Shown piece after piece: positions 1-64,000 of a stretch of DNA of 64,000 nucleotides (the first letter of the stretch is position 1; each line of letters opens with the position of its first letter). Made by a program: the position numbers and the translations under genes. Under the pieces are notes generated by a model. The model did no database searches and had not been told where the DNA came from. It saw only the letters and a program-made list of their open reading frames with translations. This DNA is from Corallium rubrum (Eukaryota > Cnidaria > Anthozoa > Scleralcyonacea > Coralliidae): NCBI GenBank assembly GCA_964035015.1, contig CAXIUP010000146.1:26001-90000 (forward strand), in the 5' to 3' direction.

Positions 1-626
1 ACACCACAAAAAGGACAAAACATTACCGTATTTATAGTGGACTTTAGATGTTCTCGAGTAGGAAACGATACGTTTTCGCGCCCGCGCTGTCAGTGTCCTG
101 CGGCAATTTTTTTGCATTGACAAAACTTTGTTTTTGCGTTGATCGATAATGTTTTTGCATTGTAATTGTAAATATGTATTTTGCATCATGAATACTTTTA
201 TTTTGTATCGAATAATTTTGTTTTGTATTGAAAAAAGTTTTAGTGTTTTATAAAGTTTTTTATTGCACTAAACATTTGTTTTGTGCATTGCACTTGTGGG
301 CCACCGTACCTTTGGGGCTAATGAGTCCACCTTACTGTACACATGCACAGTTAACAGACAGCATCACCTGAGAGTGTGAGGTCCGAAACTTGGGTCACTG
401 TAGGAGCCAGTGGTGGCTGGAACAGCTGGTTCAGCTCTCTTTCTGTTGGTCATTGCATGTCTCTTTGGAGGGGGGTGGCTAACAGTAACCAGAACAAAAC
501 TTCCTAAGCAAATTAGATGTCATGTGCCTGAAATCTCAACCATTTGCCAGATGGCAAGTATTATTCATATTTAGTGTAAAAATAGTGTCTAAAATAAGTA
601 CTCAGTAGAAGTTCCATAATTTAATT
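1..626. other. AT-rich non-coding start with TTTTGCATTG-like motifs
   Basis: No coding region is recognised. From about 110 to 300 the motif TTTTGCATTG and close variants (TTTTGCGTTG, TTTTGTATTG, TTTTGTGCATTG) recur about seven times at irregular spacing, in a style like the subterminal motif arrays of the transposon at 20.4 kb. The minus strand at about 380-480 has a short open stretch of roughly 30 codons that I could not assign. The last, catalytic exon of the HECT gene to the right was looked for here and not found. Confidence 0.4.
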
Positions 627-718
627 TCAATCAGGTCGAAATAGAAAGTAACCACGAAGCAGAGGGTAGCACCAGATTTGAGAAAAAAAATGAATATAGA
701 ATATAGTGTGTAAGATAC

Positions 719-3700
719 CTTCATAGTATAAGGCTTGGACAAAATCTGAAAAATACTTTAGAATGTCTTCCTCTTTTGATTTTAGCAACTGTTCTTTGCT
801 GAAATGAACAACCAGTCTCTGCAGAAAGTCATCTACTGTCATATCAAAGCAAGAGGACGCTGTGAAGACAGGTTCGAACACTGATGGATGTTTTCGAATT
901 TCACTTAACAAACCACACAGCTGCAGGCCTTCTTCTATCTCTTTTAACATTGCTATCTTTGGTGCAATGGCATCTTTTATACAAATACATCTAAACATTG
1001 CAGTAAGGTAAAAAAAGGTAAATGTTGTCTCTGATTCAATGCTAAGATTCATGTGTAACAAAATATACATTCACTGATATTACATAATTAATTATTTGTA
1101 ACACTTAAGTACTTTAACAAAGTTATAATATTTTTGTTAAACATGGTTGTTCAGTAAAAAATTTCTAACTCAGCAAGTCCAAGTCCACCTGCTCTCATCC
1201 CATTGGGGGACCATTCCCCCTGGCCCTTCTCCACGTAGTTTATATACAAGTAATGAAAATTAAAAGACAATCTACCTTAACAGGGAATCTTTGTTCTTCA
1301 TAGTTTCCCTAGTAGGGATCCGTCTGTATCCAATTGCATCCAACTCAGTCATGACCTCATCCTGCACCAGAATTTCCTGCAGTTCTGAATCTGAACTCGC
1401 ACCTGAAATCTTTTAAGATGACAAATAAGCAATTCCAAAGTCATTTAATTTCATTAGACTAGGCAGGAATTTAGCCCATGCACCCCATCACTACATTGTA
1501 CAGTGTATTAACTTTTGACAAGTTGTCATTCAATTTATAACACAAGTACAGGAGGGAAAGAACATTGGGGCAAGCCTGATTTTTTCTCTCTTATACAATA
1601 GGTTTGAAAAGCATTTTGGAAGTTGTACAAAGCATGCAATGCAAGTATATGGCATAACATAAAGTACAGTATCCAGAATACTGTGAATTCTTACCTTCTC
1701 AGCCATATGCCTACAAGAATCACTTCTGATGTCTTCAACACTGATGGAAACCATATCAAGACCTCCAGAGAGGTACTGATAAACCCAACCAGCAAGGAAA
1801 TTAGGTGCTGGACCACCTTGTATGACACTGGATGCCATTATCTGACCTGCAATCTTGAAGTGTCCCTCAGTCAAGGACATTGTGCTATTGACTGGAGCAC
1901 CATCACTGAATAAGCGAATTTCCATCTGCTTTAGCGCTTCTAAAAATATTGAAAATTGACACGACTTAGTTAATAATACATTTTTAAAAAATGAATATGG
2001 TTTTAACATACATTCATGATCACATCATAAATACTTTAATAATTATATACAGTATTCATAAAATATTAATAATATTCATCATAAATATTTTTAAATATAT
2101 ATTGTAGTCTGCACCACTTACTATTTTTTTAATTATTATTTTTTTAATTATTATTTTTTTAATTATTATCTTTTTAATTATTATTTTGTTAATTATTATT
2201 TTTAATTTAATATTATCATAATTTATTTTTAATTTAGGAGGGGGTGCATAAGCGAGTGCTTGCTCTATAGTGTTCGAAAAAGCATGGAAATTTCCATCAA
2301 AATGATAACACTGGTCATTTTTTTGCCTTTCTTAGGGGGGTGCTGGAGACTTCATGGGGTGTGCACCCCAAGTAAATCTGCCTATGAATTTTGTTGGTTA
2401 TTATTTGAAAATTGCTCTTGAAAGCAAGATTTTGGGAAAGTAACAAGTTATCGTGCAGCTGCTCAGTGCTCTTTACAAGGCAGATCAGCCCTGGCAAGCA
2501 GCTGATTTTTCTCATCTAAATGCACAAGTAAAAACTAGCCCTAAGAGGGCTAGCTAGCCCTTCAGGTAGGACTCAGGTAAACATCTCCAAAGACTCCCAC
2601 CTGAATCTTCACTTATGACAATATCCAATATTCAGAATAATATTTCAGAGCTAGTAATAGCAGACACATATTTAATCTACATTTACCAGGCTTCTGAAAA
2701 ATGTTAGCTACAAAGTGTAAGTCTACAAGTAATTGCAAAGATAGTTTAGAAACAACGTTGTTTTTACATACCACAGAAAAATTCTCTTTTTGGTCCTCCA
2801 CCATCAACAGCAGGCTCCCCAACGAAGGTGACTTTAAGGGAATTCTCAGGTTTGAACCACTTCCTATGCTTACTTGCTTCCACATAATCTTCCCAGAGAA
2901 GTTTGCGGCGGACATAGATTGAACTTCTTGCTTGTCCGACCTTCTCCTGTAGAGATTCTAGACATTCTTTCAGACTTGTTAGGCCACTGTTTGGACTTTC
3001 TTCAACAGAAGTTGAATTTTCTTCATCTCCATCCGATATCACTTCATATGGAAATTCCATCAATATATTTCCATATGTTTGCCTACTGAATGAAATACCT
3101 TCAGCAGCTTCAGCACACCCATCTGCATGTTCGGCAATTTCTGTGCTTGGAAAATTGGTATTACATGTTGGGCAATTGACTTCAGTGACGATCGGACTAC
3201 TCCTGATACTGGGACCATGAGTGCTCAAACTACCACTGCGTCCTTGCACTATATTTTTCGTAATGCTTTCAGTACCAGTGCCAGTGCCCATCTCATTCTT
3301 TCCGAATGCAGAAATGAGCAAAATATCATCATCGCTTTCCATTGGAAATTTTTCTTCCTTATCACTATCCCAGTTGGAGCTGTCATCACTTGCGTCTTGT
3401 TGGGAGAGTTTCAGGCTAATCGCAGAAACAGCACGGATATACACCGGTCCTTGCTTGTTAAGGTATTTCAAGACTTTACCGTTATAGTTCTCACAGGCTG
3501 GGTCCATAATTTTATTCCCAACAGCTCTCATGAACTTGAACTTTGGTTCGGGGAGATCTTTGAAATTTTCGTTAAATGCCGTGATCATCTTCCTTCGTAT
3601 TTCCTCCTCGGTGTCGGCGTCCCGAATTTCAAATGCAGAAATAACACACCCATGCGTATATAGCTCTTCGCGTTTTGAACCACGCGGTACGTCCTCCATT

Positions 3701-4098
3701 TTGGGTGATGGAAAAAGCACGACATCTCGCAACACAGGTTTATCGTTTGATGTTGACTTCTCCTCCCCACTTGCCTGCCGCTTCCGTTTTTGGCCTTTGC
3801 TTTCATTCTTCTTACCTTTTTTAGGCTTGTAGTTGGTCGATGGGTGAAAATTGCGAATACTTGGAACATAATTTCTGTCTGGCACATTTTGATTTTCGGT
3901 TTGACTAGTTTCACCCCTGGCACTGCCACTGAACTGTGTGCACGCACGTGCGGAATTTACGCTGGGATAAAGGCGCCCAATTTGTTCCTCGACCGACTGG
4001 CTATTTGCTCTATTCGCATTTTCATTATTAAGGTGATCTCCATTGTCTCTTAAATTTTGCACGGCATTAATCAAACGATTCATAAGTTCTTCCGCCAT
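719..4098 (-). CDS. HECT E3 ubiquitin ligase-like gene (G2E3-like), exons 1-4, catalytic exon not seen
   Basis: The predicted product is a HECT-type E3 ubiquitin ligase, which would pass ubiquitin from an E2 through a catalytic cysteine to a substrate. Exons read on the minus strand: 4098-2772, 1939-1695, 1409-1276 and 990-719, all with GT donors, AG acceptors and matching phases. Exon 1 encodes a conserved N-terminal module (VLRDVVLFPSPK...VPRG), an acidic linker, a UBZ-like C2HC finger (CPTC-x13-HADGC) and the HECT start (VGEPAVDGGGPKREFF). Exons 2-4 continue the HECT N-lobe (GQIMASSVIQGGPAP, DAIGYRRIPT, DFVQALYYEG). The start chosen is MAEELM at 4098, because the paralogue at 21 kb starts at the equivalent place; an in-frame Met lies 21 codons upstream. 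The C-lobe with the catalytic Cys is not in the window, so the gene is partial or runs past position 1. Its nearest relative is the transposon-borne gene at 21-26.6 kb. Confidence 0.75.
2105..2235. repeat. Degenerate AATTATTATTTTTTT tandem repeat
   Basis: Five to six consecutive units of about 18 bp built on TTAATTATTATTTTT lie in the intron between HECT exons 1 and 2. This is simple low-complexity sequence. The following stretch (2240-2400) has G-rich GGGGGTGCATAAG and GGGGTGTGCACCCC segments that look like a degraded non-autonomous transposon end, but no pair of ends with a target duplication could be fixed. Confidence 0.6.
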
Positions 4099-4224
4099 TC
4101 CGATACGATATGTACTAAAAATTTCAATATATACACATCGCAACATATGGTCAGCGGTCAACTTTCATGCGCCCGCGATATATTGAGCCCGCGATCAGTT
4201 GTGATTTTCAGAATAGTTTTATTT

Positions 4225-4292
4225 TTTCGAAGAAGTCTTGTTATCGAAGAAGTCTTATTATCGAAGAAGTCTTATTTTCGAAGAAGTCTTTT
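4225..4292. repeat. Short tandem array of TCGAAGAAGTCTT upstream of the HECT gene
   Basis: Four copies of TCGAAGAAGTCTT separated by 4-5 T/A-rich bases (period about 18 bp) lie about 130 bp upstream of the HECT start codon on its 5' side. The position and regular spacing would suit a repeated protein-binding site in the promoter or in a transposon subterminal region. That role is inference. Confidence 0.6.
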
Positions 4293-4499
4293 TTTTTTGC
4301 AAGATGTGTTTTATTTTCTTTTGAAAGTTGTATGCGCGTATGTTTACAAGTTTGATTTTCTCGAACAAGTCTTGTATATTGTGCGAAGTATTATGTTTCA
4401 GCTCCAAAGTATTTTTGTCCCGTCTGGCGCGCCATACTATTTGGTCATAACTGGCACAAAACTATGCATAAATATGTTTCACGAGGAATGTTTAAGATA

Positions 4500-6329
4500 A
4501 GCAATCAACCAATGAAAATGCCGAATCCAACAGCCGATATGTCAGAACCTTTTCCCACCTTACCAATTTCAAAAAGGCCCTGAAGAACGAGGTTGAGCGG
4601 TGTGTTGTGCCCAGACTTTTTTCACTTGGTGGGTGTTTTCTGATTCATTAAAGTTGCCATGTTTTCTCAAAGGTAAATAGGAATGTAGCATCAATATGTA
4701 CAATTCAGTCATTGAATTTTCTTTCTCAATACATTGTCATTCATTACATTATACCGTTATGCTTTTTGGTTATTTTATGCTATAGAGAAAGATTGGCAAA
4801 CATTATTTACCATGTGCAAAAATTAATGCTGAGAAAAAGTGCCCTTTTTATAAGGCTGCCCCCACTGCCTTAAGTAGCTTCCGGCGCCCCTGATCCCAAC
4901 CCCTGAGATACTGTATAACTTGAGACATAATTCATTAAAAAATGTCTTCATGCAACATAAGATGTCAATTGAATTGAAGGAAACTTGAATTTCATTAACA
5001 ATTTAAATAAATACTTTATATCCTGTGTGCCAAGGCTCTGGTCCAAACAACTCATGGAGCCAGTTGAAAATTTCACCTCTATATATATTAACCTTATTCG
5101 TAAATGGCTTGTTAAATCAATATTCTTTTGCATGCATATAAATTAGCTTTTATAAACCCCATTTTCATGTAAGAAATTAAAAAAAAATACTTCAAAATGA
5201 GGTCATTCAAATTTTCCTTGGCGCCATCAATGGGTATAGATTCCATACCAGAGTAATTATGTATTCTTTAAAATACTTGAACTTATTAAAATGACAGAAA
5301 GTACATATATTATATCATATATCACATATCACAATAATCACATACCATATCATATATTACAAATATGTGATATATCAACAGGGGCGTAGCGTGCTGGAGG
5401 TGTGTTGGGTGTGACCCCCCCCTTTTTTTTTGAAAACTTGTTGGGAAAACAGAGATTTTGTAGAGAAAAACGTGATTTCTCAGTAAATTGATGGGAAATT
5501 GATGGGAAATTGGGAAATTCGTGATTCCTCTAGATTACTACAAGCATTTTACTAAATTTGCACCACGATTCTTAATAAAATCAAATCTTTAGAGTCTTAA
5601 ATCTTATTACTCTTACAAATTCTTAATTTGTTCTTCATTGAGGCGTCTGTTGTCTTCGTAGAGTTTTTGCCACTCCTTGGATTGAAATTGTGGTCGCCAT
5701 TTTGAAAAATCCGAGTACAAAAATCCGAATCCCGGTGATTGTTCTGAAGATGACTCGGACCTAGTACCTCGCGGTCACCTCAACTGCGAGTATCCCATCT
5801 AGCCACGACCGGTTCAAAGCCCCGCGCAAAAATTTTCATTATTTATAAAATTTTCATTATTTGCTGAAAGATTCAGGTATTTTAACATAAAACTGGTATA
5901 ATCAGCCAAATCAGGTTATAATACAAAATTAACGTGTATAAAAAGTTAAAAGTATCACTTCGAAAGATTTGGTAGATTTTTTTGCATCAACGCATACCAA
6001 ATGTAATATTGAACGTGGGCGCAGAAATGGTGTTTACACGTGTTTTATAACTGATGGCGTTCGTTCGTGCCAGTCGTGGATATTTTTTGTTGAAATATTT
6101 ATAATACAAGCTTCAATTCCATTTATAAAAAGGTATGTTTTCTAAATTTGTGTATAGAAGACTGTTTATATTAATGCACTTTTATATATGCAACATAAAT
6201 ATATTAAATTTGAATTTTGTTTTGTTCAGGTTAATAATTTGAATATTTAATATGTTGAAATTATAAAATGGCTTTGTCTCAAGTTCAAGTGGCAGTACGT
6301 ATTTGTGAATCGAACCGTATATTATTGCC
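4500..6329. other. Non-coding stretch between the divergent HECT and DDE genes
   Basis: No gene is recognised. Position 5380-5440 holds a G-rich transposon-end-like segment (GGGGCGTAGCGTGCTGGAGG followed by a C run). Position 5745-5830 on the minus strand is weakly tRNA-like, with an A-box-like TGGCTAGATGGG and a poor B box (GGTCCGAGTCA), possibly a decayed tRNA-derived SINE. The rest is AT-rich without visible structure. Confidence 0.4.
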
Positions 6330-9300
6330 ATGGAGATTCGTGCAGCTGAATCATGGTACAACCAGTTATGGGCCGATATCGTTCAAGAGAAACATGGAAA
6401 GTTTGATTTTATTGACTTAAAATGCAAACCTACGAGCTACAGCTTCCAAGAAGCAACTACATTTCCATCTTTTAATATGTCAAAACAAAATGGAATTAAA
6501 GGTGATGCACAAAGTGATATATTGGAGATCGTTAATTTCTTTAACATGAGATATTTTTCGATGAGCATTAAACATGATGATAACTGTGAAGTATGCTGTG
6601 CTGTTGCTGGTGAAACTGTAAATCCACGTCCTACAGTTGATGCCTTTAAATTGATGATGACTGCTGCTAAAGATGCTGCTGCAGCAGACGTACCTCAAGT
6701 GTGTCAAGATCCTAAAAATAGCCTTGATAAATTGAAGAATACAATTCTTAGATACCTCCAAGGAAAGAACTGTGTTTTCCCTGCCAATTGTGGAAAAGCA
6801 GCCAACATGTTTGTTAACAAACTTTCTGACATTGTATATTATCTTGATGGTCAATATTGCAAGATTGAATTAGAAATAAACAAGGCAAACAATTTTCCAG
6901 ATGTTTTCAAGAGGACACTTAGTGGTTTTAATTGCCCAGAAAAGTCCAAGCATCGCAAACATCAAATCAGCAACCTCTCGGAGAAGAAGTTGGAGAGTCA
7001 TGCTATTGGCCTTAGAGAGGTTATGCATTCCCTACCATTCCTTGATAGTAATCCATGGGCAGAAGTTAAGCCAGAGGCGGACTGGCCCACCGGGATACCG
7101 GGAAATTTCCCGGTGCGCCCCTTTGTTTTGCGTTTCAGGCGCCCACAAAGACAAAATACAGCTCATCAACGTAAATACAGTATTATGAAATACAGTTGTT
7201 ACTAGTTACATTGCTAGGCTACTAGTCGTAATCTCCAAACACAATGATATACAATTTGTATTTTCTGAACTACTGACTCTGCATTAATTGTGTTATCTTT
7301 TCTTTGTTATTCACTCTTCATAAGATGTAACCTAATTATGTAATTTTTCTGGTATATAATAAATTATGTAACTGTAAGACTAAGACTAAGACTAAGACTA
7401 AGACTAAGACTAAGACTAAGACTAAGACTAAGACTAAGACTAAGACTAAGACTAAGACTAAGACTAAGACTAAGACTAAGACTAAGACTAAGACTAAGAC
7501 TAAGACTAAGACTAAGACTAAGACTAAGACTAAGACTAAGACTAAGACTAAGACTAAGACTAAGACTAAGACTAAGACTAAGACTAAGACTAAGACTAAG
7601 ACTAAGACTAAGACTAAGACTAAGACTAAGACTAAGACTAAGACTAAGACTAAGACTAAGACTAAGACTAAGACTAAGACTAAGACTAAGACTAACTAAG
7701 ACTAAGACTAAGAGTATAGTTGAATCGTGGAACAGTAGTTCCACTTGTGACTTAAATATATACTCATACATAGTATATAATATATTATTGTCTATTAAAT
7801 ATTGTATAGTCACAAAAAAATATGCGCATACACAATAAATAAAATTGTGCTTAAAATTATTAATGCCGCTCTCAAAATCGAGGAAATACGATTTCAGAGG
7901 CCGGGGTGCGCGCCTCTGTGCGCCCGGGGCGTTCCAGCCGGGACCATTAGAGTCAGGGCGCTTATATACGGGGCGGTGCAACGCGCTCGTATCGCGCTGA
8001 TCGATGTGTGATGCACAAAAGGACTGGCACGAGCGTGCTTCTGAGCAAAAGTTGATCAAAAGTGGATTTTTGGGCACTGTGATATTCTCACTGTTTTTCT
8101 TTAACTATGTAATTTCGGAGGAACCTTTTGCAATGTACTGACGAAGTACTTATTCGTTTAATGTATGAATATTTGTTTGGCGTAAAACGTTGTACTATAA
8201 AGGAGTAATTATGGATAATGACTCGATTTTTTGATGACTTCTATTGAGGGAAAATTTCATTACAAGATTTGAGCATGTTAACAGGTTGTCCACGCCTAGG
8301 AATTCAGGTATGTTGAAGATTATAATAGTGTGGTTATATCTTAAAGTTTTCATAAAAATCGGAGTTGATTATTTGGAGATATAGCGTTCGGATGTTAGGT
8401 ATTTTTATGGTTTACCTCTTGCCTGTTTAGTTCCTCAATTGCTGCAAGAGCAGTAAACAAAACTTATAGTTTTGCCATGTTACGATTCTTCGTAATTATA
8501 TCAATAACTTTATCGGGTTTTTGAAGCATTGGATTAGAATAACTGTAAGCTGTAAACAAATTTTACTCTCCGATCAATTTATTAAAATACGACTTGCTGG
8601 GACGCATGCCGAGCGCATTATGTGATAAACTGTCGTCCACACCTTGTAATTTTGTCATCAGATAGCCAAGATGACTTCTTGTTAGGTTTCATTGAGAAAA
8701 TGCAAATTGGAGTTGATTATTTCTTGATATTCAATTGGAAAGATGACCTACCAGCTAAAATTCAATGCAAGATGTTGTCTTCTATCGAACATGGCCGAAT
8801 GATAACGTGCACAAACAAAGATTTCCAAAGACTTCTTGCGTCATTTCTCTTGCGAAAGCAACGGTACGGTTCATATTTTTCAGCAACATATTGTTCATGT
8901 TTCAGCAACGACTCCGAATTTTTGGGAGTAACACCAGAGAATATATTAGCTGAATCCACTGATATATCGTATGGCTCGGCAATTTCACCCACGTCCTCTT
9001 CCAAACTCAACTCAGAGACTTCCACATCAAGCGTATTTTACCCGCCATATTTTGGACTTTCCCTGGCTTAGCGTTCGTCGCTATGGTGACAGGGGACTTG
9101 TTACCAGTCCTCTGCATCACATGCACATCGATCAGCGCGCCCATTGCCGTTTTACCGCCCCCTATATAATCGCCCTGATTAGAGTATTCAGGCTTTGCGC
9201 TCAGCCAGGCGCCCCTTTCATATAATTTCCCGGTAACTTTTCTGCTGCCAGTCCGCCCCTGAGTTAAGCAGGAGGTCCTTCAATTTGTTCAAGTTGTTGA

Positions 9301-12300
9301 ACAATATTGTTTGCATCTCAGAGTGAAAAATTCAAGAAACAAAGTGTCAAGAGAAACACCCCGAAGTGAAGTTGAAAAGAGAACAAACGCTACGCTGATG
9401 AAAATTAACAAGGGCCCAGTCCATCCATCCTTAAGTGAGATTGAAAAGCAGCTTTTAGATGCCCAACTTTATAGCCCAATATCTGTCCGTGAATTTCTTC
9501 CCACCTGTGATAGAAGGAGAGTACATGATATTATTGAGGAGCTGAAGCAAAAAGGGCTAAAGTACAAGTGTATTCATTATGCTCACCATATAGGTGGGAG
9601 CAAGCAAGCTTTGCACTTTGTATGGAAAATTGATGAAGCTGAATCAGAGGGAGCAACTATTGATAGATGCTTACAAGTGATCAAGCAAATTGAGGCAGAA
9701 ATACCTGTCTATGAAAGAAGAATAACAAGAAAGCAGTTTATGCAGTCGTTCGGATTTGTTGCCAAGCCAGTCGCCCTTCGTGCTATATTTCGAGAGTTGA
9801 AGAGAGATCAGTCTGCCCCAACAAACTTGACTGAAAAGGAGATAGACAATCGCTTTCAATATGCGATGCAGTGTGAAGATGCTGGAATTGTTGTTGATCT
9901 GAGAAACCAGTCAACTGACAAGAGAAAGGACACTTTCAAGGAATTTTTCTTAGAAACAGAGCGATACTTGGCAGAAGATATAGGTGTAGCATGTCATGAA
10001 AGGCGACACGGTGAACAGTTGTACCTGGCCAAAGCAGTAAGCATCAAAGATCTTCATCAACGAATCAAGGAAAGAGTACCACACGGAACCAATGTGCCAT
10101 CGGTGAAATGGTTACGTTACCAATTCCAGCCAATTAATCCAAGGGCGAACACAGCTAAGTATTTCAAAGGATTGCTAAATGTAAAGATGATGGTACAAAA
10201 GAGACAGGTAAAGTTTTTATCATTACTATTATTTGTAGTAAGTACTACTGTACCAATACTATAGTAGTAGAAGCGTGGTGTTAGCAGAAGTGGTAGTATA
10301 TTGTATTTCCCTTTTCTAGATCAGAGTTAATCATGTGGATGCACACTATTGTGCAGCTGCATGGCGGTACATGCGAGAGTTGGCTGTAACCCATAGAGAT
10401 ATGGCAACTTTGGTCAGCATGGACGATAAGCATAAAGTTAAAGTTGGAGAGCCCTTCTATCCATTGGCAGCAGCCGAAAGAGGAAAGCAAGTTATAGTTG
10501 GTGCTAATCAAGTCATGGCAGTGGGAGACCATGACTTCAGCAAATCTACTTTGACTCCCTCTGTAAACTTGGTGGTAAGTTACTTATTGTGAAACTTTTT
10601 ATCAAAGTACAGTATAACCATATTTGATTGATTTGATTGATGACTTCTTATGTTAATTTTGACATCATCTGAGTGTAAATAACTGATGAGGCAACAGACT
10701 TATATCATATTCTCTTCATGTTTTACAGATTGATATTCCTCCAACAATTAATGGAAGCTTCTATCGGGGTGATGTTTATGTAGGCTTCAAGGATTCAATC
10801 TTACAGCCATCTTCACCTTTACGTCATGCAACTGAGTTGGCAGAAATTCTGAAATTAAGGGAAAGTATGTTAATTGTGGATACACATGATGTTATGATAT
10901 ATTTATAGTGTAATTTAATATTTCAATTGACAGATGACAAGTTAAACTACAGGAACTATATAATATTTTTCAATTTGTATCTTATTTTTAGATGTCCATC
11001 CTGTCCTTCTTCTATACTCTGATGGAGGGCCAGATCACAGATGTACTTACATGTCGGTGAAGCTATCCATGATAGCACTGTTTCAAGCTCTAGACCTTGA
11101 TATGTTGGTTGCCTTAAGGACAGCTCCCAGCAACTCGTGGGCAAATCCTGTAGAGAGGATAATGAGCATTGTAAATACCGGTCTCCAAGGTGTTGGTCTT
11201 ATGCGTCAGAAGATGAGTGACAATTTTGAAAAAGCCATAGGTGTGTAGATGTTTCACCTTACAACAAAAATAATAACAAATTCAGATGATTTTTGAAAGA
11301 ACTGAAATAGGCTTTCACATAACCTAAATTATTACAATAATACATAACTCAGTGACATTAATAAATTTTATCTTTCAGCCGATGCCAAAAGTGTTAAAGA
11401 TATGAGAGACAAGATAACTACTGCTGACCTCAAGAAAGAGCTTTCCGAATCCTTGCCATTTCCTGTTGATCTGCTGAACAGCCAGATGTCTAGACTAAGT
11501 CTAAAAGATAAAAGTTTCAAGACCTTCAATCCTTCCACAGAAGAAGAAATCAACAATCTCTGGCAACACTGTCTGAAAATTGAAAAGAGATTACAGGTAT
11601 ATTAAGAATGTGTAATATGTACATTTATCTAAAAAGTGGGCAAAGTACTGCATCTTAATATTTTGTTATTTTTTGTGTAGCGTGACCATCTAACTATGAA
11701 GGGCGTGAAAGACTTTGAATGTCTTAAAGCTTTTCTGAAGCACTGCTGCATTGAAGGACATTATTTCTTTCAGATCAGAAAGTGTGGTGCTGACAAATGC
11801 ACCATTTGTAGGTTAGAAAACCTCTAAATCATATGCTTATGTGATGCACTAAATGTTGATGTCAAGTTTACTCAATTTTATATAGACCATTACGAGACCA
11901 ACGGAGCAAAGATGTGGCTAACCTACCTTTCCCAGTTCCAGCTGGTGATGGCCATTATCACCCTTTTCAAGACGTTTACAAGACCACCACTGAAAAGATA
12001 TTTTTAAAATAAATATTTATCATGTTTACCAAGTCATGTTCGACCTTTTATACTACACCACCATGATGATTTTAAGATATATGCACCATGTGTCCTTTTG
12101 TATTCTGTTATACTTCTGGTATTCTAATTGCTGGTTGTTTGTTTCTTTTTAATAGAACAGACCAAGTAAAACGTCCAGACCCAAGACTGCCAGGGCAAAA
12201 CTTCCTTTCTCTCCATCTGTGCAACACGCGAAGAACACAGACGTCATGGTGCAATGCACTGAGTGTGATAAATGGCGGATTGTCTTTGCAAAGAAGAAAC

Positions 12301-12788
12301 TGACCAGGAGACAGAAGGTACAACTGACAGATCTTCTGGAAGATCTTGACTTTACTTGCGGTTTTCAATTCGGTAAGAATTATGTCGTGGATTTTTCCTT
12401 AACATTTTTGTCAGCTTTAGATGGGGAAAACTTTGTTGTTTGATCACTGACAATACTAGATATATGCTAGTTTTCCAAAGGGTTTGATACATCTTTAGTA
12501 AAATAAGAATGTTCTAAAATGCCAATAATTAAAACTATATTACTTCGATCCAAATTCCCAACCAATTCAATTATCTTATTTCAGATGATGTACTTTCTTC
12601 CTCATGGCCTTCAAGTTTATATTAAAGACCATGACTGTGAAGACAACATAGAAAAGCTATACTATGCTTGTAACTATGAACCGTGCTGCATCTATTGTGG
12701 AGAGTATGTTCATGATGTTGATGAAGGTGATGAGGTGTATCCTCAGTGCCAGAATTGCACCCAGGATCCTGTCAGGAAACGGAAATGA
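6330..12788 (+). CDS. Multi-exon DDE transposase-like gene, interrupted by an hAT insertion
   Basis: A domesticated-looking or transposon-borne DDE nuclease gene. Exons on the plus strand: 6330-7071 continued after the insertion at 9270-10207, then 10320-10574, 10729-10864, 10992-11240, 11379-11596, 11681-11811, about 11886-12000, about 12154-12372 and 12585-12788. Most have clean GT/AG borders and matching phase. Putative catalytic acidic residues lie in SMDDKHKVKVGEP, LLLYSDGGPDH and NPVERIM, giving a D..D..E order. The C-terminus is cysteine-rich (CTECDKW, CCIYCGEY, CQNC), suggesting zinc binding. The acceptor of the exon at 12154 is clear, but the donor near 12000 is not canonical. Exon 9 seems to need a one-base shift near 12630. 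I know similar proteins as multicopy uncharacterised genes in cnidarians and fish but cannot name the superfamily. It is divergent from the HECT gene and may share an element with it. Confidence 0.65.
7072..9261. mobile_element. Non-autonomous hAT-type transposon (2190 bp) inside the DDE gene
   Basis: The element begins CAGAGGCGGACTGGC and ends GCCAGTCCGCCCCTG, inverted repeats differing at one base. It is flanked by the exact 8-bp duplication AGTTAAGC (7064-7071 and 9262-9269), the hallmark of hAT insertion. Removing the element and one duplication restores the reading frame of the host exon, which confirms the borders. Longer subterminal homology exists in inverted orientation (7946-8015 against 9105-9175, sharing GCATCACA..CGATCAGCGCG..CCGCCCC). 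No transposase is seen; the open frame at 8622-9071 shows no recognised domain. The left arm has been expanded by a hexamer repeat (7375-7714). Confidence 0.9.
7375..7714. repeat. (TAAGAC)n hexanucleotide satellite, about 340 bp
   Basis: About 56 almost perfect copies of TAAGAC run within the hAT-type element, with one shortened unit near 7693. The reverse complement, GTCTTA, is not the animal telomere repeat TTAGGG. The array is perfect enough to be young or to reflect recent slippage. Confidence 0.97.
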
Positions 12789-15537
<2,749 letters not shown>

Positions 15538-15689
15538 TGTGGGTTTTGGTCTACGAAACGCAAAGAGTGCTCGATAACATATAGTTAGAGCAAATATAGA
15601 TTTTCGCTTACCTCAAAAGTCTGCAACAGGCTGTTTCATCTAAAAAAGAATCTTCAGGCAGATGACAATTTTCGAAAACAGGGGGTGCT

Positions 15690-18600
15690 TATATCCTTCT
15701 TGCCGGAACGTGGGAGTGTGGGGGCGAAACAATATATGCATTCATGGCTTTTGTTGCGCTGTTTGCGCGGAATTTGTTTCGATGACGACATTGACTGATA
15801 ATTTCTGCTCTTTTGTTGAGTAAACAATTCTTGTTTTTATCTTTCAAAATATAAAATTTTTCTTCTAAACATAAATTACATCGTTTTGAACCTCCCCGTG
15901 TACGAAATGGAATGTTTTAAAATTTGCCAATTAATACTAAAATCCTTATTGTTTTCTTTCAATGCCCAAATATATTTCGAAAGTTCGGTGTCGTTTGCAT
16001 GCTTTTTATGCTGAAAAGATTTAGTGTGGTTGGCCAATCGCTCTTTGAATGTGGTTGAAGTCATGCCAATGTAATTCTTGATCGTGTTTGTGTTGTTTAC
16101 TGTGACTGTTGCTTTGTATACTATGCCCCTAGTCATGCCTTGTTTTCTAAGTGGACAATTTGTGTTTTTCCTACAATTGCAACTGCTAGTGTCCTTATCC
16201 TGTGCCATGCTGTTCCTAGATATGTGTGCATTGTGTTTAGTGATTATTGACTTAACATTGTTCATGCAGCTGTAACTTACTTTGACTGTCTTTCTGTTAA
16301 AAATCTTATGGAGCTTGTGGTGTGGTGGGAAGTGCTTGTCAATTAGGTTTAGGAAATTACGTCCTATGTTTGTGCTTACACTTTGCTAAAAGGTGGGTGA
16401 ACCAAGTGATGTTGCGTTGGCTATTCCTGCGTGGTTGCTGTGCTGTGTGTTGAGTGTAGCTAAGATCATGATCAAAGTTGCTGTGCCTAAGTGCGTTCTG
16501 ATATATGGGTGCAGATTCCTGAAAAATTTGTTCATCTGATGAGAGAAGTGCAATGCGCTTGTTGATTGATGCAGGTAACTGTCTTGTGATGCTTGGTGGG
16601 TGGTTAGAGTGCTTATTTATGTAAAGCGGATCGTCATTGGGCTTCCTATAGGGCCTATAATTTCCATTGTTAAGGTCGAAAGTTACATCTAAAAAGTTTA
16701 CTATGCGTAAATTTGATTCGGCGGTAATTTTTAGGTCAAACTGCTCGAAAATTTTGTAGAGTTCTTTCCTTGTTTTGTCTGCTAAACGTGCTGATTTACT
16801 TTTTATAATAGCCAAACCGTCATCTCTATATAGGCCAATGCTTTCTTTGCCAAATTTCTTACTTAGGTGATTTAAAATGAAAAGGCCTACTAACTCACAA
16901 ACTTCCGCACCGTCGAAACAACCCATGGTAAGGGAGCAGTCATTATTAATGGTGGGGGGTGGGCCGGAAGATATTTGGAGGGGCCATGAAAAATTTTAGA
17001 GTTGCTAAGATGGGCCGGGAATAAAAAGCACAACAAAAAGGGGGGGCTACAAAAATAATGTACAATCATCTCACAAAACATCAATTCACTATCCTGTTAA
17101 TATATAAACTTCAAACAAACTTCAACGCCAATATATATATATACATGTATATATGTACATACAGCTTTAGTGGAAGGCTGGTCAAGTACACAAGCAGACC
17201 AGCTTGGGTTCATGGGCTGGCTTGTATCCACATAAACACTCCCTATTAAGTCAGCCACAATACTGTTATTTGAGTGATCAGTCTGAATCTGATTCTGAAT
17301 CCAAACAGGTTTGGTCATTAATTCTAACAGCATTTGCATTTGCTGTTTGAAGTGACATTTGTTGCAATCCTGTCTTTCTCTTTTTCTTCAGGCTTCAGCT
17401 CTTTTCTTTTCCAGTCGGTGACGTTTTGTGTGTTGTACTGTACTGTTCTATACTGCACTGTGATGTATTGTACTGTATAATTGTACTGTATAATTATACT
17501 GTGCTGTATATATCCACTGTACTGGTACAGATATACTGAATTGTAATGTATATACTGTATCGTGATGTACTGTACTGTATTTTATATACTGTACTGAGAT
17601 GTACTGTTATCATTTATAGACCTGGAGCGAGGGGAATTCGATGAAATATTACCCCGAGGTATGATATATAGCGAAAGGTCTATAAATGATATATTATATC
17701 GAACCATATTAACCTTTCCAAAAAAAGCTGAAATAATGTTAATAAAGTTCACTTAGCTTAACTTTTGTCTACTTTTCATTGTCTGTTTCCATTCTGTTGT
17801 CGTCTCAAGGCTTCTGGATACATTGTTTGTTGCTTTCTTTGTATTCCCTGAATGGCTGAATCCTTATTTTCTTGTAACCTACCAATCTTCTTGTCAACAT
17901 CTGAATGTTCAGGCGAAACGTTTTCTTGTCTCGCCAAACTCCGCCATTGTTGACAGCTTCGTGAATCGTGCGTGACATTCGCGCGTGGTACACAAACTCG
18001 AATACCACGGCCACAGCGGGGTATTCGAGGTTATACCCCGTTGTGGCAGGTAATTCTACGATAAATTAACTGGTCACGAGGTACAAATCAAGCTCTCTGA
18101 CTGGACAATTTACAGTTGAGATATAATATTACTGCATATACTACACTGTAATGTCAGAGCAAACAAAGGTAACAAAGATGACACTCGGGTTTGTACAAGG
18201 CAACCATTTTTGTATGGAAGATAAGTGCTTCTGAGTATTTACTAGTATACACATTAATATAAATAGATAAATTTAAAATTGCATTGGGCAAGGGGGGGGG
18301 GGGGGTCACGAAAATAGAAAAACATTTTGGTGGGGGCCATGAAAAATTTCATCAAAGAAAATGAGGGGCTACGAAAAATTTACCATGTTTTGCGAAATAT
18401 CTTCCACCCCACCCCCCGCCATTAATAATGACTGCTCCCTAACGTCAAACAAACTATTGCTATCTTTTTTTATCCATGAAATTCCGGTATTGAAAAGGAG
18501 AGATTTTCTAGCGTGTTTTATTATTGAAATATTGTTTTCAGTTATAGTAGCCAAATTCGAAGCCCAAGATAATGCTTGGTCCAATAGTTTTTCAGAAATA

Positions 18601-19421
18601 GACGGATAGAAATCGACAATGTCAAACGAAATAAAACTATGTCTGTCCTTATCTTTTATATTGCCAAACCACTCAATTACTTGTTTTGTATTTCTCCATT
18701 GGTTTAAATTCAGTTTTTGTCTCAAATTAGAATTAATTTTGTCCAAAATCACCTTACTTAGTTTTCCGGATTCGCTTTTAGCGGGGTTAATTAATCGGCA
18801 TTTTGGATTGTTTTCGAAATTTTCTTTGTGGTCTTTTAAAGATATAAATGCTTCGCGTTTTTTCATTTTTTCAATTGTGTCGCCGATTCCTAAACTGTTC
18901 GAAATTTCTTTTAGTTCCGAATCAATTTCATCTATAGTGTCCTCGGATCCATGCTTATATGTTTTTGTGATGTTGTCATGTAGGAGCTTGTTGTATGTGT
19001 CGAGCGGGGTTTCATAAATGTTCCTAGTTTTGTCTGCAAAAATGAAAATGTTGGGAGATGAATTAATTTTCTTTAAATCGGTAGCCAAACATTTCTGAAA
19101 CTGGTTCGTATATGGCCGAAATTGTATATTTTCGATGAGTTTTATAAGGTCGTCTTCGAAAGGTTTTATTTCCGGAATAGAAGGAGGTGTTTTGTTGGAC
19201 GCAAGGCCGAAAGGGTTGTTTTGATTTTCTCTCTGTTTGTTTTTAAGAAAGAAATTGGCTTTCCATCTCATACGTTTTATTACACTTTCCACTTTTTCAA
19301 TCAAATTCTTCAAATAAGCGTCCTGTGATGGTATTGGGATATTCTTTAGTGAATAGTCAAATCGAAATTGCCGCATTTTGAAGTTAAATAGAAATGAATA
19401 ATAACGTAAACAAGAGTGCAC
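15690..19421 (-). pseudogene. Penelope-type reverse transcriptase with GIY-YIG endonuclease, disrupted
   Basis: The minus-strand product copies element RNA into DNA at a nick made by its own endonuclease. The N-terminal half (19421-18443) contains the Penelope-specific segments ADKTRN and CRLINPAKSESGK and RT motif A, FDIVDFYPSI. It stops at the inserted transposon. The second half (16928-16375) resumes at MGCFDGAEVCELVG and carries the catalytic YRDD box. After a frameshift near 16380, the GIY-YIG domain follows (GIVYKATV ... KNYIGMTSTTFKERLANH). Another frameshift near 15890 shifts the cysteine-containing C-terminus, which can be followed to about 15690. The domain order RT then GIY-YIG is diagnostic of canonical Penelope-like elements rather than LINEs or telomerase. 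Confidence 0.88.
16932..18439. mobile_element. Harbinger-type non-autonomous element (1508 bp) in the Penelope RT
   Basis: Terminal inverted repeats begin GGGAGCAGTCATTATTAATG at both ends and extend with GGGGGGTGGG. The flanks are the 3-bp duplication TAA (16929-16931 and 18440-18442). A TWA duplication with GGG-starting ends is the PIF/Harbinger signature. The insertion lies exactly between RT codons for ..FDV and TMGC.., so excision would restore the frame. No transposase or Myb-like gene is present. Internal hairpins include ATCATTTATAGACCT at 17609 with its complement at 17680, and CTCGAATACC near 17998 with GGTATTCGAG at 18019. Confidence 0.85.
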
Positions 19422-19503
19422 AACCGATATACGGGTGCGAATATACGTGTGGGTTTTGGTCTACGAAACGCAAAGAGTGCTCGATAACATATAGTTAGAG
19501 CAA

Positions 19504-19722
19504 TACAACAAGCTCCTACATGACAACATCACAAAAACATATAAGCATGGATCCGAGGACACTATAGATGAAATTGATTCGGAACTAAAAGAAATTTCGA
19601 ACAGTTTAGGAATCGGTGAGAAAATTGAAAAAATGAAAAAACGCGAAGCATTCATATCTTTAAAAGACCACAAAGAAAATTTCGAAAACAATCCAAAATG
19701 CCGATTAATTAACCCGGGATTT
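19504..19722 (+). pseudogene. Inverted fragment of a second Penelope RT copy
   Basis: The plus strand encodes the same stretch as 18780-18995 on the minus strand (KLLHDNITKTYKHGSEDTID ... KDHKENFENN), with a few substitutions such as GEKIEK against GDTIEK. It begins directly after the second terminal repeat and ends abruptly at about 19722. This is a truncated, oppositely oriented copy of the same family. Confidence 0.85.
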
Positions 19723-20408
19723 TCACTGTTTTGAATTATTTCATGTGTTCAATTGTATATTGGGTTTGTTGTTTATAATTATGTGTTACAGAACGTTGAT
19801 AAATCAATTAAACAGGTCATTTATTGCTGGGTCCGAGATTGATTGAACTAACCAATCAGGTGCCGAGTTTCATCGGAGTTTCCCAGAGCCTCCGTTCCTT
19901 GGTACTGACCAAAAGGATCGCAGGCTCTGGGTACGAGATTGAATCTGTCAGTATTTTGCTTTCGTTTATAAATGAAATGGAGCCTGTTCTACTTTAAATT
20001 AAAAGACAACAACGAAGAAAAGGATACAAACAGCCGGTTTAATATATCTTGAAGCGAAACAGAGAACCTGAAGAAACCAAATGCCGTATGGTAAACAAAA
20101 ACTCGATCTGAATTGCAGTGGTTGTTAACGGTAGGGGATTTGTATTTTGTCCTTATGTCCTAAAACAATATACAGCTTCACGTTTTCGTACTTTCCCTTT
20201 GCTCGTCAAAACCATAAGTCAGCTTAACTATTAAAAGCTAACTTAAAACACTATCTTAATAGGCGTGATTAAAAATACTCATAGGCTTTGTCGGTTTTAA
20301 TTTATTGGCTGTATTTCCAAATTTTCGACTGACACGTCTGTTTAATACTTCTTTCCGGAATCTGATTCTACTGAATTGTTTTCATCTCAGACTATATTAT
20401 AAATGTAA
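19723..20408. other. Non-coding sequence between the Penelope and HECT-integrase elements
   Basis: Nothing is recognised as a gene. There are weak inverted words around 19840-19950 (CTGGGTCCGAGATTGATTGA and CTGGGTACGAGATTGAATCT in direct orientation, about 90 bp apart), which may be ends of a small repeat. Confidence 0.4.
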
Positions 20409-20414
20409 TTTTTG

Positions 20415-21003
20415 TATGGCGTGCCAAGATGGACAATATTACTTTACGTCCATTCATACAATGTATATATCAAATATGTAATTTCAAATATATTTTTGTA
20501 AGCCGAAATTACCATATATAAAACGAAACAGAAGTATATATAGCGAAACAGAAATATATACAACGAAACAGAAATATATAAAACGAAACAATCATATATA
20601 AATCGAAACAACCATATATAAAACGACATTAGTATATATAAATGATATTGGGCATTTCACTCGATTACATAGCATGTTCTAAGGATTTAGGGTGAAGGAA
20701 AACTCGAGTGTAGAATATATACATTTTAAGACCAAACCGGGAGCAGTTGCGAAAAATGCAACTACACAGGCCCTCCGGCAGGAATTGAACCCACGACCTT
20801 GCGATTCTAGTGCAATGCTCTGACCATATATCTGAAATATTCTCAAATATAAAACGAATATCCCCAAATATATGAAACGAAATTCGTCAAATATATAAAA
20901 TGAAATTCCTCAAATATATAAAACGACATTTCCCAAATATATAAAACGACATTTGAGTCAATTTGACTAAAATTAAACGACATTTTTGGCGAGAAAGAGT
21001 GCG
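20415..21003 (+). repeat. Left terminal inverted repeat with subterminal motif array
   Basis: After the 20-bp tip the repeat holds more than a dozen copies of an approximately 20-bp word, TATATAAAACGAAA followed by CAGA, CAAT, TTCG or CATT, mostly in one orientation. The inner end reads CGACATTTTTGGCG, matching the right arm at 29031-29060. Repeated subterminal words of this kind commonly bind transposase. The arm is interrupted at about 20642-20828 by a tRNA-like SINE fragment absent from the right arm. Confidence 0.88.
20642..20828 (-). mobile_element. tRNA-derived SINE-like insertion in the left arm
   Basis: The minus strand reads TGGTCAGAGCATTGCACTAG (A-box-like) and then GTGGGTTCAATTCC (B-box-like), spaced as in a tRNA promoter, followed by a non-tRNA body. 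The insertion separates parts of the inverted repeat that are contiguous in the right arm. A short related segment (GATATTGGGCATTTCACTC) recurs in inverted orientation near 63746-63766, outside the Polinton. Confidence 0.7.
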
Positions 21004-23297
21004 ACTAATTTATCCGGAGTAAATTTTCTGTAACCACGCTTATGCAAATATGGCGGGCAACAGAAATCTGCAAAGTTTATCAAATCTTGTCAAAGCAATT
21101 TCTCGATTGAGTCAAAGTAGCACAGAGACCCGTAATAGTGGGGAGACGCAAGAAACTACAGACGACGTGGAAGCAACGATACCAACGCTCTTTCCTTCAA
21201 CGAATGGTCAATTAACATCGACACAAGCAAACCGAAATGAAACTCGCGTGGTCGCGGAACATGGCGCGCTGAATATGCCTGGTCGTCGGTACCCCGAAAA
21301 CGCAGAAAGATTCGTGCCTAATCGCAAATATGGTACCAAGTAACGGCCAAGAAACGTGAAGAATTCGACCAGCAAAAAGCCCAAGTGCAACGAACAGCGG
21401 ACAGTACTGAAAGACGTAATTCTTTTGCATGGTCCAAAGCAAGACAAAGTCCCTCGTGGCATAGCACGAGAAGCACTGTTTGCGCTTGGTTTTAGCACGA
21501 CGTTTGAACTGAGCATTACTATGCAAGAAAGTGAGATCAGGAGTTTACTGGAAGAAAAATTTAAAAACAAACTTGAATCTATTTCCAGAAAAGGCAACAA
21601 GTTTCAGTTCGTAAGAGGTATAAACAGCAAAATCATCTCTTTTGAAAATATTAATCAACAAGAGTGCCAGGCGCCATGTGACGGGAGACTTCTAAAACAC
21701 ATTTCCGGTCAAGGGCCATTGTACATTCGCGCAAATGAAGATATTAGTGCACCTCTGCAGGCATACTTCAATTCCAAACAAAGGAGACATGAGAAAGATG
21801 ACAACACAGATGATGAGATGGAGTCGGAGAGTAGCACTGGAGACGAGGAAGCAATTATGCGAAATACAATGCATAAGCCTCGCCCAACCCCCAATGTAAG
21901 AGTAGACCTAAGTAATTTGGATGATGGCACTGCACCTGGCGAAGATAGTGTTCCAGACTGTGACCCGTTACCTGCCACAGGTGAATCATCAACTACAATG
22001 CCTTCAACATCTACAGCCCGTGCACCAGAACAGCTTATACGTGTACGTTGCCCTACATGCGAGGGAAGTTTTTCCAGCCATGAAATCGAGGACCATGCTG
22101 ATGGATGTGCTGAAGCTGCCTGGACTGGTTCAGAACACCTAGTGTATGCTAGATTAATGACAGACATAGAGACTGATGACCAAGATCCCTTGGAAAACCA
22201 ATCAGCTGCAGGGGAGAACAATTCAGACCCTGAAACTGACGATGTCAATCCAGGCATCCCACCACCTGTTGATCAGCAGGATAATTGGGACCCTACAACT
22301 GATGGAAGTCCAGCAGACATGAAGGCTGAATTGATTGGTACCTTGCAAACATTGCAAACAAACCTCAACACACGTACCAATAGGATCAATGTCCAGAGAA
22401 CAAGTGTCCTTGATGATTACATTGATGCACGCAAACGATGCCATTGGATGCGTCCTGAAAACCGAATCAAGGTTGTTTTCATCGGAGAACCAGCAATTGA
22501 TACTGGTGGGCCAAAACGTGAATTTTGTTCTGGTAAGTAAGTTTAATTTTACAAAAACTACATTTTAATAGGCAAATCAATTTGGATTTGTTAAACATTG
22601 GAGATTTTCATTTTTGTAAAGCAAAAACTTTTGGCATGTGAATATAAGGTATGTAAATATTTTTAAGCATTGCCATGTTCACCAAACGCAAAAGATGTTT
22701 TTGTTTTCAAGTCCTGTCATATTAATGCTGAGTCCTGTGTGGTGACTGGTGTGTTTGCCCTTATAATTTATTTGAAATGAATAATCTTCTAATATGAAAT
22801 ATACTTTTATCTTTGTAAGATGTGCTTGGGTACAGAATCGACTATTTGACCGGAATGGAATGCCAGTTGCAAGCACTCTGGCATTGACACAGGACCTCTT
22901 TAAATATGCAGGTGAATTGATGTCAATATCCATTATCCAAGGTGGGCCTGCACGAAACTTCTTGTCACCTGTCATATTTGATGTAATTGCTAAAGGTCTG
23001 TCAAAAGCTGTGTATTCCCTGGAGATGATTGAGGAACCAAATTTGAAAGAAATTGCAACCCAGGTACAGTATTGACTGATTAAAATTAAAGTAATGATTT
23101 TTCTTATGTTTTGTTAATTAAACTATTTGTTCCAGCCAATTGACCTAGGGGTGGATTTACCAGGGGTGGACAAGGAATGAGTTTATGGTATTCAAGTTTT
23201 AAATATTTGAGATATTCAACATTTGTTATCAGTCTTACTGTAGCTCCTTAGGCCTACTTAAGTTTTGGAATTCAAACCAGCACTGCAGTGGCACACA

Positions 23298-23473
23298 GTG
23301 GCGGTTCTAGAAGTTAGTCACATAAATTAGCAGCTCGCAATTTGAAATTCAAAATACCTGAATAACAATCCTATTGGTTATCTGAATTATTCTTTGCAAA
23401 TGCCTAACAGTAACCAATAAGGTTGTTATTAAGGTATTTTGAATTTCTGACATACTTCTAGATCCGCCACTGG
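23298..23473. mobile_element. Small MITE with long inverted repeats in a HECT intron
   Basis: The ends are CAGTGGCGGTTCTAGAAGT and, inverted, ACTTCTAGATCCGCCACTG. The inner halves (GAAATTCAAAATACCTGAATAAC and TTGTTATTAAGGTATTTTGAATTTC) also pair, so the 176-bp unit folds into a near-complete hairpin. The hAT-like tip CAGTGGCGG suggests an hAT MITE, but no clear 8-bp duplication is visible. Confidence 0.65.
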
Positions 23474-24231
23474 ACTGGTATAGTACTAGTTCAAAATACC
23501 CAATATTAATAATTGCCATGCCTCTTGACTCATGACTTGTGTAATGTTGACTGTTGAGGTTTTGGGAATTTATATCATAATAAATAATGAAATTGTATTT
23601 ATTCAACATATCTGCAAATTGTGCAATTAATGTAATGAACAAACTTCCAAAGGTGCAACCTTGCTTGCCCATGACAGTAACTTTATACAATTATTTTTTA
23701 TCCTTGTTACTTTTGGATTGGCTCCCAATTTAAAACTTAAAGTATTAAATGGTGATTGGGTTTTCTAAACAATCGAGTTACCATAATTACTGTACATGTT
23801 TATAGATTGATTCTGTGGATACTGATGCTGATCTACAATCTAAACTCATGGAGGATAATGTTCTTGTTGTGCTTGGCCAAGTTGGCTATAGAGGGATCCC
23901 CAACAGAGACTCTTGGATCAAAGGATAAAATAGTCAGGTATTATCACACATCTTTCGGTATAAGTATAGGTAATCATGCAATGAGGAGTACAATCAAGGA
24001 TTAACAGTGCAAATGATGTTTGAAAATGTTGCCAAAATTGCACGAGCCGTTAGGCGAGTGCAATTTGGCAAATCTTCAAATATCACGAGTAGTGTAAATA
24101 CTTAATTGCACAAGCAAAATCATATGATTACTTGTTTATTATTTACATGACAAAATTACGTTTAGCAACTTACTATTTCACTTTCTTTTCCGCCCTTTAA
24201 TAATTGCACTCTCCTTTATTGCACTCGAGTG

Positions 24232-24395
24232 CAATTAATGAGGGTAATAGAACGACGAGGAGTGCTATTAATGCCAAAATCATATGAGTGATTACAAAAT
24301 CGACCGACCGCGAAGCGGGAGGTTGATTTGTTAATCACGAGTATGATTTGGCATTAATAGCACGATTCAATTCGTTCTATTACCCATTAATTATA
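24232..24395. repeat. Foldback hairpin in a HECT intron
   Basis: GGGTAATAGAACGA ... GTGCTATTAATGCCAAAATC is matched in inverted orientation by GATTTGGCATTAATAGCAC ... TCGTTCTATTACCC, with a loop around CGACCGCGAAGCGGGAGG that is itself palindromic. This looks like a small foldback or MITE. It is followed directly by the larger inverted-repeat unit at 24387-25135. Confidence 0.65.
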
Positions 24396-25135
24396 TATAC
24401 TTCTGTAATCAGGTCATTCAGGTCATGTCCTCGTCTTCTTTGTTTTCGACAGCAAATACTTCATAGTAGCCCAACTTTTGGGTTTTAGACCTAGGCCTCT
24501 CAACATGGCCCGCAAAAAATGCAAATGTCAGGCGGCCATTTCTTTTAATATACGGAGACTCATCGAGGAGTTTTTTTAATAATAAAGTGAATTTATGAGG
24601 AGTTCATACAATTGTATGTGAGGTCAAACCGGGAGTTATTGATAAAGAATGACAAGAACCAAAAATGTGAGTAATTTAGTGCTGTTTGTCTTTACTTTAT
24701 AGCGTGTTTATACGCATGTTTTTATAAACACACTCATGCAGTTTAAGTTTACTGTATTTCACCGAGTGTTGCTACTTTACTGACTAAAATATTTAAGAAA
24801 TACCCGGGTGCCAATCTGGGTAATACTTTGTTTTTAATTTGTTGGGGACACGACACTGTTTTCAAAACGTATACAAAAAAATACAAATTTAAATTCTATA
24901 TTTTAATATTTAAAATCCTCCATTTTTTAATTTTTTTGAAAAATCCCGGAAAATCCTACAGCTTAGGTGCTGAACTGTGATTGGACAATTTTGATAGCTA
25001 GCTTGATTTCCATTGGCTGAAGCAGGTGTGCGATTACAGCTAGCAAGAGGTGCGATTAATGTTCAAATCGCACTCCTCTAAACCAATGAAATTGCAGTAT
25101 TTGGGCCTGATTACAGAAGGATATATAATTAATCA
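24387..25135. mobile_element. Foldback/MITE-like element of about 750 bp
   Basis: The left end, ATTATATATACTTCTGTAATC followed by AGG, is matched in inverted orientation by CCTGATTACAGAAGGATATATAA near 25107-25132. No coding capacity or clear target duplication is seen. It lies in the long intron between HECT exons 3 and 4. Confidence 0.55.
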
Positions 25136-25258
25136 TTTTATTGTACTCCTCTCCACCAATCAGCATCCAGTAATTTTGTCATGTATATAATACTATATAC
25201 TGTACTGCATGGTGAATTGTGTTCACCTGATGTCAAAATAGCCAAGTACATGTAAAAC

Positions 25259-25727
25259 CAGGGGTGGATTTACCAGGGGGTGGCAAGGGTGTACACCCCT
25301 GTTGGCCTTGGTCAACATGGGTGCAAAGGGGTAGGGACATTGCTAAATGGAGTCAGCAAATTTAGAAGTGAGTCAGGTAAAATAAGGTTAACCTAACCTT
25401 GGTTATGTGGACACTTTCCAAAGGGGAGCTTTAATGGGAGTCAGCGAGTTGGTGCCACACAACCCCCTGCACAAATAGTTCTAGCTACACCCCTTTGAAA
25501 GGGGGTGCAAAAAACTAAGTTTATATTATTTTTAAATAATCTATACATAGAGACCCCAGAATCCCAAAATTCCTTGCACCCCCCGGACCAATTTTGTCCC
25601 CACAACACAATCCTGCCTTCACCTCTCCCCCCCAATAAAAACTACAGCCCTGGTTGATGTGTTCTCCAACAACACCCAGAAGTCAATTAACCCCCCCCCC
25701 CTAAAAACCTTGCTGGATCCACCCCTG
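25259..25727. mobile_element. hAT-type MITE (469 bp) with 8-bp duplication
   Basis: The ends CAGGGGTGGAT and ATCCACCCCTG are inverted and flanked by the exact 8-bp duplication TGTAAAAC (25251-25258 and 25728-25735). It carries no gene. A related left end (AGGGGTGGATTTACCAGGGG) occurs at 23148-23168 without an obvious partner. It lies in the HECT intron just before exon 4. Confidence 0.85.
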
Positions 25728-27180
25728 TGTAAAACAACATTCCTGGTAAAAGAACAAAATATATTCATTCTTCCTGCAGGTCTATAATAATCAAGTCACA
25801 AATTGAACCAAAGTTGGGCATGATAACGCAGTTAGAAGAGGGCCTGTCTGTCTGCAAGCTATTAGATGCCATTCGTGCAAGACCAGCCTTGTTCAGAGCT
25901 GTTTTTGTGCCTGGTTGCATATTTGATCATGATGCAGATGAGTTCTTGGATGGGTTGAAGGTTACCTTTAGTGAGAACCAGAAGGAAAGAATTGTTGAAG
26001 CAACAGTTTACAAACATTTTTGTGATTTTGTACTGTTTCTTCATAATGATGGTTAGTACTTGATGGTTAATCTCATGCATGGTTCTGTGCAACAATTGCC
26101 ACAAATTGCCTTGCATGTTGTAGCAAAAATGCCTTGTGTTTAATTGGCTTTTTGCCATTTCCTTTTATACAGTTTTCCTCATTATTTGAAATTTTGTATC
26201 ATGAAACTGGAAATATTTTTTAGCTTTTTAATTTCAAATTCCATTTAAAAGTTGGATTTCTGGCATCATAGACAATCCAAAACACAAATATCTTTTGGAT
26301 TGTCTATGCTGGCATGAATAGTTCGCTCAAAATATTTCATAGGTTTATGATATCACATTTATACTGTACATCAAGCTATATATACTGTACTTTCAGGGAT
26401 AGAAGAGCACGATTTGAAGTTACCGCATCTTTTACGTTTCGTAACTGGATGCTATTCATTCCCTCCACTTGGTCTTCCTGATTCTATCAAGATCAAATTC
26501 CTGCATGGTTGTCACAATGGCTGCAAGTGTTGTCCAACAGTGTCAACATGCCAATTGTTCATCAGGCTTCCAGTTCATGCAGCTACATTTCAGTATATGA
26601 AGGAGTTGATGGTATTCTGCCTTGCTGGAAGGTTTTGGGTTTGGCAAAATATAAATTGCCATATTAACACATTGCTTGTTATTATTACCATACATTGTAT
26701 TTATAGTATGAATGGAAAAGCAAAAACAATCATATGTATTTTCTACATTATTTTCTATAATAACCTTTTTACAATATATATATATATACAGTAGGGTACT
26801 ACATTACAATTTACTTTATTTAATTTTGTTTTGAGTGACAGTAAAGACTTGAAATTTGTGTTATCCACATGGTACTAAATGTATTTGGGAAACTAGATGT
26901 GTAATTTACAAATTACCTATTGAGGTTCTTAACCAAACTATCAACTCATGTATGTCACTCAATTCTTTCATCACTCATATTTTGCCCTATTTCTAGCAAT
27001 TTTTCTTGGACAGTGAATGAACTTTAGTTCCTTGCACCCACTTTTAAAATTGTGCAACCTGCACTAAAATAATCTGAGTTCAAATGTCAGTTTTTTCATC
27101 ACTGTCAAATATTTTCCTGTACTTTACATGTTTGTTGTTCCAATTAGGTTTTTTGTCCCTGTTTATAATATATTGTCCAG

Positions 27181-28856
27181 TCAGGCATCAAGGATCATTT
27201 CAAGTGCTTCACATGCATTCACAAAGAGATATTTACCGTGTTCGTTATCTTCATCTAATGGATTCACTAACAATACTAATATGGCCATCTCCTTATCTTC
27301 AAGAACGATATTTGATTCAGGTATCTCCACATGATTCACTGTTCGAATTTCAGGCATTGGACCATCATCATCAATACCATAGGAATTCACATCCAGTGTT
27401 TCTGGGTTTACAACATCTCTCACCGTTTCATAATTAGAGTTGGCAAATTCATAAAAACCCTGCACCCATACTTGATAGGGGCTCCTATTTCCTTCAGTTG
27501 AAAGAGGGTGGTTGTTCCATTGTGTTGCAAATAATGTGAGTGCCCTGTTAATTCGAGGTTTAAACACATAATGAAGGGCAAATAGGTGGACTTCGTCCAA
27601 TGGATCCAGTAAATCGAGAGATTCCAGATAAAAGAAGAGATTACGGAAGTAACTGATGACATATGTGTTGACATCTCTCCACAATCGTTCAATCCTTTGA
27701 TTATGGACAGAAAGGCCAGTTAAAATTGGTTTTGAAGTGGGTCCAAAATGCTGCAGCATCCACCTGGCAACACCAACATTTTCTGTCCCATGATCACTCC
27801 GAATTCGACGAGGACATTGTATGTGGACATGCTATTGAGAAACAGTTGAAATACTGTCTGACTTCTGTTGTCACAAGCACAGCCAAGATAAACAATAGCT
27901 CTTGAAAACCCATCAATTCCTCCATGAACTACAAATCTCCATCGGATCATCTTGTGATTACCATCTATGTGCCTGAAATTTTAAAACAATAATATTCATA
28001 TTACAATTACATCATGCTTGATGTCTTACAACTACTCAATTTTGGCTCTTTAAAATAGTGTCTACCGTAACATACTACAATGAATTACAATCTGGTTGTG
28101 ACCCTCAAATCTTGGAAGGAGAAATAGTATATTGGTCCATACCCCTCCCCCCATTAAATCCATCATTAACCTCGTTCCCAGGGCCTTTCCCCAAAAAATA
28201 TAAGGTAATGACATGAGATACCGATAACATGCATAGTTGCCATGATTCATTGCTTTTGGCATCAGTTGCAGCTAAATATATAAACATAAAAAATCATACC
28301 ATAATGCATTAGGTGTTCTAACACTGTATAGTCTCCGATGGATGGCAGTTCTACGTAATTCCCTGCTAACAGGATCTATTCTTCGGATAGATTGTCGTAC
28401 TCTCTCTCTTTGTACTTTGACACCATACCCCTTTAATGCTCCTATGACCATTCTTTCACCAGAGTTTGGAGAATAGTGTGAGATGCGTTGGACAAATACG
28501 TCTAGCTCATCATCATCTATTTCACAATAGTTCAATACCTGACCTAATGTCATTCCAAGTTCACTCCGGCGTCTACGCACTGTTTTCTCTGAAACACCAA
28601 GCATCAGGGCTATCTTTTGCCAGGAAAAATGCAGTGAACGTAAGCCTTCAAGTTGCTGCTTTGGGATGAGAAATCGAGCTCGACCTGCACGTCTTCTAAC
28701 GTTCTCTTCAAGCGGGCAAGCATAGTTACAGTCGTCATTATCATCGAAGAAGTTAAATCGCTCAATAAGTCTCGAAATACGTTCTTGAAATTCCCCAATG
28801 ACTTCTTGAAAAATAAGACAAACGTCCTCCGGCCATGGCACAGCATGGTAGAACAA
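27181..28856 (-). pseudogene. Integrase-type (rve) transposase of the HECT-bearing element
   Basis: Two exons on the minus strand, 28856-28301 and 27972-27181, join in phase across a GT/AG intron. The N-terminal exon has a helix-turn-helix-like segment (WQKIALMLGVSEKTVRRRRS) and a basic region (RRIDPVSRELRR). The second exon carries the catalytic core: first Asp in HIDGNHK, second in a DHG context near 27800, and Glu in NQRIERLWRDV. This DDE order and the NQRIERLW box are typical of integrase/IS481-like enzymes. A one-base deletion near 27826 separates the first and second Asp frames. The true start is unclear: the frame upstream of 28856 is broken, although an ATG at 28988 lies just inside the right terminal repeat. 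It should cut and join the element ends. Confidence 0.82.
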
Positions 28857-29028
28857 AGATAAACCGCAAACGAATTCCTCACATCAACAGCAGCATCGTC
28901 AGTAAATGAATTACACACCAGTTCTTCATAAAGGTTAAAACCATGTCTAAATATTCGATAACGTCTTCTCTTGCGGCTAGTTCCGCCATGTTTCTACGAT
29001 TTTTGGCGCGACATTTACTTCCATTGTA

Positions 29029-29417
29029 TCGCTCTTTCTCCGCCAAAAATGTCGTTTTATTTTAGTAAAATGTCGTTTTAAATATTTGGGGAATTTCGTT
29101 TTATATATTTGACGAATTTCGTTTCATATATTTGGGAATATTCGTTTTATATTTGAGAATATTTCGTTTTATATATATACTAATGTCGTTTTATATATGG
29201 TTGTTTCGATTTATATATGATTGTTTCGATTTATATATGATTGTTTCATTTTATATATTTCTGTTTCGTTGTATATATTTCTGTTTCGCAAAATATACTT
29301 CTGTTTCGTTTTATATATGGTAATTTCGGCTTACAAAAATATATTTGAAATTACATATTTGATATATACATTATATGAATGGACGCAAAGTAATATTGTC
29401 CATCTTGGCACGCCATA
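29029..29417 (-). repeat. Right terminal inverted repeat of the HECT-integrase transposon
   Basis: This is the inverted counterpart of the left arm, uninterrupted. It carries about twelve copies of the word (T)TCGTTTTATATATTTG or its variant TTTCGATTTATATATG, and ends CCATCTTGGCACGCCATA. It is followed by the duplication TTTTTG. Confidence 0.88.
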
Positions 29418-29623
29418 TTTTTGAGCTGTTAACTTTTAATTCTGCCTTTGCAAAACATCTATTGCATGGGGAAGCCATTTTAATAAACGCTTGCTAAAAA
29501 TAATCCCTTTTGAAACCTCCTATTAAAAAACAATATAATTTTTAGAAATGAAATCTAAGTTTTGGTTTGATATGTTCAACTTTCATTAACTTGGATCTTA
29601 AGGAATTAACTTGGATCTTAAAC

Positions 29624-30943
29624 ATGGCGGACAACATGTCGGGAGAATTGCTCGTGAAAAAACAAAATCTAAGTAGCTTAAAGGTTGTTCAACTAAAAAA
29701 AGAACTCGCAGAGAGAGGTCTAACTGTGTCAGAGAACAAAAATGATCTGATTGCGAGATTAGAAGATTATTTAACAGGTCAGGATGGAAAGGATTGTGAT
29801 ACCGAATTGATTATTAGCGAGACGTCTGTGGCCAGATGTAAATCGGCAAAGTCTGTTGCTCAACGAGAAGAAAGCCAAGAAATTGATTTACCTGAGGAAG
29901 AAGAGGCTTATTGTAAGGACTGCAATAAATTAGAAATCGAGATGATGGAAGTCAAACTTGAATTGGCCATGTTATGGGCGACAGTAAACCAAATGAAAGT
30001 AAAGTCATGTAATGGCGACATGCAAGAAGACGAACATTCGAGCGGTTTGAAGCCAAACGTCAATAAGTTACTGGAGGAAAATAGAAAACTGGAAAATGAG
30101 CTTGATAACCTAAAAGCCAAATTTAAAGATCTAACAAGTGAAAATGAAGCGATTAAGCTTATGTTAGATTTAAAGGCAGAACAATCCTCGTGGTCAAAGC
30201 CGAAGCGAACTTGTTCTAACGTTAGCTTGTTGTCCAACCATGACAATGAAATACCGACAACCTCAAATCGTTTCGAAGTTCTCGAAGTCTCTCAGCCACT
30301 ATGCGATGAAGAAGCAAAACAGGCAGAAACCAATTTACGCATTGAAGCTCAGATTACTGATTACCGTGCTGTGCAAAAGTCCAAACACAACCAGTTTGCG
30401 TCGCCTCGTAATACTGATTGTGATCAACCCAGTGGAGCTGAATGTCAGACTAAACGGGTTTTATTGGTAGGAGATTCGATGGTAAAGAACATTAATCAAT
30501 CAAAAATTGGGAAAGCATTTGGTGGGAAAGCTGTTTGCCATTCTTACAGTGGAGCAACGGTGGTCGATCTTCACAACAAAGCACAGGAGGGTTTGTATAA
30601 CCACGAATATAATGCTATGATATTTCATGTGGGTACTAATGACCTGGTAAACAATGATCCTCAGGACGTCGTTGCTAGGCTGGATAGTTTCATTAAGGAC
30701 GTTAAGTTATATTCGAACACGATAGCAATTTCTAGCGTCATTGAACGGAATGACGGCAGAGTACCTCGAAGTAAAATTACAAGTTTTAATAATCTGACTC
30801 GCGATTTGTGTGCAAAGCGAGCTGTCCATTACATTGACAATGACAATATAGATAAGTCATATTTGAACAGATCTAAACTTCACCTAAACAATAATGGTGA
30901 GAGCATTAGGCAAAAACATATGCACATTTTCAAAATCAGTTAG
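29624..30943 (+). CDS. LINE ORF1: SAP domain, coiled coil and SGNH esterase-like domain
   Basis: A protein of about 439 residues if started at MADNMSG (29624); an upstream in-frame Met at 29567 is less likely. Residues about 15-50 form a SAP-like helix-extension-helix (LSSLKVVQLKKELAERGL), a DNA-binding motif. Residues about 110-190 are heptad-rich and likely coiled coil, for trimerisation. The C-terminal half is an SGNH/GDSL hydrolase fold: block I VGDSMV, block III HVGTND, and a C-terminal KLHLNNNG where the catalytic His is expected. Esterase domains are known in CR1-clade ORF1 proteins. The N-terminal SAP motif is less usual. The role is assumed to be nucleic-acid chaperoning or particle assembly. 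Confidence 0.8.
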   Translation: MADNMSGELLVKKQNLSSLKVVQLKKELAERGLTVSENKNDLIARLEDYLTGQDGKDCDTELIISETSVARCKSAKSVAQREESQEIDLPEEEEAYCKDCNKLEIEMMEVKLELAMLWATVNQMKVKSCNGDMQEDEHSSGLKPNVNKLLEENRKLENELDNLKAKFKDLTSENEAIKLMLDLKAEQSSWSKPKRTCSNVSLLSNHDNEIPTTSNRFEVLEVSQPLCDEEAKQAETNLRIEAQITDYRAVQKSKHNQFASPRNTDCDQPSGAECQTKRVLLVGDSMVKNINQSKIGKAFGGKAVCHSYSGATVVDLHNKAQEGLYNHEYNAMIFHVGTNDLVNNDPQDVVARLDSFIKDVKLYSNTIAISSVIERNDGRVPRSKITSFNNLTRDLCAKRAVHYIDNDNIDKSYLNRSKLHLNNNGESIRQKHMHIFKIS

Positions 30944-31039
30944 GCGTAACAATGTTAATATGGTTAGTTCGCATAACGATGGCTCGATTTTTCGAGGGAG
31001 ATTCACGAATCATACTCCCTTACAAACCCGTGCCCAAGA

Positions 31040-33997
31040 GTGGAGGAGATACCTCGAGTACGTTCACCATGTGACAAGAGTAATTTTAGTTTAAATGTGG
31101 AAAGTGTGAGCAGCAATCTTTCAGGTAAATTTGATTTTGATTCGATCCCTCATGTTAGAGGCTTTAAAATGGCTTTGCTGAATATTGTTAGCATACCTAA
31201 ACATTATGACGAAGTTAAGATTTCAATGTCTAGTCAATTGATTGATTTAATGGCATTTAATGAAACTAGGCTTGACCAAACTATAACTGATGGTCAGGTA
31301 AAAATTGATGGCTATGACATTGTTAGGAAAGATAGATCACGAAGAGGGGGTGGTGTGTGTATTTACCTCAGAAGCACTATTAACTACCTAAATCGGACTG
31401 ATCTCGTGCCATTAGATTTGGAAGCTGTATGCATAGAAATTCGTAAGCCAAATAGTCACCCTTTCATTGTTGCCTCGGTGTACAGGCCACCAGATTCTTC
31501 GCTTGCTTTTTTTACAAGCTTTGAGAATCTCATTAAGGCTATTGACAATGAAGATAAGGAATTATATATTCTTGGTGATCTAAATGGCGATTTGTTAAAA
31601 ACCGTACCAGACCAGCCGACAAGAAAATTGACATCTTTATATGAATTGTACCAATTATCTCAATTAATTAATGAAGCAACTCGTATAACCAAAACCTCGG
31701 CTAGTCTTCTTGACCATTATATAACAACCAACCCAGAAAAGATCACAATTTCTGGAGTTATTCATACAGAAATTAGCGATCATAGTCTTATTTTTGGGGT
31801 CAGGAAAATAAACATAACTGACAAACGCAGGGTAAACTATACCGAAGTTAGAAATATGAAAAGATTTAATGAACTACATTTTCTTGAAGATCTTATAAAT
31901 CAACCCTGGGAACAAATCTATTTCCAGGGAAACGATCCAAATCAAATGTGGCAAATTTGGAAGCAGTTGTTTCTTGAGGTCTTAGATACACATGCTCCCC
32001 TTCAGCACAGAAAGGTAAAATCATATAAAGTACCGTGGCTAACAAGTAATATAAAAGAGCTTATAAATACTAGAGATAAATTAAAGCGTAAAGCAATAAT
32101 AACAAAATCTGAAACCGATTGGAAAAACTATAAACTAGCAAGAAATTTGACAAATATTGAAATAAGAAAAGTTAAATCGGAATACTATTGCAGGAGGATT
32201 GCTGATCAAAAGTCTAACCCCAAAGAGGCATGGAAAACAATAAATAACTTACTTGGAAGAAATTGTAAAGCAACCTCTGTTAATGAACTAAACATAAATG
32301 GTACTAGCACAACGGTTCATGCAGAAATTGCTGAAAGTTTCAATGAATACTTTTCAAAAGTTGGGCCTAATCTGGCTCAGTCAATTGGTAATTCAAATTG
32401 CAACTTCGAAAGTTATGTTAAACAACCTAATACTGAATTTTCATTTTTTGAGACTATAACTGTTAGCAAAATTTGTCATCTTCTGGGGCGTTTACCAAAT
32501 TCTAAAGCAACAGGGATTGATAAAATATCTAGTAAAATTCTAAAAATTGCCTCTCCTGTTATTTCAGCAACGCTAACTTATATTTTTAACCAGGCTATTC
32601 TAAGCAATTTTCCAATTGATTGGAAAATGGCTAGAGTAACGCCTATTTATAAAAGCGGCCAGCGAAATTTGACCGAAAATTATAGACCAATCTCTGTTTT
32701 ACCAGCAATTAGTAAAATCATGGAACGAATCCTGTATGATCAACTTTATAAGTACTTGACTGAAAACAACATACTTTCTAAAAACCAATTTGGCTTTCGG
32801 CGGTTTCATTCCACTGCGACAGCTCTCCTAGACTGTACCAATAACTGGTACATAAATATGGATAGAAAAATGTTTAATTTGGTTGTATTTATTGACTTAA
32901 AAAAGGCTTTTGATACCGTCAATCATAAAATATTATTGAAAAAATTAGAACTCTACGGTGTGAAAGGAGATGCTCTATCCTTAATAGAATCGTATCTAAC
33001 TGATCGCATCCAAAAATGTCAAGTAAATGGAGTTGTTTCATCGGAGCATTCAGTGACGTGCGGGATTCCTCAAGGGTCTATTTTAGGCCCCTTACTATTT
33101 TTGCTTTATATAAATGATCTGCCAGAATGTCTGAATCATACAGATTCACGACTGTTTGCAGATGATACAAATTTAACTGCAGCTGGTAGGACAATAAATG
33201 AGGTTGAGACAGCTATGAATTTGGATCTGGATGGCCTCAGAAGATGGTTACAGGCTAACAAATTAAGTCTCAATGTAGCCAAAACTGAATTTCTGTTGAT
33301 TGGATCAAAGCCTTTACTGAGGAGTAAACAAGATAGAGAACCTGAAATTTTTATTGAACAAGAACCAATTAAACAGGTTTTTGAAAGTAAGGTACTTGGG
33401 GTCGTTGTTGATCAGCATTTGTCCTGGAATGCAAATACCGATAAAATTTGCAAGAAGATAACGTCAGGAATTGGAGCTATAAGACGGTTGAGGGATTTTG
33501 TTGACAAAGATACGTTACTTTCAGTTTATTTTGCCTTGGTTCAGCCACATTTTGATTACTGTTGTGAGGTTTGGGATGTGCTTGGTTTATGCCAAGCCAA
33601 AAGATTACAAAAACTACACAACAGATCAGCAAGAGTTCTTATGAATATGAGTAATGAAGTCAGTCATGTCGTAGCACTGAGTTCATTAGGCTGGGAAACT
33701 CTCGAGGCTCAACGAAAAAATAATAAAGCAAAATTAATGTTTAAAGTATTAAATAATTTGGGACCTCAATCTCTTACAGATCTGTTCATTAATAAACGTG
33801 ATATAACTAATTACAACTTAAGGGAAGTTAGTTCTTCACTTCAGTTGCCACAGCCTCGTACCAATAATCTAAAAAAGAGCTTCAGCTATGATGGAGCAAT
33901 TATTTGGAACTCGTTACCTACTAAAATACGAGAATGCGAGTCACTGCCTGAATTCAAAAGAAACATTGCTGCTCACTCTTTCCCAGTTCCTGTGTAA
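31040..33997 (+). CDS. LINE ORF2: APE-type endonuclease and reverse transcriptase
   Basis: An open frame of up to 985 residues. The frame opens without an ATG at 31040; the first ATG in frame near the domain is at about 31169 (MALLNIVS). The endonuclease shows the catalytic landmarks FNETRLD, SVYRPPDS, LGDLNGD, DHY and SDHSLIFGV. The RT contains SVLPAISKIMERI, QFGFRRFHSTATALL, FIDLKKAFDTVNH (motif A), GIPQGSILGPLLF and the catalytic FADDTN. The C-terminal region has the usual HYDYCCEVW-like motif (PHFDYCCEVW). The enzyme nicks target DNA and primes reverse transcription there. No stop or frameshift is visible, so it may be recently active. Confidence 0.93.
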   Translation: MEEIPRVRSPCDKSNFSLNVESVSSNLSGKFDFDSIPHVRGFKMALLNIVSIPKHYDEVKISMSSQLIDLMAFNETRLDQTITDGQVKIDGYDIVRKDRSRRGGGVCIYLRSTINYLNRTDLVPLDLEAVCIEIRKPNSHPFIVASVYRPPDSSLAFFTSFENLIKAIDNEDKELYILGDLNGDLLKTVPDQPTRKLTSLYELYQLSQLINEATRITKTSASLLDHYITTNPEKITISGVIHTEISDHSLIFGVRKINITDKRRVNYTEVRNMKRFNELHFLEDLINQPWEQIYFQGNDPNQMWQIWKQLFLEVLDTHAPLQHRKVKSYKVPWLTSNIKELINTRDKLKRKAIITKSETDWKNYKLARNLTNIEIRKVKSEYYCRRIADQKSNPKEAWKTINNLLGRNCKATSVNELNINGTSTTVHAEIAESFNEYFSKVGPNLAQSIGNSNCNFESYVKQPNTEFSFFETITVSKICHLLGRLPNSKATGIDKISSKILKIASPVISATLTYIFNQAILSNFPIDWKMARVTPIYKSGQRNLTENYRPISVLPAISKIMERILYDQLYKYLTENNILSKNQFGFRRFHSTATALLDCTNNWYINMDRKMFNLVVFIDLKKAFDTVNHKILLKKLELYGVKGDALSLIESYLTDRIQKCQVNGVVSSEHSVTCGIPQGSILGPLLFLLYINDLPECLNHTDSRLFADDTNLTAAGRTINEVETAMNLDLDGLRRWLQANKLSLNVAKTEFLLIGSKPLLRSKQDREPEIFIEQEPIKQVFESKVLGVVVDQHLSWNANTDKICKKITSGIGAIRRLRDFVDKDTLLSVYFALVQPHFDYCCEVWDVLGLCQAKRLQKLHNRSARVLMNMSNEVSHVVALSSLGWETLEAQRKNNKAKLMFKVLNNLGPQSLTDLFINKRDITNYNLREVSSSLQLPQPRTNNLKKSFSYDGAIIWNSLPTKIRECESLPEFKRNIAAHSFPVPV

Positions 33998-34264
33998 ATA
34001 ATAATATATATTATAATTTTAGTCTTATTACCAAATATTTTCCTATTATATATTACATTTTAGTTTATATCTTAGCCTGTTTTTACATTTTTACTATAAT
34101 TAAGTTAAGAACCTAAAAAGTTTGTAATTAGTTAGTTAGGAACCCAATAACGTTTTAATGTAATTAGTTAGTTAAATTTGCCACACGCCCCTCATGGAAA
34201 CCAACTACACAGTTGATGAGGTTAGCGTGTATAAATAAAGTTTTTACTACTACTACTACTACTA

Positions 34265-35880
34265 AATGATTTAAATCAGTTTTGTCATCCTACATCCATA
34301 AATTCCAAGATTTAATATAATTTGGTTTTATATCTGTTTGTTTTTATATTGGCTGTATACCAGGAGTGCTTATTTTAATCAGCCCTGGGTGGGTTGGTGG
34401 TGTTTCAAAAAAGCATGTAAAAGCGGGTGAGGGGTTGTTGCATTCATGTATAATTTTCTAGTAATTTTTGTGGCACCGTTCACGTTTTCACGAGCTTTTC
34501 TTTAGCTCTTCGGTGATACGTGGGTAAATAAATTATTATTATTATTATTACAGTCCGTAAATAAAGACTGATTTGAGGATTGTTCAATTTCTGAATGCCA
34601 TCATACTGTTCCCAACCATTATAACTTTCTTCATGTTTATCACTAAAAAAAAACGTTCGCTCCAATATACTTTTTATGTTTGTACTAACTGAACTGTAGT
34701 TCGATCTAAATCTCAAAACTGTCTAAGTAAAACCATACTTTGGTTTCACAATTAAAGCTTTGGCTTATTAACGTAAAGGGAACAAGGTAAATGTCAGAAG
34801 AATTTAGTATAAATTTAGTATAAATTAAATTACTTTTAAGATGACTTTGTAAACATTTTACACAGTTTATGTTGGTAGCCGCAGTTGTATGGAAGCTACA
34901 TTGGTGCAGAGGGATAGTCGTCAGCCTCAACCGAAGTGAAGTGAAGTTAAGTCCGGCAGGTAAGGGACAGCACTTGGATGGGTGACCACCTCCAAATATG
35001 AGGTAACACAGCAACAAGACTGACACTCCAATAATTAATGGGGTAAAACATTTTACTATATTTAAGTGCTATATATATTACCCCAAATTTAAGGGCACCT
35101 TTTGCCCCTCATTTGGGAGTAATTTTTACTCCTTATTTAATATTTAGTTTAATTTAATCGAATTTCTGTCCGAAAAAAACTGATGGGGCGTTCTGGAGAC
35201 AACTATTTACCCTTAATTTTCGGAGTAATTTTTACTCCCTGAATGTTACTGTGTGCGCATGCTCTTACATTATACACTTAGAATATCTCTCCTGCAATCA
35301 GAGAGTATACCCATGAGTTCGATTCCCAAGAAATTAAAGGACCCAGATAAATTTTCTGAATAAACAGCTTGATAGAATGAACATTCTATGCCGGTTTTTT
35401 AAGTCATAGCTTCTGATAATCCTGTAAGATACAATGGTTACTGTCGCGCTACAAATTGTTGTTAAATCAACACTGCTCAGGACGGATAGTGATGAAAAAT
35501 CTCACGTGTTTTGGCGATAATACACACAAGCACTATTTTCCATCAAGTCTCCGTGAACAAGTGTTATTTCCTCAAATCTCGCCCGTCCACTCCCATCCCT
35601 CACCGCGCGCCTTAAACCACCCAGAAGCCTCTGCGGAGGATAGAAGGAATTTACTTTATCTTCTGTAAAAATAGGTACGCAATGCGTACATGCGGATACT
35701 GGTATTTATTTCACCTACCGATAATGATTGAACAACGTAAATTGTTCACTAAAACATACTGAAAATGCTAGATAACCTTGTGACATATCAGAATATGCTC
35801 TTACGTATCATCTAGAATCGACAATAATTATTAATTTTTAAAGGCCCTTAATAACTTAACAATAATGTTTAATTCTAGCC
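34265..35880. other. Non-coding sequence with a 5S rRNA-like segment
   Basis: No gene is recognised. AT-rich, with a short (ATT)n run at 34535-34550. Position 35040-35240 contains paired words such as ATTTAAGGGCACC and AGGAGTAATTTTTACTCC that suggest another decayed repeat. Confidence 0.4.
34930..35012 (+). repeat. 5S rRNA-derived sequence (SINE3-like or pseudogene)
   Basis: AAGTTAAGTCCGGCAGG followed by CAGCACTTGGATGGGTGACC and ACCTCCAAATATGAGG closely follows the 3' half of eukaryotic 5S rRNA (GTTAAGC..CGG..AGTACTTGGATGGGTGACCGCCTGGGAATACC). The 5' half is not recognisable. It could be the head of a 5S-derived SINE or a 5S pseudogene. Confidence 0.6.
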
Positions 35881-37000
35881 CTTACTTAAACTCCAACCCA
35901 ATCCCTAACCCAAGCCCGGTCCCAACCCTAATCTTAACTCTAACCTTGAAATGACAATTTTATAGGTAAATTGGGAAAAACAGGAAACCCGATCGCTAAT
36001 CGCATTGTTAAAAGAATGTGATAATATATCGCTTTCATTCTAATCTTTACTTACGTTAGACTCTGGTAACACATGAATTGATTTGTCTCAACAATGATCA
36101 ACATGCTTTTTGAATAAGTATTTTATACACCTACATGTAACTCAAGCAGTACCAAGTTATTGAAGTACAGTTGATTTCTTTCTGCGTATATATACAGACA
36201 ATCAGACATATAGCTAAGACATCTTGGCCAAGGGCCTAACATGTCAACAGTATACATTATTTAAAACATGAAACGCGGTCCCTATAATCGCATTAAAAAA
36301 TATGATACTTATATCGCTTTAATTTCGCTCGAGTGCAATGTTAGAACTCAACACAATAAGCGTGTGATCTGCCACACCTATATTCGAATTAAAGCATTAG
36401 AGCCGGCGCAAAAAAACAGCCTGAAAATTTCCGCTTGTGAATTATAGTTAAACATCTCGGCCCAGCGCTTATCATGTTAACACTTCAAACATTAATTCAA
36501 AGGCTATTCAGGTTTCAGAAATATTGATTCGAACTGTTTAACACTCTTGTCTGAGCAAAAACGTTATAAATTGACTACACCCTTCAACATGTACTGTTAC
36601 GTCTCACCTATAGAAATAACAATAATCATTAATTTCTAATGATTAACCCCAATCTGGCAATCTCTAACCCCTATACTAAAATGTTTGAACACATGGTAAG
36701 GTTAGGTAAATCGCCAAAAACAGGAAACGCGGACGCTAATCGCATTGTTAAAGAATATGATATTTTTATGTTTTATATGGCTGCTATGTTTTAGACTCTG
36801 GTAACATATGCGTTGATGCGTCTCAATAAATCAATGTTCAACGAGTTTTTTGTAGAAGTATTGAATACGTCTACATGTAACATAAACAGTGCCAAGCACG
36901 GTTGGATTTCTGCGTGTAAACCTATAGCTAAAACATCTTAGCCGAGCGCCTAACACGTAAACACTTGGGACATTTAATAGTTAAAAGGGCATTCAATTTC
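35880..37000. repeat. Three degenerate copies of an approximately 380-bp repeat
   Basis: The segment ACAGGAAAC..CGATCGCTAATCGCATTGTTAAA..GATAATATATCGCTTT near 35975 recurs in diverged form near 36270 (GAAACGCGGTCCCTATAATCGCATT) and near 36720 (ACAGGAAACGCGGACGCTAATCGCATTG). The flanks (TTAGACTCTGGTAACA.., TACATGTAAC..) also recur. The 35890-35945 part is a run of CCCTAACCC-like words that is not a true telomere array. No coding capacity is seen. Confidence 0.6.
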
Positions 37001-37549
37001 AGAAAGATCTTTAATCCGAAGCCAAACAAGCGCTGATACTGTTTCTTCGTCCTTGAAAAGCTTGTCGTTTAGGCGACAAAGTCGAAACGCGTTCCGGAAT
37101 TATTAGAGTATAAACACCTTGTATGGTTTGATTACGTGATGCTGAGATGAACACGAGAAAGTATTGTATGTAAATATGCAGTCACCGCGCGCTTGTATTT
37201 ATAGTATAAAACAACAGAGTACATACATACATGTGCATAAAAATGTATTAAAATGCTGAAATACATATTGTTTCGAAACCAGATAATCCGCAAAATTCTC
37301 AAAACCGTTCAAATTTATACCGACAGACCAGTAGCCCACTGTCAGCTGTCGACTTGTCATATATTTCTTGGCGTCTTGTGATAGCGCGCAAATGTTCATT
37401 ACCTGAAACAAAACTCAACTTTCTATCTTCCATTCATTGTTCTGGTACACGTTCATAAACCCTTCAGACATACAAATAAGACTTCTGAAGTATGCTGATT
37501 CGGATCCGCTATTGGTCGTTTGCGTTGATCACGTGATTGACGAAAACAT

Positions 37550-37610
<61 letters not shown>

Positions 37611-37900
37611 AACACACAAACACACAAACACAAAAACACACAAACACACAACCGGGCTCATGACATAGCGGATATGGTTTAGCAACCAGTATCCGCAAAA
37701 ACTCAAGAGACCTCCGGTCTGACATCAGTGAGTTAAATTAAACTTAATATCACATGCGAAAAATGAAACATTTATGCAAACATAACTAGCCAATCAGAAA
37801 AAAAGTAGAATTGATTGAGATGGAATTAGTAATCTAATTCCTAGACGTATAAATTGTACAAAATTAAATACTTTATATCTTGTCCTGATTCGTTTGAACT
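37001..37900. other. Non-coding sequence with a (CA)n microsatellite
   Basis: Nothing is recognised except (CA)n at about 37556-37650, which ends in CAAACACA variants. The 37740-37900 part is AT-rich sequence downstream of the KDZ-like transposase. Confidence 0.5.
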
Positions 37901-40682
37901 CTACAGAACGTTTAATTCAATTTGCTGTCTCATTGCATCTTCAAATACTGCGTTTTCTTTGCACAATTTCTTCAGAAGGTATTTCACAGAATTACTTCCC
38001 TTCAGTTCGATCTTCTGTAAACCAACAGCAGTTGAAAAGTCTTCAGGAAACGTCAGGGTGCCATCTTTGATCAACGAAATTATGTTATTGTAAAATTCTG
38101 TAATGTTATCTATATTATTGTTAATATCTTCGTCAATTCCAATGTGCAAAGCACATTCAATACATAGTAACTCTTCAAATAACGACCACGGAGTTGCCGC
38201 TACCTCTTCTCCCCTTCCAATCATAAAATCTCTTCCCGTTTCCTTTGATATCCCATGTTTTCTTCGTTTTCTGGGCAGAGGATCTCCAGCACGCTTCTGA
38301 TCAGAGGACTCTGACTGTGCACCATACGTATTTGCACAGTTGTAACAGCCACATGCTGTTTTTGGAACTATTGTGATTATAGGATAGTTTTCGAGTGACG
38401 TAAAAACAACGAAACTCATACGCAGTATATTTGACAGAGCCAATATAACTGCATTTCCTAATTCACAATCAGAAAACCCATCACGTTCAAAATTGCGTGC
38501 TGTTTCTTCGTAAGATATGTTTTCTGCTGATAGGAGTACTCGTGTGGAGGTTGCAGTTAAGAAATTCGTCGACGACAAGCTTTCTTAGCAATACGATCAT
38601 TTCTGGCAAGGTTTTGTTGCCAAAAATACCAATGCGGTTCAAATGTTCTCGTAACTCTAAGCCACAATCAACATTTGTCATGGCTTGCAGGAGGAAAAAG
38701 GAGACTGATGCAAATAAGCAGTTCCCATCTTTAGCAACTGGTAGACGTTGAAGACCGTGTGCTTTTAAGATTGTGTCAACTTTAGCGCCAGCCTCTTCTT
38801 GAGGTTTGAACTGGGAATTGCTTAATAGTAACAGCGCACTTCTCATAAAATGGACATTTTTGGCGAGACGAGCTGGCTTACTATTCGTTTTACCGGATAA
38901 ATCACCCACTACATGCATTTTCAGCAACACTGTCTTCAAAAAAAACTGATCTGGAAATTGTCCAATGTCACTGTCCGCATCACTCGTACTCTCATCATTG
39001 TCATTTTGTTCATCGACATTGCTTAGGATTTCCTCATGAGGATATCCTTGCACATCATTTGCTTGCATCATTTTTTTCCCCGAAGCCTGAATTCCAAATC
39101 TCTCGGCAGTGGGAGTTTTAGAAATGTCATGAAAGGATGAATAGTAACTTTGGATGGAGCGATTGCATAATTTATCCCCTGCAATAGAACTTCCTCTCTT
39201 CTCGTTCCAAATGAAAAAACTTATTCCAAGCAAAGCCAACGCCAACTGAACACCAATTCTCTGCCTAGAAATGCTTTTACGGAGTGTTTTGTGCAGCGCT
39301 TCGTTTCTGTTCGTTCCACCTGATGGTGGTATGTCTGACAAACATCCTTTTCCTATGTGTATCCTTAACTTGCTTAGCTCATGGATAGCCGCACTGGGAA
39401 GAATATCATCTGTCTCATGCTTCTGATCTTTCCATTTTTTTAGAAAATGATCTAAATTTCTGAGCATATTTGCTGGTGAAGGAGTGTTAGAAATTCTGTT
39501 AGGGCCAACATCTGACGGGTTTCGAAATACCATACGTAAATCATTGATCATGCGTTTTCTAATTAATTTTATTGTACTTCCTTTCTTTTCTTTTTTTGGA
39601 ATTGTTTTCGTTATTCTTTGCACCGCATGAAAAAGGTCCAGTTTAACTTTTAGAGTTTCGCCAAAAACGTCTTTTAGTTTTTTACTCCACATGCAGCAGT
39701 TATCGATATAAAAGTTACTTATAGCATGACCACGGTTATTTAAACGCAGTTTTACATCTGTAAGGCAAGTTCGGATCTTCTCGAATGAAGTTCCTTTAGT
39801 AAGTTGCCAGGTAATTACTTGACCCTTCTCATTCAAAACACAAAACAATGAGTCATACTGCTTTATCCACGTTCCTCTATGCCAAAAACCAATGTTTGCG
39901 CTCACTTTAAATGTATGATCAGATGACAACCACAAGAAAGGAACGTCCGACATATGCTGTGCGTACATGTGTTCGAATTCGAAATAAGCCCTGACGAAGC
40001 AATTTGTTGTGATTTGCCTACTGGGGTGTTTCTAACGTACTTCTTAAATGTGATCCACTTTGCCTACGTAGCGTGCTTTGAACTGCGTCATTGTACATTT
40101 GTGCGATGAGCCTTTCAATATCTGTTAATTTCACACCTGCTTGCATGTGGGTAAATATATACAGAAATAAGTCACGCGTTACCCCACTCTTGTGAAACAG
40201 GACAAAAGGGATCTCTGATGAAGTTTTATTTGTCGTTGTTTTGAGAAGCCAAGGATCATGCGCCAATACTTGGTGGCCAATAGGCAACGATAAACCCGAC
40301 TTATCAAAAGTACGTGTCGTTGTATGCAATGCAGTTTGCGTGGTTGATCGTACGAAGCCTTTCCGTCCTTCCACCAAGTAGCATGGAGCTGATTGGCGAT
40401 TTCTATTTTTAAACAATGTGGGAACGTCAACTCAATATTGAACTGGGTGATTGGATCCCATAAAAGGATCTCAGGAACGTGATAATTATTGCCCGTTGGT
40501 GGTTCTCCAGCCAAAATCCTTGACTGACTTATTCTATTGGGAAGCAGACTCGGATTTTTCAACCACGTACCAATGAGGTTTTCGATATAAGCTCGAGATT
40601 GCTCCGGGATCTTCACGCAATTGCATGGGTCGACAATGAATACGGTGAGGACAACATATAATCCTACGTGAATATGTAGCAT
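37901..40682 (-). pseudogene. KDZ-like transposase with C-terminal OTU-type cysteine protease domain
   Basis: A decayed long gene read as fragments 40682-40430, 40416-40018, 39968-38487 and 38578-37901. The N-terminal part has VPEILLWDPITQF followed by HVLLISRVYRC and GHQVLAHDPWLL, like the zinc-binding region before KDZ (Kyakuja-Dileera-Zisupton) transposases. The core has DHTFKVS, FYIDNCC, LDLFHAVQRI and GGTNRNEALHK, the last typical of this group's final catalytic region. The tail has LPVAKDGNCLFASVSFF, the Asp-Gly-Asn-Cys nucleophile box of OTU deubiquitinases, and a possible His partner is unclear. At least three frameshifts (near 40400, 40000 and 38560) kill this copy. The KDZ assignment is from motif memory and is moderately sure; the OTU box is clear. 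Confidence 0.68.
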
Positions 40683-40800
40683 TTTGTGAACTGGTGATCC
40701 TTGTATGCCTGCGAAAGAAAGTCAAAGTAATTTAATGTTCTCGTGCTGTTTTTACATTTCTGCCATAGTTATCTCGCAATGGAAGTTGTGAAATGGATTA

Positions 40801-41013
40801 CGGCCGATTTACACGATACGATTTGTCATGTACGCTTGTCATACTGACGTATGCACTTGCTTGATCGCAACACAATGCTTGTTTGTGATTCGGTGGCTAA
40901 TGTTCCATGGAAAAGCCTTTTCACGCGCGTAGTTTGGTCAAATATATCAAGACGACAGTCGTATGCGACAAATCGTATCATCGTACATCGTGTAAATCGT
41001 TTTAAGTACGGCT
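40801..41013. mobile_element. MITE with inverted ends CGATTTACACGAT
   Basis: The left end, CCGATTTACACGATACGATT followed by TGTC, is matched by the inverted right end GACAAATCGTATCATCG...CGTGTAAATCG, giving a unit of about 210 bp without coding capacity. No unambiguous target duplication could be read. Confidence 0.65.
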
Positions 41014-41098
41014 TCGCCTTTACTTTGTTTACTGTTTATCAGTTGCGAATACTGTCATGTGTTACCCTCTAAAAAAATAAAGGTTCTGTCCATAGTTC

Positions 41099-41785
41099 AC
41101 GATCACCTTGGTTTTCTTTGATGTACCGCGGTTGTTTATTTTTAATAGTTACTCCCGACAAGTTAATTTCTCCGGGCTAATATATTAACTTGATTTATGC
41201 CAGGGGCAAGAATTAACTTTATTTATGTGTGGTTGGGAAAATAAGCTTTAGTCCATGGTTACAAAGGATTTATCATCGAGACCGAAGTGTAAGTAACTAC
41301 GTAACTACGTAAGTTATTAACCTCGGGCCTTCGGCCCTCTGTAAATAACTGACGTAGTTACCTCGCTTGAGGTGACTAACCTATACTTAAGATATAGAGG
41401 AAATTACATGACCGTGTATAAATCCGTTATTCTCTATCGAGGTCACCATCCCACATCACAAGTAACAATTAAGTTTAAAAACTCTATAGTACCCTGTTTA
41501 TATATATAAGGGTTATATACCGAGAACGTGGGATATAAGTCATATATTGACCCAAGGGGCCGAAGGTCCAGAGGGTCAATATATGACTTATATCCCAAGT
41601 TCGAGGTATATAACCGACTTATATCACGATTAAAGAGGTTTTCGAAGAAGTTTCGTCAATTTCGAAGACTTTCGATCACGATTTTTCGAGTTTTGTCGAA
41701 AAGTTTTATCCAATTATTTATGCAAGGTTGATAACTTATATATTAACCGCGGTACATCAAAGAAAACGGACTCAATCGTGATATA
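41099..41785. mobile_element. Foldback element with GTACCGCGGTT-type ends
   Basis: GTTTTCTTTGATGTACCGCG followed by GTT at 41112-41134 is exactly inverted at 41747-41769, and the outer word CACGAT/ATCGTG also pairs. Inside are further palindromes: GGGATATAAGTCATATATTG followed by ACCC at 41529 with its perfect complement near 41573-41598, and CTCGGGCCTTCGGCCCTCTG around 41322. No open frame of note is present. Confidence 0.7.
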
Positions 41786-41803
41786 TATATATATATATAT
41801 ACA

Positions 41804-41999
41804 CAATAAGTGGACTTACCTCAAATCTTGATGGTCGCTACTGTCAATTTCACGCTGGGCGATCTTCAGGCCTGATCCGCCCAGCGTGAAACTGACATGC
41901 AGTAGTAACGTCAAGATTTGAGGTAAGCCCACTTATTGTATTTTCGCTCTATCTTTACGGTATTGAGCACTTTTCGACATTTCGCAAACAACACTTTGT
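41804..41999 (-). mobile_element. Penelope-terminus-like palindrome, left copy
   Basis: Two arms of about 58 bp (41804-41861 and 41878-41939, CAATAAGTGGACTTACC and its near complement) surround a short loop. The outer sequence read on the minus strand, GTGCTCAATACCGTAAAGAT followed by AGAGC, resembles the terminal repeat at 15536 (GTGCTCGATAACATATAGTT followed by AGAGC). It is oriented opposite to the copy at 42073-42263. Confidence 0.6.
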
Positions 42000-42014
42000 T
42001 TGTTTGAATATATA

Positions 42015-42072
<58 letters not shown>

Positions 42073-42075
<3 letters not shown>

Positions 42076-42259
42076 AGTTTTGGTTCACGAAATGTTAGAG
42101 TGCTCAATACCATATAGATAGAGCAAAATATAAAGCATGGAGTATAATTACCTTAAAGTCTTCGCTACCAGAGGTTTCACCCTAAACGGGTGAAGTTGCC
42201 TGATGATCCCGTTTAGGGTGAAACCTCTGGTAGGGAAGACTTTAAGGTAACTATACTTC

Positions 42260-42263
<4 letters not shown>
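42073..42263 (+). mobile_element. Penelope-terminus-like palindrome with hammerhead-like core, right copy
   Basis: After a 66-bp (AT)n run, GTGAGTTTTGGTTCACGAAA and GTGCTCAATACCATATAGAT followed by AGAGC match the Penelope terminal repeat at 15536. Arms 42135-42190 and 42208-42263 form a long palindrome. The loop and right arm contain CTGATGA (42200-42206), a short CCC/GGG stem and GAAA (42220-42223), in the order of a hammerhead ribozyme core. Penelope-like elements are known to carry hammerhead motifs in their terminal repeats; activity here is unproven. Confidence 0.6.
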
Positions 42264-42324
<61 letters not shown>

Positions 42325-43623
42325 CCATGCCATATGTTGTAAAGAGCACCAAACTTATAACAAACTTCAAATATTCCGCAAATTTATATAATACATATAT
42401 AAATACACAAAAAGCGTATGTAATGAAGATTTGCATCACCAGTCAACAACTTCGTGTTTTTTTAAATGTCTGTTATTTCGTAAAAATAGCTATTAAGGCA
42501 AAGGAAAGGCTAATATTAGAAAGTATACTGTTCTTCATAATAGTTATGAAACAATAAAAATTAATACTACATTTAAATTACTTAGCTTCATTCACATTCA
42601 AATATAAATTGCTTCACTATTCAGGCAATACCATGGATGTGTCAATCTACTTCGGTAGACGCGGTGCATAGATTAAATCGAACACGACAAAAGAATTCCT
42701 GACTACAATGTTATAACAATTTAATAAATCAAACAATGGGATATATACAAGTCTTGGTTACTGACGATAGTTGAGTATTAACTGTAGATTGATTGACGAT
42801 ACAGCGATTTGTAGAATTAAGGTAGTCGAATTGGCAAGATGTCGTATAGACGAACTATAGATGTAGTATATCGAGGTGTATCAGGATAAGATTTATCGGT
42901 TCGAACCAGAATATGACAATTGAAATAGAAACTATAGTACATACAATTAACAAAACAAGAGAATACTACAAACATAACAATTACAACTAATACGTACTTG
43001 ATAATGATTATGCGATCGATTTTTGGGAACGCGAATTCTAAATAAAGCTTATGATTTTAGCTTCCTTTTAGACTTCGCACAAACTGACAATAACTAAGGA
43101 ATATCAGTAAGGAAATCAGTATGCAAATTGTGAAACGGCGCGAATATTCTATAACGCCCATTTTCAAAAGGGACAAACTTCGACCAAACAAAGGTTATAG
43201 CAATAACATAATAAATTAGCCATAGTACTCACTTTGGCTTGCACATGCACCAGACTTTAGTACCACACGTAGATAAGCTTCTCTTCTCTTCTCTTCTGAA
43301 TAGAATATAGCTTTGGATGGTTCCAAAAACAACAGTTGCTTACTCACAAGCGTTCACATTAGAAAACTGAAGTTAACTGGTTGAGTAAGGTGTATATGTA
43401 TGGAATCATACCGGAATTTGAATTCGATCTAGATGCCTACGTTTTTCCTAACGGACATTGTTTGGCTGGGTTAGGCAACCGCGTTTGCGCATATAGAGAC
43501 CAAAACGTGCGTCTTTCGATGGGAAAATTCACCTAGTGACGAAAATGAGGAAGATTTTGTTTGTTTTCCCACGAAAATATTTTAGAAAAACATCCTTTGC
43601 GTTTTGACCTTCCGTTTCGAAAC

Positions 43624-43670
<47 letters not shown>

Positions 43671-45687
43671 TGTCCCCCCAGTCTAAAAAGTGCTCTGCGG
43701 CCACTGAAATTAACACAACACTGTGACGTTTCAAGAAATTTCACCGAAAATAACAAACTGAAATCTATTATATTTTATAGTCGTTGTTTCCATGGCAACG
43801 ATCTTTAGTAGGTTAATCACAACAAAACAGTTATGAGTCATTTCCAACTGTGATCGTCTCCCCCCCCCCGGGGAAACCCGCGGGAATTTTCTCAAAAAAA
43901 TTTGGTCAAATGTCCCATCGTCTATATAGGGCGTCAAAGCTCTCAAAATATTTCTTTGAAATATTTCATCATATTGTTTTTTGTTAATATTACCTTTATT
44001 GGACATGTGTAATTGTGTATTAAAAACCAGCTTATAGACACGACTATAGGTTAGGTCGTATCATCAAACTATTTTAAAGAAGATAGATCTTTAAACAGAG
44101 TTTAAACAAAGGCATTTTCAAAAGTGAAGAGATGGCTAGATTGTGGCGATCTGACCAACTTTTTTTCAATAGTCAAATGCCCGACTGGGCGAGATTGATT
44201 AACGTCAAATTCCCGCCTATACGGAGCTCGTGCACCTTGGGTGGGGTGATCGCAGTTGGATTCGACTCGTACATAATGGTTGAAAGAAACTTGGCTTCAT
44301 TTAACCTTAATTGGCGATATTTAAGTAGCATTCTTATATAACGGCTTAGCAATAACGAAAGTGACAAGAGATGGGATCAGTTCACTTGTTTGTTAATACA
44401 AAACTGTCAGAAAATAGATCAGTTTCCCATGTAGGAGTTTATAACGTTTACTCCGTAAACATTACAAAGAAATTGTTAATTGCGAGTTATATAGTTCTAT
44501 CCACCAGTTCTTGCACTGTTAGGGTAGTTAGCGGTCGTGGTTTACGGCGGTATGTTCACGCATGAGTACACGCCGTCATTAATTCGGCTAATTAAAACGT
44601 AAAATACTCAAATTTGCAACATTCAGAAACATATAAACCTTTTAACTCATTAAGGGACAAGGGCGCACTTTACATTTTATTCTGGCTAACGCCAGACGAT
44701 TTTATTCACCTAAGGGGCCGATTACATGACCCAAGAACCTCACTGTGGTTTTGAAACTCGCATAAACTAAATGTACAAAGAAGAATTGATTTATTTTAGA
44801 TGTAAATTAATCCTAACGATGATTCAAATCTCCTTTTTCGACCGAGGAAACAATTTTGTGACACGAGTCAGCCCTGACAGTGACAAAAAATATCCGACAC
44901 TAATAGAGTTCAATACAAGTACATTCATCAATATCTGCACAAATATTCGTCAAAAACTTAACGATACCAGTACTCGTTCCATTCGTCACGATATATATCG
45001 TGACTGTGAACGTTCAGAGTTCAAACTACTTTCCCTACTTTAAATAACAGAGTATATTAATGTAATCAATTTACATACCTCTATATTGCAGAATCAGTTC
45101 GACGTGGCGAAATAATGAACGTGAAGGCAGGAGGTCTTGAGTCTTGGCTGTGGAACGGAATCGTTTTGTTTTACACTCGAAGGCTGCGCAATTGCAAGTG
45201 AAATAAAACCTTGATGCGTGTTTCATTTATTCATTCTTTAAACTATACACAACCATTGTTTCACGTGTACAGTTGAAAGTAAAGGCTTTGTTTTTACGCT
45301 TTCAGTTTTACTTCGTTCAACAGTGGTTCAAAGATTCTGCATGACGGAACAAAGAGAATAGTTTGTTTCACAGCAGGTTTCACAGAACAACCTATGTTCC
45401 CTCGCACGCATATTTATTCCCATACAGTGATACATGCTTTTTATATCTATATTTCAATACATACATAATACATACATGCAATGTATGCACTATATGACTA
45501 TGTGCTCAGCAATTTACTGCACTGAAAGGGATTTATTTGTCTATCTTTTTACAAAAGGGTTTTGACACAAGGTTATATCGAGACTACTTACTTACTACTT
45601 GATGTTGTAAGTGATGTTGTAAGTGGATCATAGATCTATAATAACCAGATTTCTTGTTGTCAAAACCGATTCCTTCCTAATCTTGTC
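42264..45687. other. Non-coding region left of the Polinton
   Basis: It contains (AT)n at 42264-42321 and 43629-43664 and a (CTTCT)n-like run at 43276-43297. Otherwise it is AT-rich sequence in which I recognise no gene, RNA or defined mobile element end. Long open frames here are short and without family resemblance. Confidence 0.45.
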
Positions 45688-45693
45688 GATCTT

Positions 45694-46072
45694 AGTAGTA
45701 TAGGACTTGGGGGTACCGGCACACGTTTTTTTATTTTGCCAAAAACAACCTCAAAAAGTTGGAATTCGACGGGGAGGGTCGTTTGAAAGGGTAAACTGTT
45801 TTTTCTAAATTTTAAAGTATAAGCAGACGGGAAAATGGGTTTTAAAAAGTACAGAAGATTTTTCCCCTCCCGAAATGCCTGACTGCCCCATTAAAACACT
45901 TCATAGGAGGATAGTATAGGACTTGGGGGTATGGGCACACTTTTTATTATTTTGCCAAAAACAGCGCCAGAATGCTGGAATTTAACGGGGAAGGATGTTT
46001 GAAAGGGGTAACTCTTTTTTTCCACTTTTCAAAGTATAAGCAGACGGGAAAATGGGTTTTGGGAAGTGTGGC
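45694..46072 (+). repeat. Left terminal inverted repeat of the Polinton, itself a tandem duplication
   Basis: About 380 bp matching 63189-63563 in inverted orientation. It contains two diverged copies of one unit, at 45697 and about 45913, each starting AGTATAGGACTTGGGGGTA and containing AAGTATAAGCAGACGGGAAA followed by ATGGGTTTT. The inner unit ends at GGGAAGTGTGG. Confidence 0.93.
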
Positions 46073-46130
46073 AGACCCCAGTTTTTGAAAACGCTTCAGA
46101 ACGATTAGGGTTTTGGTTTTAACACACACT

Positions 46131-46718
46131 TCACTTAGTTTTCGGTTTCTGTTCCAATACTTTTGTCTTATGTTGGTACACATGTTTTCCCACAGTTACA
46201 CCACCAGATAACAGTCCGAGACATGGTATATACGGTGTGATCATGGCCACAACTTTACCAACATCACTCTTTAACAGTTTATCTTTTTGTAACTCGGTGT
46301 CTAACGCCTCAGAGCTTTCTACAGCGTCCAAACCACCGAGAACATTAGAGAATCTACTGATTATCATATCAGTCAGAAATTCGTTAGCTCTTTCCATCCT
46401 TCTAGCCTCATATTCAGCGTACAACTTATCCACAACCTTTACCGACGCCTTTTTGATGTAGCTGACTGACTGAGTTATCTCACCACCCTCTGATAGTTTA
46501 TCAACTCACTCCTGTTACTATTAGTGTCATCAGTTGGTGGGGGTGTTGGGTTGGTTTCCTCAGTCTTTTTTAGGTCATTGACGAGTTCATCGACGAGGTT
46601 GGTGACTTCAGTAGGTATTTTCATTTCTGGTTCCCCAACAGATGTCTCGACTGGTTCTCCAGCAGATACCTTGATTTTTCCCAACTTTTACCGTTTTAGT
46701 TTTCTTTTCAACCATCTT
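46131..46718 (-). pseudogene. Small Polinton protein with hydrophobic C-terminal segment, broken
   Basis: Read leftward in two frames, about 46718-46475 and then 46461-46131. The N-terminal part is charged and Pro/Thr-rich (PTPPPTDDTN). The C-terminal part has a helical segment (ERANEFLTDMIISR) and a hydrophobic stretch (VAMITPYIPCLGLLSGGVTV) followed by a basic tail. Breaks lie in an A-run near 46680 and near 46480. No family is recognised. Its position next to the left terminal repeat and its membrane-like segment suggest a structural or accessory protein of the element. Confidence 0.5.
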
Positions 46719-46785
46719 ACTATAAGTCAGATTTTGGGATGACCACCTTATACGCGTACGGATGTCTTAACATAATCTCAAGCCT

Positions 46786-49072
46786 ACAATCCTGGTCAAA
46801 ATCACTCGGACACTTTGTTTTAAGTGACGTCTGAAATCAAATTTCCTTCGGAAAATCATTCCCCCCGCTCCCCCCATCCAATGTTGATAAAACAATTGCA
46901 CTGAACATACTTTGCATTTCATTTTCTAACCAACATTGGACTGGGGGAGAGGGGGCGATGTCTTTGGAACATAATCTTAGAAATTGATGCGCTTAAGTTC
47001 TTTTTACGCGACTGTCCGAGTGAATTTTGGCCAGGATTGTCTGACAATAACCGCGTCAATGAATAACACCATTTCCCTCACTGTTGGTGGGTTTATTCGG
47101 CTAAAATTTCATTAATTTATATAAAATCCGTTACTCCTTATAATTCCGTTAAATAAAATAAAAATAAACAAAAAAACTAATAATTTGCGTACTCCTTCAT
47201 GATTACGTCATACATTAATCTAAGCGAATAAAAGGAATTTTAAATTCAAATGGGTAAGAATTAAGTATTGAAAATAATTAAGTATTATGCCATATACTTT
47301 ATACCAAACATTTACTGTGCATTTATTTATTATGAACTATTATATTACAACTGCAATATATCGTTTCTGCTTATGCAGCTTCGGTTACACGGCCTTTATC
47401 AACTTCTCGATATCTCACGGTAAACATACCCATTCCGACATGTCACTTTGCGAATTTAGAGAGGGAAAATCCTGTTCATTCCTATCGTATTTTATGCGAA
47501 ATTAATATATCTTTCGTTCCAAACGGTAAACGAGTAGTAATTGTAAGAAACAAAGAAAACGCAACGGTAAACATGTACAGTTTTCATCAAACATAAATGA
47601 CTGATCAACTCTTAATTATTCTAAAAATGCAATTTTACAATGTTGACCGTGGCCATTCTCAATATGCGCATTTATTCACACTACGTTTCCTCTTCATTGA
47701 ATAAGTTCGAGAATATGAACAATTTCAAAATGAAAACACGGTATATAAACACTTCTTTCATGCTCTAATAGTTGAATGAAGAGGGAAATTTCGCATGTTT
47801 ACCGTGCACGCCTGTTTACCGTGCGATGCGCAACGTGACGTGCATTACGTCACATACCGATAGAATATGTGGAAATGTCTATTTCTTTGAATGTTTATAA
47901 CAAATGTCATAAATATTTACAAAGGAAGTAATGTAGTAAAGCACTTTGCGCAGGGTGGTATATATGCTGTTGACGATCTGGTGGAATTTGGTGATTGAAG
48001 GAAATAATCTTCCATCTCACCGCCACCACCACGCCATTCTGATGATGGCAATTAGGCGAATACATCAACAGATTTCACCGCAGATCAGAAATATTTACAA
48101 AAATTTTACATGAGTTGTTTCTGTAATTATTTAATTGTAATATGTAATTTTTTCACGATTCTGATTCATTTAAACAGAGGGAAAACACTTTTGTTTCAAG
48201 TTGATATTTTCAGACAATCCTGGTCAAAATCACTCGGACACTTTGTTTTAAATGACGTCTGAAATCAAATTTCCTTCGGAAAATCATTCCCCCCGCTCCC
48301 CCCATCCAATGTTGATAAAACAATTGCACTGAACATACTTTGCATTTCATTTTCTAACCAACATTGGACTGGGGGAGAGGGGGCGATGTCTTTGGAACAT
48401 AATCTTAGAAATTGATGCGCTTAAGTTCTTTTTACGCGACTGTCCGAGTGAATTTTGGCCAGGATTGTCTGACAATAACCGCGTCAATGAATAACACCAT
48501 TTCCCTCACTGTTGGTGGGTTTATTCGGCTAAAATTTCATTAATTTATATAAAATCCGTTACCCCTTATAATTCCGTTAAATAAAATAAAAATAAACAAA
48601 AAAACTAATAATTTGCGTACTCCTTCATGATTACGTCATACATTAATCTAAGCGAATAAAAGGAATTTTAAATTCAAATGGGTAAGAATTAAGTATTGAA
48701 AATAATTAAGTATTATGCCATATACTTTATACCAAACATTTACTGTGCATTTATTTATTATGAACTATTATATTACAACTGCAATATATCGTTTCTGCTT
48801 ATGCAGCTTCGGTTACACGGCCCTTATCAACTTCTCGATATCTCACGGTAAACATACCCATTCCGACATGTCACTTTGCGAATTTAGAGAGGGAAAATCC
48901 TGTTCATTCCTATCGTATTTTATGCGAAATTAATATATCTTTCGTTCCAAACGGTAAACGAGTAGTAATTGTAAGAAACAAAGAAAACGCAACGGTAAAC
49001 ATGTACAGTTTTCATCAAACATAAATGACTGATCAACTCTTAATTATTCTAAAAATGCAATTTTACAATGTT
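46786..49072. mobile_element. Nested 2.29 kb insertion with 859-bp direct repeats
   Basis: Copies at 46786-47644 and 48214-49072 (period 1428 bp) differ at only about three sites that I could see (for example GTTACTCC against GTTACCCC), around a unique 569-bp spacer. The insertion interrupts the C-terminus of the leftward membrane-protein gene (stop near 46723), and reading resumes in phase on the other side, so the insertion is precise. No target duplication is evident. Each copy begins with a Tc1/mariner-like MITE: ACAATCCTGGTCAAAATCAC at its start and the inverted CCAGGATTGT at 47024-47033. The 72-codon open frames at 47287 and 48715 are a by-product of the duplication. Confidence 0.75.
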
Positions 49073-49079
49073 CCAGTAG

Positions 49080-50283
49080 TCGTACAGTAACCACGTCATA
49101 GCTATAGCTAAAACCCACAGATTGTTGGCTAACCATGCTATTCCTTTTGCTCCCCAAGTCAGAACCTGTGCTACTGAACCACAACCAACAGTGGTGCCAA
49201 CAGAGGTCCCAGCTTCTTACCCAGGTTAGCGAGTGCCTTAGCGAAACCACCAACAGCTTTTGCTCCTCCCGAAACAGTCCTTCTAGCGGCAACAACTACT
49301 GTGGTCACAATCCCAGCTATGGTGATGGCTATAGCAGACAGACCAACCATATTTTCCCTAGCCCACTTCTTAAAACGTTCCAACCTATTTAGGTCATTGT
49401 TTTCCGCCTCATTGGTTAAGACAGACACGGCTTCTGTGTGTTCAGGCCTTTCACCAATCCTAATTCTTATGCTGTCTGCCTTTAGTTCCGCTGTATCGCT
49501 GACGCTCCTGTAGAACTGTTCCTTAACAGGGTCGACCCCATTTAACGCTTTCAGTCTATAGTGATCGGCTTGTATCTCAAGGGCTTCAATCTTCTCCATA
49601 TCCGTGCCTTGTGGGTTTAACGTTCCAGAGAATTCTCTTATTTCCTGCTCACTTAGGGATATTCCTCCCACCTCATCCTGTAGTTCTTCCTCTCTTTCTT
49701 CAACCCAACCATCGATCACTGAACTGGCTCGTGAAATTATATCAACCACCACTTCTTCAGAGATTACCGAGTTGCCGTCGATCTCCTCAATCATTCCCTC
49801 AGTCGTGTTGGAATGTTCAATTCTAGCTCTCTCTAACAGTTCCTTGAAACGCTCAACATACTCGACTACCTTTTTTGATTTGTTTTCACTGTACCTAATC
49901 CCACCACTATCAGACACTAAGACCCTCACATCATAAAACTCCGCTCCGTTGACGCGACCTTTTTTGTCGAAACTAAACTCAGTACATTCTATCAGCTCCT
50001 CAGATGCCTCACCGTCTTTTTTATTTATTACAGTATCTAACGTTTCGCGAGAGATTTGCTTTTTATCATGTGTGATAGATCTTTTTATTACCCCAGCATC
50101 ACTACCAATGTTGGGCACCCCATCCTCAATACGGGTTACATCTTCAGAAGGTTCGGACCTAGGGTTGTCCAGTTTGGGGTCCTCATTGTTGTCACCTATG
50201 AAACTCGTTTCGTCGATACCATCTTCTCTTTCTCTGTCTTCACCATGTTCTTCCATTTCGATATCAACTCCTCCTTCAGCCAT
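49080..50283 (-). pseudogene. Polinton protein with acidic N-terminus and membrane-active C-terminus
   Basis: Read leftward from MAEGGVDIEM at 50283. The first 60 residues are strongly acidic (EMEEHGEDRE). The middle is charged and probably helical (FKELLERARIEHSNTTEG). From about residue 310 comes a transmembrane segment (GLSAIAITIAGIVTTVVVAA), then a Gly/Ala/Lys-rich amphipathic stretch (GGAKAVGGFAKALANLGKKL) and a second hydrophobic region ending LLYDYW near 49080. A frameshift lies near 49190, and the last codons are displaced to about 46723-46785 by the nested insertion. An amphipathic membrane-active tail would suit a virion protein comparable to adenoviral pVI, but no sequence family was recognised. 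Confidence 0.6.
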
Positions 50284-50294
50284 TATATACTAAC

Positions 50295-50989
50295 CTATGT
50301 ACAATTCAAGCAGAACGGCTCCAATCCCGACCGGTCGACCTACTGACTGATCATTATTCCCACGGACCCTAAAGGTCATCTTACCATAAACACCCTTACG
50401 GATCTCAGCTTTCGACTCAATGTCTGTGTAGTGCTGCACACTTCCTTTCAAACTCTGTTCAGAGGTTATTGGAAGAGTACCAATCAGATTACTCCTCCTC
50501 CCATTGTCCAGACTTTTTTCACGCTCAACAGCGTCACATAAGATTTTAACATACCTTAATCCTTTGTTAATATGTCCACCTGGTTTGGACTGTTAGTCCA
50601 CCCACCACCACCAACAGTTATCACATCGTTCTCATTAAACCCCAGAAGAAGACCCATCTTTCCAAGTCTCAACTTCTTTGACGTTTTCACTTTAGAGTTC
50701 CGTTGTAAACATTCTTTCCGAACTCAACCACCCCACTGTGGGTCCCGGCCAGAGTCTTAACGAACGTTTCCAACACGTCAAAGTTCAGATAACCTTCAGG
50801 AGCGGATGCCTTCATACCGTCGAACGACACCGAATTGTTCAGACCTGACACCACATTGTTATAGTTCCAATATACCGTCGCTTTTTTGAACATTATTTGT
50901 GGGGCCAAGCCTTTCGGACCTGTCACCATGATAGGTTGTTCGAAGTGGACAGTCTTTTCACCGTTTTCAATGAATAATGTTAACCTCAT
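50295..50989 (-). pseudogene. Putative single-jelly-roll (penton-like) minor capsid protein, frameshifted
   Basis: Read leftward from MRLTLFIENG at 50989. The first 100 residues are open (VYWNYNNVVSGLNNSVSF), then two frameshifts follow, near 50690 and 50585. The last third, down to 50313, contains RYVKILCDAVE, IGTLPIT and MTFRVRGNN. That pattern (tyrosine-rich strand, CD(A/L)VE, then TLPIT, ending in a beta strand before DQSVG) resembles penton or minor capsid proteins of Polintons and adintovirus-like elements. The assignment is from pattern memory only and needs a profile or structure search. The neighbour upstream is the integrase. Confidence 0.5.
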
Positions 50990-51003
50990 CCTCAGAGTAT
51001 ATA

Positions 51004-52177
51004 TTAGCCCAGGTTTTGTACGTCACTTTCAGGTATCCATGAGTTGTGTCTACTGTCATAACCCAACCACTTGACCAACATCATCTTCCTTCCCGCGACT
51101 CTCTTTCTCTTCAACACCTTCTCAACCCTATAAACGTCATCCTTCTTATCCACCGGCGACAGCTCTTCCTCATAAAACTTTCCGATAATCGGTTCACCCT
51201 CAGCGTCCTCTATCTCGTAAACGTTTGGATCACCACGGATGACCTTCCTCATAAAACTTTCCGATAATCGGTTCACCCTCAGCGTCCTCTATCTCGTAAA
51301 CGTTTGGATCACCACGGATGACCTTCATTATCCTAAAGATTTCCTCAGTAAAGTTAGCCTCATAGCCTTTCGTAAATATACTCTTGTACTTTGACACCCT
51401 TACAGTGTCTCCAACCCTGAACTTGGGTAAAGGATGATCACCAAAATTATGACCAAACAACGTATTCCAAACCTGATTCTCGTTTGACTTATCAACGTCC
51501 TTGGGCTTCAGCAGAACGACACTATGTTTTGTGTTGTGTTGTTATAACCTTCAACGAGATCGCCCAGGACATCAATCCACCTATAAGTCCCCTTGGTGTA
51601 AAAATACTTCCACATAGCAGTCTTAAGTGTTCTGTTAAACCGTTCGACGATCGCTGCTTTCTTGTCCGAAAACGTACTGAAGTACTCAACACTGTGTTCC
51701 TTCAGGAGGTCCTTCACACCAACGTTATAAAACTCCTTCCCGTCGTCGAACTGGGCTAGGTCAGGGTAGTCACCAAAGCGACCTTTGAACTGTTTCAGCA
51801 GCTCAGCCACAGCCCCGGTCATGTTTTTCGTGTCCTTCCTGTAAACGGGGACGGCGAAAGCGTACCTACTCAGAATCTCAACAGCTGTCAAAATCCAGTA
51901 ATACTCTTTGTTCTGGTTCCTATACTTCCCCATATCAACCAAGTCCATCTGTATCTGTTCACCGAGGTGGCTTACGAACGTCTGTCTGAACTTATGTCTC
52001 CTCGCAGCTGGTTTGTTACATGTCCTGTGTTTTCAGCCAGTCCCTCACTGCCTTCCTACTCACATCAAGACCTTCCTCCAATGCCTTCTGATACAACCGT
52101 TCAGCCGACTGATATCCTGTTTTCGGATTGTAGTAAATATCTCTCAGTTCCTGTTCTAGCCCGACCCCCACATCCAT
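51004..52177 (-). pseudogene. Polinton integrase (rve core plus chromodomain), with internal duplication
   Basis: Read leftward from ATG at 52177. The catalytic triad of a retroviral-type integrase is visible: MDLVDMGKY, FDDGKEFYN and AAIVERFNRTLK. After the core comes an SH3-like segment (RVGDTVRVSKYK) and a C-terminal chromodomain (YRVEKVLKRKR ... LVKWLGYDSRHNSWIPESD), which in such elements can direct insertion to methylated histone chromatin. Breaks: a frameshift near 52015-51950, another near 51500-51530, and a 79-bp tandem duplication (51166-51244 and 51245-51323) that changes frame. Its start codon lies 20 bp from the start of the divergent gene at 52197. Confidence 0.9.
51166..51323. 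repeat. 79-bp tandem duplication inside the integrase gene
   Basis: Two perfect copies of a 79-bp unit starting TTCCTCATAAAACTTTCCGA occur back to back. Since 79 is not a multiple of three, the duplication breaks the integrase frame. Its perfect identity implies a recent origin or an assembly artefact. Confidence 0.95.
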
Positions 52178-52196
52178 ATAACCTAACCTTTGTTAT

Positions 52197-52553
52197 ATGA
52201 GTAAAACTTTGAGAGAGTTTTTCACCAAATATCCATACGCTGATAGAACTAAGTTCATAACTGATTCAGTCTTCGGTCAGTCAGAACCTGGTGTGTTCTT
52301 CGGACCTATCAACGATACATACATCTACACTGGTGATTCAGATTTTAAGAATAATAAAAACTACACCAAGTATTTAACAATAAATAAACCACCGCCCAGA
52401 TTTCCGAAGATATGGCTTGGTGGTGGTACGGTGCAGAAAGTTCAGGGTAAGCGGCACTGGAAGAGGGACATCGAGGGAAAATACGACTTCTCGAAGTTCA
52501 CATATCTATCAGACAACGCCATAGACTACGACCTTAACAATTTCAGGATCTAA
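52197..52553 (+). CDS. Polinton hypothetical protein, 118 residues
   Basis: The first gene of the rightward block, starting MSKTLREFFT. It has no transmembrane segment. The middle is rich in Asn, Tyr and Gly (FFGPINDTYIYTGDSDF), and the C-terminal half is basic (KVQGKRHWKRD). No family is recognised. Its start is 20 bp from the integrase start codon, so the two must share a very short divergent promoter region with overlapping leaders. Confidence 0.6.
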   Translation: MSKTLREFFTKYPYADRTKFITDSVFGQSEPGVFFGPINDTYIYTGDSDFKNNKNYTKYLTINKPPPRFPKIWLGGGTVQKVQGKRHWKRDIEGKYDFSKFTYLSDNAIDYDLNNFRI

Positions 52554-52559
52554 GTTAAC

Positions 52560-53657
52560 GGCCAAGACTTTTTTGTGGCAAAATTACCAGTTCTGAATCC
52601 AGGTAGTCGGACGGACATTGCGGTATGGTGGAATAACAATGAACCTTATTACCAACTCATCTTTGCTGTCTACCTTCATACTGCTGTGGCGTTGGGGTAG
52701 AACACCTAAAATTCTCAGACGATGTCTCCCCAGTGGTTACCAGTATCATGCGTTTCCACCTCTATTTCACCACGCGACGTATACTAAGACGTCTGATAAT
52801 GGAAAAGAGGAGTGACCTAATGAGAGAGTTTGGCGTTGGAGAACACGACGATGTGATTGACAACATGGCGAACATACCCAGAGAAAAAAAGTTTCTAATT
52901 AATCCTCACTCTGGTTACAAACACAACCGTCCATTCCATGAGTGGATGTGGCGTCTCAATAGCGATTATAAGACACACTACAGAAGGTTCATCCCTTTAC
53001 GAACAAATGGTTTCACCAGAGTAGGTCTGCTGTATCTGAATGAGTCCATCGAGGCTTATGTTTACGCCGTTCTTGGTTCACAGGCTAAAACAAGGATCAG
53101 TATTGTTAACAAAGGTGCTGGCAGTCTCGAAACACAGCAAGAGTTTAGAGTCCTTGTAGAGGATGCTATCGTTAACTATTCTGTCAGCACCTGGATTCTG
53201 AATATGAACAAGGCAATATCAGATACTAACGTCACCCAGAACCTAGCCATAAGTCCTGACACGTGGTTAGTGCCAGGGTTATTGACGATATTGAGGGAGA
53301 AAATCATAGGATACAACAACTTACTCAGACGTGCGTCGGAGGGTATGAAATTTGGTATTAATTCTGAAGTCAACTACCAAGGTGTTCACAAACAACCAAA
53401 GAAGCTACATCAAGAAATCGGTTCACACTTGGAAACACTAGACGACAAATCAGCCGTCCATGCACCTGACAAATCAGCCGTCCATACACCTGACAAACCA
53501 GCCGTCCATACACCTGACAAACCAGCCATCCATCCATACACCTAACAAACCAGCTGCCCACACACCTGATAAACAACCAAAGCCAGACAATGAGTTGGGA
53601 ATCCTATTGGTCCTAACAGCTGTGTCTGGGTATCTGTTCAGTAAATACGTCTTATAG
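52560..53657 (+). pseudogene. Polinton protein with VHTPDKPA repeats and C-terminal membrane anchor, broken
   Basis: The main open frame, 52733-53545, has no known domain. It contains NRPFHEWMWRLNSDYKTHYR and TWILNMNKAISDTNVTQNLA. A related segment upstream (52576-52696) in another frame probably encodes the N-terminus. Near 53450-53560 a 24-bp unit coding VH(T/A)PDK(P/S)A repeats at least five times, then the frame shifts. The final 20 residues (GILLVLTAVSGYLFSKYVL) form a membrane anchor ending at 53655. C-terminal anchors of the same style occur in other genes of this block (for example GYLMSKLVL at 57540). The protein might be a virion or membrane component. No function is assigned. Confidence 0.5.
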
Positions 53658-53660
53658 TAT

Positions 53661-54455
53661 ATGAGTCTGTTTTATGGTTACAACAGACTGGACACGGTGA
53701 CTAAGGAACAACTCAACGATAAACTAAAAGAGGTCCTTCACATGAGGCCCGTCCGCGACTATAAGGTCATCTTTGACCTGAACGTAACCAGAGCCAGTAA
53801 GAACGCGATCTCCAAACTCCCCCCCTTTGTTGATTACATAGAGGATAGGGATGGTGAAACCCACTCAACCATGTTTTGGAGACCTTCTAGTATCAACCCA
53901 CAGCTAAACACTGCTGGCGACCACCATTTCCTTTACCCTGAGACGACGATAAGAACGGCCTTCCACGCTAACGTACCCAGATTCATGTTCACCGATGTTT
54001 CGGTTTTCATTGTGGTAAAGAGGAACAGCATAAGACCGGCGTCAAATATCTGGGAAGCAATCGTTTCCAACGATGACGGTGGCTACGACAAAACCCTTGG
54101 GTATAAAGCTGGAGTGAGTGACAAACTGATTTGCGGTGGGTCGTTCCCCGCTAAGTCTAACGAGTGTAAGATTCCAGCGAAGTTCATTGGAAAGAAGTGT
54201 CTAATATCCATCCACTGGCTATCTGGGCTTAGAGTGTCACACATTAGGATAAACGGTGAGATACTGAGAGACTCCTACTTTATCAGTAATATTGAGCAAA
54301 TAGGGAAGCCTTATCTGGGTGTGTTCTCGCTAAACCACCGAAAAACGTATTATTCAGACATCAACTTTTACGGTATGAAGATCGTAGAGGGTCGTTTGGG
54401 GGAACCTGAGATCGGGAAGATTTGTAAAGAGACCATGGTTGAATATGGTCTGTAA
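53661..54455 (+). CDS. LamG/concanavalin A-like Polinton protein
   Basis: 264 residues, intact, starting MSLFYGYNRLD. The region from about residue 75 to 255 has the beta-rich pattern of a LamG-like sandwich: a WEAIVSNDDGG strand pair, CLISIHWLSGLRVSHIRING, and a terminal YSDINFYGMKIVEGRLGEPE that matches the usual closing strand and helix (..I.eVrIy.rals..Ei). Such folds bind sugars or proteins, and in viruses they often serve attachment. The link to attachment is speculation. It follows the repeat protein by 3 bp and precedes the two-TM protein by 5 bp, so the block is very compact. Confidence 0.55.
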   Translation: MSLFYGYNRLDTVTKEQLNDKLKEVLHMRPVRDYKVIFDLNVTRASKNAISKLPPFVDYIEDRDGETHSTMFWRPSSINPQLNTAGDHHFLYPETTIRTAFHANVPRFMFTDVSVFIVVKRNSIRPASNIWEAIVSNDDGGYDKTLGYKAGVSDKLICGGSFPAKSNECKIPAKFIGKKCLISIHWLSGLRVSHIRINGEILRDSYFISNIEQIGKPYLGVFSLNHRKTYYSDINFYGMKIVEGRLGEPEIGKICKETMVEYGL

Positions 54456-54460
54456 TTAGA

Positions 54461-54964
54461 ATGAAGAAAAAAAGCGTTATCAGCTTCAACCACATTGGTA
54501 AGAACCTCCAATCGGCTGAAGTAGACAAACTGCAAAGACTTTATTCGTATTATCATAAGCTAGCGACTTGTTACAAGTGGAAACACACCAGGTTGAAGAG
54601 GGTAAAAATGATCCTCGAGACGGTCAGTATTGGGTTGACTGTGATCGGAGGAATAGCCGGTGTTACAGCTAACCCACTGATCCTTGGAACCATAGCCGGT
54701 CCTGGCGTCCTGATTCAGGGATATATGACCAAGTCGGGGATGCCTGGCAGACTGGAGAACTGTGAATTCGCTTATATCAACTATCACAAGGTTTTGACAC
54801 AGATCAGAAGCTTCCTACGTGGGGCTTCCTACGACGAAACTGTCTTCCTATCCGACGTCCGTGTACTAGACGACATTGTGACTGAGGTCTGTCCACATTT
54901 CGACAGTATGATCACACGGTATCACAAAAGGTACGACTCACCTGAGCCTGTCGGGCCTGGCTAA
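54461..54964 (+). CDS. Two-transmembrane SLATT-like protein
   Basis: 167 residues, intact. A helical start (SAEVDKLQRLYSYYHKLATC) is followed by KWKHTRLKRVKM, a hydrophobic segment (ILETVSIGLTVIGGIAGVTA), a second segment (PLILGTIAGPGVLIQGYM) and a long C-terminal helix (FAYINYHKVLTQIRSFLRG). This arrangement of helix, two TM segments and a post-TM helix resembles SLATT-type 2TM proteins, pore-forming effectors known from bacterial conflict systems, and some viral membrane proteins. The resemblance is structural and unverified. Its last 53 bp overlap the 3' end of the kinase gene on the other strand. Confidence 0.55.
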   Translation: MKKKSVISFNHIGKNLQSAEVDKLQRLYSYYHKLATCYKWKHTRLKRVKMILETVSIGLTVIGGIAGVTANPLILGTIAGPGVLIQGYMTKSGMPGRLENCEFAYINYHKVLTQIRSFLRGASYDETVFLSDVRVLDDIVTEVCPHFDSMITRYHKRYDSPEPVGPG

Positions 54965-55655
54965 CGATTCTGACTATCTCTGGTATGTAAATGTCTCGGT
55001 CGTCCACACGAGCCATCCAACCGTGAAATCCATTAGGGATCCCATTGAGGGTACCGACTACCTCCGATTCATCCGGACCGAAGTTTTCCCAATCGAGGGT
55101 AATCACCTTAGTTCCCTTAAGGGCTATGTCCTCAGTCATCTCCCCCATATACCTTTGTACACACCTGAGGTAATCCTTAGTTACACCGGCTTCACATTTC
55201 CGGCCTCTCCTGAGCATCCGTCTGTGACAGGTGTCAACTGAGGCTTCTAGGAATAGTAGGGCATCAGGGGTCGGGAGTAGATTGTTTAGTGAGTGGAAGA
55301 CCTGGGAATACTCAGAGAACTGTTTGCTGGTTATCCACCCATTACGCCAACAGTTCTTAGTAAAAACCAGACAGCTGTGATGTGTTCGCTCTATAATCAC
55401 ATTCTCCCCCTCGTTGATTAACTCCAGAGCCTTCAGGTAGGCGTCGATTCTTTCATTGAGAAACCAGGTCTCCATCTCATACGTCCATCTCCCGGGGTCA
55501 ACGTAAAACCTTTCTAGGTATGGATTGTCTTCAACTGGCTCTTCCATGAGATGGTAACCATTTCTTATAGCGAATGGTTTCACGAACGTTGTCTTCCCCA
55601 CACCGATGTTTCCGTCGAGGGCGATCAGTCGAGCACCGAACTTTGGGTTGTTCAT
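54912..55655 (-). CDS. Deoxynucleoside kinase (dNK/thymidine kinase 2 type)
   Basis: 247 residues, intact, on the strand opposite its neighbours. It has the P-loop GNIGVGKTT, the substrate-site EEPVEDNPYLERFY, the ERTHHSCLVF box equivalent to the ERS motif, and the basic LID RRGRKCE. These are the landmarks of the dNK family that phosphorylates deoxynucleosides to monophosphates. It lacks an N-terminal targeting sequence, so cytosolic or nuclear action is likely. In a Polinton it would raise the dNTP supply for the element's own DNA polymerase. It looks like a capture from a host or virus: its orientation differs from the gene block and it is one of the few unbroken genes here. Confidence 0.9.
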   Translation of the reverse strand: MNNPKFGARLIALDGNIGVGKTTFVKPFAIRNGYHLMEEPVEDNPYLERFYVDPGRWTYEMETWFLNERIDAYLKALELINEGENVIIERTHHSCLVFTKNCWRNGWITSKQFSEYSQVFHSLNNLLPTPDALLFLEASVDTCHRRMLRRGRKCEAGVTKDYLRCVQRYMGEMTEDIALKGTKVITLDWENFGPDESEVVGTLNGIPNGFHGWMARVDDRDIYIPEIVRIVSQARQAQVSRTFCDTV

Positions 55656-55701
55656 TATGCCTCAGGTATACGGTACAGACTTAGACCTCCTGTATTTTAT
55701 A

Positions 55702-56009
55702 TGAAGATCCCAAAGAGACTCAGACGACCCATACTGATTATCTTCCACGCCCTCAGAAGAGCTATCGGGGTGATGAGGCATTGTGTTAGGAGGAACCGTA
55801 GGGGAGAGTACTACGTGACTGAATCTGTTGTTTATTGGCCGACGGTCTCAGAGATCCCTACAGACTCCCCACAGACAACATCAGAGATTCCTACAGATGA
55901 CCTCACAGACTCCCCACAGACGACCTCAGAGATTCCTACAAATAACCTCACAGATTCCCTAAAGACGATCTCAGAGATTCCTACAGACGACCTTATAGAT
56001 GAAACATAG
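55702..56009 (+). CDS. Small basic protein with SEIPTD repeats
   Basis: About 102 residues from ATG at 55702; the open frame extends further upstream without a convincing start. The N-terminal 40 residues are basic with a hydrophobic patch (RRPILIIFHALRRAIGVMRH, then RRNRRG). The C-terminal 55 residues are four degenerate repeats of SEIPTDDLTDSPQTT, which is Ser/Thr/Asp-rich and unstructured. A basic head would suit DNA or membrane interaction, as in adenoviral core peptides, but no homology is claimed. Confidence 0.5.
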
Positions 56010-56021
56010 ATTAGTGTATAG

Positions 56022-56414
56022 ATGGCTGACGTACCCGAAAAAAACTCGGAAGCCCCTAAGATAACATCAGTGGTCAAGACGGAAAGAGTTAAGGACACAA
56101 AGCGGGTGGAGGCTGGTAAACGACTGGCTCAGATATCGAAAGCAGCCAAGGAGAGGAAAGCCAGGGAGCGGTTGGCGGCTGAGACTGGTCTTGGAGTTGG
56201 TGGGGGTTGGTCAACTTATTACGGATACCTAATTGGAACTGTTGGACTGATTATTGGTGGGGCATCACTTTATTACAGTATGAGGCAGGAGAGAAGAGCG
56301 GTTCGGAGGTTGGGGGTCGCTGATGAGGAGAAGGTAATGGAAGGAACTGTGGTAAAACCCAAACAACAGAACCCCGTCCGGACCCCTCCGGTTTTGGACA
56401 CCTTCGACGAATGA
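56022..56414 (+). CDS. Single-pass membrane protein, 130 residues
   Basis: Starts MADVPEKNSE, 12 bp after the preceding gene. A highly charged helix (GKRLAQISKAAKERKARERL) leads into a Gly-rich turn and one transmembrane segment (YLIGTVGLIIGGASLYYSM), followed by a basic, then Pro-rich tail. No family is recognised. It is one of at least four small membrane proteins in this block. Confidence 0.6.
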   Translation: MADVPEKNSEAPKITSVVKTERVKDTKRVEAGKRLAQISKAAKERKARERLAAETGLGVGGGWSTYYGYLIGTVGLIIGGASLYYSMRQERRAVRRLGVADEEKVMEGTVVKPKQQNPVRTPPVLDTFDE

Positions 56415-56430
56415 AATATGTGTTAGTATA

Positions 56431-56670
56431 ATGTCAACCACCGACTGAAAAGAACTGCTGAACGAGCTCTACGACGCTCTCCTGATTACAAGTGGAGCTG
56501 TAGCAATTTCTATGGTTTCGAAGAAGATACTGAGAGAATCTTTGGGCACTCCTGAGTCGGTGAAGGGTACCGCCAAGCTAGCTCTAGCCGTTGGAATCAG
56601 CACAGTTGGGATTAAGTATGCCCAGTCGAAAGGGTATCTACCGGTTGACCCTTTTTCAAAACGTAAGTAG
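56431..56670 (+). pseudogene. Small membrane protein with early in-frame stop
   Basis: ATG at 56431 is followed by TGA five codons later, after which about 72 codons remain open in the same frame: ELLNELYDALLITSGAVAIS, GTPESVKGTAKLALAVG and YAQSKGYLPVDPFSK. Two hydrophobic helices are likely. The body looks like a conserved Polinton small protein, and the stop is probably a mutation. Confidence 0.5.
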
Positions 56671-56703
56671 CCTAAGAGAGTTCCGTACCCGGTGGTTACT
56701 ATG

Positions 56704-57090
56704 AACGTGGGCATCGAGACATACCGGCTGCCCCCTATGTCTAGGGGAGAGAGAGACGTGCAGAATGCTTTACGTGCTAATAGAATTGAGGCGGTTAGGG
56801 AGAAGACTTTTGAGGGGTTAGTGGGGTTGGGTGGTGGTCTTTTGAGGTATGACTTCGCGATACCTATTGGTGATGGTATTTTCATACTGATTGAGTATGA
56901 TGGTGAACAACATTTTTACCCTTCCACCTGGTCGGGTAAGGTAACTCAGGAAGAGGCAGAAAGATGTCTCAAAGTACAGAAGATACATGATCGGATGAAA
57001 GACGAGTATGCCAAGAACAACGGTCATTACCTAATCAGAATTCCATTTTGGAAAAGATGTGACATTCATTCTATTATCGGATCTTTGTAA
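56704..57090 (+). CDS. PD-(D/E)XK (Vsr/DUF559-like) endonuclease
   Basis: About 128-132 residues; the open frame starts at 56692, with an ATG at 56701. The core reads LRYDFAIPI, then FILIEYDGEQHF, then HDRMKDEYAKNNGHYLIRIPF. This is the D..(E)xDGxQH arrangement of Vsr-like and DUF559 restriction-fold nucleases, including the Q-H after the acidic pair. Zinc ligands typical of true Vsr are not evident. In a Polinton it may resolve replication intermediates or cleave competing DNA. The first option is plain inference. The gene is intact. Confidence 0.75.
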   Translation, partial: NVGIETYRLPPMSRGERDVQNALRANRIEAVREKTFEGLVGLGGGLLRYDFAIPIGDGIFILIEYDGEQHFYPSTWSGKVTQEEAERCLKVQKIHDRMKDEYAKNNGHYLIRIPFWKRCDIHSIIGSL

Positions 57091-57117
57091 CGAAGTGTAT
57101 TATCTCTAGTTATATAT

Positions 57118-57542
57118 ATGGCTAGTGTAGTTGCTGGTGGACTGTTTAATGCCTTGGCCTTCGCGGGTGCTGGATTCCTGTTTTCAAAGTTAAATCACAC
57201 CGGATATGAAGCTGAGATTAAGAGACACAACCACGCCCTTGAGCAGCTGGCTAAAGCAAAGGAGAAATGGTACGAGAGTGAGGTGGATAAGAAGGATAGA
57301 ATACAGAGGTTGAGTTGAGACAGGAACTGTCTGACGCCAATGCTGACATCAACACAACGAACCACGCTCTGGATCTGCTGAGGGGTAGGTTAAGACAGGT
57401 TGAAACCGCTGGGTTGTCCCAGCCAAAGCCTGAGTTGTCTGACTATTACAAACCATCGGGTGAGATGAAAGAGTATCAGACCCTGTTTATTGGGTCTGTT
57501 GGTCTGGTTGGTGGGTATCTGATGTCCAAGCTGGTTCTGTGA
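57118..57542 (+). pseudogene. TM - coiled coil - TM protein, frameshifted
   Basis: The first part, 57118-57318, has an N-terminal membrane segment (LFNALAFAGAGFLFSKL) and the start of a coiled coil (HNHALEQLAKAKEKWYESEV). The second part, from about 57315 to 57542 in another frame, continues the coil (RQELSDANADINTTNHALDL) and ends in a membrane anchor (FIGSVGLVGGYLMSKLVL). A single base change near 57316 would explain the break. I recall similar proteins as recurrent companions of cnidarian Polintons, but this is unverified. The function is unknown; it might bridge membranes. Confidence 0.6.
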
Positions 57543-57565
57543 GGGTTTGTTAGGATTCAGTTATA

Positions 57566-58024
57566 ATGTCTGTTTGCTGGTCGGACTTACCGAAAGGACT
57601 GAAGGATTTACCGTCCTCAAGCGTTGAATGGGTCTGTGAGGGGATGGGGATTGAGTTAACAGATCTTTCCCGGGATCTGCCCAGATGTAGTATGAAACTG
57701 TGGTGTGGGGATTGTTCCAGATTCTGTGTACAGGTAAACACTGAGATGTTCTCCTGTCCAGGATGTGGTGACACAGAATATGGGTATGTTGTCGGGAGAT
57801 ATCAGGCGGCTGTTGGCCACAGACGTTCCGAGCACTCGAGAAATCGTTGGATGAGGAAAAAACTCACTAAAGTTGTTAAGGAACAGTTTGCTGACACTAT
57901 TTTAGCCGACTTCTCCAAGGTTCTCTACGTGATGGACAGGAAGGGTTTGATAAAAGGTGTAACGTATCCAGATATAACTATTACATCATCAGATTGGGCT
58001 CAAGAAGAGGGATTGAGTTATTGA
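57566..58024 (+). CDS. Zinc-ribbon protein, 152 residues
   Basis: Starts MSVCWSDLPK. Residues about 41-70 contain a four-cysteine ribbon (CSMKLWCGDCSRFC ... CPGCGD), suggesting nucleic-acid or protein binding. The C-terminal half is basic (HRRSEHSRNRWMRKKL). No specific family is recognised. It lies directly upstream of the polymerase and may be a transcription or replication cofactor. Confidence 0.6.
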   Translation: MSVCWSDLPKGLKDLPSSSVEWVCEGMGIELTDLSRDLPRCSMKLWCGDCSRFCVQVNTEMFSCPGCGDTEYGYVVGRYQAAVGHRRSEHSRNRWMRKKLTKVVKEQFADTILADFSKVLYVMDRKGLIKGVTYPDITITSSDWAQEEGLSY

Positions 58025-58221
58025 GTAGCCTGAAGGATCTTAGAAAGGGAAAAACAAAGGATCTGTTTGATAACAATCTGTTTAGGGTTGTGTATAAGGA
58101 ACTTGGTTGGGATCGTACCCCGGACAAATTCTACACCGAGTGGTTGGGACGACACCTAATGGGATGTGACCACCCCTGTTATAACGATGGACCCAGATGT
58201 CATGATCCACCAGGACGATGA
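58021..58221 (+). CDS. Short ORF before the polymerase
   Basis: An open frame of about 65 codons overlapping the zinc-ribbon gene end and the polymerase start. It contains SLKDLRKGKTKDLFDNN and ELGWDRTPDKFYTEWLG. No ATG is well placed, and it overlaps the polymerase frame by 56 bp, so it may be the C-terminal part of the preceding gene after a frameshift. No function is assigned. Confidence 0.35.
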   Translation: MSSLKDLRKGKTKDLFDNNLFRVVYKELGWDRTPDKFYTEWLGRHLMGCDHPCYNDGPRCHDPPGR

Positions 58222-61200
58222 CTATTCCGACGAAGACCTCCGTCTCTATGAGAGACTAATCGGTTACGACATAAACCAGTTAGACAGAGCCCTGAGGGGT
58301 AAGACCAAGTCGTTCAGTTCTGCCGTTGTGTCCCAACACCCATTGGAACAGGTAAACGCCCTCAGGAATGATGTGGTACGGTTACTACGTCGGGAGTTGG
58401 CTCAGATGAGGGGGTTGAAGTTCGCTGAAACGTTGGCTGTAACGCTTGAGAAGGAGGTGTCTGGTGGGAGAACTTATAAGACGGCTCACTTCAACAGCCA
58501 CATCAAGACTATAATCAACGGTAATGAGATCGGTCAGGACATTGACGTCGCGAATGAGGAGGTGGTGGTTAGGATAGCCCGGTGGATAAGCGAGGGATCT
58601 GGCTGGACAGTAAACTCAGTCGACGGTCATTACATCAATCTGACTGTGTACAGTCCACTGGAAGGCTCATCTTACATAGACCTCCCTAAAGAGTTGAGGA
58701 ATAGTCGGAAGGGATTGATCAACGTTAAGAATAGTGATGATAGGTGTTTTATGTGGTGTCATCTGGCTCATAAGTTTCCTGTCCCAAGAAACCCACAAAG
58801 ACCCACAAAGTACCGGGACCACATTGACGACCTGAACTATAACGGAATCAGCTTCCCTGTAACTCAGAAACAGTACAACCGGGTGGAGAAACAAAACGAG
58901 ATACGTATCAACGTCTTTGGTTACGAAGACAAACTAACCTTTCCGATTCACATATCAGAGGAGAACTTCACCGACCTTATGAACCTACTGATTATAACCA
59001 ACGGGAACAACAAACATTACGTCCTCATCAAGGACTTTGATAGGTTCATGTACAATAAGACAAAACATAGGGAGAGAAAACACTACTGTGTTTACTGCTT
59101 ACAATGTTTCAGCTCAACGGAGGTTCTGGACAGACATCAGGCTGTGTGTATCAGTGTGAATGGTAAACAAGCTGTTAGTATGCCGGACCCAGTAAGAACG
59201 TGCTGAGATACAGTAATTTCCACAAACAGCTAAACGTTCCGTTTGTTGTGTACGCTGACTTCGAGGCGATCACGGAAAAGGTTGACAGACTGAAGGTGTT
59301 AGCCTCAGACCAAGAGGAGAAAGATAAGAGACCATACATGGAGAAGTACCAAAAACATACTGATTGTGGTTATGGGTATAAGGTTGTCTGTTGTTATGAT
59401 GACAGATACAGTAAACCTGTTCAGGTGTATAGAGGTCCTGGTGCTGTCAACAAGTTCATCGGAAAGATGTTGGAAGAAGTGGAGTACTGTAAGAATACAA
59501 AAAAAGAACACTTCAACAGGGACATGATTTTGAGTGATTCCGACAGGGCGGACTTTAGGGACGCTGGAAAGTGTCACATCTGTGGTCTGGAGTACACAGC
59601 AGTGGACGTTAGGGTCCGGGACCATTGTCACGTAACAGGAAGGTATCGAGGATCTGCCCATCAGCTTTGTAACAGAAATCACAGACTAACTGATAAAATA
59701 CCAGTCATCTTACACAACCTTAGGGGTTATGATAGCCATCTCATCATGGGGGAAATCGGAAAGTTTGGGCAGGAGATTAACGTCATACCGAATAATATGG
59801 AGAAGTACATGGCCTTCATGTTAGGTAAAAACCTTGTGTTTTTGGACAGTCTTCAGTTCATGAGTAGTTCCCTGGATAGGTTGGTTGGAAATCTTCCGGG
59901 GGACGCCTTCAGATACACAGCTGAGGAGTTTGGTGAAAGGTTGAACCTGATGAAGACAAAGGGTGTTTACCCCTAAGACTACATGAACAGCTTCAGTCGG
60001 TTTAACGAAACTGGGTTACCACCAAAGAGCGAGTTCTACAGTATATTAAACGATGAAGAGATATCAGACACCGATTACCAACACGCTTTGAAGGTTTGGG
60101 GGTCGTTTGAGATGAAAACGATGGGGGGCTACCATGATGTGTACCTGAAATCAGATGTGCTGTTGTTAGCTGACGTCTTTGAGAACTTTAGAAAGACGTG
60201 TGTTCAGTACGATAAGCTGGACCCCTGTCACTACTTCACCTCACCTGCGTTGGCCTGGGACGCTGTGTTGAAGATGACTGGAATTGAGCTGGAGTTAATG
60301 ACTGACATCGACATGTTCCAGTTCATTGAGAAAGGAATGAGAGGTTGAGTCAGTTATATAGCCAACACATATGGGAAAGCAAACAACCCATATATGAAAG
60401 GGTATAGTGAGAACGAGGCTGTGAAGTATATAATGTATCTGGACGCCAACAATCTGTATGGTTGGGCCATGAGCCAGTGCCTTCCAACTGGTGAATTCAG
60501 GTGGATGAGTGAATCTAAGCTAAAAAATCTGGACTGGGAAATTCCGGAGGATGACAGCCAAACTGGAATGATACTTGAGGTTGATCTTGAGTATCCTGAT
60601 GAATTTCACGACCTACGCAAGGACTATCCGTTAGCCCCCGAAAAGATGGAAATACGGGAAGATATGCTGTCGGAGTATTGTTTTAAGATTAAGGAAAAGT
60701 TCGGCGTTAGCGTTGGTGGTGTTAGTAAGCTGGTAACTAATTTGATGGGAAAGGAAAGGTATGTCGTCCACTACAGAAACCTAGAGCTGTACGTTAGGCT
60801 TGGGATGAGGGTGAAGAAAGTTCACCGGGTTTTGTTGTTCAATCAATCCCCTTGGCTAAAGCAGTACATCGACTTCAACACGGTGATGAGAACCGCCGCC
60901 AGGAACGCCTTCGAAAAGGACTTCTTCAAGCTTATGAACAACAGCGTCTTCGGTAAAACAATGGAGAATTTGAGAAAGCGTGTGGACGTTCGGTTGGTCA
61001 CCAGTGAAGAAAAGCTGTTAAAGCTAACCTCCAAACCAACCTTCGTATCCGCTAAAATATTCAACGAAAACCTGGTTGCCGTTCACAAAATTAAAGAAGT
61101 TCTTACGTTAAACCGACCGGCTTACGTTGGTATGTGTATTCTCGATCTGTCAAAAACACTAATGTACGACTTTCATTACAACTATGTGTTAGAGAAATAC

Positions 61201-61690
61201 GGAAGCAAGGCTAAGTTACTGTTCACGGATACGGACAGTTTGACATATGAGATTGAAACAGAAGACGTTTACAAAGACTTCTGGGCTGATAAAGGTATCT
61301 TTGACAATTCGGACTATCCAGAGAGCTCGAAGTACCACAACAAGTCGAACAAAAAAGTCATTGGAAAGATGAAGGATGAAGCGGCTGGCGTTCCCATAAT
61401 CGAATTCGTTGGTCTTAGAAGCAAAATGTATTCGTATTTAAAAGACAACGGAACAGGCGGTAAAACCGCGAAGGGAGTTAAAAAGAGTGTCACTAAGAAA
61501 CAAATCAGACATGAGAACTACAAAGACACATTATTTGGTAAGAAACAAATGTTTCAAAAAATGAAAACCATCCGAAGTGTATAACATAAGTTGGGTAGTT
61601 ATGAAATTAATAAAATATCACTCTCATGCTTTGATGATAAAAGATACCTGCTGGAAAACGGGGTTAATTCCTACGCGTACCGACACAAGA
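58166..61690 (+). pseudogene. Protein-primed DNA polymerase B (pPolB) with several stops
   Basis: This enzyme replicates the element from protein-bound ends. The N-terminal part, 58166-59206, ends in a C2H2 finger (CVYCLQCFSSTEVLDRHQAVC). After a frameshift near 59200 comes the 3'-5' exonuclease: YADFEAI (Exo I), an inserted HNH/endonuclease VII-like Cys-His module (CHICGLEYT ... RDHCHVTGRYRG ... LCN) and NLRGYDSHLI (Exo II). The polymerase part has DANNLYGWAM (motif A), MNNSVFGKTMEN (motif B) and FTDTDSL (motif C). In-frame stops lie at 59974-59976 (TAA), 60346-60348 (TGA) and 61582-61584 (TAA), and coding similarity continues to about 61690 (CFDDKRYLLENG). Four lesions make this copy non-functional unless they are read errors. 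Confidence 0.93.
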
Positions 61691-61702
61691 ATATTTAATT
61701 AC
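61671..61702 (+). repeat. 31-bp direct repeat, copy 1
   Basis: CTACGCGTACCGACACAAGA followed by ATATTTAATTA recurs at 62461-62492 as CTACGCGTACGGACATAAGA followed by ATATTTAATTA. Each copy is followed by GTGGTTCAC and GTATGTAA words. The first copy overlaps the end of the polymerase gene and the second the start of the leftward gene. It may be a duplicated regulatory element. Confidence 0.7.
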
Positions 61703-61859
61703 AAGAACAGGTGGTTCACTCAACCATAAGTCCCAACCGTATGTAACCCGACTCATTAGTTATGCTTGGGGGCGTGAGCGAGATGGAGAAGAAAAGGTTG
61801 ACTGACGACGAAAACAAACACACTTCATTTAAAACAAGATCTATTTTTATTTGTAACAT

Positions 61860-62476
61860 TTACTTCCACTCAGTGGGATTCCTAGAGCATATGTCTCTTA
61901 TCACGGTGTAGTTCTTATTAAAAAAGCGAATAGGTTGTCCACAAAGTCTGAGCTTGCCGTACTCAGCTACCAACCTATATAACCTTATGAGAAAGTTGGA
62001 ATGACTCTTAGACAACTGAGTTAACTTCGCTAAACTATTAAACGTATTCGGTGTTGACGACTCCTTAAGTACACATAGCAACTCTCCCTGCAGGCAGGAG
62101 TAATAAACTATCTTTTTTGTAGAGTCACCGATCATTTTTGATAGTAGATTTATGCTTTCGATGCATTGTTCGTGATTGTCTCTCTTGATTTCTGGGTCAG
62201 CTCCTCTGTAATCCTCGGCAATGACACTCCTACGTAGCTCTGACTCAACCATGTCGTAGGTCCTCTGTCTGTTTACAGCCCTCTGCTTTGATCGGGTTGG
62301 GTTGAGATGATTTCCGCGGTATTACTCTGCAACTCTGGGTATCTCATGACAAGACGATCACCAGCACTATTGACGAACTCCTTTGTCTCCGGAAAATTTG
62401 TAACAATCCCATCGAATACGGCCGACAGTTCACCCCTAAAACTAGCAAACCTGTGGTGTTCTACGCGTACGGACAT
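61860..62476 (-). pseudogene. Leftward Polinton gene of unknown function, frameshifted
   Basis: Read leftward from MSVRVEHHRF at 62476 to about 62273, then in another frame from about 62270 to 61860. The second part contains VYYSCLQGELLCVLKE, SKSHSNFLIRLYRLVAEYG and IRFFNKNYTVIRDICSRNP. This looks like a helical DNA-binding-type domain, possibly with an ability to bind the element ends. I know no name for it. It converges on the polymerase gene. Confidence 0.55.
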
Positions 62477-62581
62477 AAGAATATTTAATTAACACCTGTG
62501 GTTCACCGTATGTAAATTACCTCACTAATTATTAACCATGTGAGGTCGTGGTTAGTATTTATTTGTGTAACACATAATAGG

Positions 62582-63052
62582 TTTTTCCCAGAGGATTACG
62601 CGTAATTCTCCACAATCACTTCTCTTATGGTTTTCCCAGAGGATTACGCGTAATTCTCCACAACCGCTTTCCCATTGGGTTTTCCCAGAGGATTACGCGT
62701 AATTCTCCACAACCGCTTTCCCACTGGGTTTTCCCAGAGGATTACGCGTAATTCTCCACAACCGCTTTCCCATTGGGTTTTCCCAGTGGATTACGCGTAA
62801 TTCTCCACAACCGCTTTCCCATCGGGTTTTCCCCAGAGGATTACGCGTAATTCTCCACAACCGCTTCTCTGATGGTTTTTCCAGAGGATGACGCGTAATT
62901 CTCCACAACCGCTTTCCCATTGGGTTTTTCCAGAGGATTACGCGTAATTCTCCAAATCGCTTCTCCGTTGGGTTTTCCCCGGAGGATTACGCGTAATTCT
63001 CCACAACCGCTTCCCTTGTCAGGTTTCTCCTAAGAATTACGCGTAATCCGTT
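62582..63052. repeat. 49-bp minisatellite, 10 units, each with the palindrome ATTACGCGTAAT
   Basis: The palindromes start at about 62595, 62643, 62692, 62741, 62790, 62840, 62888, 62938, 62987 and 63037, so the period is 48-50 bp. The unit reads TTTTCCCAGAGGATTACGCG followed by TAATTCTCCACAACCGCTTT. One unit (62888) has a changed left half (GATGACGCG). The array lies between the last gene and the right terminal repeat. The open frame across it is an artefact. Confidence 0.97.
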
Positions 63053-63096
63053 ACAGGTGGCTTCCCCGACTTAACCGATTACGGCTGACAAAAGCC

Positions 63097-63563
63097 AATT
63101 GTACCCCCAAGTCCTACACTATCCCCAACTTACCGAAGTATCCATTAAATTCAAGCTCTTATGAGGTATTTTAATGGGGACTAACTTTCCACACTTCCCA
63201 AAACCCATTTTCCCGTCTGCTTATACTTTGAAAAGTGGAAAAAAAGAGTTACCCCTTTCAAACATCCTTCCGCGTTAAATTCCAGCATTCTGGCGCTGTT
63301 TTGGAAAAAAAAAAAGTGTGCCCATACCCCCAAGTCCTATACTATCCTCCTATGAAGTGTTTTAATGGGGCAGTCAGGCATTTCGGGAGGGGGAAAATCT
63401 TCTGTACTTTTTAAAACCCATTTTCCCGTCTGCTTATACTTTAAAATTTAGAAAAAAACAGTTTACCCTTTCAAACGACCCTCCCCGTCGAATTCCAACT
63501 TTTTGAGGTTGTTTTTGGCAAAATAAAAAAAAGTGTGCCGGTACCCCCAAGTCCTATACTACT
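63097..63563 (-). repeat. Right terminal inverted repeat of the Polinton, with a third partial unit
   Basis: 63189-63563 matches the left repeat, including its two internal units. A third unit remnant (GTACCCCCAAGTCCTACACT at about 63099) lies further in and has no counterpart on the left. The end is followed by the duplication GATCTT. Confidence 0.92.
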
Positions 63564-63569
63564 GATCTT

Positions 63570-64000
63570 TGTATTGAATGTGTAGGTTATATTCATAATT
63601 GTCGTTGAATCGTTGTGTTATTTTGACGGCATTTTTACAAATCATTGATTATGTATGTGGCGTTAACTCTGTAACTGAAACGATATTGCTAAAACCATGG
63701 AACCATGGTTGTTGCCATGTACTTTTTCTGAACTTCACTGAAGTCGACAGTCAAGAGTGAAATGCCCAATATCACTTATTGTTTCAATACTTTGACGATT
63801 CAAGTGATTTCATTATAAAACATTTTGTCATACAGTACTTTTTTATTCAGTGAGATTATTGTGTTACGGGATGAAGTTTCGAACCTGTCGACGTGTCGAC
63901 ATCGTAGTGAACATTTTCGAACCTGTCGACCTGTGTTGACATCGTAGTGAACATCTTCGAACCTGTTGACGTGTCGACATCGTAGTAAACATCTTTGAAC
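63570..64000. other. Right flank with a 40-bp tandem repeat at the window end
   Basis: No gene. From 63877 to the end, TTCGAACCTGTCGACGTGTC followed by GACATCGTAGTGAACAT repeats three times (period about 40 bp) and a fourth unit is cut by the window end. It contains repeated GTCGAC palindromes. Confidence 0.8.

Follow-up and report, generated by a model that had tools for sequence, protein, structure and literature searches.

A HECT ubiquitin ligase gene beside the transposase in an IS3EU/GingerRoot DNA transposon of Corallium rubrum

Why should a DNA transposon carry a gene for a ubiquitin ligase next to that for its transposase, and is such a gene cargo, a trapped host gene or a regular part of the element? 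The question is raised by a 9.0-kb DNA transposon (element 1) in the 64,000-nucleotide stretch of the Corallium rubrum genome analysed here (the window), in which a sequence-only reading had seen a HECT ligase travelling as cargo. We consider it very probable that this is a two-gene cut-and-paste transposon of the IS3EU/GingerRoot superfamily, equipped with a HECT ligase of selected function.

Ends and genes of element 1

The termini of element 1 (TATGG..CCATA) match exactly. The 20-mer TATGGCGTGCCAAGATGGAC has two exact sites in the window, 20415–20434 (forward strand) and 29398–29417 (reverse strand), and its mean count in 100 shuffles, with up to three mismatches allowed, was 0.00, which rules out a chance origin of the ends. 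The inverted ends proposed by the sequence-only reading are thus real and belong to a repeat longer than it stated, with outer arms identical at 216 of 228 positions, inner arms, subterminal repeats of 20 bp and 23 bp, and a dispersed SINE-like repeat that interrupts the left arm (Table 1). The 6-bp duplication TTTTTG, also reported previously, is perfect.

Two convergent genes lie between the repeats. The HECT gene was compared with P0141, a Paramuricea clavata protein named 'G2/M phase-specific E3 ligase-like' that belongs to the transposon HECT family. P0141 matches PF00632 at E 7e-13 (the window exon reaches E 2e-4, alone below Pfam's cut-off), and its closest solved relatives are the HECT domains of HUWE1 (E 1e-8). 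The N-terminal region of the transposon HECT proteins has no significant Pfam match. The UBZ-like finger that had been claimed for the ligase is present in the window copy (CPTC..HADGC); its spacing (C-x2-C..H-x3-C) and its beta-beta-alpha fold, as modelled with AlphaFold for P0141, are compatible with the ubiquitin-binding UBZ4 type. The P0141 model is poor overall (pLDDT 50.3), and the homologous finger is among its few better-modelled parts (residues 251–280 at 85–93; another block, 171–190, at 85–87). The best solved sequence matches of the finger are weak (RAP80, E 0.009; WRNIP1, 0.05; RAD18, 0.24), and unrelated chains enter the match list from E 0.3 on.

The transposase had likewise been recognized correctly as convergent, integrase-type and interrupted by an intron: PF24764 matches the transposases of the examined elements at E 9e-35 to 1e-86, and for exon 1 Pfam gives helix-turn-helix matches only, with no HHCC-type domain. 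Each gene begins just inside one inverted repeat (in element 1, by about 59 bp for the HECT gene and about 52 bp for the transposase gene; in the second element described below, by about 50 bp and 37 bp), and each therefore has a repeat as its 5' flank. The copies are known from sequence alone, and the window copy is intact in neither gene: an in-frame stop interrupts exon 1 of the HECT gene, frame breaks follow in its later exons (exon 3 gave no tblastn match in this copy), and both exons of the transposase gene are frame-broken.

Table 1. Coordinates of the transposon features in the window
Feature	Position	Strand	Remark
Element 2 (diverged), right part	1–4436	-	HECT exons 1–4 (4098 to 717)
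Element 2, right target-site duplication CTATTT	4437–4442		left one precedes C161:5943
Element 1, whole	20409–29423		9.0 kb
Left target-site duplication TTTTTG	20409–20414		from sequence
Left terminal inverted repeat	20415–20991	+	SINE-like insert inside
Outer arms	20415–20642 / 29190–29417
Inner arms	20834–20944 / 29055–29165; 20961–20991 / 29041–29071
SINE-like repeat	about 20632–20830		end placed by eye
HECT gene	21050 to about 26632	+	convergent with transposase
HECT exon 1	21050–22532	+	N-terminal region, UBZ-like finger, HECT domain start; one in-frame stop
HECT exon 2, matched part	22827–23066	+	tblastn with P0141; frame break just 5' (by eye)
HECT exon 3	23807–23941	+	placed from C20 copy; frame broken by eye
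HECT exon 4	25778–26053	+
HECT exon 5	26393–26632	+	C-lobe, catalytic cysteine in STC
Transposase gene	28989 to 27181	-	intron about 27975–28298
Transposase exon 2	27181–27974	-	DDE integrase core (PF24764); frame broken
Transposase intron	27975–28298	-	between ..PNALW and (R)HIDGNHK..
Transposase exon 1	28299–28989	-	helix-turn-helix; frame broken near start
Right terminal inverted repeat	29041–29417	-
Right target-site duplication TTTTTG	29418–29423		from sequence

The gene pair across the genome

Copies with both genes between the same ends, which the sequence-only reading had proposed to look for, do exist, and one of them (C20), on another contig, has its own 6-bp duplication (TTTAAC). 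At least four loci carry the ends of element 1 (40 of 364 candidates scored) and do not usually lack the HECT gene: three have both genes, counting one (C53) that is truncated within the first HECT exon and has no left end, and in the fourth, derived by internal deletion, the beginning of the HECT gene remains.

A diverged second element lies partly in the window, with its right end TATGGCGCGCCAGACGGGAC at 4436 and its transposase and HECT C-lobe exon upstream of the window; as a whole it spans C161:5943–30436 (24.5 kb, with a last HECT intron of 17 kb). Its reading as two loci, with a separate transposase and C-lobe at C161:7.4–9.6 kb, was rejected because both ends of one element were found. 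Both genes also occur between inverted ends at C203:1121238–1129771 (perfect duplication GGTATC) and at C195:81632–91388 (perfect duplication TGTGGG; 320-bp arms 99.7% identical). Five elements with both genes (those of the window, C20, element 2, C203 and C195) therefore have perfect but differing 6-bp duplications, out of eight for which ends were sought (C13 has no target duplication, C53 one end and C82 unclear ends), and these five have TATGG..CCATA ends in common. In the families compared, the HECT exons share borders close to residues 402, 486, 530 and 623 of P0141.

More widely, 27 of the 30 best transposase loci in the C. rubrum genome, both window elements included, are followed downstream by a convergent HECT C-lobe; 17 lobes were found by tblastn within 1.5 kb, 3 with a longer flank, 6 with a C-lobe profile built from the first 17 lobes, and 1 more. 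These 30 loci rank highest among 144 that were scored out of 1008 candidates, a sample that favours relatives of the query because the query came from a HECT-bearing element, that contains near-identical sets (L034/35, L041/42, L047/49, L055/63, L058/62 and L054/56/59) and that, like all of the genomic evidence, comes from one genome. The 13 loci that at first had no downstream tblastn match could have been read as HECT-less families; this was rejected, given that longer flanks and the profile revealed HECT in 10 of them. Counted outside the 27 are L052, in which the HECT evidence is weaker, and L056 and L059, the flanks of which were read to 1.5 kb only. At L046, a weak HECT-like match (E 2e-4) lies upstream, not downstream, of the transposase, and no downstream lobe in non-convergent orientation was seen among the loci examined.

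The C-lobe profile matched none of 491 open reading frames from four other genome stretches, none of 3317 from 14 IMG/VR stretches (end-pattern matches taken as chance) and none of 1139 in the window outside both elements. Scans of IMG/VR for transposase and HECT, and of GTDB genomes for transposase, found no relative. All 27 C-lobes keep the catalytic cysteine, and a simple scan of the 30 transposase loci recovered the catalytic D, D and E in 25, 28 and 28 cases, respectively (all three in 21).

The HECT and transposase distance matrices are correlated across 13 non-redundant families (r = 0.816, p = 0.0001), a co-divergence that is expected from physical linkage alone and is no proof that the proteins interact. 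In aligned codons of element 2 and four other families (HECT exon 3 left out), synonymous change is close to saturation or has reached it (pS 0.66–0.82) and non-synonymous change is 0.27–0.44 for HECT and 0.16–0.35 for the transposase; judged by these codons, amino-acid change is constrained in both proteins. Comparison of the young element 1 copies gives 15 amino-acid versus 12 silent changes in HECT exon 1, fewer amino-acid changes than at the neutral ratio of 3 (p = 0.02); C53 alone gives no sign of selection in this exon (8 versus 5, p = 0.21), such that one of two comparisons falls below the neutral ratio. Transposase exon 1 gives no such sign in young copies (7 versus 3, p = 0.47), and the exon-2 count was set aside because the reference is frame-broken.

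The 27 convergent C-lobes, the kept cysteine and the correlated divergence make the HECT gene a conserved second gene, so that the view of it as cargo holds in part: it does travel with an integrase-like transposase, but, in the loci examined, as a regular and not an occasional companion. A selected function of the ligase in the life of the transposon is well supported, and the keeping together of the pair through long evolution suggests that the ligase helps the element to move or survive.

Superfamily and related systems

The family of element 1 is IS3EU/GingerRoot by its ends, 6-bp duplication and protein layout, as compared with published descriptions; the IS481EU or Ginger1 affiliation initially considered did not hold, given the 6-bp duplication, the long terminal inverted repeats (TIRs) and the lack of HHCC. 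In the parts of Kojima & Bao 2023 (PMC10045372) used here, IS3EU/GingerRoot elements have TA..TA ends, 6-bp duplications and an integrase-like DDE transposase without HHCC, with the first catalytic D 100–300 residues from the N terminus. The coral elements share the TA..TA ends, the duplication and the DDE core, and their transposases also lack HHCC and place the first catalytic D within that distance (about 250 residues precede HLDGNHK in element 2 and C195); they differ in their ligase, as HECT or ubiquitin has 0 occurrences in the main text of PMC10045372. In the same parts of that source, Ginger1 has a target-site duplication (TSD) of 4 bp and an N-terminal HHCC domain, and in IS481EU most TIRs are shorter than 50 bp and the TSD measures about 4, 15 or 25 bp. 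Membership is ruled out for Ginger1 by the 6-bp TSD and the absence of an HHCC-type domain among the Pfam matches, and for IS481EU by a TSD of 6 bp together with TIRs that reach about 230 bp or more.

Some fungal IS3EU families (2025; PMC12730594, in the parts used here) carry TET/JBP and alpha-kinase genes, those with TET having TAYGG..CCRTA ends, 6-bp TSDs and TIRs above 30 bp. They resemble the coral elements in these features and in joining a transposase to a second enzyme gene in opposite orientation, but the enzymes are alpha-kinase and TET/JBP, with 0 occurrences of HECT in those parts. No description of a HECT-bearing transposon of this kind was found in the published papers searched, Repbase apart. 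Animal G2E3 and other HECT ligases share the HECT domain with its catalytic cysteine, whereas the coral transposon proteins have a UBZ-like finger and an N-terminal region without Pfam match; vertebrate G2E3 has PHD-type fingers. RAG-like (RAGL) transposons pair a Transib-type transposase with a RAG2-like protein, which is no HECT ligase, and RAG1 itself contains a RING ligase. The likeness to RAGL lies in two convergently oriented genes, a transposase and a partner (in the part of PMC7204232 used here).

Possible roles of the ligase

In the mechanism that we propose, the inverted repeats would be bound by the transposase and would also serve as promoters of both genes, so that both proteins would be made together, and the transposase would excise the element and insert it with a 6-bp stagger. 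The UBZ-like finger may bring the ligase to ubiquitin-marked DNA or chromatin, and the ligase may ubiquitinate proteins of the transposition complex (that is, the transposase, releasing the ends, or a host repair or silencing protein). That its target is a host or a transposition-complex protein is our guess.

Two roles seem possible, and we hold each only tentatively. By analogy, the ligase might target a silencing or restriction factor of the host for degradation: an anti-silencing role (methylation escape) has been proposed for the TET/JBP genes of fungal IS3EU (PMC12730594, in the parts used here), and the N-terminal region has diverged faster (46% identity between element 2 and C195, versus 72% for the C-lobe), as might be expected of a part that faces the host, although a simple lack of constraint would also fit. 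Alternatively, it might set the amount of transposase or clear transposase from the ends after strand transfer, which would accord with a gene pair that stays together and co-diverges, as linkage alone would also predict, and with the same repeat flanking both genes, which are thus probably co-expressed.

That the HECT gene is a mere passenger, captured from the host repeatedly or by chance and of no use to the element, is improbable. G2E3-like genes are numerous in animals and the window copy is broken, both of which could be counted in its favour; yet the HECT gene is present in 27 of 30 loci and convergent every time, with common exon borders, correlated divergence, a kept cysteine and constrained amino-acid change. 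Still less credible is a unique host HECT gene trapped between two unrelated insertions, a reading that the C20 copy, which lies at a different site and has a duplication of its own, refutes and that the further elements of the same plan oppose.

If the two-gene plan extends beyond this coral, animal IS3EU/GingerRoot elements would as a rule have an obligate HECT partner, and many 'G2E3-like' genes of invertebrates and fish would be, or descend from, that partner; we give this slightly less than an even chance. The HECT gene would then hold the position given to the alpha-kinase in some fungal relatives. That animal G2E3-like expansions derive from such elements is suggested by one protein, P0141. 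If true, an entire group of animal DNA transposons would count protein ubiquitination among its standard equipment, and the multiplication of G2E3-like HECT genes in some animal genomes could be explained. A transposase that comes with a ubiquitin ligase of its own would offer a testable system parallel to RAG1/RAG2, and, as a caution, ligase genes of this kind listed in gene catalogues may belong to transposons. In Cottus fish, an unclassified repeat matches G2E3 (in the part of PMC5638112 used here), an observation that fits the view of a HECT-bearing transposon.

Element 1, its copies and its relatives

The DNA transposon that the sequence-only reading had recognized in the window proved to be real, with 20-bp ends, inverted repeats, a perfect TTTTTG target duplication and two convergent genes lying between the repeats. 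The window contains exactly two occurrences of the 20-bp ends, compared with none in 100 shuffles; the inverted repeats carry subterminal repeats of 20 bp and 23 bp, and 216 of 228 positions are identical in the outer part of the arms. The exons of the HECT gene were drawn by comparison with relatives. In this copy, both genes contain stops or frame breaks, and the left inverted repeat is interrupted by a SINE-like dispersed repeat (itself present in at least 33 other places at 95–99% identity). Directly adjoining the element is an ORF of 458 codons that contains a SAP domain (E 3e-10) and, slightly under the cut-off, matches a GDSL-like hydrolase; it may belong to a retroelement or be a host gene.

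Coordinates of the elements and associated features (C, contigs of the same genome; L, loci there; the window corresponds to C161:26001-90000)
Feature	Position	Strand	Remarks
Element 1	window 20409-29423		
Left inverted repeat, element 1	window 20415 to ~20991		
Right inverted repeat, element 1	window ~29041 to 29417		
HECT gene, element 1		+	five exons
Transposase, element 1		-	two exons
SINE-like repeat	window 20632-20830		
ORF with SAP domain	window 29567-30943		
Full-length copy, C20	L009 570-9974		
Deletion derivative, C13	L011 664-2117		
Element 2	C161:5943-30436		
HECT gene, element 2	first 4.4 kb of window	-	last exon 17 kb away
Inverted repeat in element 2	C161:19055-20053 (L017)		300-bp arms, 93% identity
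Integrase-like match in element 2	C161:25022-25510 (L017)	-	remote, 29–31% identity
Further family, C203	C203:1121238-1129771		
Further family, C195	C195:81632-91388		

When the 474-Mb genome was searched at the DNA level with the left 400 bp of element 1 (40 scored of 364 candidates, 47 matches), its ends were found, SINE matches set aside, at four or more loci (the window, C20, C13 and C53). Both genes are present in three of these four loci, in agreement with the earlier claim that the transposon carries the ligase. The C20 copy is full length, has its own duplication (TTTAAC) and is 93–98% identical to the window copy across large aligned blocks. The C53 copy retains the right end and both genes; on the left it is broken off within HECT exon 1, and the next 10 kb outward contained no recognizable left end. 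The C13 copy, a 1.45-kb internal-deletion derivative with both ends and the start of HECT exon 1, has no matching 6-bp flanks and is perhaps a recombinant.

A diverged relative, element 2, has the ends TATGGCGCGCCAGACGGGAC and the duplication CTATTT at both sides, and shares with element 1 a layout of convergent genes that each begin at a repeat: the transposase, whose two exons are both open, begins ~37 bp inward of the left repeat, and the HECT gene begins ~50 bp inward of the right repeat. Compared with exon-1 relatives, the HECT gene product shows 29–37% identity; with pieces of P0141, a HECT protein of Paramuricea clavata, identity reaches at most 42%. The last exon of this HECT gene lies behind nested insertions. 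Among these insertions, in the last HECT intron, is the integrase-like match, which could be another mobile element; the inverted repeat in the large intron is perhaps a nested foldback element.

Whole elements were also found in further families. The C203 element has both genes, with the matched exons of both covered by open frames, and the duplication GGTATC; the C195 element has both genes (with a frame break in HECT exon 1), the duplication TGTGGG and 320-bp arms at 99.7% identity; and in C82 both genes are present and the candidate ends fall in long tandem repeats. Ends were sought in eight elements; in five of these, both were recovered together with a perfect 6-bp duplication.

Linkage and constraint of the gene pair

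The element 2 transposase, used as query, gave 144 scored matches from 1008 candidates; pairing was read in the best 30 of these 144, which came with 1.5-kb flanks and include elements 1 (L060) and 2 (L034) and several near-identical sets. Downstream of 27 of these best 30 lies a convergent HECT C-lobe. For 17 it was detected by tblastn within 1.5 kb, a weak match upstream of L046 being left out of this count; it appeared for L036, L040 and L044 once flanks were ~6 kb longer. A profile of the 17 lobes added L046, L050, L058 and L062, as well as L045 and L061 in longer flanks (E 5e-17 to 2e-5); it also detected a lobe for L054 in a stretch read later (E 9e-26). At L052, matches in the right place were only to the exon-1/whole-protein profile (E 0.0025 and 8e-6). 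No C-lobe was found within the 1.5 kb of flank read at L056 and L059, which resemble L054 in the transposase search table. The C-lobe profile had no match among 491 ORFs from four other stretches, 3317 from IMG/VR stretches and 1139 from the window outside elements 1 and 2.

Some transposases are single-exon (~500 codons; L045, L061 and many further matches) and others have an intron between ..PN.LW and H.DGNHK.., a possible lineage marker. The intron-less L045 and L061 also have a HECT partner, which is diverged.

Transposase and HECT distances are correlated (r=0.82 over 17 loci; 0.816, p=0.0001 over 13 non-redundant loci), which is no proof of an interaction between the two proteins because linkage alone also yields correlation. 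HECT exon borders are common to different families, and the catalytic cysteine is kept in 27 of 27 lobes at identities down to ~20%. When element 2 is compared with four other families, synonymous sites are saturated or nearly so and non-synonymous values are 0.27–0.44 (HECT) and 0.16–0.35 (transposase), counted over aligned codons only and with HECT exon 3 left out. In HECT exon 1, the window and C20 copies differ by one stop and by 15 amino-acid against 12 silent changes, where neutrality predicts a ratio of 3 (p=0.02); C53 and C20 differ by 8 against 5 (p=0.21); transposase exon 1 of young element 1 copies shows 7 and 3 (p=0.47). One ancient acquisition of HECT, followed by selection for a working ligase, fits these data.

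Superfamily placement and proposed working

Among the IS3EU/GingerRoot traits named in the published passages, the elements have TA..TA or TAYGG..CCRTA ends and 6-bp duplications, lack an HHCC motif and have their first catalytic D 100–300 residues in; by these features (ends, duplication and protein layout) they are assigned to IS3EU/GingerRoot. According to PMC12730594, fungal IS3EU elements with TET/JBP also bear an alpha-kinase gene, oriented opposite to their transposase; therefore, the enzyme that accompanies the transposase seems to differ within the superfamily. In a literature search that took in neither Repbase nor preprints nor most subscription papers, no paper joined IS3EU with HECT, and no transposon-borne HECT ligase was described in the titles, abstract openings and passages covered among the papers listed.

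Anatomy, linkage and constraint are observed features of these two-gene elements; as to how they work, we suggest that the repeats may double as transposase sites and as promoters for both genes. The ligase would act upon proteins at the transposition site, aided by its UBZ-like finger (which has weak sequence matches to the fingers of RAD18, WRNIP1 and RAP80), and its putative target would be either the transposase or a host protein of repair or silencing. The N-terminal region of the HECT protein changes faster (46% identity between element 2 and C195, versus 72% for the C-lobe) and is where the target could be bound.

The best database relative of the element 1 transposase fragment, at 97% identity, is named from Paramuricea clavata, an octocoral. 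The host is therefore probably an octocoral too, with the caveat that transposons may pass from one species to another. HECT exon 1 has 24 database matches. P0141 carries the name 'G2/M phase-specific E3 ligase-like' and is a member of the transposon HECT family; between its C-lobe and one adjoining a transposase (L075), identity is 64%.
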